A stretch of 64,000 bases of DNA from Halomarina litorea (GCF_024227715.1 NZ_CP100448.1:1819655-1883654), one strand, 5' to 3'. Shown: positions 1 through 64,000, numbered from the stretch's first letter. Program-made: numbers and translations. Notes: generated by a model from the sequence alone, not told the origin.

Positions 1-2
1 AC

Positions 3-1058
3 CGACTCCTGCGGCGACTGCTCTTCTGGGGGCTGTTCCTCCCGCTCGGGGATCGGTGGTCGGTCGGCGCGGTTCGCCGCGGTGCGGACCGCGAGCGCGG
101 GCGCGTCACGACGCTGGCTTCGGCCGCGTTGCTCGCGCAGGTCGTCGCCGTCTACGCGACGAACGCCGTCTTCAAACTCCGCGGCGGGGAGTGGACCGGC
201 GGCGACGCCCTCCGGTACGCCCTCGCACTCGACGCCTACGCCACCCCGCTCGGGGACGTGCTGGTCGGCTTCCCCGACCTGCTCGCGGTCCTCGGGTGGA
301 CGTGGCTCGCGATGGTCGTCGCCTCGCCGCTCCTCCTCGTCCTGACGGGCATCGCCCGCGCCCTGTTCGTCGGGGCGTTCCTCGCCGATCACCTCGGGAT
401 GCTCGGCACGATGAGCCTCGGCCTCTTCCCCCTCGTCTCGGTCGCGTCGCTCCTCCCCTTCCTCCCCCCGCGAGTCTGGGACGCCACCGAACGGCGGGTC
501 GTTGTACCGCTGGGAGCGCGCCCGCGGGCGAGGCGTGCGCGCGAACGGGTGTCAGGGGCACTCGCCCCGCACACGGGGTCGAGCGACCGGGTCACCCGGT
601 GGGGCCGGCGGGCGGGGACCGCACTCGCGTTCGCCGGCCTGCTGGTCCTGCTGGTGTGGAACGCGGCCGCACTCGGCTACGTGGACGTGGCCGACGGCGA
701 CTCGTCGGCGGACCTCTCGGACCGTCGGTGGGACATGTTCGCGAACCCGCCGACCGCGGAGCGGTGGTACGTCGCCGAGGGCCGCCTCGAATCGGGCGAA
801 CGGGTGGAGGCGTTCCGGATGCCGCCGGGCGGGGACTACACGAACGCGCGCTGGCGAAAGTACGCCGGGTCGGCGTCGTGGGGGGACGCCTCCGTCCGCC
901 GGCACATCGCGTCCTACGCCTGCGAGCGCTGGAACGCGGGCCACGAGTCCCGCGTCGAGGCGGTGACCCTGCGCGCCACGGAGCGAACTACGACCTTCGG
1001 CGGGCCGGACACGGTCGACCGCGCCGAACTCGGGACGTACCCCTGCCGTCCGTCCTGA
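3..1058 (+). CDS. HTTM-domain membrane protein, 5' end outside the window
   Basis: The frame is open from base 3, so the true start lies left of the window; about 351 residues are visible. The first visible segment, a hydrophobic stretch around LLFWGLFLPLG, followed by several hydrophobic helices up to about residue 160, looks like the second half of an HTTM (horizontally transferred transmembrane, vitamin K-dependent gamma-carboxylase-like) domain. A further membrane helix near residue 210 (LLVLLVWNAAAL) leads into a soluble C-terminal domain of about 130 residues with no motif I recognise. Haloarchaea usually encode these as proteins of 400-500 residues, which fits a missing N-terminus of 50-100 residues. 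The substrate is unknown. The family assignment is from remembered pattern, not from alignment. Confidence 0.7.
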   Translation, partial: RLLRRLLFWGLFLPLGDRWSVGAVRRGADRERGRVTTLASAALLAQVVAVYATNAVFKLRGGEWTGGDALRYALALDAYATPLGDVLVGFPDLLAVLGWTWLAMVVASPLLLVLTGIARALFVGAFLADHLGMLGTMSLGLFPLVSVASLLPFLPPRVWDATERRVVVPLGARPRARRARERVSGALAPHTGSSDRVTRWGRRAGTALAFAGLLVLLVWNAAALGYVDVADGDSSADLSDRRWDMFANPPTAERWYVAEGRLESGERVEAFRMPPGGDYTNARWRKYAGSASWGDASVRRHIASYACERWNAGHESRVEAVTLRATERTTTFGGPDTVDRAELGTYPCRPS

Positions 1059-1080
1059 CCTTCGGGCCTCGACTACCGGC

Positions 1081-1088
1081 AATATATT
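1081..1088 (+). promoter_or_regulatory. TATA box upstream of the selenium-binding protein gene
   Basis: The sequence AATATATT lies about 50 bases before the ATG at 1137. With archaeal spacing it would start a transcript near 1110 and leave a leader of roughly 25 bases. Confidence 0.4.
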
Positions 1089-1136
1089 CCGCAATGCGCT
1101 ATGTGAGAAGTGTTGCCGCGAAACGACTTCTGTACC

Positions 1137-2546
1137 ATGAGTGATGCCGACGCACCTCACGACGAGCACGACGACCACGCGGGACACGACCACGACCACG
1201 GCGACCACGCGGGACCGGGCTACTCGACGCCGCAGGCGGCCATCGAGGAGTCCGAGCGCGAGCAGTTGGCCTACGTGATGGGACTCTACGTCGGAACGGA
1301 TGTGGACGCGCCCGACTTCCTCGGCGTAGTGGACGTCGACCCGGACTCGCCGACGTACTGCGAGATAGTGGACCGCGTCGAGATGCCCAACCGCGGCGAC
1401 GAGTTGCACCACTTCGGCTGGAACGCCTGTTCCTCGTCGTGTCACGTCGAGGGACTGGAGCGCCAGCACCTCGTGATTCCGGGCCAGCGCTCCTCGCGCA
1501 TCCACGTCGTCGACACGAAGGACCGCCGGAATCCGGAGATAATCGAGGTCATCGAACCGGAGGAGGTCTTCGAGTACGACCTCTCGGCACCGCACACCGT
1601 CCACTGCATCCCGGACGGCGAGATAATGCTCTCGATGCTGGGGGACGCGGACGGCGAACTCCCCGGGGGGTTCCTCCTCCTGAACGACGACTTCGAAATC
1701 GAGGGGCGCTGGGACCCGCCCGGCGAGGTGGAGATGAACTACGACTTCTGGTACCAGCCACGCCAGAACGTGATGATATCGAGCGAGTGGGCCGCCCCGC
1801 AGACCTACTACCCCGGCTTCGACCTCGATGACGTGGAGGCGGGCAAGTACGGCCGGAAACTCCACGTCTGGGACTGGGAGGAAAAGGAGATACGACAGAC
1901 CATCGACCTCGGCGAGGAAGGGATGATACCCCTCGAAGTGCGCTTCCTCCACTCGCCCGTCTCCACCCACGGATTCGTGGGCGCGGCGCTCTCCTCGAAC
2001 GTCTTCCACTTCTACGAGCAGGACGGAGAGTACCACGCGGACAAGGTCATCGACGTCGAGCCTCGCGAACACGACGACTGGGACATGCCCGTCCCCGGTC
2101 TCGTCACCGACCTGCTGGTGTCGATGGACGACCGCTACCTGTTCTTCTCGAACTGGCTCCACGGCGACGTCCGGATGTACGACGTGAGCGACCCCGCCAA
2201 CCCGCGACTCGCAGACCGCATCTGGGCGGGCGGGAACTTCGGCCCTCGGAACCCCATCGAGGGCGAACGCGACGTGTTCGGCGGCCCCCAGATGCTCCAG
2301 CTCTCGCTCGACGGGGAACGCCTCTATTGGACCACCTCGCTGTTCTCCACGTGGGACGAGCAGTTCTACCCCGAGGAGGGGAAACAGGGGTCCGTCATGC
2401 TCAAGGCGGACGTGAACCCCCGAAAGGGGACGATGGAACTCGACCAGGAGTTCATGGTGGACTTCGGGGACCTGCCGGCGGGGCCGGCCCGTGCCCACGA
2501 GATTCGCTGGCCGGACGGCGACTGCACCTCCGACGTCTGGATGTAA
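1137..2546 (+). CDS. Selenium-binding protein (SBP56) / methanethiol oxidase family
   Basis: 469 residues, matching the usual SBP56 length. Members fold as a beta-propeller; bacterial and human members oxidise methanethiol to formaldehyde, hydrogen sulfide and hydrogen peroxide and bind copper. The family signature around GWNACSSSCH is present, with cysteines at 98 and 102. I start at the ATG at 1137 rather than an in-frame codon at 1110, because MSDADAPHDE is a typical haloarchaeal N-terminus. Residues 8-25 are very rich in His and Asp (alternating HDH and DHG), a likely metal-binding tail that ordinary members lack. The next gene, a 2Fe-2S ferredoxin, begins one base after this stop codon, so they are probably co-transcribed. 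The physiological substrate in haloarchaea is not established. Confidence 0.88.
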   Translation: MSDADAPHDEHDDHAGHDHDHGDHAGPGYSTPQAAIEESEREQLAYVMGLYVGTDVDAPDFLGVVDVDPDSPTYCEIVDRVEMPNRGDELHHFGWNACSSSCHVEGLERQHLVIPGQRSSRIHVVDTKDRRNPEIIEVIEPEEVFEYDLSAPHTVHCIPDGEIMLSMLGDADGELPGGFLLLNDDFEIEGRWDPPGEVEMNYDFWYQPRQNVMISSEWAAPQTYYPGFDLDDVEAGKYGRKLHVWDWEEKEIRQTIDLGEEGMIPLEVRFLHSPVSTHGFVGAALSSNVFHFYEQDGEYHADKVIDVEPREHDDWDMPVPGLVTDLLVSMDDRYLFFSNWLHGDVRMYDVSDPANPRLADRIWAGGNFGPRNPIEGERDVFGGPQMLQLSLDGERLYWTTSLFSTWDEQFYPEEGKQGSVMLKADVNPRKGTMELDQEFMVDFGDLPAGPARAHEIRWPDGDCTSDVWM

Positions 2547-2547
2547 C

Positions 2548-2877
2548 GTGACCGCGCCCCCGGACTACGCGGTCACGCTGGAGTGGGAGGACGGTCGGAC
2601 CGCCGACCTGTCGGTCGCGGGCGACGAGACGGTGCTCGCGGCGGCCGAACGCGAGGGACTCGGTCTCCCCTTCGGCTGTCTGACCGGCGCGTGCGCCACC
2701 TGCACGGGGCAGGTGGTGGCGGGCGACCTCGTCCACCGACGGGAGCCACGGGCGCTGAAACCGCGCCACCTCGACGCGGAGTACGTCCTGCTCTGTATCG
2801 CCGTCCCGCGCAGCGACTGCCGGGTGCGGGTCGGCGCGGCGATTCAACGGGAACTCGTCGCCAACCCGTGGAAGTGA
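2548..2877 (+). CDS. Plant-type [2Fe-2S] ferredoxin
   Basis: 109 residues. Cysteines 44, 49, 52 and 83 make the classical CX4CX2CX(about 30)C cluster motif of plant-type ferredoxins (PFGCLTGACATC, then VLLC). Start is the GTG at 2548, one base after the stop of the selenium-binding protein gene; an ATG at 2491 in the same frame would overlap that gene by more than 50 bases and adds an unrelated sequence. It lacks the long acidic insertion of the main haloarchaeal ferredoxin, so it is a shorter, specialised carrier. Close coupling suggests it passes electrons to or from the SBP56 protein or supports its maturation; that is inference. Confidence 0.85.
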   Translation: MTAPPDYAVTLEWEDGRTADLSVAGDETVLAAAEREGLGLPFGCLTGACATCTGQVVAGDLVHRREPRALKPRHLDAEYVLLCIAVPRSDCRVRVGAAIQRELVANPWK

Positions 2878-2939
2878 TTCGGCGAACACGACGCGAGCGA
2901 GGAGAGGTTATCGCCTTCCGTGCGTTATCCTCACTCGAC

Positions 2940-3485
2940 ATGACCGACCTCGAACTCCTCGTCTTCACGCTGAGCGTGGGCGTCGTCGTCGGGTTGGGGC
3001 TACTCGTGGCCCTCCTCGCGGCGGTGACGGCGGCGGTCCGAACGCTCCTCGCCTCGCACGTCGGTACGGGCGTCCACCTCGACCTCGCCGACGTGGAGAC
3101 GCACCTGCGGGCGCTGGAACACGAACGCTACGTCACCGCGGGCGTCGTCACCGACGTGGTCCCCGAGTCGCGGCGCTCCGGGCGGATGCCGTTCGCGCTC
3201 GCACGCTCCCGACGGCCGGGCGTCCGCGTCGACGTCGCGATTCCAACACCCGAGGGGGCGACCGCGAGCGAGTGGTTCCCCCTGCCCGACGACCTCACCG
3301 GACGGTCCCCGCTCGAACGACTCCTCCACGACGCGGCGGTGCCGGGCGAGCGTCTCTCAGACCTCGTCGGCCGCGAGGTTCCCGTCACGAAACGCGGTGC
3401 CGAGTGGCGCCTCTCGTGCAGCGACTCCCTCACCACGCGGTCGCTGGCCCGCGGCCTCGACGTGCTGTTCTCGCGGCGGGTCTGA
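2940..3485 (+). CDS. Hypothetical membrane-anchored protein
   Basis: 181 residues. The start is the ATG at 2940; the longer frame upstream runs through the ferredoxin gene and is not credible. Residues 6-35 form one strongly hydrophobic helix, then a soluble domain of about 145 residues follows, probably facing the cytoplasm. I recognise no family. It lies on the same strand 62 bases after the ferredoxin and may share its transcript. Confidence 0.6.
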   Translation: MTDLELLVFTLSVGVVVGLGLLVALLAAVTAAVRTLLASHVGTGVHLDLADVETHLRALEHERYVTAGVVTDVVPESRRSGRMPFALARSRRPGVRVDVAIPTPEGATASEWFPLPDDLTGRSPLERLLHDAAVPGERLSDLVGREVPVTKRGAEWRLSCSDSLTTRSLARGLDVLFSRRV

Positions 3486-3571
3486 GACCCCTCCCCTTCC
3501 TGTTCTCGCTGAAGGCGCACGCCCGGAGTGACCGACGGAAGAGTTACGTGTCGGGTGAGCGTCACCTCGCC

Positions 3572-3775
3572 ATGGCGCTCAGCGCACGCAACCGGTTGAC
3601 CGGCACCGTCCGGAGCATCGAGGTGGAGGGACCAATCGCGGAGGTGGTCCTCGACGTGGACGGGTCGGAGGTGACGGCGACTATCACCAGCGGATCCGTC
3701 GACCGCCTCGGACTGGAGGAGGGCGACGAGGCCACCGCCGTCGTGAAGGCCAGCGACGTGATGCTCGCGAACTGA
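3572..3775 (+). CDS. Molbindin-like single TOBE-domain protein
   Basis: 67 residues starting at the ATG at 3572. The pattern MALSARNRLTGTVRSIEVEG, then ITSGSVDRLGLEEGDEA and a closing KASDVMLA is that of the Mop/TOBE domain that binds molybdate or tungstate oxyanions. Free-standing single-domain molbindins store or sense molybdate. It is followed 55 bases later by the RuBisCO gene, which has its own TATA box, so I see no functional tie between the two. Confidence 0.8.
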   Translation: MALSARNRLTGTVRSIEVEGPIAEVVLDVDGSEVTATITSGSVDRLGLEEGDEATAVVKASDVMLAN

Positions 3776-3799
3776 CCGCGACCCCGAGGGCGTCCGACA

Positions 3800-3806
3800 T
3801 TTATTA
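3800..3806 (+). promoter_or_regulatory. TATA box of the RuBisCO gene
   Basis: TTTATTA lies 25-31 bases before the ATG at 3831, the spacing expected for a leaderless haloarchaeal transcript. This is the main reason for preferring 3831 over the ATG at 3825. Confidence 0.6.
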
Positions 3807-3830
3807 CCACGGACGGCGAAGGGCATGGGT

Positions 3831-5078
3831 ATGCCCGGCATCACCTACGAGGACTTCCTCGACCTCGACTACGAACCGGCCAGTTCGGACCTCGTCTGTA
3901 CGTTCACCGTCGACCCGGCGTCCGACATGGACGTGGAGGCCGCCGCCTCGCGCGTCGCCAGCGAGTCCTCCAACGGAACGTGGGCGGAGTTGCAGGTCGA
4001 GGGGTCCATCACCGACCTCTCGGCGACGGCGTTCTCGATAGACGGGAACACCATCCGGGTCGCCTACCCCGACGAACTGTTCGAACCGGGCAACATGCCG
4101 CAGGTGCTCTCCTGTATCGCGGGGAACATCATGGGCATGAAGGCCGTCGACCGCATCCGACTGGAGGACTGCGAGTGGCCCGAGACGCTCACCACGTCGT
4201 TCCCCGGCCCGCAGTTCGGCACGAGCGTCCGGAACGACATCTTCGACGCGGGCGACCGCCCCATCACCGCCACCGTCCCGAAGCCGAAAGTCGGCCTCTC
4301 GACGGACCAGCACGTCCAGGTGGGCTACGACGCGTGGACCGGCGGCATCGACCTCCTGAAAGACGACGAGAACCTCACCGACCAGGCGTTCAACCCCTAT
4401 CAGGATCGTCTCACGGAGTCGCTCGCGGCCCGCGACGACGCACAGGACGAGACGGGTGAGAAGAAGTCCTACCTCGTCAACGTCACCGCGGACACGAACG
4501 CGATGCTGGACCGAGTCGACGCGGCCGCCGAACAGGGCTGTGAGTACGTGATGGTCGACGTGGTGACGACGGGGTGGGCCGCCGTGCAGGCCGTCCGCGA
4601 GCGCTGCGAGAGACACGGCCTCGCCATCCACGCCCACCGCGCGATGCACGCCGCCTTCGACCGCGTCCCCGACCACGGCGTCTCGATGCGCGTCATCGCC
4701 CAGATCACGCGCCTCTGCGGGGCCGACCAGTTGCACACGGGCACCGCGGACCTCGGGAAACTCGCCAACGAGGACACGGTGGGTATCAACGAGTGGCTCT
4801 ACTCCGACCGCCACGGCATGAACGACGTGCTTCCGATGGCGTCGGGCGGTCTGCACCCAGGCCTCGTCCCCGAACTCGTGAAACGCTGCGGGACGAACAT
4901 CGGCATTCAGGCGGGCGGCGGCGTCCACGGCCACCCCGACGGCACCCACGCGGGCGCGAAGGCCCTCCGACAGGCCATCGACGCCACCGTCGAGGGCACC
5001 GACCTCGCGACGTACGCCGAGGACCATCCGGAACTCGCCACCGCGATGGAGAAGTGGGGGACTGAGACGCCCCGGTAG
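3831..5078 (+). CDS. rbcL: Ribulose-1,5-bisphosphate carboxylase, type III (archaeal)
   Basis: 415 residues. Catalyses carboxylation of ribulose-1,5-bisphosphate to two 3-phosphoglycerate; in archaea lacking phosphoribulokinase it works in nucleotide and nucleoside salvage. Visible active-site elements: the PKPK lysines at 151 and 153, the carbamylated lysine K177 in GGIDLLKDDE (171-180), H269-R270 in HAHRAMHAAF, H302, loop-6 lysine K310 in GTADLGK, S338 in MASGG, and the phosphate-binding GGG at 362-364. Length and sequence fit type III rather than plant forms. An in-frame ATG at 3825 adds two residues. The convergent PfkB kinase ends 29 bases downstream and the ribose-1,5-bisphosphate isomerase homologue lies 1.6 kb away, both supporting the salvage role. 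Confidence 0.95.
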   Translation: MPGITYEDFLDLDYEPASSDLVCTFTVDPASDMDVEAAASRVASESSNGTWAELQVEGSITDLSATAFSIDGNTIRVAYPDELFEPGNMPQVLSCIAGNIMGMKAVDRIRLEDCEWPETLTTSFPGPQFGTSVRNDIFDAGDRPITATVPKPKVGLSTDQHVQVGYDAWTGGIDLLKDDENLTDQAFNPYQDRLTESLAARDDAQDETGEKKSYLVNVTADTNAMLDRVDAAAEQGCEYVMVDVVTTGWAAVQAVRERCERHGLAIHAHRAMHAAFDRVPDHGVSMRVIAQITRLCGADQLHTGTADLGKLANEDTVGINEWLYSDRHGMNDVLPMASGGLHPGLVPELVKRCGTNIGIQAGGGVHGHPDGTHAGAKALRQAIDATVEGTDLATYAEDHPELATAMEKWGTETPR

Positions 5079-5107
5079 GGCTACCCGTCCCCTTCTTCGT
5101 CGGCTCC

Positions 5108-6031
5108 TCACTCCCCGACGACGCCGTGGTCGGCGACGAACCCCTCCACGTCCGCCCACGTCGGGGCCGTCCGTGCCCCCACCCGGAGCGACGCGAGGGC
5201 GCCGCAGGCGTTGGCGGCGGCCAGCACCTCCCGGTAGGCGTCGTCGGACTGGTTACCGGGGACGACCCCGTCGAACAGGCGCCAGCGGGCGGCGATGTAG
5301 CCCGCCGCGAAGGCGTCGCCGGCGCCCGTCGTGTCCACCGCCTCGACCGGGTAGCCGGGGTGGTCGAGTTCCCGACCGGGACGGTGGACGGTCGCCCCCT
5401 GCCCGCCGTGTTTCACGACGACGGTGGCCTCGCTGACGAGGTCCGCGAAGGACTCGCGTTCCGAGAGCGTGGCCGCCTCGCGCTCGTTGAGAAAGAGGAC
5501 GTCCGTGTTGGCCAGCGTCGCCGCGTAGTCGCGGTCCGCGATGCGCCGCCCGGGGTCGAAACTGACGACGATGCCCCGCTCGTCGGCGAGTTCGGCCAGC
5601 GCGGCCGCCGTCGCGGGTCGCTGGCTGGTCAGGTGGAGGTGGTCGGCGGCCGCGAGCGTGGTCGTATCGAGGTCGTCGGGCGCGAACGCCTCGTTGGCTC
5701 CCGCATTCGAGAGGACCATCACCTCGCCCGTGCCGTCGACGACGAGGTACTTCGTCGACGTCTCGTGGCCCGCGACCCGGACGATGTTCGCGGTGTCCAC
5801 CCCGAAGGCGTCGAGTTCCTCGCAGACGAGGCGGCCCGTCTGATCCTCCCCGACGCTCCCGAACAGCGAGGCGGTCACGTCGAGGGAGGCGAGCGTGCAG
5901 GCGACGTTCGCCGCGCTCCCCCCGCCCGCCTGCACCCGCTCCTCGATGAGCACCTCGCCGTCGGGGTCCGGGAGGCGGTCGACGCGGAGGGTCACGTCCC
6001 AGTTGACGTGGCCGGCACAGAGGACGCGCAT
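5108..6031 (-). CDS. PfkB-family sugar kinase, candidate ribose-1-phosphate kinase
   Basis: 307 residues with both ribokinase-family signatures: GGGSAAN at 37-43 near the sugar site and DTTGAGDAF at 233-241 with the catalytic base D239 and the anion hole. PfkB kinases phosphorylate ribose, nucleosides, fructose-1-phosphate, KDG and others, so sequence alone does not fix the substrate. Placement between RuBisCO and the ribose-1,5-bisphosphate isomerase homologue suggests ribose-1-phosphate 5-kinase, an activity described for PfkB proteins in archaeal pentose bisphosphate pathways. It is transcribed convergently to RuBisCO from a TATA box at 6056-6063. Confidence 0.88.
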   Translation of the reverse strand: MRVLCAGHVNWDVTLRVDRLPDPDGEVLIEERVQAGGGSAANVACTLASLDVTASLFGSVGEDQTGRLVCEELDAFGVDTANIVRVAGHETSTKYLVVDGTGEVMVLSNAGANEAFAPDDLDTTTLAAADHLHLTSQRPATAAALAELADERGIVVSFDPGRRIADRDYAATLANTDVLFLNEREAATLSERESFADLVSEATVVVKHGGQGATVHRPGRELDHPGYPVEAVDTTGAGDAFAAGYIAARWRLFDGVVPGNQSDDAYREVLAAANACGALASLRVGARTAPTWADVEGFVADHGVVGE

Positions 6032-6055
6032 TACCCCTCCACATGTCGCCGTGGG

Positions 6056-6063
6056 TTAAAAAC
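6056..6063 (-). promoter_or_regulatory. TATA box of the PfkB kinase gene
   Basis: On the minus strand this reads GTTTTTAA, 25-32 bases before the ATG at 6031, consistent with a leaderless transcript. Confidence 0.5.
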
Positions 6064-6176
6064 ACCTGACTCCGGCGGCGCCCCCGCTCGCCGTGTGCCG
6101 ATTTCCGTGGCGGCACCCCGCCGTGGCCCCTACAGTGTCGGGCCGGCTTTTTCCCCCGCACGGACCAACTCATGCC

Positions 6177-6668
6177 ATGTCGTACCGAGGAGAGGCACCC
6201 GCGGAGACGGCCGCCCCCGGCGAGTTCGACGTCGCGTGGGCGTGGAAGGGCGGGGCCGTCGCCGGACTCGCCGCGACGGTGGTGATGGGTGCGGTCATCA
6301 CCGTCGTCGACCTCCCGACGCTCCGCGGGGCTATCGCCGGCCTCTACGGGTTCGAGGGGAGCCTCGTCGCGGGGTGGCTCGCGCACCTCGTCCACGGGAC
6401 GCTGTTCGGGGTGCTGTTCGCGTGGCTCCTCTCGGACCCGGGGCTGTACCGGGTCCACGAGTGGGTCTGGAAGAGCGTCCTCGCGGGCGTCGTCTACGCC
6501 GTCGTCCTCGCCGTCGTCGGGGCGGGCATCGTGATGCCCATCTGGCTGGACGCGGTCGGTGTCGCCGCACAACCGGGGATTCCGAACGTCACGACGGCGT
6601 CGCTCGTCTGGCACATCGTCTACGGCGTCGTCCTCGGCGCGCTGTTCCCGTTCGTCGACGACCTCTGA
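6177..6668 (+). CDS. Hypothetical four-helix membrane protein
   Basis: 163 residues from the ATG at 6177. After a polar N-terminus of about 20 residues there are four hydrophobic helices, near residues 23-42, 62-84, 98-118 and 138-158. No catalytic motif is visible. Similar small haloarchaeal proteins are sometimes labelled histidine kinases by transfer, but no His-kinase feature exists here. It sits between the PfkB kinase and the convergent isomerase gene with only 16 bases to the latter, and I infer no role. Confidence 0.7.
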   Translation: MSYRGEAPAETAAPGEFDVAWAWKGGAVAGLAATVVMGAVITVVDLPTLRGAIAGLYGFEGSLVAGWLAHLVHGTLFGVLFAWLLSDPGLYRVHEWVWKSVLAGVVYAVVLAVVGAGIVMPIWLDAVGVAAQPGIPNVTTASLVWHIVYGVVLGALFPFVDDL

Positions 6669-6684
6669 GTTTCGTACTCGACGA

Positions 6685-7647
6685 CTACCGGTCCCCGGGG
6701 TCGAGCCACGGTTCGTCGACGCCGTCGCCGAACAGTTCGCGCATCAGGAGGACGATGCTCTCGGGCGGGAACTGGCCGCTCTCGGTGACGATGGCGTCGA
6801 CGTAGCGCGGCGGCGTCACGTCGAAGGCGGGGTTCTCGACGGAGATGTCGCCGATGTCGCGTCGCTCCGCCTCGCCGATGATCTCGGCCTCGTCGCGCAT
6901 CTCTATCTCGATGGTGTGGCCGGTCATCGTCGCCGGGTGGAGCTTCAGCGACTGGGCGGCGACCATGATGGGCACCCCGCGTTCGCGGGCCATGACGGCC
7001 AGCCCCGACGTGCCGATCTTGTTCACGACGCTCCCGTCGGCGGCGATGGCGTCAGCCCCGACGAGGACGTGGTCGACGTCGTCCAGATATCGGCGGGCCG
7101 CGTTGTCCACGACGAGCGTGACGGGGACGCCCATCTCGCGGAGGGCCTTCGCCGTGATGTGGCCCTGATTCCGGGGGCGGGTCTCCTTGACGACGGCCGA
7201 GATGGACTTCCCCTGTGCGACGGCGGCCTCCACGCACGCGAGGGCGTCCGTCGAGTGACAGTGCGTCATCACCGTGTCGCCGTCCTGCAGGCGGTTGGCC
7301 CCGATGCGCCCGAGGGTGTCCTGTGCGCGGTCGAGGCGCGTCTCGAACTCCGTCGCGGCGACGACGACGCTCTCGCGGAGGGCCTCGACCGTCGTGCCCG
7401 TCGTCCGCTGGAGGACGTACCGGAGGGCGTTCGGGAGGCTCACCGCCGTCGGGCGCGTCTCGTGGAGGGTGCGCGCGGCCAGCCGAAGCTCCACACGGAA
7501 CGCCTCGGGCGTCTCGGCGGTCGACTCGCGGGCCTGCGTCCGGAGGGCGTCGGCCGCCGCCGCCGCGATGGTGGCCGCCCCCCGGACCTCCATCGAGGCG
7601 ATGTCCGCCGCCGCGCGCTCGACGGCGGGGTGCGGTGTGGTACCCAT
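6685..7647 (-). CDS. Ribose-1,5-bisphosphate isomerase (eIF-2B-like family)
   Basis: 320 residues. Converts ribose-1,5-bisphosphate to ribulose-1,5-bisphosphate, the RuBisCO substrate. The family shares the fold of eIF-2B alpha/methylthioribose-1-phosphate isomerase. Residues matching the characterised Thermococcus enzyme are present: catalytic C130 in MTHCHST and D199 in VGADAI, with the RG substrate loop at 22-23 and the NKIGT segment at 209-213. Older annotations call such genes eIF-2B subunits; the RuBisCO and PfkB neighbours make the metabolic role more likely. It has its own TATA box and is not in an operon with the kinase, which lies beyond the plus-strand membrane gene. Confidence 0.9.
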   Translation of the reverse strand: MGTTPHPAVERAAADIASMEVRGAATIAAAAADALRTQARESTAETPEAFRVELRLAARTLHETRPTAVSLPNALRYVLQRTTGTTVEALRESVVVAATEFETRLDRAQDTLGRIGANRLQDGDTVMTHCHSTDALACVEAAVAQGKSISAVVKETRPRNQGHITAKALREMGVPVTLVVDNAARRYLDDVDHVLVGADAIAADGSVVNKIGTSGLAVMARERGVPIMVAAQSLKLHPATMTGHTIEIEMRDEAEIIGEAERRDIGDISVENPAFDVTPPRYVDAIVTESGQFPPESIVLLMRELFGDGVDEPWLDPGDR

Positions 7648-7668
7648 ACCACCGATTCGACGGCGATA

Positions 7669-7677
7669 CGTAAAAGG
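7669..7677 (-). promoter_or_regulatory. TATA box of the ribose-1,5-bisphosphate isomerase gene
   Basis: On the minus strand this reads about CCTTTTACG, 22-30 bases before the ATG at 7647. Confidence 0.45.
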
Positions 7678-7693
7678 GAGGTGGCGAGTCCGG

Positions 7694-8824
7694 TCAGTCG
7701 GCCCGCGGGGCGGCCTTCCCGACGGTTATCTCGCCGCGGTCGAGTTCGGCCTCGACCTCGCGGGCGGCCTGCACCATGTTCTCCATCTTGCCGTAGGCGA
7801 CCTTCCGGGGCAGGAGCTTCAGCCCGCAGTCCGGCGAGACGGTGAGTCGCTCCGGCGGGACGACCTCGAAGCCCTTCGTGATGTTCTCCTTGATCTCGGC
7901 GACGGGTTCCACCTCCGCGACGTGGGCGTCACAGACGCCGAGTGCGAGGTCCATCGTGAACTCGTGTTCGGTGAACACGTCCAGTTGCTCGTAGTCGCCG
8001 TTGCACAGTTCCACGTCGAACTCGTCGACGGGGTAGTCGAGCACCTCGGGGTAGATACGGGAGTAGTCGCCGTAGCAGACGTGTAGGCCGGTTCGAACGT
8101 TCTCTGGGATGCCGTCGGTGATGTGTTCGAGGCACTCGCCGACGATGGCGTGGTCGTCCGGGGTGGTGGCGAGGGCGGGTTCGTCGATCTGGATGTAGCG
8201 CGCGCCCGCCTCGACGAGTTTCTCGACTTCGAGGTTCACGAGGTCCGCCAGCGCGTACGCGAGTTCGGCCTCGTCCTCGTAGTGCTCGTTGAACGACCAC
8301 TTCGCGAGCGTGTAGGGGCCGGTGATGGGCACCTTGACGGGGCGGTCGGCCACGCCGTCGGTGAACTCGAACTCGTCGACCAGCCACGTCTCGTCGTACT
8401 CCACCTCGTCGACGACGCTCGGCTTGTCGAAGTAGTTGTGACCCCACACCTTCACGGGGCCGTGGAACTCGTAGCCCGCGATGCGGTGGGCGAAGTACTC
8501 GACCATCTCGTTTCTGCGCATCTCCCCGTCGACGACCACGTCGAGGCCGGCACGCTCGTGTTCGTTCGTGATGAGACGGGAGGCGTCGTCCTTCGCCTCC
8601 TGCCAGTTGGCCTCGTCGAAGTCGACGTCGACGTCGAACCCGCCGCGCGGTTCGTCGCTGGCGCGGTCGGCGGCGCTCACTTCGAGTTCGCCGTGGTAGA
8701 GGTCGCGGGCCCGGTTGAGCCACTTGGGCTTGGGGTACGACCCGACCACCGTGGTCAGGACGAAGTGGTCGTTCTGGTGGTCGGCCGGGCGGAACTGCTC
8801 TCTCACGTCTGGTGTGTCACTCAT
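7694..8824 (-). CDS. MetE-type methionine synthase, catalytic zinc subunit
   Basis: 376 residues of cobalamin-independent methionine synthase fold (C-terminal catalytic barrel only; full bacterial MetE is about 750). It methylates homocysteine at a zinc site. Zinc-type ligands are visible at H248 and C250 (GLHVCYG) and C333 (PDCGLK). The conserved barrel pieces VGSYPKP (28-34), ITGPYTL (167-173) and QIDEPAL (212-218) are present. The start is the ATG at 8824, whose last three bases overlap the stop of the upstream paralogue (ATGA), so the two are translationally coupled. The longer frame to 8965 runs through the upstream gene. The methyl donor of archaeal core MetE enzymes is often a corrinoid protein rather than folate. 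Confidence 0.9.
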   Translation of the reverse strand: MSDTPDVREQFRPADHQNDHFVLTTVVGSYPKPKWLNRARDLYHGELEVSAADRASDEPRGGFDVDVDFDEANWQEAKDDASRLITNEHERAGLDVVVDGEMRRNEMVEYFAHRIAGYEFHGPVKVWGHNYFDKPSVVDEVEYDETWLVDEFEFTDGVADRPVKVPITGPYTLAKWSFNEHYEDEAELAYALADLVNLEVEKLVEAGARYIQIDEPALATTPDDHAIVGECLEHITDGIPENVRTGLHVCYGDYSRIYPEVLDYPVDEFDVELCNGDYEQLDVFTEHEFTMDLALGVCDAHVAEVEPVAEIKENITKGFEVVPPERLTVSPDCGLKLLPRKVAYGKMENMVQAAREVEAELDRGEITVGKAAPRAD

Positions 8825-9813
8825 GCTTCGACCTCGGTCTTGGCGGCCGCCGCGAGGGCGTCCAGTTTCTCCTCGAACTTGCTCGTCGGCAGGTAGAACG
8901 ATTCCGTGTTGAACGTCACGTACGCCGTGTCGAACGACGCGCCGGGTGCGTTCTCGCTCACCCACTCGACGCGCTCGCGGACGGTGTCGGGGGACTCGAC
9001 CTTCGTGTTCTGCCCGTCGACGAGGCCGAGCGAGATGCTGTCTTTCGTGCCGTACTCGTTGATGTTGTAGAGGTTCTGCTCGTGGTCGGTGACGAAGTCG
9101 TAGCCGATGGCGTCCACGTCGGCGTCCAGCAGGTGGGCGTGGACCTTCTCGGTCAGCGCGCCGTAGAACGTATGGACGACGACGTCCGCGTCCGTCGCGC
9201 CCGCGAGGCGGTCGATGGCCTCGCTCGCGCGTTCGTCCTCGCCGTCGCCGGGGGCCTCCTCCACGAGGGAGGGTTCGAGGACGAACAGCGTCGCGTGGTC
9301 GGGGAACGCCCCGACCTCGTCGACGAGGAAGTCCGTCACGCCGTCGAGCAGGTCGTCGCCGTAGTGTTCGTCGGTCGCGAGGTCCGCGAGGGAGTACGGG
9401 CCGGGGACGACGGCCTGCAGGGCGTCGGTCTCGACGGTCTCCGCCGCGGTTTCGAGGTCGGCGGCCATGTCGCCGTCGAAACCGAGGTCGCCGGTGATGA
9501 CCGGCTCCCGGTAGAAGTTGTTGTTGTCGTAGTAGCGGACGATGCCGCGCGTCTCGACGTTGTCGTGAACACAGAGCGGGTGGGCGAGCATGTCGTCCCA
9601 GCGGTACTGGCCCTCGACGATGCGGTCCAGCCCGGCGCTCCGCTGTCGGTCGATACCCTCGCTCCGTGCGCGGTCGTACTGCGCGACGATCTCCTCCGAT
9701 TCGTCGCCGCTGATGAGGTCGTCCTTCTGGTGGCCCTTGAGGTCGGAGAGGTCCGACTTGGCCCAGTCGGGGAGGGGAAACAACCCCGTCGTGGTCGCGA
9801 CTAGCTCGGTCAT
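8821..9813 (-). CDS. MetE-like paralogue lacking the zinc cysteines
   Basis: 330 residues with the same barrel fold as its neighbour (TTTGLFPLP near the N-terminus, VVPGPYSLADLA and LFVLEPSL in the middle). The positions equivalent to the catalytic cysteines are changed: VVHTFYG replaces HVCYG and FNTES replaces PDCG. It therefore probably cannot bind zinc and may supply the methyl-donor binding half or a structural half, as the N-terminal domain does in bacterial MetE. Two start codons abut, GTG at 9816 and ATG at 9813; I use the ATG because MTELVATTTG is the usual N-terminus and a TATA box lies 26-35 bases upstream. First gene of a two-gene operon with the zinc subunit. Confidence 0.88.
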   Translation of the reverse strand: MTELVATTTGLFPLPDWAKSDLSDLKGHQKDDLISGDESEEIVAQYDRARSEGIDRQRSAGLDRIVEGQYRWDDMLAHPLCVHDNVETRGIVRYYDNNNFYREPVITGDLGFDGDMAADLETAAETVETDALQAVVPGPYSLADLATDEHYGDDLLDGVTDFLVDEVGAFPDHATLFVLEPSLVEEAPGDGEDERASEAIDRLAGATDADVVVHTFYGALTEKVHAHLLDADVDAIGYDFVTDHEQNLYNINEYGTKDSISLGLVDGQNTKVESPDTVRERVEWVSENAPGASFDTAYVTFNTESFYLPTSKFEEKLDALAAAAKTEVEA

Positions 9814-9838
9814 CACGCGCGGCTACGGCATCCCCTCT

Positions 9839-9848
9839 GATAATATTT
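9839..9848 (-). promoter_or_regulatory. TATA box of the methionine synthase operon
   Basis: On the minus strand this reads AAATATTATC, 26-35 bases before the ATG at 9813. It lies directly after the stop codon of the upstream methyltransferase gene. Confidence 0.6.
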
Positions 9849-9849
9849 C

Positions 9850-10434
9850 CTACTCAGGAAAATTCCTCAGAGTAATCTCCCAGACCGACAGCGTCTCGAA
9901 GGGGAACGACTCCTCGCCGACCTGTCGGGCGTCGAGGCCCTGTTCTTCGGCGTGGGCGCGGACCGCCTCGGGGTCGGTGAGCGAACTCACGAGCAGGTAC
10001 GCCCGACCCTCGGGCGCGAGGACGCGCGGCAGGTCCGCGAGGAACGGTTCGATGGCCCGCCGGCCGTCTTCCCCGCCCGAGAGGGCGTACTCCATCCAGT
10101 CGTCCCACTCGTTTTCGGGGTCTGTCGGGAGGTAGGGCGGGTTGAACAGCACGACGTCCACCGGCCCTCGGATTGGTTCGAGCAGGTCGCCGCGGAGGAC
10201 CGACACCCCGTGCTCTCGCGCCTCGCGCACCGCGAGGGGGCTGATGTCCACGCCGACGACACGCGCGTCCGTCGCCTCCCCGACGCGCGCCGCCACGTAC
10301 CCCGACCCCGTCCCCACGTCCACGACGAGGGCGTCCGGGTCGAGGGGACCCATCGAGTCGATTGCCGCCGACGCGAGCAGGTGGGAGTCCTCTGCGGGCT
10401 GGTACACGTCGTCGAGGTCCTCGCGGGAGACCAT
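9850..10434 (-). CDS. HemK2/Mtq2-type glutamine N5-methyltransferase
   Basis: 194 residues. The short archaeal/eukaryotic HemK2 form methylates the GGQ glutamine of release factor aRF1 (and possibly other targets). Motif I VVDVGTGSGYVA (37-48) binds S-adenosylmethionine and NPPY (98-101) is the catalytic motif of amide methyltransferases. It lacks the N-terminal helical domain of bacterial PrmC. The start codon overlaps the stop of the upstream mscS-like gene by one base (TGATG), so it ends a coupled run ksgA-mscS-hemK. This order after L21e, rpoF, DUF655 and ksgA is a long-conserved archaeal translation cluster. Confidence 0.9.
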   Translation of the reverse strand: MVSREDLDDVYQPAEDSHLLASAAIDSMGPLDPDALVVDVGTGSGYVAARVGEATDARVVGVDISPLAVREAREHGVSVLRGDLLEPIRGPVDVVLFNPPYLPTDPENEWDDWMEYALSGGEDGRRAIEPFLADLPRVLAPEGRAYLLVSSLTDPEAVRAHAEEQGLDARQVGEESFPFETLSVWEITLRNFPE

Positions 10435-11528
10435 CAGGCGTCACCCCCGGCCTGCTGGCCGTCCCTGTGGACGTCGCCCGACGCCTCCACGACGCCGTCG
10501 GACGAGCGAGTCGAGACCTCCCGCTGGGGGAACGGGATGGTGATGTCCTCCCCGTCGAACGACTCCCTGACTGCCCCGATGACCGCCGTCTTCGCCTGCC
10601 AGAGGCGCTGTGCGCTCGGGTTGCGTATCCAGAAGCGCAGTTCGAGGACGACGGCGGAGTCCCCGAAGCGCTTGCCGACCACCCTCGGCGCGGGCGTGTC
10701 CATGAGCTCCCCCAACTCCGCCATCCCCTCCTCCGCCAGCGTAGCGGCCCGTTCCACGTCCGCGTCGTAGTCCACGCCCACCTCCAGTGACCCCCGGAGG
10801 CGACCCATCTGCGAGCGGTTGAGTATCTCGTTTGCGGTCACCTCGTCGTTGGGAATCATCACGTGCTCGTCGTCGAACGTCCGCAGCGTGGTGTTGAAGA
10901 TGCTGATGTCGCGGACGATGCCCTCGCTGTCGCCGACTGCCACCCAGTCGCCCACCTCGAAGGGCCGCGAGAACAGGAGGACGAACCCCGCGAACACCGC
11001 CCCGAGGGTCTGCCGGGCGGCGAGGCCGAAGACGACGCCGACGAGACTTGCGCTGATGAGCAGGTCGCGGGGGTTGATGCCCGCCAGCGCGAGGACGAAC
11101 AGCACCGTCGCGGCGAAGATGGCCAGTTCAACGATGTGCTGGAGCACCTCCCGCCGGTGGCTGTCCATGATGCTCGCGTCCCGTTCCTCGAGGAAGATGC
11201 GGGTGATACGCGTCAACGAGTAGGCGACGACCAGCGCCAGTCCGGCGACGAGTGCGAAGAGCCCGACCTCACCCTCGAAGACGAGGGGGCGGAGGCGTCG
11301 CTCGACGAGGTCGAACGCCTCCCAGATTGCCACCAGCGCCACCGCGGCGACCATCGCGGCCACGCTGACCACACTCGCCTGCCCCGCCTCGACGAGAGCG
11401 GCGTCGTACCGGTCGTGGAGCCGTCCGCCCAGCCGGTGGACGAACAGCGCCGTCAGGGCGACGGTACCGAGGACGCCCGCCGTGAGGACCACCCGACCCA
11501 CGGTGGTCGGGTCGACCGGGAGTTGCAT
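10434..11528 (-). CDS. MscS-family small-conductance mechanosensitive channel
   Basis: 364 residues. Four to five membrane helices lie in the first 190 residues. The pore-lining helix and following beta domain are seen around LVGVVFGLAARQTLGAVFAG and the FEVGDWVAVGDSEGIV segment, which is the MscS hallmark. Channel opens under membrane tension and releases solutes on hypo-osmotic shock. The ATG at 11528 overlaps the ksgA stop (TGATG); a GTG one codon earlier is also possible. Its insertion into a translation-gene operon is probably positional only. Confidence 0.92.
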   Translation of the reverse strand: MQLPVDPTTVGRVVLTAGVLGTVALTALFVHRLGGRLHDRYDAALVEAGQASVVSVAAMVAAVALVAIWEAFDLVERRLRPLVFEGEVGLFALVAGLALVVAYSLTRITRIFLEERDASIMDSHRREVLQHIVELAIFAATVLFVLALAGINPRDLLISASLVGVVFGLAARQTLGAVFAGFVLLFSRPFEVGDWVAVGDSEGIVRDISIFNTTLRTFDDEHVMIPNDEVTANEILNRSQMGRLRGSLEVGVDYDADVERAATLAEEGMAELGELMDTPAPRVVGKRFGDSAVVLELRFWIRNPSAQRLWQAKTAVIGAVRESFDGEDITIPFPQREVSTRSSDGVVEASGDVHRDGQQAGGDA

Positions 11529-12397
11529 CACTGCGGGTCACCCACCTCCCACGCGAGGGCGGCGAGTTCGGCGAAGTCCGCGGGGGCCAGCGTGCCCGCG
11601 CGCTTGCTCAGCAGGCTCTCGTCGGCCGACGAGACGACGGCGTCCGGGTCCGCCAGATTCGAGATGTGCCCCGTGTTGCGAATCGCGTTGCGCATCGTCT
11701 TGCGTCGCTGGGTGAAGACGGCGGTGACGAACCGCAGGAAGAACTCGTCGTCCGGAACTTCGTAGTCCGGATTCCGGGGGACACAGCGAACGACTGCGCT
11801 CTCGACTGCCGGGACGGGGTCGAACGCCTCCTTCGGGACGGGTTCGACCACCTCGACGTCGGCGTAGTGGCCCGCCGTCACCGAGAGGCGACCGTACTCG
11901 TCCGTGGCCGGGTCGGCGGCCATCCGCTCTGCGAACTCCCGCTGGAACATGAGGACGAGGGGGACGTCGAGGGGGAGGAGGCGGAACGCTATCTCCGACG
12001 AGACGCTGTAGGGCAGGTTCGAGACGGACGCCGTCACGTCGTCGGGCAGTTCCACGTCGAGGGCGTCCCCTTCGAGGACGGTCAGGCGACCCGTCTCGAC
12101 GTCGGCGGCGAACTCCTCGCGGAGGAACGCGGCGAGGTGCGGGTCGCGTTCCACGACGGTCACGCGCCCGTCCGCCTCGGCGACGCGTGCGAGCAGGCGG
12201 TCCGTGAGCGGGCCCGCTCCCCCCCCGATCTCGAGGACGTGGCTCAGATCGGTCCCCTCGGGCAGGTAGCCCGGCAGTCGGTCGAGCACCCGGTCGTCGA
12301 CGAGGAAGTGCTGGTCGTAGTCGGGGTTCCCGCGGACGCCCGCCCGCGAGACGAGGGCGTCGGGGTTCCGTTCGCCGGTCGGCGGCGACGTCGTCAT
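11528..12397 (-). CDS. ksgA: 16S rRNA dimethyladenosine transferase KsgA/Dim1
   Basis: 289 residues. Dimethylates the two adjacent adenines of the 3'-terminal 16S rRNA helix late in small-subunit assembly. Visible: QHFLVD (29-34), SAM motif EIGGGAGPLT (56-65), acidic VVERD (81-85), catalytic NLPY (127-130), and the C-terminal FTQRRKTMRNA helix typical of KsgA. It is coupled to the downstream mscS-like gene by a one-base overlap. The gene upstream (DUF655) is 108 bases away on the same strand. Confidence 0.95.
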   Translation of the reverse strand: MTTSPPTGERNPDALVSRAGVRGNPDYDQHFLVDDRVLDRLPGYLPEGTDLSHVLEIGGGAGPLTDRLLARVAEADGRVTVVERDPHLAAFLREEFAADVETGRLTVLEGDALDVELPDDVTASVSNLPYSVSSEIAFRLLPLDVPLVLMFQREFAERMAADPATDEYGRLSVTAGHYADVEVVEPVPKEAFDPVPAVESAVVRCVPRNPDYEVPDDEFFLRFVTAVFTQRRKTMRNAIRNTGHISNLADPDAVVSSADESLLSKRAGTLAPADFAELAALAWEVGDPQ

Positions 12398-12505
12398 TAC
12401 CGGGCGGTAGACGGTCGAAACGGAAAAAGCGATACATCCGTCGCTCGGTCGTCGCGCGCGGTGCGGGCCGGCCCGCCCCCGAGCGACGGCGGCCCGCGAG
12501 TCGAC

Positions 12506-13054
12506 TCAGCGGACGAACGAGCGGTACTTCAGGTCCTCCTCGCGCAGTTCCTCCATGATGCGCTCGACGAGTATCTCCTTGGGGTCGTGAAGTCCCGAGA
12601 CGCGCGAGTCGAGGTCCTCGAAGCTCTCGAACGGTTGGCGTTTCCGCTCCTCGAGGATGGTGTTGCGGAGTTTCTTCCCGATGCCGGGCAGGAGGTTCAA
12701 CTGGTGGAGGCGCAGCGTAATGGGCTGGGCCTCGTTGTAGTGGTCGACGAAGCGCCGCTCGTCCGCCTCGACGATCTCCTCGACCGCGTACTGGAGTTCC
12801 GAGCGCGCGCCGCCCGATATCTGGTCGAAGGAAACCTTGCGGACCTCCTCGATGCCCTCGTCGCCGAGGGCGAAGCGGTCACCGATGGAGAGGTCCGCGT
12901 CGTCGGCGAGGACGCACTCGGAGAGGCCGAAGTCCTCGACACCGAGTGCGTGGACCAGCGCCGGCTTCTGGTACTGTGGGCGGTCGTCGTCGGCACGTCC
13001 GTGGGGGAGATAGTCCAGAACGACGGCGACCGCATCGCTGTCGGCGGGTGACAT
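12506..13054 (-). CDS. DUF655 protein, helix-hairpin-helix RNA/DNA-binding
   Basis: 182 residues. The N-terminal half has a small beta-barrel-like region (VLDYLPHG, GDRFALGDEG); residues 115-160 hold a helix-hairpin-helix motif (LNLLPGIGKKLRNTILEER) that contacts nucleic-acid backbone. The family is archaeal and almost always next to rpoF and ksgA, so a role linked to rRNA or transcription is usually assumed; no biochemical function is established. A TATA box at 13077-13084 allows separate transcription. Confidence 0.85.
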   Translation of the reverse strand: MSPADSDAVAVVLDYLPHGRADDDRPQYQKPALVHALGVEDFGLSECVLADDADLSIGDRFALGDEGIEEVRKVSFDQISGGARSELQYAVEEIVEADERRFVDHYNEAQPITLRLHQLNLLPGIGKKLRNTILEERKRQPFESFEDLDSRVSGLHDPKEILVERIMEELREEDLKYRSFVR

Positions 13055-13076
13055 GTGTAGTTGAACGGGAAGGAGG

Positions 13077-13084
13077 TATTTAAG
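13077..13084 (-). promoter_or_regulatory. TATA box of the DUF655 gene
   Basis: On the minus strand CTTAAATA, 23-30 bases before the ATG at 13054. Confidence 0.5.
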
Positions 13085-13106
13085 CGTACTTTCGAGGCCG
13101 CGTCCC

Positions 13107-13472
13107 CTAGACGTACTTCTTGATGACGTTCAGCACGTCGTCGAGTTCGTCGCCCGACAGGGAGTACCGCTCCTGTGCGAAGACGGCCCGGAGTTCGTCG
13201 CGGTTCCGGGGCAGGAGGTCCGCGATCTTGTAGGCGGTCGCCTCCGTGATCTTCTCGTTCTCCTCCAGTTCCTCGACGAGGGCGCGGGAGTCCTCCGCCG
13301 ACAGTTCGGCGAAGCGGTTGACGTGCTCGATGGCTCGCGCGAGTTCGTAGCGCATCTCGCGTTCCTCGTCGGCCGCACGCTCGGCTTCGATGTCCGCGAG
13401 CAGTTCCTTCGCCTCGGAGACGGTGAGGTACTCCTCGTCGAGTTTCTCTTTGAATATCGTCACGTGAGACAC
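13107..13472 (-). CDS. rpoF: DNA-directed RNA polymerase subunit F (Rpb4)
   Basis: 121 residues. Rpb4 forms the stalk of archaeal RNA polymerase with Rpb7 (RpoE), contacting nascent RNA and initiation factors. The helical pattern with YLTVSEAKELL near the N-terminus and the closing LSGDELDDVLNVIKKYV is typical. The start is a GTG at 13472. It lies 53 bases after the L21e stop and 52 bases before DUF655, in the conserved order of archaea. Confidence 0.92.
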   Translation of the reverse strand: MSHVTIFKEKLDEEYLTVSEAKELLADIEAERAADEEREMRYELARAIEHVNRFAELSAEDSRALVEELEENEKITEATAYKIADLLPRNRDELRAVFAQERYSLSGDELDDVLNVIKKYV

Positions 13473-13525
13473 CTCTGGCGAACGTGGGCAGGGGACGGAG
13501 CCTGCGGGGTGAGTGAGGTCATGAC

Positions 13526-13816
13526 CTACTTCTGGCGGCGGAGGTGGGCGGCCCGCGAGAGCAGGACCTTGTCCTTGCCGCCGTCGTTGATCTGGACCTT
13601 GAACGCGCGGCCCTGCTTACCGACGACGGTGCCGGTGTGGCCGTTGAACCGCGGGTGGAAGCGCCCCTCGGGGACCGAGGGGTCGATCTTCAGGTGGACC
13701 TTCTCGCCCTCGTCGTACTCCTGGACGGCGCGCTGGGGCGGCGAGGTCCCTCGCTCGCGGGGGTCGTTCGAGAGCTTCTCACGGGTGCTGTGGTAGGGGC
13801 CCTTAGAGCTCGGCAT
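13526..13816 (-). CDS. rpl21e: 50S ribosomal protein L21e
   Basis: 96 residues, full length. The SH3-like core is seen from [15 protein letters not shown] through [18 protein letters not shown], with a basic tail [12 protein letters not shown] large-subunit protein present in archaea and eukaryotes only. First gene of the cluster, with a TATA box 26-33 bases upstream. Confidence 0.96.
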
Positions 13817-13841
13817 TTGCCGTACGTATCCCCGACGACGA

Positions 13842-13849
13842 CATAAAAG
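13842..13849 (-). promoter_or_regulatory. TATA box of the L21e-rpoF cluster
   Basis: On the minus strand CTTTTATG, 26-33 bases before the ATG at 13816. Confidence 0.55.
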
Positions 13850-13894
13850 ACACGTTCCACGGACGACGGTGCCGGGGGGAGGCCCCGCGGCGCG

Positions 13895-15001
13895 TCAGAA
13901 GACGCCCATCTCGGTCAGGCGCTCCGGCAGGTACGTGTCCGTGACGAAGTCCAGGCCGCGCGAGGCGAGCGCCTGCTGTTCGGCCTTCTTCCCGATGTCG
14001 AGCTGGAGCTCTATCTGCTCGCGCCAGTAGTCGGTCTGGAAGCGCGGGTCCTCCAGTTCGCTCTGGAGGGCGTTGACGTCCGAGTCGCTGAGGGGGTCCG
14101 TCGGCAGGTCGTACTCCACGATGTCCGAGGGCTGGATGCCGATGAACTGCGCTTCGGGCGTCGCGAGGTACTCCGAGAGGTGTGCGCTCTTGATGGACCC
14201 GTAGGCGACGGAGCCGAAGATGCGGTACGACCACGGGTCACCGTCGGTGAACACCGTCACGGGCAGGTCGAGTTCGTCGTGCAGGCGCTTCGTGATGCGT
14301 CGGGTCGCCCGCGCGGGTTGGCCCTTGAGGTGGACGACGATGACGTTGTAGTCCTCGTCGAAGCCGTTCTCGACGAGTCGGTCGCGCATCCCACCCGTCT
14401 CGACACAGAGGACGAAGTCGGCGTCGTGGTCGAGGAACTCGATGGTGTCGGGGTTGTTGGGAATCTGGTAGCCCCCCTCGCCCACGTCGTTCTGGCAGTG
14501 AATCTCGCGTTCGCCCCGTCGGGTCTGCTCGCGGAGGTAGAGCGGCCCCATCAGGGTCGCGCCCGACTCCTCCGGGCGCATGTGGAAGTCCTCGCGGGTG
14601 ACCTCGGAGACGATTTCGAGGTCCTCCACGAGCTGGTTCGACTCGTCCTGATCGTTGAACTGCGCGGCGTCCAGGTCCCACGACTCGCTGAGGTAGTACA
14701 GCTCACGCAGGGTCGACGAGCGCCCCTCGTTCAACTGGTTCTGGAGGAAGTCGATGACGTAGATGGCCTTGAGTAGCTTCTGTGCCCCGGCCACGCTGTT
14801 GGCGGAGCGCGTGGAGTGGCGGTCGCCGTACACCCATACCCCCTGGTCCTCGTCGTACTCGATGTTGCTCTTCGTCCGGGTGGGGACCTGCATGTAGGGC
14901 ACCTCCCCCCCGGCGAACTGGTCGTAGAACTCCGCCGCGAGGTCGATGAGACGCTCGCGGGCGAGTTCGTCCTGTCGTGGCGTGTCGCTGTCTGAGCTCA
15001 T
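13895..15001 (-). CDS. top6A: DNA topoisomerase VI subunit A
   Basis: 368 residues. The Spo11-like cleavage subunit of type IIB topoisomerase. The catalytic tyrosine is the second of the pair in TLRELYYLS (Y103). The TOPRIM metal site is seen in [10 protein letters not shown] (glutamate near 201) and FTDGDPWSY (aspartates near 252). Together with subunit B it makes double-strand breaks with short 5' overhangs and removes supercoils and catenanes. The ATG directly follows the subunit B stop codon with no gap (TAAATG), so the two are coupled. Confidence 0.95.
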
Positions 15002-17491
15002 TTACGCGTTCACCGTCAGTTTCTCGTCTTCGACGCCCTCGACCTGGATGTCGAAGGTGGTCTCCTCCCCGAGGTCGTACTCGAGGACGGCCTGTTCGCC
15101 ACTGCCCACGCTCGGGGCCCACTTGACGAACCACTCGCCGTCCATCTCGACGACCTGTGCGCCCTCGACATCGTGGGACTCCGTCCCACTGGCAGCCACG
15201 TGCCACGTGGCGACCTCCCCGGGGTCCTCGCTCACGATGTCCGTCACGTCGAGGTCGGCGTTCGTATCGGAGTGGTTGGCGACGACCAGCCTGACCCTCC
15301 CGTCTTCGACCTGCCGTTCGACGAGGACGTTGTTCATGATGCGCGCCAGCGAGTCCTCCACGTTCAACTCCTCGCGGCCGGTGACCTCCGAGAGCTTCTC
15401 GGCCATCCGGGGGAGGATGTCGGCGATGACGTCCTGTTTGCGCCGACGCTTCTCCAGCGACCGCCGCTTGTTGAGGTAGCGCTTCAGGTCGCGGGCGGCC
15501 TCGCGCAGGGCGAGTTCTATCTCGTCTTCGATGGCGGGGACGTTCGCGATGGCGTCCTTCGACTCGCTGGTGAAGGGCACGTTCGTGGAGGCGACGTGGA
15601 CCATCAGGACGGCGGGGCCGTTGGGCATCCCGCTTCCCCCCGGCTGGTCGAGCCCGTAGTTGCGCCAGTTGATTCCCTTGACCACGTCCGTCGTCGCACA
15701 CGCCCCCCGCTGGTAGACCAGCGGGACGCGGTTGGCGAAGCGGAGGACGCCGACCTGCCCCTCGGCGGGCAGGTCGCCGCCGTAGGCGATGCCCGCCTCG
15801 ACGATGAACGGGTCACCCCCGTGGACCTCCGCGTCGCGGGTGGCGGTGGCGAAGAAGTCGGCGTCGTACTCCTTCCGGAGGCCGGCTTCGAGCAGTTCGG
15901 CCGTGATGGGCGCGAGACAGTCCGTGGGGGGCGCGAGGATGTCCGTCTCGCGCATCGCCTCCATCAGTTCGCTCGCGGTGTCGCGGTCCCCTGCCGTCTC
16001 AGAGACCTTCGGCACCTCGTCGGGGACCGACCGGCAGTTCGACCAGACGGCCTCGACGACGTTCTCGCGGGCCGTCTCCCCGAAGCTCACGTCGTCGCGC
16101 TCCTTCGTGCGCTCGGCGGCGCGGGTGACGTACCCCTCCAGTTCGCGGCGGGTCACGCGGTTGCGGGGGTCGTCGCTCCCCTCGAAGGCGGTGGCGATGC
16201 GGCGGGCGAGTGCCTCGACGGCCGCGTCGTCCTTCCGACTCGTGGTGGCCTCGTCGACGAGTTGGTAGAGGTCCGCGGCGCGCTGGGCGGTTATCTCGCT
16301 CCACGCCGCCCCGACGGCGTTCTCGCGGACCGAGGAACCGAACGTCTTGCCCGTCGACTCGGCCGCGTCCTCGGCGGCCGCGTCGACCAGTTCGACCAGT
16401 TCGTGGTGGGCGATGCGCTCGCGTTCGGCCACCGCGTCCGCGACGCTCCCCGCGAACTGCTCCGTCGCGTCCGCGCCCTTTCCGTTGACGGCGTCGACGA
16501 GAGCCGCCCGGACGTCGGCCGTTTCGGCGGCTTCGTCGCCTTCACTTCGGTGCGCCGAAGGCGCACCGCTATCTTCGTGGCTCGCGGGGGGCTTCCACGC
16601 CATCTCGCGGCCGAAGTGTCGGTCGCGGAAGGCGGCGACGACGCTCTCGGCGGTCTTCTGGCCGACGCGCGTGAACTCCGACTGGAGGAACCCGGAGACG
16701 CTGTAGGAGTCCGTCGCGCCGAGCATCTTGATGAGCGTCCCGAGTTCGACCCCGTGGGGGTGGGGGCGAATCTCGGTCGTCTCGGCGGGCAACTGGTCGG
16801 TCGCCCGCTCGTACTTCAGGTGCTCGGAGGGTTCGCGGAACTCCAGTCGCGCGTGGGGGTTGACGACGGCGGTGTGTTTGATGTAGTCGTGGAGCTGTTG
16901 GCGCGCGCGCATGTTCGCCTCCATCTCCAGTTCGATGCGCGTCCCGTGGGGGCGCTCCCACGTCGTCGTGTCCTCGACCGATATCTCGGGCTCGTTCTCG
17001 TCCGTGTCGATGATGAGCTCGAAGTACTGCGCCTCGCCGTCCCCCTGCGTCTTGCTCGTGATCTTGGCGGGCTTCCCGCTCGTGAGCTGTGAGTAGAGCA
17101 CCGCGGCGGAGATACCGATACCCTGCTGGCCGCGGGACTGCTCGCGGGCGTGGAACCGGGAGCCGTACAGCAGCTTCCCGAACACCTTGGGGACCTGCTC
17201 TTTCGTGATGCCCGGGCCATTGTCCTCGATGACGAGGCGGTAGTAGTCGCCGGCCTCGGCGATTTCGACGTAGATGTCGGGGAGGATGCCGGCCTCCTCG
17301 GTGGCGTCGAGCGCGTTGTCGACGGCCTCCTTGACGGCCGTGACGAGACCACGCGCGCCCGAGTCGAACCCGAGCATGTGCTTATTCTTCTCGAAGAACT
17401 CCGCGATGGAGATGGCTCGCTGGCCCTTGGCCAGCTCCTCGGCGACGCCGCTGTCGCCGCCGCCGCCGAGTTCCGACTGATAAGATGGCAT
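15002..17491 (-). CDS. top6B: DNA topoisomerase VI subunit B with large insertion
   Basis: 829 residues, against about 530-660 in most archaea. The GHKL ATPase is at the N-terminus: EAVDNALDA with N59, DNGPGI (90-95), and GQQGIGIS (121-128). The canonical [10 protein letters not shown] segment is at 520-529 and the transducer and C-terminal Ig-like domain follow. Between about residues 300 and 500 lies extra sequence with an internal duplication (about 362-400 and 448-485; [15 protein letters not shown] versus [15 protein letters not shown]). The start is the ATG at 17491 (MPSYQSEL); the eight residues added by a GTG at 17515 overlap the TATA region. Divergent from gyrB across 180 bases. Confidence 0.93.
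16548..16568. repeat. Perfect 9-bp inverted repeat inside top6B
   Basis: CGGTGCGCC, a 3-base loop GAA, then GGCGCACCG. It falls in codons 308-315 of top6B, inside the non-conserved linker, and overlaps a second possible pairing (CGCCTTC with GAAGGCG, 16537-16563 region). It looks like a small mobile palindrome tolerated in frame. Confidence 0.7.
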
Positions 17492-17516
17492 TCCTGTGGG
17501 ACAGTTACCAACCACT

Positions 17517-17526
17517 CGTTATAACG
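17517..17526 (-). promoter_or_regulatory. TATA-like palindrome upstream of top6BA
   Basis: CGTTATAACG, a perfect 10-base palindrome containing TTATAA, 26-35 bases before the ATG at 17491. It may act as the promoter of the topoisomerase VI operon; the symmetry could also serve as a binding site. Confidence 0.5.
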
Positions 17527-17632
17527 TCCGCGCTACCGCGCGGTGAAAGTGAACCTGGTCGGTGGGTCCCGGCGGCCCGCCGAGGTCCGAACTGTGCCCC
17601 AATGAGGGTAGTTTCGCGCGCGCGTGCGAGGG

Positions 17633-17639
17633 TTTTATT
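17633..17639 (+). promoter_or_regulatory. TATA box of gyrBA
   Basis: TTTTATT, 33-39 bases before the gyrB ATG at 17672, implying a leader of about ten bases. It faces away from the top6BA promoter 110 bases to the left. Confidence 0.45.
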
Positions 17640-17668
17640 GGCAGGTCCATCTTAGGGCTGGCAAGTAG

Positions 17669-19600
<1,932 letters not shown>

Positions 19601-19706
19601 GGCACAGCATGTCTCCCGACCCTCTCTCGTCTGTCTCCCGTACCGAGCGACCGACCGCACCCGACACACACCAGCCACCACATGCAACACACCACGGAGG
19701 CCACGA

Positions 19707-22262
19707 ATGAGTTCTGACGTCCCCGAAGACCTGCCGGACCCCGACGCACAGCGCGTGACGCCCATCCGCGTCGAGGAGGAGATGGAGCAGTCGTACATCG
19801 ACTACGCGATGAGCGTCATCGTCGGGCGCGCCCTGCCCGACGCCCGCGACGGCATGAAACCCGTCCAGCGACGCATCCTCTACTCGATGCACGAACTGGG
19901 CGTCACCTCGAACTCGGGTCACCGCAAGTCCTCGAACATCGTCGGAGACACGATGGGGAACTACCACCCCCACGGCGACTCGGCCATCTACGACGCCCTC
20001 GCCCGGATGGCACAGGACTTCTCGCTCCGCTACCCCCTCGTCGACGGGCAGGGGAACTTCGGGAGCGTCGACGGCGACCCGCCCGCGGCGATGCGCTACA
20101 CGGAGGCCCGGATGGCCCCCATCGCGGAGGAGATGCTCCGGGACATCGGGAAGGACACCGTCGACTTCGAGGGGAACTACGACGACCGACTCACCGAACC
20201 CGAGGTCCTCCCCGCCGCCGTCCCGAACCTCCTGCTCAACGGGGCGTCGGGCATCGCCGTCGGGATGTCCACGAACATCCCGCCGCACAACCTCGGCGAG
20301 GTGGTCGACGCGACGATTCACCTCATCGACAACCCCGACTGCACCGTCGCGGACCTGATGGAACACGTCAAGGGGCCGGACTTCCCGACGGGCGCGAACA
20401 TCGTCGGGCGCGAGGGAATCCACGACGCCTACACGACGGGTCGGGGCCGCCTCCGCGTGCGCGCGGAACTCGAAATCGAGGAGGAGGAACACCGCATCGT
20501 TGTCACCGAACTCCCCTACCAGGAGAACAAGGCGCGGCGCATCGAGCGAATCGCCAACGACGTCAACGACGGCAAGATCGAGGGCATCTCGGACCTGCGC
20601 GACGAGTCCGACCGGGAGGGTATCCGCGTCGTCATCGAACTCAAGCGCGGCGCGAACCCCGACGTCGTCCGCAACCAGTTGCTCGAACACCACCTCGAAC
20701 AGACCTTCAGCGTCATCTCGCTGGCCCTCGTCGACGGCCAGCCCCGCGTGCTGGACCTGAAAGAGATGCTCGAACAGTACGTCGGGCACCGCCGCGAGGT
20801 CGTCCGCCGACGCTCCGAGTACGAACTCGGCGAGGCGGAGGACCGCGCCCACCTGCTCGAAGGCCGCCTGACGGCCCTCGAACACGTCGAGAGCGTCGTC
20901 GAACTCATCCGGGAGTCAGAGGACCGCGACAGCGCGAAACTGGCCCTGCAGGACACCTACGACTTCTCCGAGCGTCAGTCCGACCACATCGTCCGGATGC
21001 AACTCGGGAGCCTCACCTCCCTCGAAGCCGCCGAAATCGAACAGGAGTACGAGGACGTCACGGCCGAAATCGAGCGTCTGGAGACCATCCTCGGCGACGA
21101 ACGGGAACTGCTCGGCGTCATCAAAGAAGAACTCCGGGGGGTCAAGGACACCTACGGCGACGACCGGCGGACGAGCATCGTCGAGGACTACGGCAACGTC
21201 ACCCGCGAGGACCTCATCCCCGAGGAGGAGATGGTCGTCGTCCTCACCGAGGACGACTACGTCAAGCGGATGCCCCTCTCGTCGTTCGACGCCCAGCACC
21301 GCGGCGGGAAGGGCATCATCGGGACGCGCCTGAAAGACGGCGACCGCGTCTCGACGGTGTTTCAGGCGAGCACGCACGACTACCTGCTCTGTTTCACCAG
21401 CGCGGGACAGGTCTACCAGTTGAAGACCTACGAACTGCCCGAGATGGGCCGGACCGCCCGCGGGCGGTCGGCGGTGAACATCCTCAACCTCGACGAGGAC
21501 GAACGCGTCACGGCCATCGTCGACACGGACGACTTCGACGAGGACGAGTTCCTCACGATGGTCACCCGCGGCGGGTACATCAAGCGCACGCGCGCCGGCG
21601 AGTTCGACAACATCCTCTCGACGGGCATCCGCGCCGTCCGTCTGGAGGAGGGCGACGAACTGGTCGACGTGGCCGTCACGGACGGCGAGAGCGACGTCAT
21701 CATCGGCACCGAGAGCGGCATGACCATCCGCTTCGACGAGACGGAGGCCCGCGCGATGGGCCGGACCGCGCGCGGCGTCAACGCCATCAAGCTCACCGAC
21801 GAGAACGTCGCGAACGCGAACGTCGGCGACCGGCGCGACTGGGAGGGCGACGCCGTCGTCGGTCTCGTCTGCGACACGGAGGGCGACGACCGCGACCTGC
21901 TGACGGTGACGTGGCACGGCTACGGCAAGCGCACGCCCCTGTCGGAGTACCGCACGCAGTCGCGCTACGGGAAGGGCCTCATCGACATCAAGACCAACGA
22001 GCGAAACGGCCACGTCGTCGCCCTCAAGCAGGTGAGCGAGGACGACGAACTCGTCATCATGAGCGAGGGCGGCCAGATCATGCGCACCCGCGCCGGGGAA
22101 GTCTCCCAGCAGGGGCGCAACACGATGGGCGTCCGCGTGATGCGCCTCACCGACGACGACTGGGTCGCGAGCGTCGACGTGTTCTCCGTCAGCGGGGAGG
22201 ACGCCGCCGAACTGGACGGGAGCGGGGCGGAGGAGGGAGACGCGAAAGCGGACGACGAGTAA
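19707..22262 (+). CDS. gyrA: DNA gyrase subunit A
   Basis: 851 residues. The cleavage and DNA-wrapping subunit. The catalytic tyrosine is Y131 in [10 protein letters not shown]. The quinolone-resistance region includes [12 protein letters not shown] (88-99). The C-terminal domain holds several beta-pinwheel blades with GRTARG and GKG-type repeats ([14 protein letters not shown] near 585 and [13 protein letters not shown] near 685) including the gyrase-box-like segments needed for wrapping. The last 25 residues are an acidic tail. Second gene of the gyrBA operon. Confidence 0.97.
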
Positions 22263-22376
22263 CGCACTCGCCGCCCCGTCCCCGCACGTCGGTCCGTCAC
22301 CGACCACTGATGAGCACACCCGTCGCTCGCTGTCCCGGCCCGAACACTTTTTACCACCTCGCGCCGCGCACGTGGT

Positions 22377-23540
22377 ATGTCCGACCACGCTGACGGCGAC
22401 TTCGACGGGTTCGGCGGACGGCACGTCCCCGAACCGATGCAGGAACCGCTCGCGGAACTGGCGGCCGCCTTCGACGCTATCGCCACCGACGACGACTTTC
22501 AGGCGGCGTTCCGGGAGGTCCTCGAGGGGTTCGCCGGGCGGCCCACGCCCCTCTATCACGCCGGGAACCTCTCGGAGGAACTCGGCGCTGACGTCTACCT
22601 GAAGCGCGAGGACCTGCTCCACGGCGGGGCACACAAGATAAACAACTGCCTCGGGCAGGCGCTGCTGGCGGACCGCGCGGGCAAGACGCGCCTCATCGCG
22701 GAGACGGGCGCGGGGCAACACGGCGTCGCGACGGCGATGGTCGGCGCAATGTTCGACCTCGACACCGAGATCTACATGGGGAAGAAGGACGCCGACCGCC
22801 AGCGGATGAACGTCTTCCGGATGCGCCTGATGGGCGCCGAGGTCAACGAGGTCACGCAGGGCGGCGCGGGCCTCGCGGACGCCGTGGACGTCGCACTGGA
22901 GGACTTCGCCGAGAACATGAAGGACACCCACTACCTCGTGGGGAGCGTCGTCGGCCCCGACCCCTTCCCCCGGATGGTCCGGGAGTTCCAGTCGGTCATC
23001 GGGACGGAAGCGAGAGAACAGGTCGTCGAGGAGACGGGCGACCTGCCCGACGCCTGCGTGGCCTGCGTCGGCGGGGGGTCGAACGCCATCGGCCTGTTCC
23101 ACGCCTTCCGCGACGACGAGGACGTGGCCTTCTACGGCGCGGAGGGAGGCGGCGAGGGAGGCGACTCGAAGCGCCACGCCGCCCCGCTCGCGTCCGGGAC
23201 GGACGGTACCATCCACGGGATGCGCACCCGCGTCATCGACGACGACGTGGAGGTCCACTCCGTCTCCGCCGGCCTCGACTACCCCGGCGTCGGGCCCGAG
23301 CACGCCATGTTCCGTGCCGTCGGGCGCTGTGAGTACCGCGCCGTGACCGACGACGAGGCGCTGGCGGCGTTCCGCACGCTCAGCGAGACGGAGGGCATCA
23401 TCCCGGCGCTGGAGTCGAGTCACGCCGTCGCGCTGGCGGCCGACCTCGCCGAGAACGGGGACCACGACACCATCGTCGTCAACCTCTCCGGGCGCGGCGA
23501 CAAGGACATGGAACAGACCGCGCGGATGTTCGACCTCTGA
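22377..23540 (+). CDS. trpB: Tryptophan synthase beta chain, not in a trp operon
   Basis: 387 residues. PLP enzyme condensing indole and serine to tryptophan. The cofactor lysine is K87 in GGAHKINN; ETGAGQHGVATA, the phosphate loop CVGGGSNAIGLF and EGGGEGG are present. Length and sequence fit the TrpB1 type that pairs with TrpA. No trpA or trpC is next to it here: upstream is gyrA, downstream a convergent membrane protein. It may be a second copy or have been separated from the rest of the pathway. A possible TATA element (CTTTTTACC, near 22344) lies about 25-33 bases before the start. Confidence 0.93.
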   Translation: MSDHADGDFDGFGGRHVPEPMQEPLAELAAAFDAIATDDDFQAAFREVLEGFAGRPTPLYHAGNLSEELGADVYLKREDLLHGGAHKINNCLGQALLADRAGKTRLIAETGAGQHGVATAMVGAMFDLDTEIYMGKKDADRQRMNVFRMRLMGAEVNEVTQGGAGLADAVDVALEDFAENMKDTHYLVGSVVGPDPFPRMVREFQSVIGTEAREQVVEETGDLPDACVACVGGGSNAIGLFHAFRDDEDVAFYGAEGGGEGGDSKRHAAPLASGTDGTIHGMRTRVIDDDVEVHSVSAGLDYPGVGPEHAMFRAVGRCEYRAVTDDEALAAFRTLSETEGIIPALESSHAVALAADLAENGDHDTIVVNLSGRGDKDMEQTARMFDL

Positions 23541-23552
23541 GCGGGGCGCGCG

Positions 23553-23882
23553 TTACTCCGAGTCCTCCTCGTCCAGTTCGTAGAGGAGTCCCTGTCGTCC
23601 CGTCCCCTCGAAGGAGGCGTCGAACTCCGTCTTCGTCAGGCCGAGACCGGCAGCGACCCGTCGCTCTATTTCCTCGTGGTCGTCGGCCTTCGACCCCACC
23701 TCGCCCGCGATGACGACGAGGGGGACGACCACCAGCGTGAACAGGCCGGCGAGGAGGCCGAACGCGAGCGCTAGCGTCGGGAGCGTCCCCGTCGCGACGA
23801 GGGCGAGGAACGTCCCGAGGGCGACGGTCACGGCCACGGCGACGAGCATCGACAGCCGCCCGCGGGAGTACTCGAGTGTCAC
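23553..23882 (-). CDS. Small two-helix membrane protein
   Basis: 109 residues. Two hydrophobic helices (about 11-31 and 35-58) followed by an acidic cytoplasmic tail of 45 residues ending EEDSE. No family recognised; similar short proteins with this layout are common in haloarchaea. Convergent with trpB, 12 bases apart. Confidence 0.7.
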   Translation of the reverse strand: MTLEYSRGRLSMLVAVAVTVALGTFLALVATGTLPTLALAFGLLAGLFTLVVVPLVVIAGEVGSKADDHEEIERRVAAGLGLTKTEFDASFEGTGRQGLLYELDEEDSE

Positions 23883-23974
23883 GGGGTGTCTAGGTGTCAG
23901 GGGACTTTATCGTTGTCCTCGGCGGCGCGGGTCGGACCGGCAGTCACAGGACGCGGAGCCGAGGAGCCCCGTCG

Positions 23975-24157
23975 ATGACCGGCGACCGTCCCCGCGCGAT
24001 GCGCGTCTACGACTGGTGGAGTCGCCACCCGAGGCTGTTCTGGGGGCTGTCACAGGTCGTGTTCGCGGGACGGGAGCGCGAACGCCGCGAGGCGGCGTTC
24101 GACGGGGCCGAGACGACGTACTACAACGACGAGACGTTCTCCGTGTCTGTGACGTAG
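23975..24157 (+). pseudogene. Short ORF, probable N-terminal remnant of a SAM methyltransferase
   Basis: 60 residues from the ATG at 23975. The segment MRVYDWWSRHPRLFWGLSQV resembles, from memory, the N-terminus of haloarchaeal class I methyltransferases, in which a helix then leads into the SAM-binding motif. Here the sequence stops before any glycine-rich SAM motif (ends NDETFSVSVT). It could also be an independent small protein. It lies between two minus-strand genes and has no obvious partner. Confidence 0.45.
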
Positions 24158-24183
24158 AAGACAATTCGAGCGGACGCGACGGA

Positions 24184-26298
24184 CTAGAGGAGCAACTGGG
24201 CGAGTTCGAAGACGACGTACGTCACGGCGACCATGACGGCCGAGTGCTTGACGCCGGATTCGAGCGACCCGTCGCTCATCTGCCCGCCGATGACGCCCGA
24301 GAAGGCCGCCTGCAGGAGGGCGGCGTGGAAGAAGGTGAGGCGGTAGTCCGCGACCGCCTGTTCCGAGAGGCTCATGAACCCGCCGACGCTGGCCCCCGCC
24401 CCGGTCTTCAGCCCGCTGGTCGCCTCGACCAGCTTCGGGATGAAGAAGGCGTCCATCGTGACGATGACGACGAGGAACACGAGGAAGGCCACGTAGATGG
24501 CGATGAGGTAGGTGGACATCTCCTGTCTGCGGGTGCGCTTGAACCGGCGTTCGGCGCGCGCCTCGCTGGCGGCGATGCGGAGGACCGGCCCCACGTCGCT
24601 GGAGGCGCGCATCGAACTCGTCACGAGCGTCACGAGTCGGGTGACCGAGGGCGTCCGGACCCGGCGCTCGAAGCGCCGGAGGGCCGTCGACACCGTCGCC
24701 CCCCACTGGATGTCCGCCCAGATGCGTTCGAGTTCGGGGTTCATCGCCCCGAGGTCCGAGGTGCGGATGCGGTCGAAACTCTGGACGACGGTCATCCCGG
24801 CCTCGTTGAGGCTCGCCATCCGGTCGAGGAGGTCAGGCAGCGCGGCCTCCAGTTGCTTGAGGCGGTGCTGGCTGGCCTCGTAGACCAGCCCGAACGTGCC
24901 GAGCAGGAAGACGAACGTGAAGACGAGCACGTCGTCGAGCGCCGCCATCGTCGGCACCTGCCCCGCGACGACGAGGGGGACGAGTTCGTACGAGAGGTAG
25001 AGCATCGCCACCGGGACGGTCAGGTAGAACACGCGGACCGGCCTGTCGAGAAGGGCGTCGAGGGGGCGGGCGGCGAGTCGCCGGACCTGTTCGAACGAGC
25101 GGTAGGCGACGAGGCGTTCGTGGTTCGCCCGAATCCGCTCCGCCTTCGAGGCGAGCGCCGTGCCGCCGTCGGTGAGCGCTCGCGGCGCGAATCGAGCCGT
25201 CGGAATCGGACCGAGGCGCTCCGCGTTCCGGAGGTCGTGGAGGACGCGCTGGCCGCTGATGTCGGCGGTCAGGTCCGCGAGGTAGGCGACGAAGACGACG
25301 TTGATGACCGGGATGCCGAGGTAGGTGACGAGCTGGATGAGCGTCAGCGTGTCCCCGGAGGTCAGCCCGATGATGAGGAGGATGGTGATGAGAAAGAGCA
25401 TGCCGGCGACGGCGACGGTGACGTACACCTCGGCGGCCGTCGCGAGTTGCTCGATCATCTCGTCCTGTTTCTCCGCCGCGTCGTCGCGGTAGCGCTCGTA
25501 CTGGCTCCTGAGGAACGACGGGAGGTCCTGCCCGCTCTGGAGGACGCTCGCGAGGTTCTCACAGAGACCGCGGAACGCGTCGCTCGGGGTGCGGACGGCC
25601 ACCTTCCGGATGCTCGTCGTCAGGTCCCGTCCGAGCAGGTCGACGTCGCGGACGGCGACGCGGAACTCCGCCGCGCCCTCGCCGAAGACGCGTTCGTTGC
25701 GCGCCAGCGACCGGAGCACCTCGGGGAACGTCATGCCCCCGCGCGAGAGAGCGTAGGTGAACGCGACGGTCCGGGGCATGCTGGACTCGATGCGCCGACG
25801 CCGCGTCGAGGCCCGCTGTCGGGGGGCGTAGTAGCGGACGAGGTAGGTTAGCGCCACGGCGAGCGTGGCGAACAGGCCGCTCGCGACGAGGAGGACGAGG
25901 GCGACTTTCACGTTCGTCCCGACAGGGCCGACCGGGCTGGTGACGCCGAGCGGTTCCGAGACGAGGGCAGCGAGGCCGGTCCGGCCCTCCGCGGACCGAC
26001 CGGCCCGGAGGAACCTCCCGACGCCGACGGCGGCGTAGACGCCCGCCACCGCGCCGGTGACGCCGAAGACGGCGGCGTATAGCCGGGTCCGGGCCGTGTA
26101 GAGTCTGGGCGGCGTCGAAACCTGTGCCGCCTGCAGGATGCGGCGATTCGCCAGCGGCGACGCCCGGTCGTTCGCTAGCAGGACGATGGCGATGCGGTCG
26201 GTCACCTGGCGGAGGGGCAGGTACTCCCCGTCGATGGCGAGGACGAGGGAGGCCGTGACGAGCAGGACCAGCGGCGTGAGCGCGAGCAAGACCAGCAT
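24184..26298 (-). CDS. Type IV pilus assembly membrane protein PilC/TadC (two T2SF domains)
   Basis: 704 residues. Inner-membrane platform protein for pilin assembly. Helices occur near the N-terminus, around 75-95 and 125-150. The first T2SF domain spans about 180-330 (AFTYALSRGGMTFPEVLRSL, then a hydrophobic pair), a second pair of helices lies around 430-490, and the second T2SF domain spans about 495-700 (ALPDLLDRMASLNEAGMTVV). Double T2SF platforms are typical of archaeal PilC/FlaJ-type proteins. It begins two bases after the pilB stop, so the two form an operon. No pilin gene is adjacent. Confidence 0.9.
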   Translation of the reverse strand: MLVLLALTPLVLLVTASLVLAIDGEYLPLRQVTDRIAIVLLANDRASPLANRRILQAAQVSTPPRLYTARTRLYAAVFGVTGAVAGVYAAVGVGRFLRAGRSAEGRTGLAALVSEPLGVTSPVGPVGTNVKVALVLLVASGLFATLAVALTYLVRYYAPRQRASTRRRRIESSMPRTVAFTYALSRGGMTFPEVLRSLARNERVFGEGAAEFRVAVRDVDLLGRDLTTSIRKVAVRTPSDAFRGLCENLASVLQSGQDLPSFLRSQYERYRDDAAEKQDEMIEQLATAAEVYVTVAVAGMLFLITILLIIGLTSGDTLTLIQLVTYLGIPVINVVFVAYLADLTADISGQRVLHDLRNAERLGPIPTARFAPRALTDGGTALASKAERIRANHERLVAYRSFEQVRRLAARPLDALLDRPVRVFYLTVPVAMLYLSYELVPLVVAGQVPTMAALDDVLVFTFVFLLGTFGLVYEASQHRLKQLEAALPDLLDRMASLNEAGMTVVQSFDRIRTSDLGAMNPELERIWADIQWGATVSTALRRFERRVRTPSVTRLVTLVTSSMRASSDVGPVLRIAASEARAERRFKRTRRQEMSTYLIAIYVAFLVFLVVIVTMDAFFIPKLVEATSGLKTGAGASVGGFMSLSEQAVADYRLTFFHAALLQAAFSGVIGGQMSDGSLESGVKHSAVMVAVTYVVFELAQLLL

Positions 26299-26300
26299 GG

Positions 26301-27926
26301 TCAGTCGTCCGCCACCGCCGCCGTGCCCGCATCGACCCGGTCGAGCGCCCGCTCGGGGTCCGCGTAGTAGCGGTTGACCATCGCGGTGAACCGGCGGTAG
26401 TCAGTGATGTTGCGCTCGCGGAGGGCCTCGAGGAACCGGTGGCGGCGCTTCAGTTCGCGGAGAAGGTCGGACTGCGACCAGCCCCGCTCGTCGCGTATCT
26501 CGTCGGCGACCGTCCGACTCCCCGGTTCGAACGTGTCCGACCCCGCGTTCCAGGCAAAGGCCTGTCCGTAGTCGAGTTCGCCGGTCCGCTGGTCGATGCC
26601 GTCGATCTCCGCGACGGCGTCGGCGCGGCGGACTCGCTGGCCGTCGAGGCGCACCTGCTTCTGGACGATGAGCAGGTCGAGGGACTCGACCATCTGGCGG
26701 GGCACGTCGATGGGTTTGTTCTCCAGGCGGTTGATGGCCGTCCGGACGGAGTCGGCGTGCATCGTCGAGAGGGTGGTGTGGCCCGTGTTCATCGCCTGAA
26801 AGAGCGTGATGGCCTCCTCGCCGCGCACCTCACCCACCACGATGTACTCGGGGCGGTGGCGCAGTGCGGCCCGCAGGAGGTCGTACATGGAGATGTCGGT
26901 GCCCTTCGAGAGGCCCTCGCGGGTGACCGAGGAGAGCCAGTTGTCGTGGTGGAGCGCGAGTTCGCGGGTGTCCTCGATGGTGATGACCTTCGAGCGCGGG
27001 GGGATGAACATCGAGATGGCGTTCATCGAGGTGGTCTTGCCGGCCGCCGTCCCGCCTGCGAACACGAGGTTCTTGTTGTGCTCGATGGCCAGCCAGAGGT
27101 ACGCCATCGACGCGAGGTCGTAGGTCCCGAAGTTCAGCAGATCGATGGGCGTCAGCGGTTCCTCGCTGTACTTCCGGATGGTGAACGCCGAGCCGTGGGG
27201 GGTGACCTCCTGGCCGAGGGCGAGTTCGGCGCGCGACCCGTCCGGGAGCGTCGCCGCGGCGACGGGGTCGCCGACGCTGACGTGTCGCCCGGACTGCTGG
27301 GCGAGGTGGACGACGAACGTATCGAGTTCCTCGCGTTCGAAGACGACGTTCGTCTCGATGTCCGTGTAGTCGTCGTGATAGGCGTACACCGGCATCTCCG
27401 GCCCGTCACACGAGACGTCCTCGATGTGCGGGTCGTGCATGAGCGGGTCCAGCCGGCCGTACCCCCGGAACGAGCGGTCGAGGTAGTAGAACAGGCGGTA
27501 GAAGGTGGGGACGTCGACCTCCACGCCGTACTCCTCCAGTCGGTCGCGCATCTCCTCGCGGAGGGCCTGTTCGGGGTCGGCGTCGACCCTCGACGTCTCC
27601 TCGTGGTCGTCGGCCCGGTAGAGCAGGTGGTCGCGGACGTCCGCCGCGAGTGAGTCGAGGAGTTCCCGCTCCAGGTCGTCGAGTGCGGGTTCGACGACCC
27701 GGTAGCGGTACTCGTCCACCTCGGTGTCGTAGGCGATGGAGGCGAACGTGAACGGTGCGTCGAGCCAGTAGCGGTCGGTCTCGTACCCGTCGGGACCGCC
27801 CGCCGAGACGAGCGGTCCGTGGGCCGCGGGGTCGTAGTTCGTCAGGTCGACGGTCGACCCGCGGAGCATCTCCATGGTGCGTGCGAGCCAGTGGCGAACT
27901 CCCCCCGGAGTGTCGTTGGATACCAT
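26301..27926 (-). CDS. Type IV pilus assembly ATPase PilB (GspE/TadA family)
   Basis: 541 residues from the ATG at 27926 (MVSNDTPGG); the open frame continues upstream to 28430 but that part is arginine-rich antisense of another gene. Walker A is GGTAAGKTT (291-299), with ITIEDTRELALH as the Asp box, EVRGEEAITLF as Walker B, and GHTTLSTMHAD as the His box. It powers pilin assembly with the adjoining PilC. The N-terminal 140 residues are the usual adaptor. Known haloarchaeal pilB-pilC pairs serve pilins encoded elsewhere in the genome. Confidence 0.93.
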   Translation of the reverse strand: MVSNDTPGGVRHWLARTMEMLRGSTVDLTNYDPAAHGPLVSAGGPDGYETDRYWLDAPFTFASIAYDTEVDEYRYRVVEPALDDLERELLDSLAADVRDHLLYRADDHEETSRVDADPEQALREEMRDRLEEYGVEVDVPTFYRLFYYLDRSFRGYGRLDPLMHDPHIEDVSCDGPEMPVYAYHDDYTDIETNVVFEREELDTFVVHLAQQSGRHVSVGDPVAAATLPDGSRAELALGQEVTPHGSAFTIRKYSEEPLTPIDLLNFGTYDLASMAYLWLAIEHNKNLVFAGGTAAGKTTSMNAISMFIPPRSKVITIEDTRELALHHDNWLSSVTREGLSKGTDISMYDLLRAALRHRPEYIVVGEVRGEEAITLFQAMNTGHTTLSTMHADSVRTAINRLENKPIDVPRQMVESLDLLIVQKQVRLDGQRVRRADAVAEIDGIDQRTGELDYGQAFAWNAGSDTFEPGSRTVADEIRDERGWSQSDLLRELKRRHRFLEALRERNITDYRRFTAMVNRYYADPERALDRVDAGTAAVADD

Positions 27927-27991
27927 CGTAATCGTCGCCGACGGCCGGCGTCTGGCCCGAACTGGTAACTCCGATGACTTAAACCATCCCT

Positions 27992-28480
27992 CTATGGTGA
28001 TTGTTCTCCGGAGAGGAGAATCGCGCCGAACCCGACCTGGAAGAGGACGCCGAGCGGAACGGTCAGCCCCGGTTGGACCGCCGAGAGCAGGTAGGTCGCG
28101 CCCGCGAAGGCGAGACCGGAGACGGTGAGCAGGCCGCCGAGGACGAACGCGGGCGTCCGGGGGAGGAGGTCGTCGAGTCGCTCCTCGCGGAGGAAGAGTT
28201 CGACGCTCGCGACGAGTGCGAGGGCGAAGACGAGGGCACCGAGGAGCGCGACGGTGTAGCCGAGACCGCTCGCGTTGCCCTCGTTGAGGCGCGCGAAGAA
28301 GTACGGCGTCCGGACCGGGTCGGGGGCGTCGGTGACGAACCGGGCGACGACCACCGGGAAGCGGATTTCGACGACGCCGACCGACCCCGAGAGCCACCAG
28401 ACGGACCAGGGGAGGAGCGCGGAGAGCCACGTGGCGAGGACGGCGAACTCGTTTCGGTACGCCGGGTCGACCAGTGTCAT
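27992..28480 (-). CDS. Hypothetical four-helix membrane protein
   Basis: 162 residues from the ATG at 28480 (MTLVDPAYRNEF). Four hydrophobic helices follow (about 15-38, 72-94, 106-130, 135-155). It may belong to the small haloarchaeal membrane family TIGR04206, but I am not certain. A longer frame to 28558 adds a polar segment that overlaps the divergent gene's promoter. It lies upstream of pilB on the same strand, 65 bases from the pilB start. Confidence 0.65.
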   Translation of the reverse strand: MTLVDPAYRNEFAVLATWLSALLPWSVWWLSGSVGVVEIRFPVVVARFVTDAPDPVRTPYFFARLNEGNASGLGYTVALLGALVFALALVASVELFLREERLDDLLPRTPAFVLGGLLTVSGLAFAGATYLLSAVQPGLTVPLGVLFQVGFGAILLSGEQSP

Positions 28481-28568
28481 AATTGTCGCCACGAGCGGGC
28501 GAACAAAACGATACCGACTCTCGCCGGTGGCGTCACGTTCATCCCGCTGGCCCACCAATCTCGGGTGA

Positions 28569-29024
28569 ATGAGGCGCGACTACTTCACGCTCGACGTGGA
28601 CACCGCGGACGACGACGGCAGACCGACGGTGACCATCGAGTTCGACGGTCCGACCGGGCCGTTCGAGGAGCGCCTGACCGACGAGACCGGGTCACTCCTC
28701 GACGCAGTCCAGGTCGACGTGTCCTACCGTCTGCAGGCGGCCGAGATGCGACCCGAGGCGACCGGTGTCTTCTCCCTGACGAACCGGGTCACCGGCGACT
28801 ACGTCCTCGAGGCCAACGTGGACGCCGAGGTGGTCCTCCGACTCGTCGAGGCCGCTCGGACCGGCGGTACGGACGACGAGGACGAGGGGGGCTGTTACCG
28901 CGTCGTCGTCCGCACCACCGACGGCGAGCGACTGGTCCACGACAAGTCCACGCTCCTCGTGTACGACGAGGACGGCGAGGTCATCCGCGAGAGCAGCCTC
29001 ATCCCGAGCGGCGTCGAACTCTGA
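28569..29024 (+). CDS. Conserved haloarchaeal protein, DUF5793-like
   Basis: 151 residues from the ATG at 28569 (MRRDYFTLDV). Soluble, acidic, mostly beta with a segment FSLTNRVTGDYVLEAN and a closing SLIPSGVEL. I recall a haloarchaeal family (DUF5793) with this beginning; function unknown. Divergent from the preceding membrane protein. Confidence 0.7.
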   Translation: MRRDYFTLDVDTADDDGRPTVTIEFDGPTGPFEERLTDETGSLLDAVQVDVSYRLQAAEMRPEATGVFSLTNRVTGDYVLEANVDAEVVLRLVEAARTGGTDDEDEGGCYRVVVRTTDGERLVHDKSTLLVYDEDGEVIRESSLIPSGVEL

Positions 29025-29084
29025 ACCGCCGGAGGACCGGACGATACGACACGAGATAAGTAGCTCCCGGACAGCGATGGGTGT

Positions 29085-30431
29085 ATGGACCTCTTCGGCA
29101 CCGCGGGCATCCGCGGGGACGCGCGAACCCGGGTCACTCCGGAGCTCGCACTCGCGGTGGGACGGGCGGCAGGTGCAGACGCCACGGAACTCGTCGTCGG
29201 GCGCGACGGCCGGGAGACCGGAGCGGCGCTCGTCGCCGCCGTCGAGGCCGGAGCCGAGAGCGCGGGCGCGACCGTCCGACGGGTCGGGGTCGTCCCCACC
29301 CCAACGCTGGCGTTCGCCTCGCGCGGCCGGCGCGGAATCCAGGTCACGGCGAGTCACAACCCCCCGCAGGACAACGGGCTGAAGCTGTTCGTCGACGGCG
29401 AGGAGTACGACGGCGAGGCCGAGCGACGCGTCGAGGAACGAGTCGCCGAGGGACTGGAGCCGACGACGTGGGACGAGTGGGGTGACGCGACCAGCTTCGA
29501 CCCGCTCGCGGACTACCGTGACGCCGTCGCCGCCTACGCCCGACAGCACGGCCCGGCGCCCGACGGGCAGACCGTCGTCGTGGACTGCGGCAACGGGATG
29601 GCGTCGCTCGCCACCCCGCAGGTGCTCCGTGCCCTCGGCGCGCACGTCGTCGCGCTCAACGCGAACGTCGACGGGCACTTCCCCGGGCGGCCCTCGAAGC
29701 CCACGCCCGAGACCCTGGGTGACCTGATGGCGTTCGTCGCGGACCACGGCAACTGCATCGGCATCGCCCACGACGGGGACGCCGACCGCATCGTCGTCGT
29801 GGACGGCGACGGCGAGGTGGTCCACGAGGACACCGTCCTCGCCATCGTCGCGGAGCACTACGTGCGCATCGCCGACGTGTCCGACCCGGTGGTCGTCACG
29901 ACGCCGAACGCCTCCGGGCGCATCGACGAACGGGTCGACGCGGCGGGCGGGCGCGTCGAACGCGTCAAACTCGGGTCGCTCCACGAGGGCATCGCGGCGG
30001 CCCGCGAGGCCGGCGGCGACGTCGTGTTCGCCGGCGAACCGTGGAAGCACATCCACCCCTACTTCGGGCCGTGGATCGACGGCGTCGCCAGCGCGGCCCT
30101 GCTCTCGACGCTCGTCGCCGACCGGGGCCTCCCAGCGCTCCGCGAACCCGTCAGCGAGCGCCCCTACAGGAAGGTGAGCGTCGACTGCCCGGACGACGCG
30201 AAGGTGAAGACGATGGAACTGGTTGGGAAACGCCTCCCCGCGCTGTACCCCGAGGCGGACGTGAACACGGAGTACGGCGTCCGCGTGAACTTCGCCGACG
30301 GGTCGTGGGCGCTCGTCCGTCCCAGCGGGACCGAACCGTACGTCCGGGTGTACGCCGAGAGCGACGACGTGGATGCCCTCGTCGGGCGGGTCGTCGAGTG
30401 CGTCGAGTCGGCCGTCGCCGACGTGTCCTAA
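29085..30431 (+). CDS. Phosphohexomutase family (phosphoglucosamine/phosphomannomutase or phosphopentomutase)
   Basis: 448 residues. Family motifs are all present: the phosphoserine loop VTASHNPPQ with S90, the metal loop HDGDADRIV near 225, the sugar loop FAGEPWKHIHP near 310 and the phosphate loop RPSGTEPYVRVYAE near 405. Family members interconvert 1- and 6-phosphates of hexoses (or 1- and 5-phosphates of pentoses; an archaeal member is a known phosphopentomutase). The sugar loop GEPWKH differs from the GEQSGH of GlmM. The gene lies directly upstream of a nucleoside importer and salvage genes, which makes a phosphopentomutase role worth testing. A TATA-like GATAAGTA lies about 28-33 bases upstream. 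Confidence 0.88.
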   Translation: MDLFGTAGIRGDARTRVTPELALAVGRAAGADATELVVGRDGRETGAALVAAVEAGAESAGATVRRVGVVPTPTLAFASRGRRGIQVTASHNPPQDNGLKLFVDGEEYDGEAERRVEERVAEGLEPTTWDEWGDATSFDPLADYRDAVAAYARQHGPAPDGQTVVVDCGNGMASLATPQVLRALGAHVVALNANVDGHFPGRPSKPTPETLGDLMAFVADHGNCIGIAHDGDADRIVVVDGDGEVVHEDTVLAIVAEHYVRIADVSDPVVVTTPNASGRIDERVDAAGGRVERVKLGSLHEGIAAAREAGGDVVFAGEPWKHIHPYFGPWIDGVASAALLSTLVADRGLPALREPVSERPYRKVSVDCPDDAKVKTMELVGKRLPALYPEADVNTEYGVRVNFADGSWALVRPSGTEPYVRVYAESDDVDALVGRVVECVESAVADVS

Positions 30432-30584
30432 CGGCCCGACTTTCTTCCACCCTCGGTCACGACGAACCACCAGACGACGGCGAGCACCGCCAGCGCGGCG
30501 GTATTCCGTGTGAACGGGACACACTGACGCGGTGGAAACAACGGATTTAATCACGGAGGATTACCGATGGGTACGTAGGTGTCC

Positions 30585-31754
30585 ATGGACATGGAGAGAC
30601 GCGATTTCCTCAAGGGAGTGGGTGTGACGACGGTCGCAGGTCTCGCCGGGTGTACCGGCGGTCCCGAGGCCGGCGGCGAGAACGGCGACGGCAACGGCAG
30701 TAGCCCGGCGGAGGGCGGTGCCGGCACGACCGAGGCGGGCAACGGGAGCGGCAACCAGAGCGAGGGGACCGACGGCGCGAGCGGGAGCGCCGAGGTCAAC
30801 GTCGGGATGGTGTACGCGACCGGCGGACTCGGCGACGGGTCGTTCAACGACCAGGCCCAGCAGGGCATCAAGCGCGCCCAGCAGGAGTTGAACATCAACT
30901 TCGACGAGGCCGAGCCCTCGCAGGTCTCGGAGTTCAAGACCTTCCAGCAATCCTACGCCGAGGAGACGAACCCGAACTACGACCTCGTGAGCTGTATCGG
31001 CTTCCTGCAGGCCGACGCCCTCTCGGAGACTGCCCCGCAGTACCCCGACCAGCAGTTCCAGATCGTCGACTCCGTCGTCGAGGAGAGCAACGTGGCGAGC
31101 TACACGTTCAAGGAACAGGAGGGCTCGTTCCTCGCCGGGCAGCTGGCCGGGCTCCTCACCACGAAGGAGTTCAGCGCGGGCGCGGGCCAGACCAACGGCG
31201 ACGCGACCGTCGGCTTCGTCGGCGGCGTCGAGGGCGAACTCATCGGGCGTTTCGAGGCCGGCTACAAGGCCGGCGTCGCCTACGCCAACCAGGACGTCGA
31301 GGTCCTCTCGTCGTACGTCGGCGACTTCAACGACCCCGCGGGCGGCAAGGAGACGGCGCTGTCGATGTACAACAACGGTGCTGACATCATTTACCACGCG
31401 TCCGGTAACACCGGAACCGGCGTCTTCCAGGCCGCCCAGGAGCAGGGGCGCTTCGCCATCGGCGTGGACCGCGACCAGTCACAGACCAAGTCCTCGTTCG
31501 CGGACGTCATCCTCGCGAGCATGGTCAAGCGCGTCGACACGGCCGTCTTCACGTGCGTCGAGAACGTCGTCAACGGCGATTTCCAGGGCGGCTCCGCGAC
31601 GACGCTCGGCCTCAGCGAGGAGGGTGTCTCGCTCGTCTACGGTCAGCAACTCGGCGGCGAGATCTCCAGTGACGTGAAGTCCCAGATCGAGAGCGCGCGC
31701 ACCCAGATCATCGACGGGGGCATCTCGGTCCCGACCGACCCCTCGTCCGTCTAA
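30585..31754 (+). CDS. BmpA-family nucleoside-binding lipoprotein
   Basis: 389 residues. A Tat signal (RRDFLK at 5-10) ends in a lipobox LAGC with C23, so it is exported folded and lipid-anchored. Residues 24-65 are a low-complexity Gly/Ser/Asn/Glu linker, as in haloarchaeal binding lipoproteins. The mature domain begins EVNVGMVYATGGLGDGSFND, the BmpA/PnrA/Med pattern of purine and pyrimidine nucleoside receptors. The start could also be the GTG at 30579 or ATG at 30591; I use 30585. Followed after 64 bases by the ATPase and permeases of the importer. GATTTAATC at 30544-30552 is a likely TATA element. Confidence 0.93.
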   Translation: MDMERRDFLKGVGVTTVAGLAGCTGGPEAGGENGDGNGSSPAEGGAGTTEAGNGSGNQSEGTDGASGSAEVNVGMVYATGGLGDGSFNDQAQQGIKRAQQELNINFDEAEPSQVSEFKTFQQSYAEETNPNYDLVSCIGFLQADALSETAPQYPDQQFQIVDSVVEESNVASYTFKEQEGSFLAGQLAGLLTTKEFSAGAGQTNGDATVGFVGGVEGELIGRFEAGYKAGVAYANQDVEVLSSYVGDFNDPAGGKETALSMYNNGADIIYHASGNTGTGVFQAAQEQGRFAIGVDRDQSQTKSSFADVILASMVKRVDTAVFTCVENVVNGDFQGGSATTLGLSEEGVSLVYGQQLGGEISSDVKSQIESARTQIIDGGISVPTDPSSV

Positions 31755-31818
31755 GCATTAGCGAGCCGAACAGTCGCGAAACCACGCGTTTAACCCCTCA
31801 CTCGATAACCCCACAGCA

Positions 31819-33381
31819 ATGACGACGGCCGTCCACCTCGACGGTATCACGAAGCGGTTCCCCGGCGTCGTCGCCAACGACGACGTCGACCTGGCCGTCG
31901 AGCGCGGCACGGTCCACGCGTTGCTCGGCGAGAACGGTGCCGGGAAGACGACGCTGATGAACGTCCTCTACGGGCTGTATCGCCCGAACGAGGGTCGCGT
32001 CGTCGTCGACGGCGAGGAACGACGGTTCGACTCGCCGCGCGACGCCATCGACGCCGGGGTCGGGATGATCCACCAGCACTTCATGCTCGTCGACCCGATG
32101 ACGGTCGCCGAGAACATCACGCTCGGCCACGAGCCCCGGAAGTGGGGCGGATTGGCGGTCGACCGCGAGGCCGCCCACGAGGACGTCCTCGAACTGAGCG
32201 AGCGCTACGGCTTCGACGTGGAACCGGACGTGCGCATCGAGGACGTCTCCGTCGGCGTCCAGCAACGCGTCGAAATCCTGAAGACGCTCTATCGGGGTGC
32301 CGACGTCCTCATCCTCGACGAACCGACGGCGGTCCTCACCCCACAGGAGGTGGGGGATCTCTTCACTGTCTTCGACGAACTCACCGCACAGGGCAAGACC
32401 ATCATCTTCATCACACACAAACTGGGCGAGGCGATGCACGCCGCCGACGACGTCACCGTCCTCCGCGACGGGAAGAACGTGGGGACGGTCGACGCCGACG
32501 GGACGACCCGCGAGGAACTCGCCGAACTGATGGTCGGGCGCGAGGTCCTCCTCGAAGTCGAGAAGGCCCCGTTCGACCCCGGCGAGGAGGCCCTCGCCGT
32601 CGACTCGCTCTCCGTGACCGACGAACGGGACGTGACTGCCGTATCCGACGTGTCGTTCTCGGTCCGCGAGGGGGAGGTGTTCGGCATCGCGGGCGTCGAC
32701 GGCAACGGCCAGTCGGAACTCGTCGAGGCGATTACGGGCCTCCGCGCCCCGGAGTCGGGGCGCGTCCGGTTCGACGGCGCTGACATCACCGACCACTCGC
32801 GCCGCGAGCGTATCGACGACCGGATGGCCTACATCCCGGAGGACCGACACGAGCGGGGGCTGGTGATGGACTTCGACCTCGTCTCGAACGGCCTCCTGGG
32901 GAGCCAGCACAGCGAACCGTTCGCCAGCGGCGGGCGCATCAACTGGGCGCGGGCGCGGGACCACGCCGAGTCCGTCATCGAGGAGTACGACGTGCGCCCG
33001 CCGAACGCCGACGCGGAGGCGCGGTCGCTCTCCGGCGGCAACCAGCAGAAGTTCATCGTCGGGCGGGAGTTCGCGCGCGACCCGCGACTCGTCGTCGCCA
33101 CCCACCCCACCCGCGGGGTGGACATCGGCTCGACGGAGTTCATCCACGAGCGACTGCTCGGCCTGCGCGACGAGGGTGTCGGCGTCCTGCTCGTCTCCTC
33201 GAAACTGGAGGAGGTGCAGGCGCTCTCGGACCGCCTCGGGGTGATGTTCGAAGGGGAGATCATGGACGTAGTCGACCCCGAACAGACGACGGAGGAGGAA
33301 CTGGGCCTGCTGATGGCCGGTGAACGACCCGAGCGACTGAAACGCGAGGCGGACGCGCAGGCCGACGGGGGGTCGCGATGA
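31819..33381 (+). CDS. Nucleoside ABC transporter ATPase, tandem domains
   Basis: 520 residues with two ATP-binding cassettes. Domain 1 has Walker A GENGAGKTT (37-45) and Walker B LILDEPTAVL, with a degenerate signature SVGVQQRVEIL. Domain 2 has a substituted P-loop GVDGNGQSE (lysine replaced), signature LSGGNQQKF and Walker B-like LVVATHPTRG. This asymmetric layout is normal for the sugar/nucleoside (RbsA/NupO-type) class. The start is the ATG at 31819; the stop overlaps the first permease by ATGA. Confidence 0.94.
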   Translation: MTTAVHLDGITKRFPGVVANDDVDLAVERGTVHALLGENGAGKTTLMNVLYGLYRPNEGRVVVDGEERRFDSPRDAIDAGVGMIHQHFMLVDPMTVAENITLGHEPRKWGGLAVDREAAHEDVLELSERYGFDVEPDVRIEDVSVGVQQRVEILKTLYRGADVLILDEPTAVLTPQEVGDLFTVFDELTAQGKTIIFITHKLGEAMHAADDVTVLRDGKNVGTVDADGTTREELAELMVGREVLLEVEKAPFDPGEEALAVDSLSVTDERDVTAVSDVSFSVREGEVFGIAGVDGNGQSELVEAITGLRAPESGRVRFDGADITDHSRRERIDDRMAYIPEDRHERGLVMDFDLVSNGLLGSQHSEPFASGGRINWARARDHAESVIEEYDVRPPNADAEARSLSGGNQQKFIVGREFARDPRLVVATHPTRGVDIGSTEFIHERLLGLRDEGVGVLLVSSKLEEVQALSDRLGVMFEGEIMDVVDPEQTTEEELGLLMAGERPERLKREADAQADGGSR

Positions 33382-34700
33382 GCGACACGGGCGACCAGCC
33401 GAAGTCCGGCACCGACTGGAGCGAACGCGCCCGCATTGCGCTGGACCGACTCGTCCGAGCGTCGGGGACCGAACGGCTGCTCATCAGCCTCGCGGCGCTG
33501 GTGCTGTCGCTGCTCGTCGGGACGGTCATCATCCTCGCGGCGGGCCGGACCGCGACGTGCCAGCAGGCGGCGGTCGTCTACTTCGACACCGGGTTCTGCT
33601 ACGACCCGGCGCGCATCTTCGACCGGCTGTTCCTCGGGGCGCTCGGCAACCCCATCAACCCGCTGTTCGACCCGCTACACGGCCAGTGGGCGGCCCCCTT
33701 CCGCGAGGGGTGGACGCCGTTCAACGCCCGGATGGGCGACACGCTCGCCGAGACCACGGTCCTCGTGTTCACTGGCCTGTCGGTGGCCGTCGCCTTCCGC
33801 GCGGGCATCTTCAACATCGGGACGCAGGGCCAACTCGTCGTCGGCGCGCTCGGGAGCACCCTCGCGATGCTCGCCGTCGCACCCGCGTTCTCGGGGCTCG
33901 TCGGGACGCTCGTCGTCGTCCCGTTCGGCCTCGCGATGGGTGCGCTGTTCGGCGGCCTCTACGGGGCGATTCCGGGGGCGCTGAAGGCCTACGCGGACGC
34001 GAACGAGGTCATCACGACCATCATGCTGAACTTCGTCGCGACGTTCTCCGCGCTCTACCTCGTGCAGAACCACTTCAAGGACCCCGAGAGCCCCGCGACG
34101 AAGACCCGCGACCTGCCGGCGTTCGCGGACTTCCCGAAGCTGGTGTACGCCCCTTCCGACGAGTTCTCGGTCCTCGCGTTCGCCTTCGCGCTGGTCGTCC
34201 TCGTCGGCGTCTACCTCCTGCTCGAACGCACGTCGTTCGGGTACGACCTCCGGACCAGCGGCATCCAGCCGGAGGCGGCGGAGTACGGGGGCGTCGACGC
34301 CGCGAAGACCATCGTCGCCAGCATGAGCCTCTCGGGGGCGCTCGGGGGCATCGCGGGGACTGTGTACGTGTTCATGTTCTTCGGGTACTTCCAGACGGGC
34401 GTGCCCGCCTACGGGTTCGACGGCATCACCGTCGCCATCCTCGCGGGCAACAACCCGCTCGGCGTCGTTCCCTCGGCGTTCCTCTTCGGCATCCTGAAGA
34501 GCGGAACCATCTCCATCCAGACGGATCCGAACATCGACATCCCGGTCCAACTGGTGGGGGTCCTGCGGGGCCTCATCATCCTGTTCGTGGCGATGCCGGA
34601 GTTCTTCCGCCTGCTCGGCGGCCGGTTCGCCTCGCTCTCGCCGCGCGACCGGGCGGTCGCGACCGACGGCGGCGTCCGGGGGGGTGAGGACGATGAGTGA
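33378..34700 (+). CDS. Nucleoside ABC transporter permease 1
   Basis: 440 residues, BPD_transp_2 (RbsC-like) family. About ten membrane helices; the family segment AGIFNIGTQGQLVVGALGS is near residue 145 and the coupling region DLRTSGIQPEAAEYGGVD near 295. An external loop between the first two helices (residues 50-125) is longer than usual and holds two cysteines. The ATG overlaps the ATPase stop and the end overlaps permease 2 by eight bases. Confidence 0.93.
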   Translation: MSDTGDQPKSGTDWSERARIALDRLVRASGTERLLISLAALVLSLLVGTVIILAAGRTATCQQAAVVYFDTGFCYDPARIFDRLFLGALGNPINPLFDPLHGQWAAPFREGWTPFNARMGDTLAETTVLVFTGLSVAVAFRAGIFNIGTQGQLVVGALGSTLAMLAVAPAFSGLVGTLVVVPFGLAMGALFGGLYGAIPGALKAYADANEVITTIMLNFVATFSALYLVQNHFKDPESPATKTRDLPAFADFPKLVYAPSDEFSVLAFAFALVVLVGVYLLLERTSFGYDLRTSGIQPEAAEYGGVDAAKTIVASMSLSGALGGIAGTVYVFMFFGYFQTGVPAYGFDGITVAILAGNNPLGVVPSAFLFGILKSGTISIQTDPNIDIPVQLVGVLRGLIILFVAMPEFFRLLGGRFASLSPRDRAVATDGGVRGGEDDE

Positions 34701-35757
34701 GACCTCGTTCGGGGCCGGCCGTCTGGGCGACCTGACGGGTCGACAGCTCATCGGTGTCGGCGCGCTGGCGCTGTTCGCGCTCCTGGCCGTCGCCGGTCTC
34801 GCCTTCCCCGACAGCGTCGCGGGGACGCTGTTCGAGATACTCACCGACCAGGGGACGCTCGCCTCGACGCTCCGCTTCTCGGTGCCCATCGCGCTGGCCG
34901 CCGTCGGCGGCATCTACGCCGAGAAGAGCGGCGTCATCAACATCGGGCTGGAGGGTCTGCTCATCATCTCGGCGTTCACGACGGTGTACGGCGTGACGAC
35001 GACGGGGAGCCTCTGGCTCGGCTTCCTGCTCGGCGTGCTGTCGAGCGTCCTGCTCGCGGCCGTCTTCGCCGTCGTCTGCATCGAGTTCCGGGCCGACCAG
35101 ATCATCGCCGGACTGGCAGTGTGGCTGGTCGCCCTCGGCCTCGCACCGTTCGCCGCCCGCCTCATCTACGGGTCGCCGAACACCGACCAGATTCCCGTGC
35201 CCGGCACCATCACGGTGCCCGTCCTCTCCGACGTCCCGTTCTTCGGGGCGCTGTTCGACGCCTCGCCGTCGGTGTACCTGATGTTCGTGTCCGTCGCCGT
35301 GGGCTGGTACGTGCTCAACCGGACGGCGTTCGGGCGGTGGGTCCGCGCCAGTGGCGAGAACCCGAAGGCGCTGGACACGGTGGGCGTGAACGTCCATCGC
35401 GTGCGCTACGCGGCCGTCCTCCTCTCGGGCGTCTTCGCCGGGATGGGCGGGGCGAGTCTCGCGTTCACCGTCGGCCAGTTCACCGGGAGCGGCCAGACGA
35501 TGGTCAACGGCAAGGGGTTCATCGCCATCGTCGCCTACCTCTTCGGGAACTACAACCCCGTGGGGGCGCTCCTCTCGACGATGCTGTTCGCGGGGCTGGA
35601 GGCCATGCAGATTCCCCTCCAGTTCTCCGGCCTCGACGTCTCCACGACGCTCGTCCAGATGCTCCCGTACGTGGGCGTCATCGTCGTCCTCGCGCTGGTC
35701 GGCCGGACGAAGATTCCCGAGGCCGCCGGCGAGCACTACGAGTCCGGCGAGGACTGA
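34693..35757 (+). CDS. Nucleoside ABC transporter permease 2
   Basis: 354 residues from the ATG at 34693 (MSETSFGAG), which overlaps permease 1 by eight bases; a GTG three codons earlier is possible. BPD_transp_2 family: EKSGVINIGLEGLLIISAF near residue 78, and VRASGENPKALDTVGVNVHR near 220 as the coupling helix. Forms a heterodimeric channel with permease 1. Confidence 0.93.
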   Translation: MSETSFGAGRLGDLTGRQLIGVGALALFALLAVAGLAFPDSVAGTLFEILTDQGTLASTLRFSVPIALAAVGGIYAEKSGVINIGLEGLLIISAFTTVYGVTTTGSLWLGFLLGVLSSVLLAAVFAVVCIEFRADQIIAGLAVWLVALGLAPFAARLIYGSPNTDQIPVPGTITVPVLSDVPFFGALFDASPSVYLMFVSVAVGWYVLNRTAFGRWVRASGENPKALDTVGVNVHRVRYAAVLLSGVFAGMGGASLAFTVGQFTGSGQTMVNGKGFIAIVAYLFGNYNPVGALLSTMLFAGLEAMQIPLQFSGLDVSTTLVQMLPYVGVIVVLALVGRTKIPEAAGEHYESGED

Positions 35758-35816
35758 CCCGAGCCCCGGGAACCGCACGGCGGTGGCTATTTCTCCCGCC
35801 CCGGGGAAGGGCGGCC

Positions 35817-36245
35817 ATGGACGACTCCGACCTCGTCGAGCGCGCCCGCGGGGCACTCGACGCCGCGTACGTCCCGTACTCCGAGTACCGCGTCGGCGCG
35901 GCGCTGGAAACCGCCGACGGGGCGGTCTACACGGGCTGTAACGTCGAGAACGCCAACTACTCGAACTCGCTGCACGCCGAGGAGGTGGCCATCGCCGAGG
36001 CGGTCAAGAACGGCCACACCGAGTTCTCGCGCATCGCGGTCACGTCGGGCGCACGCGACGGCGTGACGCCCTGTGGGATGTGCCGACAGACCCTCTCGGA
36101 GTTCTGCGAGGCGGAGTTCACGGTCCTCTGTGACGAGGGCGACGACGTCAGCGAGTACTCGCTCGGCGAACTCATCCCGAACACCATCTCGCTGGGCACC
36201 CTCGAGGCGGCCTCGGGAGACGGCGATGCCGGCGACGGGGAGTAG
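35817..36245 (+). CDS. cdd: Cytidine deaminase
   Basis: 142 residues. Deaminates cytidine and deoxycytidine to the uridine forms. Zinc site: H53-A-E55 (SLHAEEVA) and C86, C89 (PCGMC). Short, tetramer-type length, yet the first ligand is histidine rather than the cysteine of the usual CAE motif, as in the longer dimeric enzymes. CNVENANYS (41-49) is the substrate loop. It follows the importer by 59 bases and precedes uridine phosphorylase, giving cytidine to uridine to ribose-1-phosphate. Confidence 0.93.
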   Translation: MDDSDLVERARGALDAAYVPYSEYRVGAALETADGAVYTGCNVENANYSNSLHAEEVAIAEAVKNGHTEFSRIAVTSGARDGVTPCGMCRQTLSEFCEAEFTVLCDEGDDVSEYSLGELIPNTISLGTLEAASGDGDAGDGE

Positions 36246-36326
36246 CTGTCGCTCGCGTCGCCGTGAGAGCGCCCCGCTGGCGACGTCGATGAGTGGATAT
36301 TAGTCCGGCGGCGCGACAAGCGGACT

Positions 36327-37136
36327 ATGAGCGAGTCCGACGACGAGAGACAGTACCACATCGATGTGGCTCCCGGCGAGGTCGCGGACACCGTCCTCCT
36401 GCCCGGCGACACCGACCGCGTCGAGAAGATCATCGACCTGTGGGACGACCACGAGGAAGTGGCCCGTCACCGCGAGTACCACACCGTCACCGGCGAATAC
36501 GACGGCGCGCCCATCTCCGTCACCTCGACGGGCATCGGCGCTCCCTCCGCCGCCATCGCCGTCGAGGAACTCGCCCGCGTCGGCGCGGAGACGTTCATCC
36601 GCGTCGGCTCCTGCGGGGCCATCCAGCCGGACATGGACATCGGCGACCTCGTCATCACCGACGGGGGCGTCCGACTGGAGGGGACCAGTGACGCCTACGT
36701 CCGGAAGTCCTACCCTGCCGTCGCGGACTACGAGGTGGTCACTGCACTCGTCGCCGCCGCAGAGCGCCTCGGCTACGACTACCACGTCGGGCACACCGCC
36801 AGCACGGACTCCTTCTACGCCGGGCAGGGCCGCGAGGGCTTCGGCGGCTACGAGTCCCCCGAGGGGCAGGAACTGTTCGAGGAACTCAAACAGGCCGACG
36901 TGAAGAACTTCGAGATGGAAGCCAGCGCCATCGTCACGCTGGCGAACGTCTACGGACTGCGCGCGGGTGCGGTCTGTACCGTCTACGCCAACCGCGAGAC
37001 GGGCGAGTTCCGGACCGAGGGTGAGTCGCGCGCCGCCGAGACGGCGAGTCTGGCGACGAAGCTCCTCGCACGGATGGACGAAGTCAAGGCCGAGGCCGGA
37101 GCCCACCGCTGGCACGCCGGCCTGCGCCTCGACTGA
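36327..37136 (+). CDS. udp: Uridine phosphorylase
   Basis: 269 residues, nucleoside phosphorylase-I family. Splits uridine with phosphate into uracil and ribose-1-phosphate. Visible: LLPGDTDRVEKI near the N-terminus, the phosphate-binding RVGSCGAIQ (near 91-99), and NFEMEASAIVTLA (near 194-206), where the Met-Glu contacts ribose. Last gene of the import and salvage group. The ribose-1-phosphate it forms is the putative substrate of the PfkB kinase at 5108-6031. Confidence 0.93.
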   Translation: MSESDDERQYHIDVAPGEVADTVLLPGDTDRVEKIIDLWDDHEEVARHREYHTVTGEYDGAPISVTSTGIGAPSAAIAVEELARVGAETFIRVGSCGAIQPDMDIGDLVITDGGVRLEGTSDAYVRKSYPAVADYEVVTALVAAAERLGYDYHVGHTASTDSFYAGQGREGFGGYESPEGQELFEELKQADVKNFEMEASAIVTLANVYGLRAGAVCTVYANRETGEFRTEGESRAAETASLATKLLARMDEVKAEAGAHRWHAGLRLD

Positions 37137-37184
37137 CCGACCGGTCGTCGACAGACCTTTCTCGCGGCCGCCCACTCCCCCGGT

Positions 37185-37604
37185 ATGGCAGCACTCCGCA
37201 AACACGCCTGGGACATGGCAGAGGAGGCCGAGAAGGACGTCGAGACGCTCTCCGTCGAGGCGGTCCACGACCTGCTCGGCGACGAGGACGTGACGCTCCT
37301 CGACATCCGCGACGTGCGCGAACGCTGGATCGAGGGGACCATCCCCGGCGCGAGACACGCCCCGAGGGGGATGCTGGAGTTCTGGGCCGACCCCGAGACG
37401 GAGTACTACCGGGACTACTTCGAGCCGTCGCGCCGCTACGTCCTCTTCTGCAACGAGGCCGGCCGGTCGGCGCTCGCGGCGAAGACCCTCCAGAAGATGG
37501 GCTTCGAGGACGTCGCACACGTGGCCGGCGGGTTCACCGCGTGGCAGGCGGCGGACTACGAGGTGGAGGAGGTCGAACAGCGCGACTACAAGAGCCGGGA
37601 CTGA
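37185..37604 (+). CDS. Rhodanese-like sulfurtransferase
   Basis: 139 residues, single rhodanese domain. Active-site loop CNEAGRS at 89-95 with C89; DIRDVRERWIEGTIPGA (40-56) is the domain signature. Moves sulfane sulfur to cyanide or thiol acceptors; actual partner unknown. Starts 48 bases after uridine phosphorylase, possibly co-transcribed, with no obvious metabolic link. Confidence 0.92.
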   Translation: MAALRKHAWDMAEEAEKDVETLSVEAVHDLLGDEDVTLLDIRDVRERWIEGTIPGARHAPRGMLEFWADPETEYYRDYFEPSRRYVLFCNEAGRSALAAKTLQKMGFEDVAHVAGGFTAWQAADYEVEEVEQRDYKSRD

Positions 37605-37808
37605 GCGGTCGTCGGGAAGGGCGAACAGGCGACGCGGGGCGTCCCCGGCGGCGGTGCGTCGCACACCCGCGTACCGCAGCCGGGCGGTCGTCAGTGCACA
37701 CGGCGAGTGGTCCCGGTATCGCTTATAAACTCTCTCGCAGTCGCCGGGGCTGCGGCGCTCCGGTGGAGGTGACGAAGAACGGTCGGTCGGGTGGTTATCG
37801 GGCCGCGG

Positions 37809-39002
37809 TCACATGTCCGGCCACGCCTTGGCGGCGCGACCGGGGCCGGTGACGCGGTTGATCCAGCGGGCGGCGATGGCCTTCTTCAGCGTCTCGGCGG
37901 GCGTCCCGCCGAACGGGTTGCCGAGGAGGGAGTTGATGGGGAGGCTGACGCCGTTGAGCGGCTTGACGTCGTAGGCGACGGCCTCGTTACCGACGGAGAT
38001 GACGGTCCCCTTGTCCTTGTAGCGCCACTCCTTGAGGGGCTGGTCGTTGACGGCGCGCTTGACGTTCTCGCCGACGATGTCGGCGGCGTCCCAGGCGGCC
38101 TGCGCCGTCGGGGGCGCGGGTTCGTCGTCGGGCTGTTCGACCAGCGCGGTGTCGCCCACCGCGAAGACGCCGTCGGCGTCCGTCGAGAACGTCGAGGTGG
38201 TCTGGAGGCGGTGACTGCGCTCGTCCTTCCCGACGTCGATGTCCTGACAGACCTCCTGGCCAGTGATGCCGCCGGTCCAGAGGAGTACGTCGTACTCCAG
38301 TTCGGTGTCGTCACCGATGTAGACGACCTCGTCGTCGACCGAGGTGATGAACTCGCCGGTGAGGATGTTGACGTCTCGCTCGCGGAGCATCGCGTCGAGT
38401 TCCTCCTGCAGTTCCGGGTCGCCCGGCGGGAAGACGCTGTCGAGGCCCTCCACGAGGTGGATATCTATCGGCGCGCGGTGCTTGTCGCGGAACTCGGCGA
38501 TCTCGCCGGCACTCTGGATGCCCGAGAGGCCGGCCCCGCCGACGACGACCTGTGCGGGGTCGCTCCGGGAGGCGTCGCGGGCCGCGGACTTGACAGCGTC
38601 GTGAATCTCGAGGGCGTGGTCGAGGTTCTTGAGCGTGAGGGCGTGCTCCTGCAGGCCGTCGATACCGAAGAAGGCCGTCTGCGAGCCGATACCGACGACG
38701 CAGTAGTCGTACGACAGGGTGGTGCCGTCGTCGAGGCCGACCTCCTTGCCCGCCGTGTCGAGGTCGGTGACTTCGGCCTGGATGAAGCGCGTGGACGGCG
38801 ACTTGATCTCGTCGACCGGGATGGCGATCTTCTCTTTCACGCGGGGGTTGCGGATGCACCGGTGGGCCTCGTGTAGGACCAGGTGGTGGTCCACGTCGGA
38901 AACCCACGTCAGGTCGACCTGGTCGTCGAGTTCCCGTTCGATGCTCTTGACCGCGCCGGCCCCGGCGTACCCCGAGCCGAGGACGACGACGTTTTCAGTC
39001 AT
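37809..39002 (-). CDS. NDH-2-like FAD-dependent pyridine nucleotide oxidoreductase
   Basis: 397 residues. First FAD-binding fold VVVLGSGYAGAGAVKS at 5-20; second nucleotide fold VVVGGAGLSGIQSAGE near 152-167; the FAD-closing motif DGVFAVGDTAL near 293. This layout fits type II NADH dehydrogenase or a sulfide:quinone-like oxidoreductase; the Cys pair of sulfide:quinone reductases is not evident, so NDH-2 is preferred. The C-terminal stretch around PINSLLGNPFGG is mildly hydrophobic and may be the membrane-contact helix. Confidence 0.87.
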   Translation of the reverse strand: MTENVVVLGSGYAGAGAVKSIERELDDQVDLTWVSDVDHHLVLHEAHRCIRNPRVKEKIAIPVDEIKSPSTRFIQAEVTDLDTAGKEVGLDDGTTLSYDYCVVGIGSQTAFFGIDGLQEHALTLKNLDHALEIHDAVKSAARDASRSDPAQVVVGGAGLSGIQSAGEIAEFRDKHRAPIDIHLVEGLDSVFPPGDPELQEELDAMLRERDVNILTGEFITSVDDEVVYIGDDTELEYDVLLWTGGITGQEVCQDIDVGKDERSHRLQTTSTFSTDADGVFAVGDTALVEQPDDEPAPPTAQAAWDAADIVGENVKRAVNDQPLKEWRYKDKGTVISVGNEAVAYDVKPLNGVSLPINSLLGNPFGGTPAETLKKAIAARWINRVTGPGRAAKAWPDM

Positions 39003-39120
39003 GTGTGGCTCTGCGAGGCCATCGGATACAAAGGCTTTGGAACGGTCAACGGAGCGAAGAGTGTGGTATCAATGAGCACGGTGCCACTCGAACTCACGTC
39101 GGTTCGCGCTCGACGGTGCC

Positions 39121-39654
39121 TCAGTGGTTCGGTTCGCCGACCGGCGCTTCCATCTTCGTCGTCGAGACGATGAGGACGTTGTTCGACTCGTCTTTCCCGT
39201 CGACGACGCCCTCGATGAGGAGCTTCGAACGGGGCGTCGGGCCGATGCGGACCTCGTCGCCCTCGTGGAACTGCGTGAGGGTGCCGTGGAGGCGGATCTC
39301 CGCGCGACAGAGTTCGGGGTGGTGGACGCTCGTGAGGTCGATCTCCTGAACGTTGGCGTCGGGGACGCGCTCGCCGTTGTGGAACAGCGGTACCTCGGCG
39401 GGTTCGTCCAGTTCCTGAATCTCCAGTGCCTCGTAGGCGTTCGCCGTCGGTTTGTAGCCGCCTTTCGGCCCGGGGACGCCCTCGACCAACTGGAGGGCCT
39501 TGAGGCTCTGCATCTGGTTGCGGATGGTGCCGGGGTTGCGGTCGGTGCGCTCGGCGATGTCCTCGCCCTTGACCGCCTGCTCCGAGACGCCGTAGAGGTT
39601 GATGAGCTCCTGGAGTATCTTCCGCTGACTCGACGTGAGTTCGATGCTAGACAT
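39121..39654 (-). CDS. Winged-helix transcriptional regulator with C-terminal beta domain
   Basis: 177 residues from the ATG at 39654; nine more residues from 39681 would run through the TATA box. Residues 5-70 form a winged helix (ILQELINLYG, DIAERTDRNPGTIRNQM as recognition helix, PGPKGGYKPT as wing); residues 95-170 are beta-rich (RAEIRLHGTL, EGDEVRIGPTPRSKL). Similar haloarchaeal proteins are labelled Rrf2 family, but no iron-sulfur cysteines are visible (only one Cys). Likely a local regulator; an inverted repeat over its own TATA box suggests autoregulation. Divergent from the epimerase gene. Confidence 0.85.
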   Translation of the reverse strand: MSSIELTSSQRKILQELINLYGVSEQAVKGEDIAERTDRNPGTIRNQMQSLKALQLVEGVPGPKGGYKPTANAYEALEIQELDEPAEVPLFHNGERVPDANVQEIDLTSVHHPELCRAEIRLHGTLTQFHEGDEVRIGPTPRSKLLIEGVVDGKDESNNVLIVSTTKMEAPVGEPNH

Positions 39655-39672
39655 GGGGTTAGCTTCGAAATT

Positions 39673-39687
39673 GGACTTCATAAGTCC
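39673..39687 (-). promoter_or_regulatory. TATA box overlapped by an inverted repeat (possible operator)
   Basis: GGACTT, CAT, AAGTCC is a perfect 6-base inverted repeat. The TATA-like CTTATGAAG on the minus strand (39676-39684) lies within it, 22-30 bases before the regulator's ATG at 39654. A repressor bound here would block transcription factor B/TBP access. Confidence 0.45.
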
Positions 39688-39777
39688 GACGGTGATTCGG
39701 GCGTGTCTCCCACCCGCACACCTTCGAGTTTCGATGCGACCGATACCACTTAGTCACGGGACGGTGGGTGTTGGACT

Positions 39778-40692
39778 ATGAACGGCAAGCGCGTCCTCGT
39801 CACGGGTGGTGCGGGATTCATCGGGTCGAACCTCGCGAACCACCTCGCCGCCGACAACGACGTCGTCGCGGTCGACGACCTCTACCTCGGTACCCCCGAG
39901 AACCTCTCCGACGACGTGGAGTTCGTCGACGCGAGCGTCCTCGACGACGACCTCCCGACCGACGTGGACGTCCTGTTCCACCTCGCGGCGCTCTCCTCGT
40001 ACAAGATGCACGAGGAGGACCCCGCGCAGGGCGCGCGCGTCAACGTCGAGGGGTTCGTCAACACCGTCGACCAGGCCCGACAGGACGGCTGTGACACCGT
40101 CGTCTACGCCTCCACCTCCTCCATCTACGGCTCGCGCACCGAACCCTCCCCTGAGACGATGCCCGTCGAGGCCCGCACGGGCTACGAGGCGTCGAAACTC
40201 GCCCGCGAGCGTTACGGCGAGTACTTCCACAACCACTACGGGATGCAGTGTGCCGGCCTGCGGTTCTTCTCGGTCTATCAGGGCTTCGAGAGCGGCAACG
40301 AGGCCCACAAGGGCGAGTACGCGAACACCGTCGCCCAGTTCGCCGACGAGATGGCGAGCGGCGAGGCCCCCGTCCTCTTCGGCGACGGCACGCAGACGCG
40401 CGACTTCACGCACGTCGATGACATCGTCCGCGGCATCGAACTCGCCGCCGACGAACGCCTGCAGGGCATCTACAACCTCGGGACGGGGGAGAGCTACTCC
40501 TTCAACACGATGGTCGAGATGATCAACGTCGAACTCGGCACCGACATCGACCCCGAGTACATCGAGAACCCCCTCGACGTGTACGTCCACGACACGATGG
40601 CCGACAGCACGAAGATTCGCGAGGCGACCGGCTGGGAGCCACAGATCAGCTTCGAGGAGGGCGTCGCGCGGGTCTGTGCGCCCTACCGGTAG
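39778..40692 (+). CDS. NAD-dependent sugar-nucleotide epimerase/dehydratase
   Basis: 304 residues, extended SDR (GalE-like) family. Cofactor motif TGGAGFIGS (9-17) and catalytic YEASK with Y136 and K140, plus S113 in ASTSS. Acts on UDP- or GDP-sugars, likely for glycans of the S-layer or lipids; exact substrate cannot be read. ATG at 39778, divergent from the winged-helix regulator 123 bases away. Confidence 0.9.
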   Translation: MNGKRVLVTGGAGFIGSNLANHLAADNDVVAVDDLYLGTPENLSDDVEFVDASVLDDDLPTDVDVLFHLAALSSYKMHEEDPAQGARVNVEGFVNTVDQARQDGCDTVVYASTSSIYGSRTEPSPETMPVEARTGYEASKLARERYGEYFHNHYGMQCAGLRFFSVYQGFESGNEAHKGEYANTVAQFADEMASGEAPVLFGDGTQTRDFTHVDDIVRGIELAADERLQGIYNLGTGESYSFNTMVEMINVELGTDIDPEYIENPLDVYVHDTMADSTKIREATGWEPQISFEEGVARVCAPYR

Positions 40693-42032
40693 GCCGAGAG
40701 GGCAACCGGAGGACCGACCGAGACGTCGTTGGCTCCGTCGCCGGTAGGGTCCTCTGACCGCTGACGGTCACGATACTCCACCAGCACGACCACGTCCTCC
40801 CCGATTCGCTTTTCCAGTTCCTCGTCGAGCGTCGTCGCGAGGCCCGGATACTCGGCCCCGTCGGGGCGGACGACGGTCACCGTCACCTCCGGGTCCTGCC
40901 CGAAGTGCGAGACGAGACCGAGTTCGACGCCCACCTCTCTGAGTTCGAGTTCGCTGTACTCCTCCCCCGAGAGGACCTCCTCGACGCCGCCATTGACCTC
41001 GTTGTCGAAGGCGATCTGGTCGACGAGGAGGCCGCCGAACCCGGCGAAGAGGACCAGCAGAACGACCACGATGGCAGCCGAGGTCTGGTACGCCGAGAGC
41101 GACTCGAACACGCCGTCGTCGGTCCAGTCTGCCGGCCGGTAGTCGAGATACCAGAGGACGGCGAAGCCCGCGAGGTTGACCGCGATGGCGTTGACCACGA
41201 GGAGGACGAACGCGCCGACGTAGACGCTCGGGACGCCCCACGCGATGCCGACGGCGGCGGCCGCTGGGATGAGCGCCGCCGCGATCATGACGCCCACCAG
41301 CGACACCGGGAGCGCGGTCGCGAGACCGAACGCCCCCGCTGCACCCGCACAGAACGCCACGGACACCGAGAGTAGGCCCGGCGAGATGCGCTTCGATATC
41401 TGGCCGACCGTCGAGACGTTGAGCGACGGCGAGATGAAGAAGCCGGACCTGAGCGCGAAGCCGAAGGCGATGGCGGCGACGATGGCGGCGGCGAACCCGA
41501 GGACCTGGTCGCGGATACCCAGTCGCATCATCCGCTGGTCGTCGAGTACCATCCCGACGCTGGTGATGAGCGCCGTCCCGACCTGCGGGGCGATGACCAT
41601 CGCGCCGACGACCACCGCCGGAGAGTTCAGCAGGAGGCCCGCCGCGGCGACGATAGCCGAGAGGAGCGTCATCGAGTAGTAGGTGAGCGCGTTCCGGTGC
41701 ATGTCGAGTGCCTTCGCGCGAATCTCCTCGGGGGCGACCGAGTCGTCCTCCTCAACGCCCGCGACGAAGCGGTCCTCGAGTTCGTGGTAGTTCCTGGTCT
41801 TGGCCGTCTCGGCGCTGGCGATGACGGTGTACTCGGTGTCGTCGACGCCCGCCGCCCGGAGTTCGCCGAGGACGAACTCCACGGCCTGCGTCGGAAGGGG
41901 GAACTCGATGAGTGAGGTGTCCTCGCTCGACCGGGTGTCTTCCGTCACCACGAAGTCGATGTTCTCCTCGTCGAGCAGGTCGAGGACCGCTCCCTGCTGG
42001 TCCTCGTGGACGAGGAGTTTGATGAGGCGCAT
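40683..42032 (-). CDS. DUF389 (TIGR00341) membrane protein
   Basis: 449 residues from the ATG at 42032 (MRLIKLLVHED). An N-terminal ferredoxin-like soluble domain (1-110) precedes five or six membrane helices (about 125-330), with the family segment SPAVVVGAMVIAPQVGTALI. A C-terminal soluble domain follows (340-449). Function of the family is unknown. The frame runs open for another 1,800 bases upstream but that part is antisense of arginase and the methyltransferase. It overlaps the 3' end of the convergent epimerase gene by ten bases. Confidence 0.88.
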   Translation of the reverse strand: MRLIKLLVHEDQQGAVLDLLDEENIDFVVTEDTRSSEDTSLIEFPLPTQAVEFVLGELRAAGVDDTEYTVIASAETAKTRNYHELEDRFVAGVEEDDSVAPEEIRAKALDMHRNALTYYSMTLLSAIVAAAGLLLNSPAVVVGAMVIAPQVGTALITSVGMVLDDQRMMRLGIRDQVLGFAAAIVAAIAFGFALRSGFFISPSLNVSTVGQISKRISPGLLSVSVAFCAGAAGAFGLATALPVSLVGVMIAAALIPAAAAVGIAWGVPSVYVGAFVLLVVNAIAVNLAGFAVLWYLDYRPADWTDDGVFESLSAYQTSAAIVVVLLVLFAGFGGLLVDQIAFDNEVNGGVEEVLSGEEYSELELREVGVELGLVSHFGQDPEVTVTVVRPDGAEYPGLATTLDEELEKRIGEDVVVLVEYRDRQRSEDPTGDGANDVSVGPPVALSAYR

Positions 42033-42155
42033 ACCGCTCACGCGATGGCCGGCTTCAAATATGTGGTGAAGCGGGGGCCTGCCCGGCGTTCGTCGCCGGT
42101 CCGAAGCGCCCACCGAACCGCTGGCACTATACCCGGGCCGAGCGAGTCCCCGTCC

Positions 42156-43061
42156 ATGTCTCGTTCCCTTCGCCTCATCGGCGTCCCGATGGACCTCGGC
42201 GCCGACCGCCGTGGCGTCGACATGGGCCCCTCCGCGATTCGCTACGCCGGCATCTCGCAGGCGCTCGCGGACCTCGACTACGACTGTACCGACGACGGCG
42301 ACCTGCCGGTCGTCCACCCGGAGGTCGGCGACCCGGACAGTGCCGCCCCCAGTACGGGCCGCGCGAAGTACCTCGACGAGGTTCGTGACCTCTGTACCCG
42401 CCTCTCGGACGAGGTGGCGGACGTACTCGACGAGGGGTCGTTCCCCCTCGTCCTCGGCGGCGACCACTCCATCGCCATCGGGACCGTCGGCGGGGCCGCC
42501 CGCGACGCCGACCTCGGGGTCGTCTGGTTCGACGCCCACGGCGACTTCAACACGCCCGCGACGACCCCCTCGGGCAACATCCACGGGATGCCGCTCGCCG
42601 CCCTCCTCGGCGAGGGGGAGTTCGCCGACTCCGAGTGGGGCCCGGCCCCGAACGTCTCCGAGGAGAACGTCGCGCTCGTGGGAATTCGGAGCCTCGACGA
42701 CGCCGAACGCGAGGCCCTGCGCGACACCGACGTGACCGTCTTCACGATGAGCGACATCGACCGCCGGGGCATCACGGCGGTCACCGAGGAGGCACTCGAC
42801 GTCGCCAGCGACGGGACCGACGGCATCCACGTGAGCCTCGACCTCGACTGGCTGGACCCCGACGAGGCACCGGGCGTCGGGACGCCCGTCCGCGGCGGCG
42901 TCACCTACCGCGAGGCCCACGCCGCGATGGAACTCGTCGCCGACCGCGACGTTCGCTCGATGGAGGCCGTCGAGGTCAACCCCATCCTCGACCAGCACAA
43001 CCGCACCGCGGAACTCGCCGTCGAACTGTGTGCCAGCGCGCTCGGCAAGTCCATCTACTGA
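42156..43061 (+). CDS. rocF: Arginase
   Basis: 301 residues, ureohydrolase family. Hydrolyses arginine to ornithine and urea. Manganese ligands: H104 in GGDHS, D126, H128 and D130 in DAHGDFN, and D229 and D231 in LDLDWLDP. IHGMPLA near 142 and TPVRGG near 243 favour arginase over agmatinase. Start ATG at 42156. No arc or urease genes are adjacent. Confidence 0.9.
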   Translation: MSRSLRLIGVPMDLGADRRGVDMGPSAIRYAGISQALADLDYDCTDDGDLPVVHPEVGDPDSAAPSTGRAKYLDEVRDLCTRLSDEVADVLDEGSFPLVLGGDHSIAIGTVGGAARDADLGVVWFDAHGDFNTPATTPSGNIHGMPLAALLGEGEFADSEWGPAPNVSEENVALVGIRSLDDAEREALRDTDVTVFTMSDIDRRGITAVTEEALDVASDGTDGIHVSLDLDWLDPDEAPGVGTPVRGGVTYREAHAAMELVADRDVRSMEAVEVNPILDQHNRTAELAVELCASALGKSIY

Positions 43062-43115
43062 CGCCCCCGCCCCGAGAATCGTCCGACTGATACGTCCCGG
43101 CGCGAAACGCCCGAC

Positions 43116-43760
43116 ATGGACCGACGCCGGGCCGTCCGCGACACCTACGACCGCATCGCGGCGCACTTCTCGCAGACCCGCGAGTACCCGTGGCCGGAGG
43201 TGGAGTCGTTCGTGGACGACGCCGCTCCGGTGGGGACGGCCCTCGACCTCGGCTGTGGCAACGGTCGTCACGCGGAACTGCTCGCCGAGCGTGCGGACCG
43301 GGTCGTCGGCGTCGACCTGAGCGGCGAACTCCTCCGGACCGCCCGCGACCGGGCGGCCGACCGGGGCTACGCCGAACGTCTCTCGCTGGTTGGAGGCGAC
43401 GCCTCGTCGCTCCCCCTCCGTGACGCGAGTGTCGGCCTCGGGGTGTACATTGCCGCCCTCCACCACCTCCCCTCGCGGGCGGCGCGGCGGGCGAGTCTGG
43501 ACGAACTGGCCCGAGTGCTCACCCCGACGGGGCGCGCGCTGGTGAGCGTCTGGTCGGTCACCCACTCGAAGTTCGACGCCGAGGAGGGCTTCGACACGAC
43601 GGTGGACTGGACGCTCCCCGGCGGGGAGACGGTCGACCGCTTCTACCACGTCTACGACCTCGGGGAGTTCGAGGCGGACCTCGCGGCGAGTTCGCTCGGC
43701 GTCGCGTCGGCCTACGAGAGCGAGGGGAACTGCTACGCCGTCGTCACGAGTGGCGGGTGA
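43116..43760 (+). CDS. Class I SAM-dependent methyltransferase (Trm9-like)
   Basis: 214 residues. SAM motif ALDLGCGNGRHAELL near 42-56, acidic VVGVDLSG at the end of strand 2, and the ALHHLPSRAAR segment. The layout resembles Trm9/ALKBH8-type tRNA wobble-uridine methyltransferases, but many small haloarchaeal methyltransferases look alike. It lies 57 bases before tRNA-Gly(UCC), which carries a wobble uridine; that proximity is probably chance. Confidence 0.85.
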   Translation: MDRRRAVRDTYDRIAAHFSQTREYPWPEVESFVDDAAPVGTALDLGCGNGRHAELLAERADRVVGVDLSGELLRTARDRAADRGYAERLSLVGGDASSLPLRDASVGLGVYIAALHHLPSRAARRASLDELARVLTPTGRALVSVWSVTHSKFDAEEGFDTTVDWTLPGGETVDRFYHVYDLGEFEADLAASSLGVASAYESEGNCYAVVTSGG

Positions 43761-43817
43761 CCCACCCTTGGGCAGAAGGGAAACGCACATACGTCGCGCC
43801 GGGGTAGCCCGAGACGC

Positions 43818-43888
43818 GCACCGATGGTCTAGTGGCAGGACAATGGCCTTCCAAGCCATTAACCCGGGTTCAAATCCCGGTCGGTGCA
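43818..43888 (+). tRNA. tRNA-Gly (anticodon TCC)
   Basis: 71 bases. Acceptor stem GCACCGA pairs with TCGGTGC, discriminator A at 43888. Anticodon stem ATGGC/GCCAT encloses loop CTTCCAA, giving anticodon TCC at 43850-43852. The T arm is CCGGGTTCAAATCCCGG with the standard GTTCAAATC loop. No intron. It marks the left edge of an AT-richer accessory region. Confidence 0.96.
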
Positions 43889-43971
43889 TGTCTCGACTCG
43901 AACGGACGTGAGAGTCGTGACTGGAGAACGGAGGAATTTGAGCCAGCGAGCGACTGCAAGGAGCGAGTGAA

Positions 43972-43989
43972 GTTCGAGTCCCGGTCGGT
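43972..43989 (+). repeat. Imperfect copy of the tRNA-Gly T-arm (possible att remnant)
   Basis: GTTCGAGTCCCGGTCGGT matches 43868-43885 of the tRNA in 16 of 18 positions, 104 bases downstream. No complete cloverleaf surrounds it. It may be a relic of an integration site. Confidence 0.45.
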
Positions 43990-44050
43990 TCGACCCCTCC
44001 GCGAGTCCCGCCACACGTAACTGACAGCCTATCTATTACAATATATTATC

Positions 44051-44200
44051 GGCACTGTCTAGTTGACCTCCTGAGCTGGCGTTCTTCCGTCGAGCGACTG
44101 ATGCGGTCGCTGAAAATTATCGTAATGAACGAACACAGCAAGCCACTGGCGGACGCTCAGCCGACTGCCCACCCATGAATTGTGGAAACGGTCAACCTTC
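44051..44200 (-). pseudogene. 3' end of an IS6-like transposase with terminal repeat
   Basis: On the minus strand about 45 codons end in HYDNFQRPHQSLDGRTPAQEVN, the C-terminal pattern of IS6-family (DDE, integrase-core) transposases of haloarchaea; the RPHQSLDGRTPA motif carries no catalytic residue itself. The stop at 44059 is eight bases from GGCACTGTCTAGTT (44051-44064), which looks like the terminal inverted repeat of such elements. The DDE core and the other end are missing, so this is a deletion remnant. Confidence 0.6.
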
Positions 44201-44422
44201 ACTTTGAACAACCGATCAGGGGCGGACGTGAAACGTTCGAGTGGCTCGCAGACGGGGCCTTTCTCGTTCGCCGTTCGGAAGTCGGGACCTTTCGGAAGCG
44301 CCCACCGAATGGGCCGAGAAGGCGCCACACCCCTCCGCGTCGATAACGCGACCGAGTTAACACGCCATAGAAACGCTCTCGGAAAGTTATTCATATCGGC
44401 ACGCGAAGATCCCAATATTCAA
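44201..44422. other. Intergenic stretch with the histidine kinase promoter
   Basis: No credible gene. Open frames run through on both strands but lack the acidic composition of real genes here. TTATTCAT at 44387-44394, 29-36 bases before the ATG at 44423, is the likely TATA element of the kinase gene. Confidence 0.5.
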
Positions 44423-45424
44423 ATGCGTGACTCCACACCACAGATATCCTCCAGTCAGAGTGCCATAGCCGCTCTTGTGCAGAATTTCCCGAATGGCGTT
44501 CTTGTTCTCTTCGACGAGGACCACCGGTATCGGGCTGTGGGTCCGAACGTACTTCCATTCTCGAAGACGAAAGCAACTGAGCTACTCGGGCGCTCAATTC
44601 ACGAACTGTTCCCTGAACAGACTACCCGTCGTCTCGAACCGGAAATGCGTGCGACGATTCAGGGCCACGCACGTTCCTTCGATATCGAGTATGACGACCG
44701 CATCCATCACATCGAGACCAAACCCACGAAGATTAACGGCGAGCCGTATGGTGTTCTCGCCACACAGGACGTAACGCAGGAGCGCGAGACTGCAGATGCA
44801 TTACAGGAACAGAACGAGCGTCTGGATCAATTTGCAAGTATGATCTCACACGATCTCAGGAACCCACTCTCGATTGCCACCGGCCATTTGGAACTGTACC
44901 AAGAAACCGGTGACTCCGCTCATCTTACGGAAGTCGAGAAGGCACTCACCCGCCTCGATGAGCTCACACAGGACCTGCTAACACTTGTACAGCCAAACGA
45001 GATGGCGGACTCCCTCGAGGACGTCTCGTTGAGTGCGGTCGCCCATGATGCGTGGGAGATGATTGAGACCCGTGACGCGAGCTTGACGGCCTCTGACTAC
45101 TACGTGAAGGCAGACCGTGGCCAGTTGCAGGCGCTCTTCGAGAATCTGTTCCAAAACGCAATCGGACACGGTGGTGACGAGGTTACGATTCGGGTTGGCG
45201 CTCGCGAAGACGGCTTCTACATTGAAGACACGGGAACAGGAATCCCCGAAGAGAAGCGCGAAACCGTTTTCGAACATGGCTTTTCAACGGGGTACGGAGG
45301 GAACGGCGTCGGGCTTACCATCGTCAGTCGAATCGCCAACCACCACGGTTGGTCGATCGAATTGACCGAGGAGGAATCCGGTGGGGCACGCTTCGAGTTC
45401 ACTGGCGTTGAGGTCGCTGACTGA
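44423..45424 (+). CDS. PAS-domain sensor histidine kinase
   Basis: 333 residues from the ATG at 44423. A PAS domain lies at about 15-120, the HisKA dimerisation helix has H143 in MISHDLRNPLS, and the HATPase domain has NLFQNAIGHG (N box), DTGTGIPEE and GYGGNGVGLTIV. No membrane helix, so it senses a cytoplasmic or membrane-diffusible cue. Runs convergently with the receiver/PAS protein, whose stop is three bases away; the pair may work together although each has its own promoter. Confidence 0.92.
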   Translation: MRDSTPQISSSQSAIAALVQNFPNGVLVLFDEDHRYRAVGPNVLPFSKTKATELLGRSIHELFPEQTTRRLEPEMRATIQGHARSFDIEYDDRIHHIETKPTKINGEPYGVLATQDVTQERETADALQEQNERLDQFASMISHDLRNPLSIATGHLELYQETGDSAHLTEVEKALTRLDELTQDLLTLVQPNEMADSLEDVSLSAVAHDAWEMIETRDASLTASDYYVKADRGQLQALFENLFQNAIGHGGDEVTIRVGAREDGFYIEDTGTGIPEEKRETVFEHGFSTGYGGNGVGLTIVSRIANHHGWSIELTEEESGGARFEFTGVEVAD

Positions 45425-45427
45425 CCG

Positions 45428-46924
45428 CTACGCTGGAACAGAAGCCGTTTCTTCGGGGGCGGTTATCACACCGAACCCACGAATCGTTCCTTCGGGAGTA
45501 TGACTAGCGATGATCGTCATGGGCGCTGCGAACGTGCTACCGTCGCTCCGGCACCATTCTACTTCTGCCGTCACTTCGCCGTCCTTCCGAGCAGACTCGA
45601 TAAAACGCTCAGCGCGACTTCCATCAGCCGAGTCTGATGAGAGTAGTGTATCGAGATGGAGGCCGAGAACGTCCTCGACCGAATGTCCTAGCAGGTCTCT
45701 GGCGTGATCGTTCCAGCGAGTTAGGTACCCCTCGTGGTCCAGGGTGTAGAACGCGCTCCCGTCCGCGATCTCTAAAAGGTGGTAGAATTCTCCATATTTC
45801 GTCGCTGTTGACCGTTCTCTGGTGAGGTCTTGGGCCGTACAGACAATGCTTCCACTTTCCGTCTTCGCCAATCGGTGATCCGTAACGAGTCGGTTGCCTT
45901 GCTTCGTGAGACGGACGGTCTCACCGCTCCAGTACCCCTGCTTCGATACTTCTGGGAGGATATTATGTTCGAGTCGGTCTGCTTCCTCATTGTGATAGAG
46001 GAGTTTCCAAGAACGGCCATTGAGTTCCGACCGCTCATAGCCGAAGAGCGAGGCAAATGCAGGGTTCAGGTATGAAAACGTTCCATCTGGTTCCACGAGA
46101 CTAATCCCCTCGGTCGCAGTCTCGATGACGCGAAGTCCGTGATCCCCCTTGTACGCCGTGATATCCTGGACATAACCCACGATTCTAGCAACGGATCCGT
46201 CCTCGTTGAGAATCGGCTTACTCTGTCCGCGTACCCAGTGCACACCCTGTTCGGGATGGATCACCCGATATTCAATCTCATCAGGCGTTCCGTTTGATAG
46301 CTTTTCCATCGATACCAGAGCTTTCTCACGGTCGTTTTCGTGGATGTGGGTGAGAAATACGTCCGGCGTGTCCTCAAGCACCTCCACGGGGATGCCCCAG
46401 ATATCTTCGAACGCGGAATTGATGAAAAGCAGCCCGCTCCAATCTGGAGTAACGCTAAACAATATATCCTCTGAGTTTTCAGCAAGTTCCGAGAATCGCT
46501 GTTCTGTCTCTCGGATCACCTCTTGTGCATTGTAGTTAGCGACGGCGTTCTTGATCCGGTTCGCGAGAATTGTGTACTGGCTGGTGCCTGTCTCCTTCTG
46601 AAGATAGTCAGTAACGCCAGCAGAAATCGCCTCACTTGCAACATCCTCGCTTCCCTTCCCCGTGTATAGAATGAATGGGACGCGAGGATGAGTTTCCCGG
46701 ATTGTTGTGAGGAAGTCGAGACCAGACTGACCCGGCATATCATAGTCCGAGACGATACAGTGGAATTCCCCATCTGAAAAGGCCTCAAGACCGTCACTCA
46801 CGTTCGTCTTAGAGTCGACAACAAATCGGTCATCCTCCCGATTGAGAAACATCGCAGTTAGTTCAGCCAGGTCTGGTTCATCGTCGACGTGGAGGACCCG
46901 GATCTTGGGCGGAAGAGAGTTCAT
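45428..46924 (-). CDS. Response regulator with REC and three PAS domains, no kinase
   Basis: 498 residues. Receiver domain at 8-125 with acidic pair D14-D15, phospho-acceptor D60 in IVSDYDMP and K109 in DYLQKE. Three PAS domains follow at about 145-265, 270-375 and 385-490. There is no HisKA, HATPase or DNA-binding domain, so output must pass through protein contacts, likely with the convergent kinase. ATAATTTAG (46952-46960, plus strand) lies 28-36 bases before the ATG and could be its TATA element. Confidence 0.9.
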   Translation of the reverse strand: MNSLPPKIRVLHVDDEPDLAELTAMFLNREDDRFVVDSKTNVSDGLEAFSDGEFHCIVSDYDMPGQSGLDFLTTIRETHPRVPFILYTGKGSEDVASEAISAGVTDYLQKETGTSQYTILANRIKNAVANYNAQEVIRETEQRFSELAENSEDILFSVTPDWSGLLFINSAFEDIWGIPVEVLEDTPDVFLTHIHENDREKALVSMEKLSNGTPDEIEYRVIHPEQGVHWVRGQSKPILNEDGSVARIVGYVQDITAYKGDHGLRVIETATEGISLVEPDGTFSYLNPAFASLFGYERSELNGRSWKLLYHNEEADRLEHNILPEVSKQGYWSGETVRLTKQGNRLVTDHRLAKTESGSIVCTAQDLTRERSTATKYGEFYHLLEIADGSAFYTLDHEGYLTRWNDHARDLLGHSVEDVLGLHLDTLLSSDSADGSRAERFIESARKDGEVTAEVEWCRSDGSTFAAPMTIIASHTPEGTIRGFGVITAPEETASVPA

Positions 46925-47215
46925 TATCTAGCTACGAGGAGATGAGCCTCCATAATTTAGTAGGATTTGTGATCTGATACACAGCGAATGACTGTCCGGG
47001 AGATGGCCAATTCACCAAGTGTTTGGCGTATTTAGTAGAAGGGTCCAGAACGACCTGATAAGGGAGCCGTCCAGCGATTTCAGAGTTCACTACTGCCAAA
47101 ATCGAACGCTTCGGGGATGTTTCGTAACTCGGTATCCAGATCGGAGACTCCGTAAGGGTCCTGAATGGAGAGCGCAGTTCCCCGAACAATCCAGAAACCT
47201 CTGATATCCCACTCA
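46925..47215. other. AT-richer stretch, no gene supported
   Basis: A minus-strand frame of 94 codons (46932-47216) runs through and its ATG overlaps the stop of the short gene before it (TAATG), but the product would be basic, unlike proteins here, and it covers the promoter of the receiver/PAS gene. I leave it out. Confidence 0.4.
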
Positions 47216-47404
47216 TTACCCCGTCGTCCACCCACGGAACTGCAGATCAGTCTCAGCGATGGACACGGGGACGCCGACAGCGCTCGGCTCGATATCCAAT
47301 GGAGCGAACTGGGGATGTATTCGTTTCATTAGGTCGGTAGCGACGACGTCAACTGGCGATTCAATCGTCACCCGATTACACACTCTCCCGAGATCCACTT
47401 TCAT
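47216..47404 (-). CDS. Short hypothetical protein, possibly a gene fragment
   Basis: 62 residues from an ATG at 47404 (MKVDLGRVCNRVTIESPVDV). The composition is acidic and coding-like, and the same frame stays open upstream to about 47505 with equally plausible sequence (SPLADAERLPIETGVGRG), so this may be the tail of a longer, truncated gene. No family recognised. Confidence 0.38.
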   Translation of the reverse strand: MKVDLGRVCNRVTIESPVDVVATDLMKRIHPQFAPLDIEPSAVGVPVSIAETDLQFRGWTTG

Positions 47405-47426
47405 CCCCCGCCCGACGCCAGTCTCG

Positions 47427-47951
47427 ATGGGGAGTCTTTCCGCGTCGGCGAGTGGTGAGGCGCTTCCGGCGTCGGTGGAGACGCAAATCGAGACGCAGAG
47501 CGAGCCCTACACATCGGCTGCGTTCTTCCACTTCAAGGCGACGGGCTCGCTCGAACGCCACCACGCCTACCACGCTGCGTACGACTCAGACGCGTTCACC
47601 GTCGACTTCGAGGCCGACTACGAGTCGGGAATCTGACCCGCACTCGCCGAGGTCACCGGGTACGAAGCACTCACACCGGATGGTGGAACGCTCAAACCGT
47701 CTCTTCCAGTGAACTGGACTACCGTAAGTCGGTTAGATCGGACAGTCTTCCAGCGCCGAGACATCGACCACTACGTCGTCCCCTGTGACGGGACCGAGGA
47801 GTGGCTGGTCCTGCTCTGTGCGCAGGGTGACCGTGCGTATCCCGCCCCGCTCGACAAGCGAACCGTTCCGATTGAAGAGAGTCCTGCTCTCGCCGTGCAG
47901 GAACTCGTCGCTGAGAGCAACGACCTCGTCGAACCGGAAGAGGATGTGTGA
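47427..47951 (+). pseudogene. Gene of about 175 codons broken by one in-frame TGA
   Basis: A single frame with acidic, haloarchaeal-like composition runs from an ATG at 47427 to the stop at 47949, interrupted only by TGA at 47634-47636. Before the stop it reads YTSAAFFHFKATGSLERHHA and DFEADYESGI; after it PALAEVTGYEALTPDGG and VPCDGTEEWLVLLCAQGDRA. A Trp codon (TGG) at the break would restore it. I do not recognise the family. The antisense frame at 47733-48143 is basic and is taken as a shadow. Confidence 0.55.
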
Positions 47952-48139
47952 GAAGAATCTTCGCTTCTCCCGAGCCACCCACCCAGTGTTCAACACGGTT
48001 ACATGATTGGTCGAACCGGGTTTCAGTTCACACGGACGTCGGGAAGGTGCGACTGTCCGACCCATCAGGATAGTGACCCGGTCACGGCGCCGCTTGGATT
48101 GTGGTTTGCCGAGCGAGTCAAAATCGAGCAAATTCACGG

Positions 48140-49165
48140 TCATTCCGCTGCCGCAAATCGGAATCCGTCTTGACTATAATAATAAACTACTGCATCCTCA
48201 ACCACGACATACACGTTCCGATCGAGATCATGGATTACCCGATTGTTCGTATCAATCGCAATATCAATTAATCCTTCTAACGAGTCAATTGAGACGGTTG
48301 TTCCGGCAAACGAATTCGATAATGAGCCAGTGGAGATCCATTCTGAATATCTGATTTCATCAACGCGTTGTTCGAGTCGCCGTTGGTCGAATCCACGATG
48401 ATAGCTGATGGCAATGGCACCAGCTACTACAAGCAGTCCAAAACCAATACCCCCAGCTAGCGCATACCCAATCGGGCCCCGAGCAGGAACCGGGACTTTC
48501 CGCGTTACGGGGGTGCTGTGAGTCCGTTCAAGGGGTTCTGCCTCAATAGTATACCAGGAGTCAGTGAGTCGTACTGGAACGGCCTCTGTTAACTCTCCGG
48601 CATACTCATCCGTTTCGTACGAAACCGTTACAAGTAGCTGAACCCGGACCGTCCCCGCTTGCCCGATCTCGGAGTCAATTTCGTCGAGTCGGGTGTCCAG
48701 ATCGCGAATGTCGAGCGACGTTTTGGTTACGAACTCACCACTCGATGTAGTACGTTCGTTTTTAGCTATCAGATGAGACTCCTGCCAGAATACAGATCCA
48801 TCATGAGCCACCTGATACCGGATACGTATCTCTTGTTCAACATGTGTGCCTTGCATCTTTGGAAGAGTCGTGCGCTGTGTGAGAGTAACCGAAGGTGTCG
48901 AAGCAAGAAGGTACACTGGCTGATCCTGTAATTCGACTCCGGAACTGTAGAGGGAGGTATTTCCCGTGGTAATTGCGCTTGTGTGGAGTTCAGATCGGAC
49001 TGTCTGCTTGTTCGTATGGTCAGTAACTTCGGTTGTCGGAGGGTTTGTGTATACCCATCCTGAAACTCCCAGAAGCAAGATCCCAAGGATGGAAAGCCCA
49101 ATAATTACACTCGGACCGTACCGAGCAACTAAGACCTTCACGCGAAGAATCGCTAATCGACTCAT
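48140..49165 (-). CDS. DUF5305-like double-anchored membrane protein
   Basis: 341 residues. A membrane helix at about 18-40 (SVIIGLSILGILLLGVSGWV), a mostly beta ectodomain of about 185 residues, a second helix at about 230-252 (GYALAGGIGFGLLVVAGAI), and a cytoplasmic C-terminal domain of 85 residues. This layout matches haloarchaeal DUF5305 proteins that sit beside signal peptidase genes. The ATG overlaps the stop of the exported protein upstream by four bases (ATGA), so it is the last gene of a coupled four-gene run. Role unknown; anchoring or assembly of the exported proteins is a reasonable guess. Confidence 0.72.
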   Translation of the reverse strand: MSRLAILRVKVLVARYGPSVIIGLSILGILLLGVSGWVYTNPPTTEVTDHTNKQTVRSELHTSAITTGNTSLYSSGVELQDQPVYLLASTPSVTLTQRTTLPKMQGTHVEQEIRIRYQVAHDGSVFWQESHLIAKNERTTSSGEFVTKTSLDIRDLDTRLDEIDSEIGQAGTVRVQLLVTVSYETDEYAGELTEAVPVRLTDSWYTIEAEPLERTHSTPVTRKVPVPARGPIGYALAGGIGFGLLVVAGAIAISYHRGFDQRRLEQRVDEIRYSEWISTGSLSNSFAGTTVSIDSLEGLIDIAIDTNNRVIHDLDRNVYVVVEDAVVYYYSQDGFRFAAAE

Positions 49166-49665
49166 GCATTCACCTGTACTTCGCGATCAAGAGCTTTCAC
49201 AGTTAATCCTGGGGCAGAAGCTGTGATGTGAAAATACACGATCTCATCAGTAAGCGAACTGTCGTCGGGGATCTTGATTTGTACCGTCTCGGCCGTTCCT
49301 TGTGCAACTGTAAATGTGGTTTCGTTACTGTAGTTGACACTACCCGCGCTAATGTCACCAATGGGTATTGAATCGTTTCGGAGTGTGACCGTGATTGTGA
49401 CGTCCCGCCCAAGGTGATTCGTAATGGTCACTAAATCAGATGTGTCGTTGATATAGACTGACTTCGAACTGTTGATTTTCAGGGCACCATTTGTATCACC
49501 AACGACATTGAGGTTAGCTCCTCTGGACGCTTCTCCCTGAGTAAACGACGCAGCAGGGAGGCTGGCACTGACGACCAACACACCGATGAGTACCAGTCCA
49601 CATAAGCGAATGAATGAACTGTGGGACTCCACACGCGTACGAGAACGTCGTTGAGGTCTTCTCAC
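49162..49665 (-). CDS. Small exported beta-rich protein B
   Basis: 167 residues from a GTG at 49665 that overlaps the signal peptidase stop (GTGA); a GTG at 49677 is also possible. Basic N-terminus RRPQRRSRTR, hydrophobic core LCGLVLIGVLVVSASLPAA and a likely cleavage before FTQGEASRGA make a signal peptide. The mature part begins ANLNVVGDTNGALKIN, very like the start of exported protein A (NVNVVNDDTG), and continues as predicted beta strands. Resembles small haloarchaeal exported proteins of the DUF1102 kind. Likely client of the adjoining signal peptidase. Confidence 0.7.
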   Translation of the reverse strand: MRRPQRRSRTRVESHSSFIRLCGLVLIGVLVVSASLPAASFTQGEASRGANLNVVGDTNGALKINSSKSVYINDTSDLVTITNHLGRDVTITVTLRNDSIPIGDISAGSVNYSNETTFTVAQGTAETVQIKIPDDSSLTDEIVYFHITASAPGLTVKALDREVQVNA

Positions 49666-50675
49666 AGTTCCCGCCACCTCCGCTTGAGTGCTCGGACTGA
49701 CCGACTTTCGACGGATCGTACCGGCCGCTTTCCATCGATGCCTACGAACATCGCAATCATGATTGGGAACATAATTACGCCGACTGTCGCACTTCCAGCG
49801 AGAAGTGGATGGATCCGATGAAGGCGTCTAATCACGCCTATCGGGAGAACTGTGACGTAGCGGTTAACAGTGACAGAAGTTGTGACTACACCGGTTTGAG
49901 ACGGCGGTGGGATTCGTACTGAGACAGTGATTGTAGACGCGTTACGGGTCTGGTTCGTGATCGCCATTCCGTCTGCACTGACCATGTACGCAGTCAATGG
50001 AACCGTCGACCGATTGATTACAAGTGTCTCTGTAGTCGGTTCGCCTACGGTAAGCCTGTTGGGCCCAGAAGCTCCGGAGTCAAGAGCAACGTATGTGAGT
50101 TGCTCCGTGTGTCCACCGATAAACTGGAGGCCGATGGCACTTATCACTGCGACAGCAAATATTGGCCACAGGACATCCCGTACGCGTGGAACTGACCGAG
50201 ACGGCCGCGTTGGGGTGCGTTCACGGAGTCCCCCGAGTAGTAGAACCAACCCTAGAAGACTGGTGATCTGAATCCGGTGGGCTTGAATGAATCGGACGGC
50301 ATGCCCAAGTCCAGGGATGACGACTGGATTTCCGTGGATGGCGAGCACTCGTCCGCGAATTTCATCTGGGCGTACGTACGAGGCACCTCCTGCCTGGTCG
50401 GTTGATGGATTGGCATCGCCCTTCGTTATGAACCCGTGTTCTGACTGGCCAACAATCCGGTGGGTAGTATACGAATTTCGTTCGGGTGACCAAAATGTGA
50501 CGATGTCACCCACGTCAACGTCGCTGGCTGGAACCAACAGATACCCATCGTACTGATGGATGGTTGGTTCCATACTGCCCGAGTACACGTAAGAAAGTTG
50601 GACGGGAGCCGTAGCTGGCATGAGTGCCAGGAGGCACAGGAGTCCAACGACTACGAGACCAGCGCGTTTTAGCAT
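49662..50675 (-). CDS. SipW-like signal peptidase I with extra C-terminal domain
   Basis: 337 residues, about twice the usual archaeal length. The catalytic part (1-150) has the nucleophile S34 in YSGSMEPT, H72 in YTTHRIVG (the Ser-His arrangement of archaeal, ER and SipW enzymes rather than Ser-Lys), and D87 in TKGDANP. A helix near 140-150 (ITSLLGLVLLLGG) and another near 172-190 are followed by an Ig-like beta segment (about 195-270, with TETLVINRSTVPLTAYMVS) and a final helix near 285-312. The C-terminal half resembles the beta domain of exported proteins. Sits between two exported-protein genes, so it probably processes them. Confidence 0.85.
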   Translation of the reverse strand: MLKRAGLVVVGLLCLLALMPATAPVQLSYVYSGSMEPTIHQYDGYLLVPASDVDVGDIVTFWSPERNSYTTHRIVGQSEHGFITKGDANPSTDQAGGASYVRPDEIRGRVLAIHGNPVVIPGLGHAVRFIQAHRIQITSLLGLVLLLGGLRERTPTRPSRSVPRVRDVLWPIFAVAVISAIGLQFIGGHTEQLTYVALDSGASGPNRLTVGEPTTETLVINRSTVPLTAYMVSADGMAITNQTRNASTITVSVRIPPPSQTGVVTTSVTVNRYVTVLPIGVIRRLHRIHPLLAGSATVGVIMFPIMIAMFVGIDGKRPVRSVESRSVRALKRRWREL

Positions 50676-50705
50676 GGAAAGATCGATTTAAACGTTGGAT
50701 CGGGG

Positions 50706-51254
50706 TTAGGCCGAAACCGTGAGGGTTCCGGACAGATCCGTCGAACTCGTCACACCGTTGGTGTCGACGACGATCACGACGTAGTAGGTCGCACCGGCAG
50801 CAGCGCCAGTGATCGTGTCTGACGTCGACTCTTCGCTAATCGTCGCAACCTGCGTGTTGGAGCTGTCGTAGATCTGGAACTCAATGTTTGCATCAGCATC
50901 GCCAGCGCCAGCGCCCGTGTAGCTAACGGTGATATCGTGGGATTCTGCGTCGAGGTTGGAAATCTTGAACGCGCTCTGGTTTATTGCGTCGGACGGATTG
51001 CCGAGTTCGTAGTGAGACTCAGCGTTCACGCCCCCTGCACCGCCCTTCGTGAAGTCGATTTCGAGAGCGCCCGACGCGTTTTGGAAGACGAGGGGGCCCG
51101 AGGTCCCGTCTGCAAGCGCGAGGAGACCGGTGTCGTCGTTTACGACGTTGACATTCGATGACCGTTCAACCGTACCACTCGTGTATGCACTAGCACCGAG
51201 CGTAGCTGCGACGATGATCAGCACCATCGCGACGCCCGCAATCTTGAATCGCAT
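50706..51254 (-). CDS. Small exported beta-rich protein A
   Basis: 182 residues. Signal peptide MRFKIAGVAMVLIIVAATLG, with likely cleavage near ASAYTSG. The mature protein starts ERSSNVNVVNDDTGLLALAD and has a beta-strand pattern with ISNLDAESHDITVSYTG and GATYYVVIVVDTNG. The DUF1102-like N-terminus and size (about 150 mature residues) recall SipW/TasA-class fibre proteins, though I cannot show homology. First gene of the cluster; the next gene starts 30 bases downstream. Confidence 0.75.
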   Translation of the reverse strand: MRFKIAGVAMVLIIVAATLGASAYTSGTVERSSNVNVVNDDTGLLALADGTSGPLVFQNASGALEIDFTKGGAGGVNAESHYELGNPSDAINQSAFKISNLDAESHDITVSYTGAGAGDADANIEFQIYDSSNTQVATISEESTSDTITGAAAGATYYVVIVVDTNGVTSSTDLSGTLTVSA

Positions 51255-51452
51255 TACAGGTTGGTTATTATCTTATGGTGACGAGTAAGAAGACGATAAG
51301 TAATTTAAGTATAGATTATTGACTTACTAACTGTTTAGATTAGGAGACATTCAATGCGATACTTCAATTGGCCTGAGAGAAGATGGCGGACGGAAATCGG
51401 CACGCACGAATTCTTGACCGACCCAGGATACGTTAACGGTCGACCAAATCTA
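51255..51452. other. AT-rich regulatory stretch before the exported-protein cluster
   Basis: Holds several TATA-like runs on the minus strand (near 51266-51277 and 51299-51308) that could start the cluster transcript. I see no gene in it. Confidence 0.4.
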
Positions 51453-51632
51453 TTACAACAGTTGCCGCCAGGCGATTGACTGGTGGTGAGGGTCAGATAT
51501 CTTAAAGAGACTGTCGCAGTTAGTGTATTTCCAGACATATGCTCCGAGTTCTTGATAGCCACCATCCGAACGAGGGTTCGAAGGGATCCAAGTCCGATTG
51601 CAGGTTGGACACCTCTGCGGCCGCGAACTCAT
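51453..51632 (-). CDS. 59-residue Cys-containing microprotein
   Basis: 59 residues, starting at the ATG at 51632, which overlaps the stop of the HalX protein by four bases (ATGA). Near the N-terminus is CPTC (residues 8-11: PQRCPTCNRTW), and a lone cysteine appears in YTNCDSLF (residue about 40). This looks like a zinc ribbon whose second knuckle has lost one cysteine. The rest is polar with aromatic residues and no hydrophobic helix. Coupling to the regulator suggests a partner or antagonist; function unknown. Confidence 0.6.
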   Translation of the reverse strand: MSSRPQRCPTCNRTWIPSNPRSDGGYQELGAYVWKYTNCDSLFKISDPHHQSIAWRQLL

Positions 51633-52270
51633 TTGTCGAGTCCCATAAATAGTCGAGTGAAATCGCTATCATCGAAATCGGTGACTAGCCCATCGATTTG
51701 GGTTTCAACGCAGTCAAGTTCCTCAGAGAACGTGGTATATTGTCCATCTCTCTCAAGTTCCTCGATGGAGCTATCAGTTTCAAGCGTGGCGAGCTTCGAG
51801 GCGATATTTAAATGAGATTGAACCAACCTGTGATAGGATTGTCGTCGAAGGAGGAGCGTTACCGTCTCCGACAATTCCGACTCAGTTACTGGCCGGATTA
51901 GGTGCTCGTCGGCAGTACTCTGTGCTACGCCTGTTTTGATATTTGGACTTACGAGAGCAATAAGAGATGATGAAGGGTATTGATCTCGCAAGGCACTAAG
52001 GAATGTCTCTTTACAATCCAGATCCCGGTTGCTGTTATAAATCACCGTGTTAACCGAGGTGGAACCCGATGAAAGAGCAGTATCTATCGAAATTGCAGAT
52101 ACAGTAAACTCCTCTATGCTATTCTCGAAGAGAGAGAGGTGTGAAGAAGGAACGAGTTCATTGCTGGCGTCTACGAACAGAATTTCGATTTGGTCCTCAT
52201 GAACAGGAATATTGTTTTTCGCCGTCCCTTCCGACTCGGTCCCACTTTTGGACGTAGATGAGGAAGTCAT
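51629..52270 (-). CDS. HalX-domain protein with degenerate receiver
   Basis: 213 residues. The C-terminal 65 residues match the HalX domain (YHRLVQSHLNIASKLATLE, then LDCVETQIDGL). The N-terminal part keeps the receiver outline (EILFVDAS start, SSLIALVSP strand, HLIRPVTESEL end) but the phospho-acceptor strand reads VNTVIYNSNRD with no Asp at the expected place, the acidic pair is only VDAS and the conserved lysine is Arg. It should not be phosphorylated in the normal way. Together with the 59-residue microprotein it forms a two-gene operon facing the exported-protein cluster. Confidence 0.78.
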   Translation of the reverse strand: MTSSSTSKSGTESEGTAKNNIPVHEDQIEILFVDASNELVPSSHLSLFENSIEEFTVSAISIDTALSSGSTSVNTVIYNSNRDLDCKETFLSALRDQYPSSSLIALVSPNIKTGVAQSTADEHLIRPVTESELSETVTLLLRRQSYHRLVQSHLNIASKLATLETDSSIEELERDGQYTTFSEELDCVETQIDGLVTDFDDSDFTRLFMGLDK

Positions 52271-52398
52271 TACTAGACCTCGTGTGTTGTATCACCGAAA
52301 TTGAACTAGGTAAAAGACTAAGCGTGAGGGTTCGGGAGCGCTAATTGTTTAATCTAGACGTAGAGTACCACCTCATCTGAAACGCAGGTTTATCGGAA

Positions 52399-54909
52399 CT
52401 ACTTGAAAATGGTTTTTAGAAGTTTGTGAGTTCCAATTCGAACGTGACGGTGGAATGTCGGCGGAGAGACGTCCAAGCGATTTGCGATTTCTTCACCAGT
52501 GCTCTCACGTGGCCATTCGAAGAAGCCGTTCCGGTATGCGACTTCCAACACATCGCGTTGACGATCTGTGAGGTGATCTCCCGTGAGGTGGGTTACACCT
52601 TCACTGTTTTTGGAGGAGACCTGTGTTCGACGAACGAGTTCGGCATCCGAGAATACAGAGGTACAACGTTCAACGAAGGAGTTTACATCAGCAGTTTGCG
52701 GTAGATGGACCACAAGATGGCCTCCATCAGGAGAGGCTTGGAGCGAATGGAGTTTGGCCCCCTGTTCCCCAAGGACTGTCGCAATCTCGAAATCCGAAAC
52801 GGCGACTTCAAACAGGTCTCCGTCATCTTCTAATGGTGTTACTTGTTCCACCGACACCTGATGGGTTATAATATCTTGAAATGGTTCAGCGTTACATCCG
52901 CTCACGGTGAGGTACAACAGCCACCCCCCATCAGATTGAGGAAGCATTGAATTGAGATCAAGTGTGCAGTCAGTATGGCGCGCCAGTCGAAAGAAGACAT
53001 CATTTACCGCTCCGATTCGGAACTCAAGTTCCGTATTGCTCTGGAGAACTAGTGCCTGCCTCCGTTCAATTGCATTTAACGCATTTGCGACGAAGTTACA
53101 CACCTCAGTTAATATACTCACTTCTTCTGCACTAAATGAAGTGGCTTGATCGGCATAGATCTCCAATACGCCATAACTGCTGTCTTTAAAGACTATTGGG
53201 ACGGAGATCATTGAATATAGTCCGTGATCAAGGGCCTTTCGGAGCCACGGCTGTGCATTCAGATTTTTTCTGAACTGTCGAACCGAAACAGGCTTACCGG
53301 AATCAAGTGCTTGCTTTGCAGGTAACGATCCCAGTTCACTAGATGTGTTCATGTCCCCGAAGAGTTCGTCGAGGAATCCGCGATTTGAGCCAACCCACGT
53401 TCGAGGCGATATTTGGCCCGATTCATCGATGGTGCCAATCCAGGCGAATTGATATTGTTCGGCTTTGGTTAAATCGTCACAAACCGCTTGTTCAATCTCA
53501 TCACGGGTTGTGGCGTTCACAATATCTCGTTGAATAGTTCGTATAGTTGAATTGATGCGGTCAAGTCGAGTAAGTGTCTTATTCTGCTCTCTCAACACTT
53601 CTTCCTTCTCAAGCAGTTCTTGTTCTCGTTCGTTCCTCTGAAATGCAGCGGTCGCATTTGCCGCCAGCGTTTCTGCAAACCGCACGTCATCTTGAGTGAT
53701 GGAGTCGCGGGATGTTGATCCAGAGAGTAATACACCATATTCACCAAGGGGCACAATGAGTTCACTCCGAATTGAAGAGTCCTCGTCGTATACGTTGTCT
53801 TGGTCGTGTACGTCAGCACAAGCACCAGTTTCCCCATCAAGGAAGACATCCCATGCAAGACTACGCCCGGAAGTAAAGGTCGGTAACTCGCCAATGAGTT
53901 CCTCCGTCTTCGGTGTCGATGCCTGTGGTTGTAAGACCCCCTCGTCTTCATTCCATAGGTACAGGCCAATGGCAGATAATCCTAAAATTTCATCGGCAGA
54001 CTCCACGACGATCTCACTGATCTCTTCGATGGTTCTCGCTTGTATCAGTCCTCGTGACGTTTGGTGCAGATGTTCGAGTGATTTTTGCCGTTCTTTTTGA
54101 GTGGAAATGTCGATCAAAGCACCAGTGAGTCGAACAGGTTCCCCATTTTCGTAGGTGATGTACCCCCGACTAATGGTATGGGCATACGTACTATCTGCTC
54201 GGCGGAAGCGATATTCCATTTCGACCAGTGCATCCTGGTTTGCGAGTGTATTCTCGATCGTATCGAAGACACGTTGACGGTCAGCTGGATGCACGCGGTC
54301 CTCCCACCATTCAAACTCGTACATGGCCTCCTCATCGGAATATCCGAACGGCTGTCCGATTCCCTCACTCCACCAAAAATGGTTATCTGTGACTTTCCAA
54401 TCGACAAACGCATCAGACGACGCACGCGCCGCCCGTTCATACCGACGTTTGAAATCTTCAAGTTCCTTGTCAGCTCGATATTGATCAACAGCATTCCGAA
54501 TACGGTTCGCTAATAGCTCAAACCGCTCTTTGTTGCCTCCCTTTTGCAAATAGTCAGTAACTCCCGCAGAGATAGCCTCACTTGCAACTTCTTCGTCACC
54601 CTTGCCGGTGAAGAGAATGAATGGGAGATCTGGATATATCCCCCGTACTTTGCGGAGAAATTCAATCCCGTTTTGAGCGGGAATCTCATAATCACTGACA
54701 ATGCAATCGATAGATCCACCGTCTAGTTGGTCGAATCCCTTAGAGGTGCGGGTCTCTGTCACGACCGTAAATTCATCCTCAATCTGATTCAGATATGTTG
54801 CTGTCAAGTTGACAAAATCCAAATCATCATCGACGAGGAGAACGTGAATAGATTCACGTCCATTCTCGCTCGTAGATGTTTCGTCAGGGGAATCAACTTC
54901 CGAAGTCAT
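52399..54909 (-). CDS. Bat-like regulator: REC, PAS, two GAF, HTH-10
   Basis: 836 residues. Receiver at about 20-140 (acidic residues 27-29, D73 in IVSDYEIP, K in DYLQKGG). PAS at about 160-280, GAF 1 at about 290-435, GAF 2 at about 455-610, the bacterio-opsin-activator-type domain at about 620-765, and a C-terminal HTH-10 (LTDRQRDVLEVAYRNGFFEW, then GEEIANRLDVSPPTFHRHV). A one-protein integrator of phosphorylation and small-molecule signals acting on DNA. It lies upstream of the HalX gene on the same strand, 128 bases away, and may control the adjacent surface cluster. Confidence 0.9.
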   Translation of the reverse strand: MTSEVDSPDETSTSENGRESIHVLLVDDDLDFVNLTATYLNQIEDEFTVVTETRTSKGFDQLDGGSIDCIVSDYEIPAQNGIEFLRKVRGIYPDLPFILFTGKGDEEVASEAISAGVTDYLQKGGNKERFELLANRIRNAVDQYRADKELEDFKRRYERAARASSDAFVDWKVTDNHFWWSEGIGQPFGYSDEEAMYEFEWWEDRVHPADRQRVFDTIENTLANQDALVEMEYRFRRADSTYAHTISRGYITYENGEPVRLTGALIDISTQKERQKSLEHLHQTSRGLIQARTIEEISEIVVESADEILGLSAIGLYLWNEDEGVLQPQASTPKTEELIGELPTFTSGRSLAWDVFLDGETGACADVHDQDNVYDEDSSIRSELIVPLGEYGVLLSGSTSRDSITQDDVRFAETLAANATAAFQRNEREQELLEKEEVLREQNKTLTRLDRINSTIRTIQRDIVNATTRDEIEQAVCDDLTKAEQYQFAWIGTIDESGQISPRTWVGSNRGFLDELFGDMNTSSELGSLPAKQALDSGKPVSVRQFRKNLNAQPWLRKALDHGLYSMISVPIVFKDSSYGVLEIYADQATSFSAEEVSILTEVCNFVANALNAIERRQALVLQSNTELEFRIGAVNDVFFRLARHTDCTLDLNSMLPQSDGGWLLYLTVSGCNAEPFQDIITHQVSVEQVTPLEDDGDLFEVAVSDFEIATVLGEQGAKLHSLQASPDGGHLVVHLPQTADVNSFVERCTSVFSDAELVRRTQVSSKNSEGVTHLTGDHLTDRQRDVLEVAYRNGFFEWPRESTGEEIANRLDVSPPTFHRHVRIGTHKLLKTIFK

Positions 54910-55052
54910 GGTTTACAGTTATGGTTAACCGCCGATCAAAGGAACTATCGAATGAATGTGTCACACTGCTATTTCTTAATTGCTTTGTTTATATAGTTGA
55001 TATTAAATTATAGTCAGCGCATCGGTGCTGAGCAAAAGCCCGATTCAATCGC

Positions 55053-55137
55053 GACGATTCCCGATATGGAGACTCTCCGAGAGTGTGTTACCTACGAGAA
55101 CGCCCATGAGAATTGGGAGAATCGCTTCCCGAGCTAG
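55053..55137 (+). pseudogene. Fragment of an unknown gene at a deletion junction
   Basis: The frame ending at TAG 55135-55137 reads IPDMETLRECVTYENAHENW in acidic, helical style typical of real haloarchaeal genes, then breaks off in RFPS. It overlaps the start of the metallopeptidase remnant in another frame. Probably two gene ends joined by deletion near 55110-55125. Confidence 0.4.
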
Positions 55138-55583
55138 AAACGGAGGCGACAGGCGACGCTGAGGGCCTCGTCCCCGCACTCACAGACGCGGCGGATGACC
55201 TCGGCGTGACGATGCGTATCGTCGACGCTGACGAGTGGGAGCACGGCGACGCGAAGGGCGTCTGTAAACAGCGGGATATCCATGATTTCACGCCGATCGT
55301 TGAGGCGAAAGCACGGACGAACCAGGCCGACCTCGCGGTTACGCTCATTCACGAGTTCGCTCACGCGCTGCTCCTTTTCGACGACGAGGCCGAACGGTCA
55401 AAGCGCGAAGTCGAAGCGGAAGCCGTCGCGTACATCATCGGTCGGTTTTTCGGGTTGGATACGAGCGGATCGGCGTTCTCTCTGGCCGCGTGGCAGAACG
55501 ATGATCCCGAGGTGATTCAGGATCGTCTTGGGCGGATCAGTTCGACCGCCCAGAAGATTGTCGGGACGGTCGCCGAGGGCTGA
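55113..55583 (+). pseudogene. C-terminal part of an ArdC/ImmA-like metallopeptidase
   Basis: About 155 residues with the zinc metallopeptidase motif TLIHEFAHALL (HEXXH) and a downstream glutamate-rich helix REVEAEAVAYIIGRFFGLD supplying the third ligand. The only start in frame is a TTG at 55113, just after an in-frame stop at 55107. Full-length haloarchaeal relatives, common on plasmids and integrated elements, carry an N-terminal ArdC-like domain of over 100 residues that is missing. I therefore read it as a 5'-truncated remnant; expression as a short peptidase is not excluded. Confidence 0.65.
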
Positions 55584-55616
55584 ACACCCCTTCTCCAGGC
55601 TGTTAACCAACGTCTG

Positions 55617-55979
55617 TTGGTCTTTTCAGGCTACACTGAGAGTGCGACGTTGGATACCCTGTTTCCCCCACCGGCGCCCCCAGCGGACCTCCCCACCGAC
55701 GTCATCGACTCACTCGATAACTACTCGCCCGAACTCCTTCGTCACGTCGCGAGCTACGCCGAGGAACTCGCTGAATACCGTGAGCGTGAAGCTCGCCTTG
55801 CTAAAGCGGAGGATGAAGACGAGATCGAAGAACGGCCAGACGACCTCCCAGATGACGTTCCATCAAAGGCAACGATTACGATCAAGGAGATCAACGACAA
55901 CCGCTACTACTACTGGCAGTGGCGGGAAGGCAATCGCATCAAGTCAACGTACAAATCCCCAGTGAATCCCGACGAATAG
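55617..55979 (+). CDS. Conserved haloarchaeal hypothetical protein (DUF6788-like)
   Basis: 120 residues. Begins TLDTLFPPPAPPADLPTDVI after an uncertain start (TTG at 55617 is the only candidate near the 5' end), has an acidic helical middle part, and ends in a small beta region ITIKEINDNRYYYWQWREG. Similar proteins occur on haloarchaeal mobile elements; I recall them as DUF6788, with limited certainty. Lies 33 bases after the metallopeptidase remnant. Confidence 0.6.
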   Translation: MVFSGYTESATLDTLFPPPAPPADLPTDVIDSLDNYSPELLRHVASYAEELAEYREREARLAKAEDEDEIEERPDDLPDDVPSKATITIKEINDNRYYYWQWREGNRIKSTYKSPVNPDE

Positions 55980-56053
55980 ACGAAATAATGTCACAGTCGG
56001 ATGACCGATGATTCAGGGTGACACCCCGTCTGCGAAGTGAAAGACGGAAGCTG

Positions 56054-56431
56054 TTAGCGCACGGGTCGCGGGGCACTCTCGTACCGTTCGATGTCGTCGG
56101 TCTTCTCCACTCGATCGTAGATCTCGCGAAGCGTGTCTTGTGCCCGGAGGAGCTTGTGCTCATCGAGGAACTGCCGACCACTCTCACTGATTCCGTAGAA
56201 CTTGTACGGGAGATCGTTCTTCCGGCGGTCCTCGGGCAGGAGGACTTCCTCGACGATGCCAGCGTCGACGAGCTGCTGGAGGTGCTGGCGAATCGTCGTC
56301 TGGCTCTTGCTGGGGTTGACGTAGTCGAGTTCCTTCAGCGTCGGCAGTTCCGACGGGTGACCGAGGATGTCCTGGAGGAGCGCGAATCGCGTCTCCTGGG
56401 TGACGACGTTGAGCCGCTGAGAACGACGCAT
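56054..56431 (-). CDS. Winged-helix transcriptional regulator
   Basis: 125 residues from the ATG at 56431 (MRRSQRLNVVTQETRFA). A single winged-helix domain: LLQDILGHP, TLKELDYVNPSKSQTTIRQH as the recognition helix, a wing at VEEVLLPEDRRKNDLPYKFY, then a dimerisation helix. ArsR/PadR-like in general form, common on haloarchaeal plasmids. The N-terminal 20 residues from 56491 are excluded because they overlap another gene remnant and are basic. Confidence 0.72.
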   Translation of the reverse strand: MRRSQRLNVVTQETRFALLQDILGHPSELPTLKELDYVNPSKSQTTIRQHLQQLVDAGIVEEVLLPEDRRKNDLPYKFYGISESGRQFLDEHKLLRAQDTLREIYDRVEKTDDIERYESAPRPVR

Positions 56432-56562
56432 CGGAGCGACAGCGCGAACGGGCCGATGAGTATGTGGACGCGGCGTACCAGCGTATTGCACGCCCGGAAA
56501 TCACTACGACGTGGGTGCTTGAAGCCGACGAATGTGCCGATGCGATCATCGAACAGTCATGA
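56413..56562 (+). pseudogene. C-terminal remnant of an unknown gene
   Basis: About 49 codons on the plus strand, opposite the 5' end of the winged-helix gene, ending RIARPEITTTWVLEADECAD and EQS before TGA 56560-56562. The composition is that of a real haloarchaeal gene but there is no start codon; the frame is closed at 56410. Confidence 0.35.
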
Positions 56563-56905
56563 TATTACGCCCTGACGGTCGTTGGTGCTCCGACAAAAGG
56601 TAGGCTTCGACGTTTCATCTATAGCTCGACGAACCGATCCATCCGCTCAGATGCCCGTACAGCTGTGTTGTCTGCCCGTAATAACTCCAGAGAACAGTCT
56701 CTCTCAGGGCTGACTTACACAGTATCCAGCGACTGAGGAGCGCCTCTTCCGTCAAACATCATGAATTTCGATCTGGTTCTATACTTTCCAAACTAGATGC
56801 TGTAAAGGACTGTGGACGATCTACTCCGAGTATGCTGTCGGGGACGATGTACTGATTTCGAGGCGCCACATGTTTTTTCACCAGTCCGGGAGTCGGTAGC
56901 CACGT
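56563..56905. other. Intergenic stretch with weak traces of decayed coding sequence
   Basis: No complete gene. A minus-strand frame of about 30 codons (LELLRADNTAVRASERMDRF, near 56620-56715) is acidic and coding-like but has no start and stops before any domain is recognisable. The promoter of the permease gene must lie at its right end. Confidence 0.35.
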
Positions 56906-59344
56906 ATGAGTGATGATTCACCTGCGGACGAATCGACTACTTCAAGGTCCGCAGAAGGAGAGTCAGCCGAGGTAGAGACGGAACTCTCGCGGGATATGAG
57001 TCTCTTCGACATCACGTTCATCGGTGTCGGGGCGATGATCGGCGCCGGTGTGTTCGCGCTCACCGGGTTCGCGGCCGGCCTTGCTGGACCCGCGCTCACA
57101 CTCGCGTTCCTACTCAATGGCTTCGTTGCGCTCTTTACCGCTGTTTCGTATGCCGAACTCGGAGCAGCATTCCCCGAAGCCGGCGGGGGATATCTTTGGG
57201 TAAAGGAGGCACTCGTTGACCCGAACGGCTTCTACGCGGGCTGGATGAGCTGGTTCGCCCACGCAGTTGCCTGTTCGTTATACGCGGTTACGTTTGGTGT
57301 CTTCCTCACCGAGTTCTTGGTTTTTGGTGGTGTTCTGGCACCAGAGTTCGAGTTGCTCGGATTCATCGGGCGTCATCTTCTCGATAAGATATTGGCTGTC
57401 CTGATGGTTTCCCTGTTTGCGTATATCAACTACCGAGGGGCTGAAGAAACGGGGAAAGCAGGCGTCGTCGTCACCGCGATCAAGGTCATCATTCTTGCTG
57501 TCTTCGTCGCCTTCGGTATCCTAGCGACAATCAACACACCCGACTGGCCCCAGAAATTCCTTAATAGTCCCAGCTTCGCTCCAAACGGGATTGTCGGCAT
57601 TATCGGAGCGATGGGGTTCACATACATCGCGTTTGAGGGCTACGAGATTATTGTCCAGTCTGGAGAGGAGGTCGTCAATCCCGGCAAGAACATTCCGAAG
57701 GCAGTCTTCTACTCGCTCCTGATCGTCGTTCCCATCTATATTCTCGTCGCGTTCGCTGCTATCGGCGGCATCGAAGTGACAGCTGAACTCATCGCCCAAC
57801 CCGGTGGGATACCGAACAGTGCGGATCCGAGTCTCCCGACGTGGAACGCGCTCGGTGATCTCGGCGAGCTCGGGATCATCGAGGCGGCTGGTCAGTTCGT
57901 CCCCTACGGCGTTCCGTTACTCCTCATCGCCGGTCTGACGGCAACGATGAGTGCTCTCAACGCGACCGTCTACTCCTCATCTCGGGTATCGTTCGCGATG
58001 GGCCGTGATCGAGCACTCCCAGGTTTCTTCAGTAAGGTCCACTCGGAGAAGCGGACCCCTCACTGGGCGATCTTCCTATCGGCGATCCTCATTGCACTGA
58101 TGGCGGTTACACTCCCAATTGAGGCCGTTGCTGCCTCGGCGGACATCATGTTCATTCTGCTGTTCGTCCAGGTCAACTGGACCGTCATCAAGATGCGCAA
58201 GACTCACCCCGATCTCCCACGGACGTTCGAGGTTCCGTATATGCCATGGCCACCGCTCATCGGTATCGTCTTGCAGTTCCTGCTCACCCCGTTCCTGCTT
58301 TCGGCCCTCGGTATGCAGATCGGCTTCGGGCCCGATTCACACGGGTTCATCGCGCTCGTCACCACCGCGATTTGGATGGGGTTCGGAATCCTCATTTACT
58401 ACGGCTACTCGGAGCCGAAAGAGGAGGAAAAACTCGAAGAGGAGACTCCGACGGTGGCTACCGAGGAGGCCCCCGCACCGGAACGTGCGGAGACAGACCA
58501 GCGGATTCTCGTGCCGATTGCGAACCCCGAAAGCGTCGAGCAGTTGATGCGGACAGCTCTCGACGTCGCCGAAGACCGGAACGCCGACGTCGAGGTCATG
58601 AGTGTCGTGACCGTGCCGCAGCAGACGCCACTTTCTGAAGGGCGAAAATTTGTCCAGGAAGAACGAGCCGTCATAGACCGTGCAATCGAGTTCGCGGAGG
58701 AGGAACACCCCGATGTTCCCGTCAGTGGCAAAATCCGAATCGGCCATGACGTAGCGAAGGCCATTCTGAACACTCTCGACCAAGACGAGGCCGACCTCGT
58801 TCTGATGGGGTGGCGCGGCCGGGGTCGTCGCGCCGATTACGTCCTCGGGAGTAACGTCGACCAGGTCGTCACCCAGGCACGGTGTGACGTCCTCGTCGAG
58901 CGGATGGGCCCTGCTGGCGATGTCGACTCGATACTGCTCCCGACAGCTGGTGGTCCGCACGCTGAACTCGCGGGGAAGATCGCCCACGCGATTGCTCGTG
59001 CGACCGATGCCCGTGTTGAGGTCATCTACGTCATGTCCCCCCGTTCTGAGGAAAGGGGTGAGGCCCAATCGATCATCGACTCGGCGGCAGCATCGATCGA
59101 AGGGGTCGAGACCACGACAGAAATCGTAGAGGGGGACGATATCGCGTCGGCAATCGTGGAACGATCCGCCGATCACGATATTACTATTATCGGTGCCTCT
59201 CGGGAAGGACTGCTCCAGCAGCTGGTTTTCGGCGCAATTCCCGAAGAGGTCGGCCGACGAGCGAGGAATACGGTTATTATGGCAAAGCGCGACCTCGGGA
59301 TCACGTCCCGAGTAACCCGTTGGCTGCGGAATCAGCGCTCGTAA
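56906..59344 (+). CDS. APC amino-acid permease fused to two UspA domains
   Basis: 812 residues. Residues 28-490 form a twelve-helix APC-superfamily permease (FIGVGAMIGAGVFALTGFAA in helix 1, SYAELGAAFPEAGGGYLWVK, ALNATVYSSSRVSFAMGRDR). Two UspA domains follow at about 500-650 and 655-795, each with the nucleotide-binding pattern (LVLMGWRGRGRRADYVLGSN in the first, GASREGLLQQLVFG in the second). Such fusions are common in haloarchaea and probably let nucleotide status or stress set amino-acid uptake. Decayed copies of the same two parts lie just downstream. Confidence 0.92.
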   Translation: MSDDSPADESTTSRSAEGESAEVETELSRDMSLFDITFIGVGAMIGAGVFALTGFAAGLAGPALTLAFLLNGFVALFTAVSYAELGAAFPEAGGGYLWVKEALVDPNGFYAGWMSWFAHAVACSLYAVTFGVFLTEFLVFGGVLAPEFELLGFIGRHLLDKILAVLMVSLFAYINYRGAEETGKAGVVVTAIKVIILAVFVAFGILATINTPDWPQKFLNSPSFAPNGIVGIIGAMGFTYIAFEGYEIIVQSGEEVVNPGKNIPKAVFYSLLIVVPIYILVAFAAIGGIEVTAELIAQPGGIPNSADPSLPTWNALGDLGELGIIEAAGQFVPYGVPLLLIAGLTATMSALNATVYSSSRVSFAMGRDRALPGFFSKVHSEKRTPHWAIFLSAILIALMAVTLPIEAVAASADIMFILLFVQVNWTVIKMRKTHPDLPRTFEVPYMPWPPLIGIVLQFLLTPFLLSALGMQIGFGPDSHGFIALVTTAIWMGFGILIYYGYSEPKEEEKLEEETPTVATEEAPAPERAETDQRILVPIANPESVEQLMRTALDVAEDRNADVEVMSVVTVPQQTPLSEGRKFVQEERAVIDRAIEFAEEEHPDVPVSGKIRIGHDVAKAILNTLDQDEADLVLMGWRGRGRRADYVLGSNVDQVVTQARCDVLVERMGPAGDVDSILLPTAGGPHAELAGKIAHAIARATDARVEVIYVMSPRSEERGEAQSIIDSAAASIEGVETTTEIVEGDDIASAIVERSADHDITIIGASREGLLQQLVFGAIPEEVGRRARNTVIMAKRDLGITSRVTRWLRNQRS

Positions 59345-59451
59345 CCGGCCAACACCTCGGTTGAGGGCGAATCAATTACTCCCATTCTCTCCGTCGGAAG
59401 TCGTTGAACGAACGGTGCGCCCCCAGCTACGGCTAGGCATACCTCGCGTAT

Positions 59452-59815
59452 ATGGACAAACCACTACAAATGCCTGAATCACTCTTCCAGCGGGTCGTCG
59501 TTCCGGTCGCCAACCGGGAAGACGCCCGCGCGACAGCCACAGCACTGGCCCCCTATCTCGAATCGATCGGCGGCCGGTGTCTCGTCGTCCACGTAATCGA
59601 GAAACCGGTGGAGTGCCCGACAAAGCCTCCGTCGAACAGCGAGAATTTCTCGCGGACGATATATTCAGAACCGTCGAAGCAGACTTCTCGAAGCTCAAGT
59701 CCGACATCGAGACGAGAACGCTGTATGGGCCGATATCGCGGCGACGATCCTCGATGCAGCAACCGATGTCGATGCGAGTGCGATCTCGATGGGGTTCATG
59801 AACGCAATCTGCCCG
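59452..59815 (+). pseudogene. UspA pseudogene with two frameshifts
   Basis: The first 55 codons from the ATG at 59452 read as a UspA N-terminus (LFQRVVVPVANREDARATAT and CLVVHVIEKP). The match continues in a second frame (VPDKASVEQREFLADDIFRT) and then a third (ADIAATILDAATDVDASAIS), so two frameshifts are needed. The C-terminal nucleotide-binding loop is missing where the inverted permease fragment begins. Confidence 0.7.
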
Positions 59816-60110
59816 AACGGGGTAACAGCTCCGAGAACGGGACGGCAGGATCGAGCGGGACCGTGAATTCGGGGTCGTACTCGTCGACGTCGGCTTGACG
59901 CATCACGATGAGCGCGATGTTGAGCAGTCCGTAGACGATGAGATGGAGGACGTTCCCTGCCTGGGCGAGCGTCTTCACGTCACCGACAACGATGAAGAGG
60001 AAGATGAGCCCGCCTGTGACAGCGATACTCCGGTACGGCGTCACAAAGTTGGGTGGATGGCGTTGAGCCTGTCCGAGACATCGGAGGGTGCCCACGAGCT
60101 ATCGGTAATG
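59796..60110 (-). pseudogene. APC permease fragment, inverted
   Basis: Minus-strand frame reading NFVTPYRSIAVTGGLIFLFI, then GNVLHLIVYGLLNIALIVMR and EYDPEFTVPLDPAVPF, which are the late helices and the pre-UspA linker of an APC permease. Upstream, pieces of earlier helices appear in other frames (for example AIHP just before), so the gene is truncated and frameshifted. It lies opposite to, and abuts, the UspA pseudogene. Confidence 0.65.
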
Positions 60111-60278
60111 GTGAGAGTCCAACCGATAGCCACGTACAAATAACGGGCACAGCACTGACGAGCATTCCACGGGTCCCCCAGATTGCGGCCCACCGTAGCC
60201 ATCGCTCGAGGAATTCGGCCGTGCGTGTCCGTCTTGAACGCGGTGGCCCTCCCCCGTCGGGTCCTTGTTTGCGAGTAG

Positions 60279-60629
60279 TCACTCCAAGATCCGTCCAAGA
60301 TACGTCCAATGGAGACTGGTGGGTCGATCAGGACTCCGTTCTTCACAAACGTGGTAAAGGAAGGGTCCGTGAGGACATTCAGCACAGCCTTCTGCACATG
60401 GCTGGCGCTTGACGACTTCCGTGTATCCGGTCCGTTCCTCGATGCGGACGATCTCTTCGCCGTTGCGGTTCTCGATCTGTTCGGTGACGTCCGGATGGAC
60501 GAACCTCATTCGCTTCTGTGCGTAGTCGATGACTGCCCGTAGCTGGGACTCATCGAGGTCATCGATGTGTTCGAGGACCTCGTCGGGAAGTGTACTCGGC
60601 GCTACGGGCGACTCTTCGTCCGCGCCCAT
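60279..60629 (-). CDS. Conserved haloarchaeal hypothetical protein with Cys cluster
   Basis: 116 residues. N-terminal helix LPDEVLEHIDDLDESQLRAV, then a beta region with CAEGCAECPHGPFLYHVCEE that could hold a metal, and a closing SLHWTYLGRILE. Related in style to the protein at 55617-55979. A TATA-like element lies 22-31 bases upstream of the ATG at 60629. Confidence 0.7.
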   Translation of the reverse strand: MGADEESPVAPSTLPDEVLEHIDDLDESQLRAVIDYAQKRMRFVHPDVTEQIENRNGEEIVRIEERTGYTEVVKRQPCAEGCAECPHGPFLYHVCEERSPDRPTSLHWTYLGRILE

Positions 60630-60650
60630 ACACCCTGCTTCATAGCCCGC

Positions 60651-60660
60651 TAACTTAACT
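60651..60660 (-). promoter_or_regulatory. TATA-like element of the Cys-cluster protein gene
   Basis: On the minus strand AGTTAAGTTA, 22-31 bases before the ATG at 60629. Confidence 0.45.
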
Positions 60661-60791
60661 TATCCCCATAGGTCTGTGTTCGCGTCACCGCTCGACCTCA
60701 TAGCTGAGTTCGACCTATAGCAACCCCTTCGAGGGTGAGATGGATGGAACGACACGTTTTCAATGATCTCGACAGAACACCGGAGTAGCGG

Positions 60792-61508
60792 ATGTACATC
60801 ATCATCGTGGGAGCGGGAGATATCGGTACGCCACTCATCGATATCGCAACTCGCTCAGGAAACGAAGTCGTAGTTATCGAACGAGACGAAGCAAAGGCAG
60901 ATCGAGTGGCCAGCGAGCACGACTGCCTCGTGCTAAACGCGGACGCTACAGTCAAAGAGACACTCGTTGATGCCGGTGCAGATCAGGCCGATGCCCTCAT
61001 TTCGACGACTGACCAAGACGCGACCAATATTATGGTCTGTCTGCTCTCCCAAGAACTCAAAATCCCAGGTGTGGTATCCGTCGTCCACAACCCCGAGCAT
61101 ATGGGATTGTTCCGTCAAATCGGCGTGAACACGATGGAGAACCCGCAGCAGCTTATTGCGGAGTATCTGTACCGGGCCGTAGCCCGCCCCGCTATCGTCG
61201 ACTATATGCGAATCGGCGAGGAGGCAGAGGTGTTCGAAATTACGGTAACTGAAGAAGCGCCCGTCGCTGGAAAGACGTTAATCGAGGCTGCGGAGTCAGG
61301 ACTGATCGACGACGACACGCTCGTTGTTGCCATTGGGCGGGAAGGAACTGAATCCCCCATCACACCTCGCGGGCAGACTGAGATCAGAGCTGGTGATTTG
61401 CTCACCGTCTATTCGGCACGGGGGGCAGACCCCGAACTCACGGACATTTTCGGCCACTACGAGGACCACACCGAAGAAGGAGGCGGGCCGTTCGGTCTCA
61501 GCGACTGA
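60792..61508 (+). CDS. trkA: TrkA-type potassium uptake regulator (RCK: TrkA-N and TrkA-C)
   Basis: 238 residues. NAD-binding TrkA-N domain with GAGDIGTPL (8-16) and the acidic VIERDE at the end of strand 2; TrkA-C domain at about 145-230 (EEAEVFEITVTEEAPVAGKT). Gates the TrkH channel in response to nucleotide. First gene of a potassium cluster; TrkH starts 104 bases downstream. A second TrkA begins at 63718. Confidence 0.93.
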   Translation: MYIIIVGAGDIGTPLIDIATRSGNEVVVIERDEAKADRVASEHDCLVLNADATVKETLVDAGADQADALISTTDQDATNIMVCLLSQELKIPGVVSVVHNPEHMGLFRQIGVNTMENPQQLIAEYLYRAVARPAIVDYMRIGEEAEVFEITVTEEAPVAGKTLIEAAESGLIDDDTLVVAIGREGTESPITPRGQTEIRAGDLLTVYSARGADPELTDIFGHYEDHTEEGGGPFGLSD

Positions 61509-61612
61509 TTGATAGCAGTTGGGTCGGCAACGAATACAACGAAGACAGCTCCAAATATGTTCAACTCACCTCCGGCAGCGGGTATAGATACGCAATTGCA
61601 CCGGGATAGTCG

Positions 61613-63181
61613 ATGGAGCAACCTGTGAACGGGACTAAAGCCACTATCGCCCGGGATCTGGGGAGAATGCTGCAAGCGCTCTCTGGGATGATGTTCATCT
61701 CAGTTCTCATCCCGCTGATCTGGAGGGAATACTATGCGATTCCGCCGCTGCTCGTATCAGGTTTCGTCCCGCTCGCTATCGGACGTACATTGAGTACGGT
61801 CTTCGCGGACGCCCAAGTGCCGGGGAAGCTCCATGGGATGATGATCGCTGCGACAGGATGGCTTTCAGTTGCCATCTTCGGCTCACTCCCGTTTCTCACG
61901 ATTGCTTGGACGGTCGAATCATCTCTCGGTATCGGTCCACTTTCACCGCCACCACAGACGACGACGCTTGCGGCGTTCACGGAGCCGCTAAACGCTCTCT
62001 TCGAGAGCATGAGCGGCTTCACCGGTACTGGATTGACGATGACCGACAACGAGGAAGTCCTCCCGCGAACACTCCAGTGGTGGCGCTCGTTCATCGAGTG
62101 GATCGGTGGGGTCGGGGTGATTGTCCTCACGACGGCGATTCTTGCCCGCCCTGGGAGCGGTTCGCTGACCCTGTATGAGTCCGAGGCACGATCCGAGAAG
62201 ATTCATCCGAGTATCGTCTCGACGGTTCGAACCATCTGGTGGATCTTCATCCTGTTCACGTTCGTCTCCACCTTCCTGCTATGGCTTGCTGGTATGCCTC
62301 TGTGGGGGGCCATCAATCACGCCATGACTGGGCTGGCGACGGGTGGGTTCTCGATTACGGACAACTCGATCGCCACCTATGATAGCGCACTCATCGACTT
62401 TGCGCTCCTTCCCGTGATGGTTCTGGGCAGTATCGCCTTTCCGGTCCATTACCTCATCCTCCAGGGAGACCTCAAGAACCTCTATACAGATCTGCAGACT
62501 CGGTGGGTGTTCGGATCCTTCGGGCTTGGATCGGCCGTTCTGTGTGCGATGGTCTATTTCGGTGGTACGTACGACTCGCCGTTCACGGCCATTCGTTATG
62601 GGTTGTTCCAGTTCGTCTCCGCAGCATCGTGTACGGGATTCCAGACGGCTGTCGATGCGACGAACGTCGCGCTCGGCCGTTGGCCTGCCGAGGCCCAACT
62701 CACTGTCTCTCTCGGGATGGTCGTTGGGGCAGCTGCCGGGTCGACAGTCGGCGGTATCAAACTCATCCGGGCACTAACCCTGCTGAAAGGAATCCGATAC
62801 CGCATCACGGACGTTTTCTACCCGAACACGGCAGTCCGACGGTTAGAGATCAATGGCCGCCGGCTATCTGACGAGGAGGCAAACCGTGAATTCGAAGAGG
62901 CGGCGATAATCGCATTCCTGTGGTTTGTCTTCCTTGCTTTAGGAGTATTCGTCCTATTAGCTATTCTCCCAGCAGGCGACTACACCCTCGAGAACATCAT
63001 TTTCGAGGTCGCGAGCGCGCAGGGGAACGTCGGTCTCTCGGCTGGCATCACTGGTCCAGAGTCGCTTCCGGCCTTCGGGAAGGTCATGTTCTTGTTCAAT
63101 ATGTGGATTGGCCGTCTGGAAATCATTCCGGTTCTGGTTACGCTCAGAGCATTGTTCCACCGTGGAGGGTTGTACCAGTGA
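61613..63181 (+). CDS. trkH: TrkH-type potassium transport membrane subunit
   Basis: 522 residues. Four repeated M1-P-M2 units; the selectivity-filter loops are seen as SMSGFTGTGLTM (near 132), HAMTGLATGGFSI (near 237), SAASCTGFQTAV (near 343) and SAQGNVGLSAGI (near 466). Imports potassium, the main compatible ion of haloarchaea, with TrkA as its cytoplasmic ring. Its stop codon overlaps the start of a small membrane protein (GTGA). Confidence 0.95.
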   Translation: MEQPVNGTKATIARDLGRMLQALSGMMFISVLIPLIWREYYAIPPLLVSGFVPLAIGRTLSTVFADAQVPGKLHGMMIAATGWLSVAIFGSLPFLTIAWTVESSLGIGPLSPPPQTTTLAAFTEPLNALFESMSGFTGTGLTMTDNEEVLPRTLQWWRSFIEWIGGVGVIVLTTAILARPGSGSLTLYESEARSEKIHPSIVSTVRTIWWIFILFTFVSTFLLWLAGMPLWGAINHAMTGLATGGFSITDNSIATYDSALIDFALLPVMVLGSIAFPVHYLILQGDLKNLYTDLQTRWVFGSFGLGSAVLCAMVYFGGTYDSPFTAIRYGLFQFVSAASCTGFQTAVDATNVALGRWPAEAQLTVSLGMVVGAAAGSTVGGIKLIRALTLLKGIRYRITDVFYPNTAVRRLEINGRRLSDEEANREFEEAAIIAFLWFVFLALGVFVLLAILPAGDYTLENIIFEVASAQGNVGLSAGITGPESLPAFGKVMFLFNMWIGRLEIIPVLVTLRALFHRGGLYQ

Positions 63182-63378
63182 AACTCACACGCTTGCCGCT
63201 CGTCGGTTCTGTTATCGAATCCGGTGCTGATGACTCGGTGTTTGATGCACTCCTACTCTCTAGCCCGTTCGTCCTCATTCTAATTGCTATATTCGGGCGA
63301 ACTCTCGTGACCGTCTGTCTAGCGGGAGTATATCTCATCCTGTTCGCCCTGTATCTCCTGTACAACGGGCTTCAGTGA
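63178..63378 (+). CDS. 66-residue two-helix membrane protein coupled to TrkH
   Basis: 66 residues from the GTG at 63178, whose last three bases form the TrkH stop codon (GTGA). Two hydrophobic helices (about 27-45 and 46-63) end in LLYNGLQ. Strict translational coupling implies a fixed ratio to TrkH and a possible accessory subunit, comparable in size to KdpF-type peptides, though not similar in sequence as far as I can see. Confidence 0.65.
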   Translation: MKLTRLPLVGSVIESGADDSVFDALLLSSPFVLILIAIFGRTLVTVCLAGVYLILFALYLLYNGLQ

Positions 63379-63455
63379 AGCGATTGCCCCGCTAACCTTG
63401 AACTGCCAGGCGTTCCCCCATCGTTTTGTATTGACGACGTCCCAAAGAGGATAGC

Positions 63456-63730
63456 ATGGGCTTGAGGACGACGGTGAGGCGGGTCTTTCGTCGACGGAAC
63501 ACCCCGACGTCATCCACGAATGTGCCCGATGCGGGACGACTCTGCCGACACGAACTGCTGAGTGTCCTCACTGCGGTGATGTTGAAGTTTTCACGACGCC
63601 TCTCAGTTCCGAGTATACGTTCGAAGGATGCGACGACGACTGTAGCGACCATTGCTTTGGGGTGCTGGCCCCTCACCGAGTCGGGAAGTTAATGACCACC
63701 TGGTGTGACGTTGGCGTATGGAGATCGTAG
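63456..63730 (+). pseudogene. Zinc-ribbon protein gene with an apparent frameshift
   Basis: The ATG at 63456 opens MGLRTTVRRVFRRR, an N-terminus typical of small haloarchaeal zinc-ribbon proteins. The zinc ribbon itself, HECARCGTTLPTRTAECPHC and then GDVEVFTTPL, lies in another frame that is open from 63455 but has no start codon and ends at 63728. A shift near 63485-63500 would join them. It is a recent pseudogene, a sequencing error, or a start codon I have missed. Confidence 0.55.
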
Positions 63731-64000
63731 TCGTCGGTGCGGGCAGCATTGGGTCCAGCCTGATCGAAATGGCGACTCTCGAGGATAATGACGTCACAGT
63801 CATTGAAAAGGACCCAGCAACTGCCCACGATATCGAGGAGCGATACGATTGTTCTGTGATCGTCAAAGACGCCACTGACCGCGAAGCGCTCTGGGCGGCG
63901 CGTGCAGAGGACGCCGACGTGGTCATCGCGACGACCGAGCAGGACCCCGTTAATATGATGGTCATGATGCTCTCTCGCGAGATGGGCTGTGAGTCGCTCA
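63718..64000 (+). CDS. Second TrkA-N domain protein, cut by the window end
   Basis: 94 residues visible from the ATG at 63718. NAD-binding motif VVGAGSIGSSL (5-15), acidic VIEKDP at the end of strand 2, and VIATTEQDPVNMMVMMLSRE as in TrkA proteins. It is a separate paralogue of the TrkA at 60792-61508. Haloarchaea often carry two TrkA proteins per TrkH. Confidence 0.85.
   Translation, partial: MEIVVVGAGSIGSSLIEMATLEDNDVTVIEKDPATAHDIEERYDCSVIVKDATDREALWAARAEDADVVIATTEQDPVNMMVMMLSREMGCESL

Follow-up and report, generated by a model that had tools for sequence, protein, structure and literature searches.

A cluster of four minus-strand genes, located at positions 48140-51254 of the window (the whole stretch of 64,000 nucleotides of Halomarina litorea DNA that was analysed), probably encodes a variant of the Taf fimbria of haloarchaea, compact and with signals of a non-Tat type, which would form a thin surface fibre linked by donor strands. 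The genes follow one another in the order A, SipW-like signal peptidase, B, and DUF5305. The reading of the whole locus as a fibre system is based on the conservation of this gene order and on the finding that the two membrane genes, those of the peptidase and the DUF5305 protein, recur in genuine taf loci. The cluster is called a compact variant rather than a Taf locus because A and B score below the Taf cut-off, the peptidase occupies a separate tree branch, and the signals are not of the Tat type. Its features are listed below, with positions counted from the first letter of the window.

50706-51254, minus strand: gene A, exported beta-sandwich protein of 182 aa; proposed fibre subunit, TafA/TafE-like
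51135-51185, minus strand: mature N-terminus of A, YTSGTVERSSNVNVVND, proposed donor strand; predicted cut between A23 and Y24
49662-50675, minus strand: SipW-like S26 signal peptidase of 337 aa, with S26 Pfam and TIGR02228 matches and 3 clear transmembrane (TM) stretches
50574-50576 (S34), 50460-50462 (H72), and 50415-50417 (D87), minus strand: catalytic residues of the peptidase, assigned by alignment
49806-50123, minus strand: putative extra beta-rich domain of the peptidase, approximately residues 185-290, placed by alignment and hydrophobicity
49162-49665 (alternative start 49677), minus strand: gene B, exported Ig/PapD-like protein; proposed TafC/TapA-like cap
48140-49165, minus strand: DUF5305 protein of 341 aa (PF17231); proposed anchor or assembly factor

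Organization and conservation of the cluster

The dense packing described in the initial annotation is present in the sequence in every detail: 30 bases (50676-50705) separate A from the peptidase gene, the peptidase and B genes overlap by GTGA (49662-49665), and the B and DUF5305 genes by ATGA (49162-49165). Since 24 of 27 relatives offer an in-frame B start that gives the equivalent four-base overlap, GTG 49665 is a likelier start of B than GTG 49677. A candidate fifth gene, the ORF 47733-48143, whose ATGA overlaps the stop of the DUF5305 gene, was rejected because the plus-strand ORF 47709-47951 covers the same stretch and scores better. Neighbour clustering at 27 loci found no clear fifth partner, and the groups it produced look mostly like antisense ORFs. 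The reading as a defence system was dropped, as PADLOC matched none of the proteins; a viral origin was likewise rejected, IMG/VR containing no relative of A, and the peptidase matching two human faecal phage records only in part.

An alignment of the peptidase used to scan one genome per species yielded 36 loci. The order A-peptidase-B-DUF5305 was found in all 27 of the best haloarchaeal loci (L072-L098), which come from several families and from genera including Haloarcula, Halospeciosus, Halomarina, Halolamina, Halobellus, Halorientalis, Salinibaculum, Halarchaeum, Halonotius, Halohasta, Haloferax, Halorubrum, and Haloquadratum; as the search was seeded with the window's own type, this count shows the cohesion of the four genes and not their frequency, that of other arrangements lying outside its reach. 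The four-gene arrangement is not due to chance. Another two of the loci, L101 and L104, come from bacteria (Bacillota MAGs, GC 39% and 37%, respectively) and are so nearly identical that they represent one bacterial lineage seen twice. In L104 the four genes stand in the identical order, with an ATGA overlap between the peptidase and B genes, and the neighbouring genes encode GGDEF, LuxR-type HTH, PfkB, and Indigoidine_A domains.

The GC content is 47-59% over 44-57 kb of the window versus 66-71% at 40-43 kb. The core gene of the left flank is present in 8/8 genomes of the genus and the transporter gene of the right flank in only three of the eight; the DUF5305 type of the cluster is not found in all eight, and where the cluster is present it lies elsewhere in the genome. 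A relative located on a Halobaculum plasmid is annotated there as hypothetical, signal peptidase I, hypothetical, and DUF5305. The GC dip, the differing positions within the genus, and the plasmid-borne relative are consistent with the accessory island proposed initially, in the form of an accessory, moving cassette, without proving it. The cluster is flanked by genes for a HalX regulator, a Bat-like regulator, a receiver-PAS protein, and a histidine kinase.

The two membrane proteins

The peptidase matches Peptidase_S26 of Pfam (1.3e-5) and, above cut-off, TIGR02228 (1.8e-18), while its match to the Bacillus SipW model NF046067 (7.5e-8, 32.2 bits) is under the cut-off of 190 bits. Residues S34, H72, and D87/D93 are invariant across 13 homologues, so that the SipW-like Ser-His site recognized initially is borne out, and the active site, as judged from the alignment, is Ser-His-Asp of the ER type. 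The closest solved relatives are SEC11 subunits of the signal peptidase complex (SEC11C profile match 5.3e-14). The protein is far longer than the 158-position archaeal model; its putative extra domain, which sits between the last two clear TM stretches and is not part of the TIGR02228 model, is probably located outside the cell. In the tree the peptidase belongs to a branch apart from the taf peptidases (93/95), and two rows with other gene arrangements fall within this same branch. The genome also encodes a second, paralogous set, in which a peptidase gene adjoins a DUF5305 gene with exported proteins around them, and, elsewhere, one further S26 gene that looks like the housekeeping signal peptidase.

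The DUF5305 protein matches PF17231 with 5.8e-40 (137.5 bits versus a cut-off of 29) and is composed of two TM stretches, a beta-rich ectodomain, and a conserved C-terminal domain of approximately 85 aa, the latter probably cytosolic. Relatives of it are encoded by 113 of the 146 genomes in the family.

The exported proteins A and B

Mature A, modelled by AlphaFold2 from 27 mature A sequences, was predicted with pLDDT 82 and pTM 0.80, and mature B with pLDDT 85 and pTM 0.78, both as monomers only. The first 20 residues of mature A are of low confidence and unpaired in the model, and residues 1-14 of mature B are below 50, as would be expected of unpaired donor strands.

When the Foldseek candidates for A were realigned with VIA-align, the three highest ranks were taken by 7pnb, the Saci_0406 thread of Sulfolobus acidocaldarius (Z 8.7, 10% identity), 7ueg, the bundling pilus subunit AbpA of Pyrobaculum calidifontis (Z 8.6, 8% identity), and 9p0a, the 'Structure of Natrinema sp. 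J7-2 Tafi pilus' of the PDB (Z 8.3, rmsd 3.2 over 140 residues, 20% identity), although Z values of 8.3-8.7 are close to the level reachable by unrelated folds and exceed those of the following rows by less than 1. What makes the match persuasive is that ranks 1-3 are all archaeal fibre subunits. Foldseek by itself gave weak results for A, with only 9bab ('Hyper2 tube') under 0.001 and, for the most part, generic beta-sandwiches. In the PDB sequences the A profile finds 9p0a over its whole length (residues 1-180, E 0.0013) and the B profile finds the N-terminus of 9p0a (E 4.4e-4), both matches including the signal peptide, whose hydrophobic composition inflates the scores. Weak TafE matches are present in 6 of 13 A homologues. 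Taken from the predicted model, the assignment of A to the fold class of donor-strand fibre subunits from archaea is well supported. The type IV pilin reading was rejected on account of the signal peptides of the peptidase-I type and the all-beta sandwich fold.

VIA-align relates mature B to whole Ig-type domains like those of PapD and MSP (Z 9-10); because the Ig fold is common, this was taken to indicate a closed Ig domain carrying a flexible tail, and not a chaperone. TafC matches occur in 5 of 11 B homologues, the best with 3.4e-10. Homologues in the same gene position carry lectin-like or other C-terminal domains, namely a Laminin_G_3 tail in that of Haloferax mucosum (L097), which has a TafC match of 1.8e-14, and a lamin-tail domain (LTD) in that of L095; B of the window is devoid of a lectin-like tail. 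B is better read, from its modelled fold, as a terminal piece of the TafC/TapA kind than as an open-groove fibre subunit like A. Of the two exported proteins for which the initial annotation had suggested fold prediction and structural search, A thus matched archaeal fibre subunits, while B is predicted to be closed and Ig/PapD-like.

The common mature N-terminal pattern of A and B noticed initially could be extended to their homologues. The motif [FY][ST]xxxxxR...D, in which five residues separate an aromatic residue and Ser/Thr from Arg and a hydrophobic run leads on to Asp, directly follows the signal peptide in 44 of 54 A/B homologues, whereas of 163 other ORFs whose N-terminus contains a hydrophobic stretch 8 have it; in the alignment of A homologues columns T2, R8, V14, and D17 are conserved. 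The modelled chain of 9p0a (188 modelled residues, aligned range 28..213) begins at residue 28, which is the F28 of the same motif, which means that the solved haloarchaeal pilin starts, as modelled, at the position of the predicted A and B cut. The sequence comparison shows a signal-peptide/mature N-terminal motif common to A, B, and the solved Tafi pilin.

Relation to Taf and other archaeal fibres

Three Taf families are defined in NCBIfam (June 2026): NF052520 (TafA, 'fimbrial protein'), NF052521 (TafC, 'fimbrial protein'), and NF052522 (TafE, 'fimbrial adapter'). TafA is found above cut-off in 14 of 142 genomes of the family to which the window belongs. In the taf locus L125 TafA (250.6 bits), TafC (567.6 bits), and TafE (224.6 bits) all exceed the NCBIfam cut-offs, and TafC ends with a Laminin_G_3 domain; five other loci (L126-L130) resemble L125, and all six contain genes for a SipW-like peptidase and a DUF5305 protein, as does the window locus. 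The window's own proteins have no NCBIfam match to TafA or TafC, and A and B reach 17.5 and 14.2 bits, respectively, against TafE (cut-off 155). The TafC matches and Laminin_G_3 domain among the B homologues, as in TafC of L125, place B in the position of TafC and A in that of TafA/TafE.

The likeness to the Taf/Tafi system thus comprises the pilin fold of A together with the signal-peptide/mature N-terminal motif of the Tafi pilin, the pair of membrane proteins, and the match of B to the N-terminal domain class of TafC. The differences are equally distinct. Proteins of the TafA and TafE type have twin-arginine-like starts (MNRR.., MKLNRR..), whereas A (MRFKIAG) and B (MRRPQRRSRTR..) of the window are without the usual twin-arginine motif; the window cluster consists of four genes, whereas taf is a larger, scattered locus; and the window differs further in its tailless B and its separately branching peptidase. 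A shares its subunit fold with AbpA and the Saci_0406 thread. For the thread, which has isopeptide bonds and heavy glycosylation, a signal of the signal-peptidase-I type, as in the window proteins, and donor-strand complementation have been described (PMC9715654).

Proposed assembly and alternative explanations

The mechanism proposed here draws on the literature on the thread (PMC9715654) and on TasA/TapA (PMC10151520), as well as on the Tafi structure entry. A and B would be exported unfolded, and the SipW-like peptidase would cut them just before the aromatic residue (A/YT and S/FT, the slash marking the cut), freeing a flexible N-terminal strand of approximately 17 residues; mature A would then begin at Y24 and mature B at F45, counted from GTG 49677. 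This strand of each A could fill the groove of the following A, giving rise to a fibre. B, presumably able to donate a strand and, owing to its closed fold, not to accept one, might act as a cap or starter at one end, in the place of TafC or TapA. The doubly anchored DUF5305 protein may hold or guide the fibre at the membrane as it grows, and may report to the cytosol via its C-terminal domain.

Other explanations of the same genes are less favoured. A and B might be monomeric or membrane-held surface beta proteins serving in adhesion or coating, matured by the SipW-like peptidase and never polymerised, since the Foldseek matches of A are mostly generic and the two membrane proteins could merely mature and hold surface proteins; this is nevertheless unlikely, as fibre subunits occupy the first three ranks among the structural matches of A, and as TafA, whose loci likewise contain both membrane genes, is the family that provides the pilin of a solved pilus. 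It is highly improbable that the cluster is a regulated secretion or surface-sensing cassette, in which DUF5305 and the nearby sensors would signal, with the exported proteins as ligands and no fibre formed. The conserved C-terminal domain of DUF5305 and the four flanking regulatory and sensor genes suit such a cassette, but neighbour clustering gave no clear family at most of the 27 loci, and A has the fold of a fibre subunit.

The comparison with Bacillus bears on a further alternative, a true orthologue of sipW-tapA-tasA, with A as TasA and B as TapA, related to the Bacillus operon by common descent. In B. cereus the counterpart operon is sipW-tasA/calY. In both systems a SipW-type peptidase stands beside small exported beta proteins, and the closed Ig-like domain with a flexible N-terminus likens B to TapA (PMC10151520). 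Orthology would agree with this common functional set of a peptidase, a fibre protein, and a closed-fold protein with an N-terminal tail, with the weak match to the SipW model, and with the occurrence of all four genes in the Bacillota MAGs; in addition, the predicted A/Y and S/F cuts recall the Phe at P2', near the TasA cleavage site, reported in PMC10269814. It is very unlikely all the same. No TasA or camelysin match to A or B is among the listed Pfam, NCBIfam, PDB sequence, and structure matches, the Bacillus SipW lacks the extra beta domain (NF046067 has 189 positions), and DUF5305 is an added part of the window cluster, the Bacillus operon being described without it (PMC13082335). Of the initial proposal of a haloarchaeal surface-fibre system with a SipW-like peptidase, modelled on sipW-tasA, the fibre reading is well supported for A, through the three solved-fibre folds and the 9p0a profile match, and sipW-tasA gives way to the Taf/Tafi pilus as the nearest relative.

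Significance

Donor-strand-linked surface fibres of archaea have already been solved, and little is known of their maturation, start, capping, and anchoring. As a probable compact variant of the Taf fimbria whose gene order is conserved, the four-gene cluster names a likely minimal set of parts for a donor-strand fibre, and DUF5305, a family of unknown function, gains a testable role. It also allows archaeal and bacterial SipW-linked fibre systems to be set side by side, and it concerns exported proteins that are still 'hypothetical' in public records, for example, on the Halobaculum plasmid. It may be suggested, tentatively and at somewhat less than even chances, that the cluster represents a minimal cross-domain donor-strand fibre machine, consisting of a subunit, a SipW with a chaperone-like outer domain, a closed-fold cap, and a DUF5305 platform, which may link bacterial sipW-tapA-tasA to the Taf, ABP, and thread fibres of archaea.

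Related loci and their genomic settings

Outside the haloarchaea, the same order of genes, A (the proposed fibre subunit), the SipW-like signal peptidase, B (the proposed TafC/TapA-like cap) and the DUF5305 protein, is found in two near-identical Bacillota MAGs (L104 5491-9616 and L101 5490-9615; positions count within each locus). There the DUF5305 protein bears an additional domain at its C-terminal end, MshEN, the N-domain of type II secretion/pilus ATPases. The copy in the uncultured archaeon A07HN63 is decayed or interrupted: its peptidase gene is broken into two ORFs (L098 6001-7094), and ~2 kb separates B from the DUF5305 gene. A Halobaculum halophilum plasmid carries the cassette at L132 6612-8894; the genes that come after it there are of the STAS-domain, anti-sigma-factor-like and ATP-binding kinds, possibly a partner-switch regulator. 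One DUF5305 match has identical coordinates (3389605-3390075) in G040:C1 and G041:C1, genomes listed under different species; the two assemblies may have one chromosome in common.

The H. litorea genome contains a second locus, and regulators lie on either side of the cluster in the window:

L034 6202-10578 (C1:1426000-1441000), paralogous second locus
51629-54909 and 44180-46924 (window), together a HalX protein, a receiver-PAS-GAF-BAT-HTH_10 protein, a receiver-PAS protein and a histidine kinase

The paralogous locus comprises DUF5305, a SipW-like peptidase, an exported protein with an RR-type signal, a divergent HTH gene and then a further exported protein, which bears the mature N-terminal motif common to A and B. 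A regulatory link between the flanking regulators and the four-gene cluster is possible.

The C-terminal tails of the B/TafC homologues vary and include a lamin-tail domain and Laminin_G_3 (L095 7125-7850; L097 7188-8246, Haloferax mucosum; L125 9543-10682, a genuine taf locus), as expected if the terminal subunit bears exchangeable binding domains.
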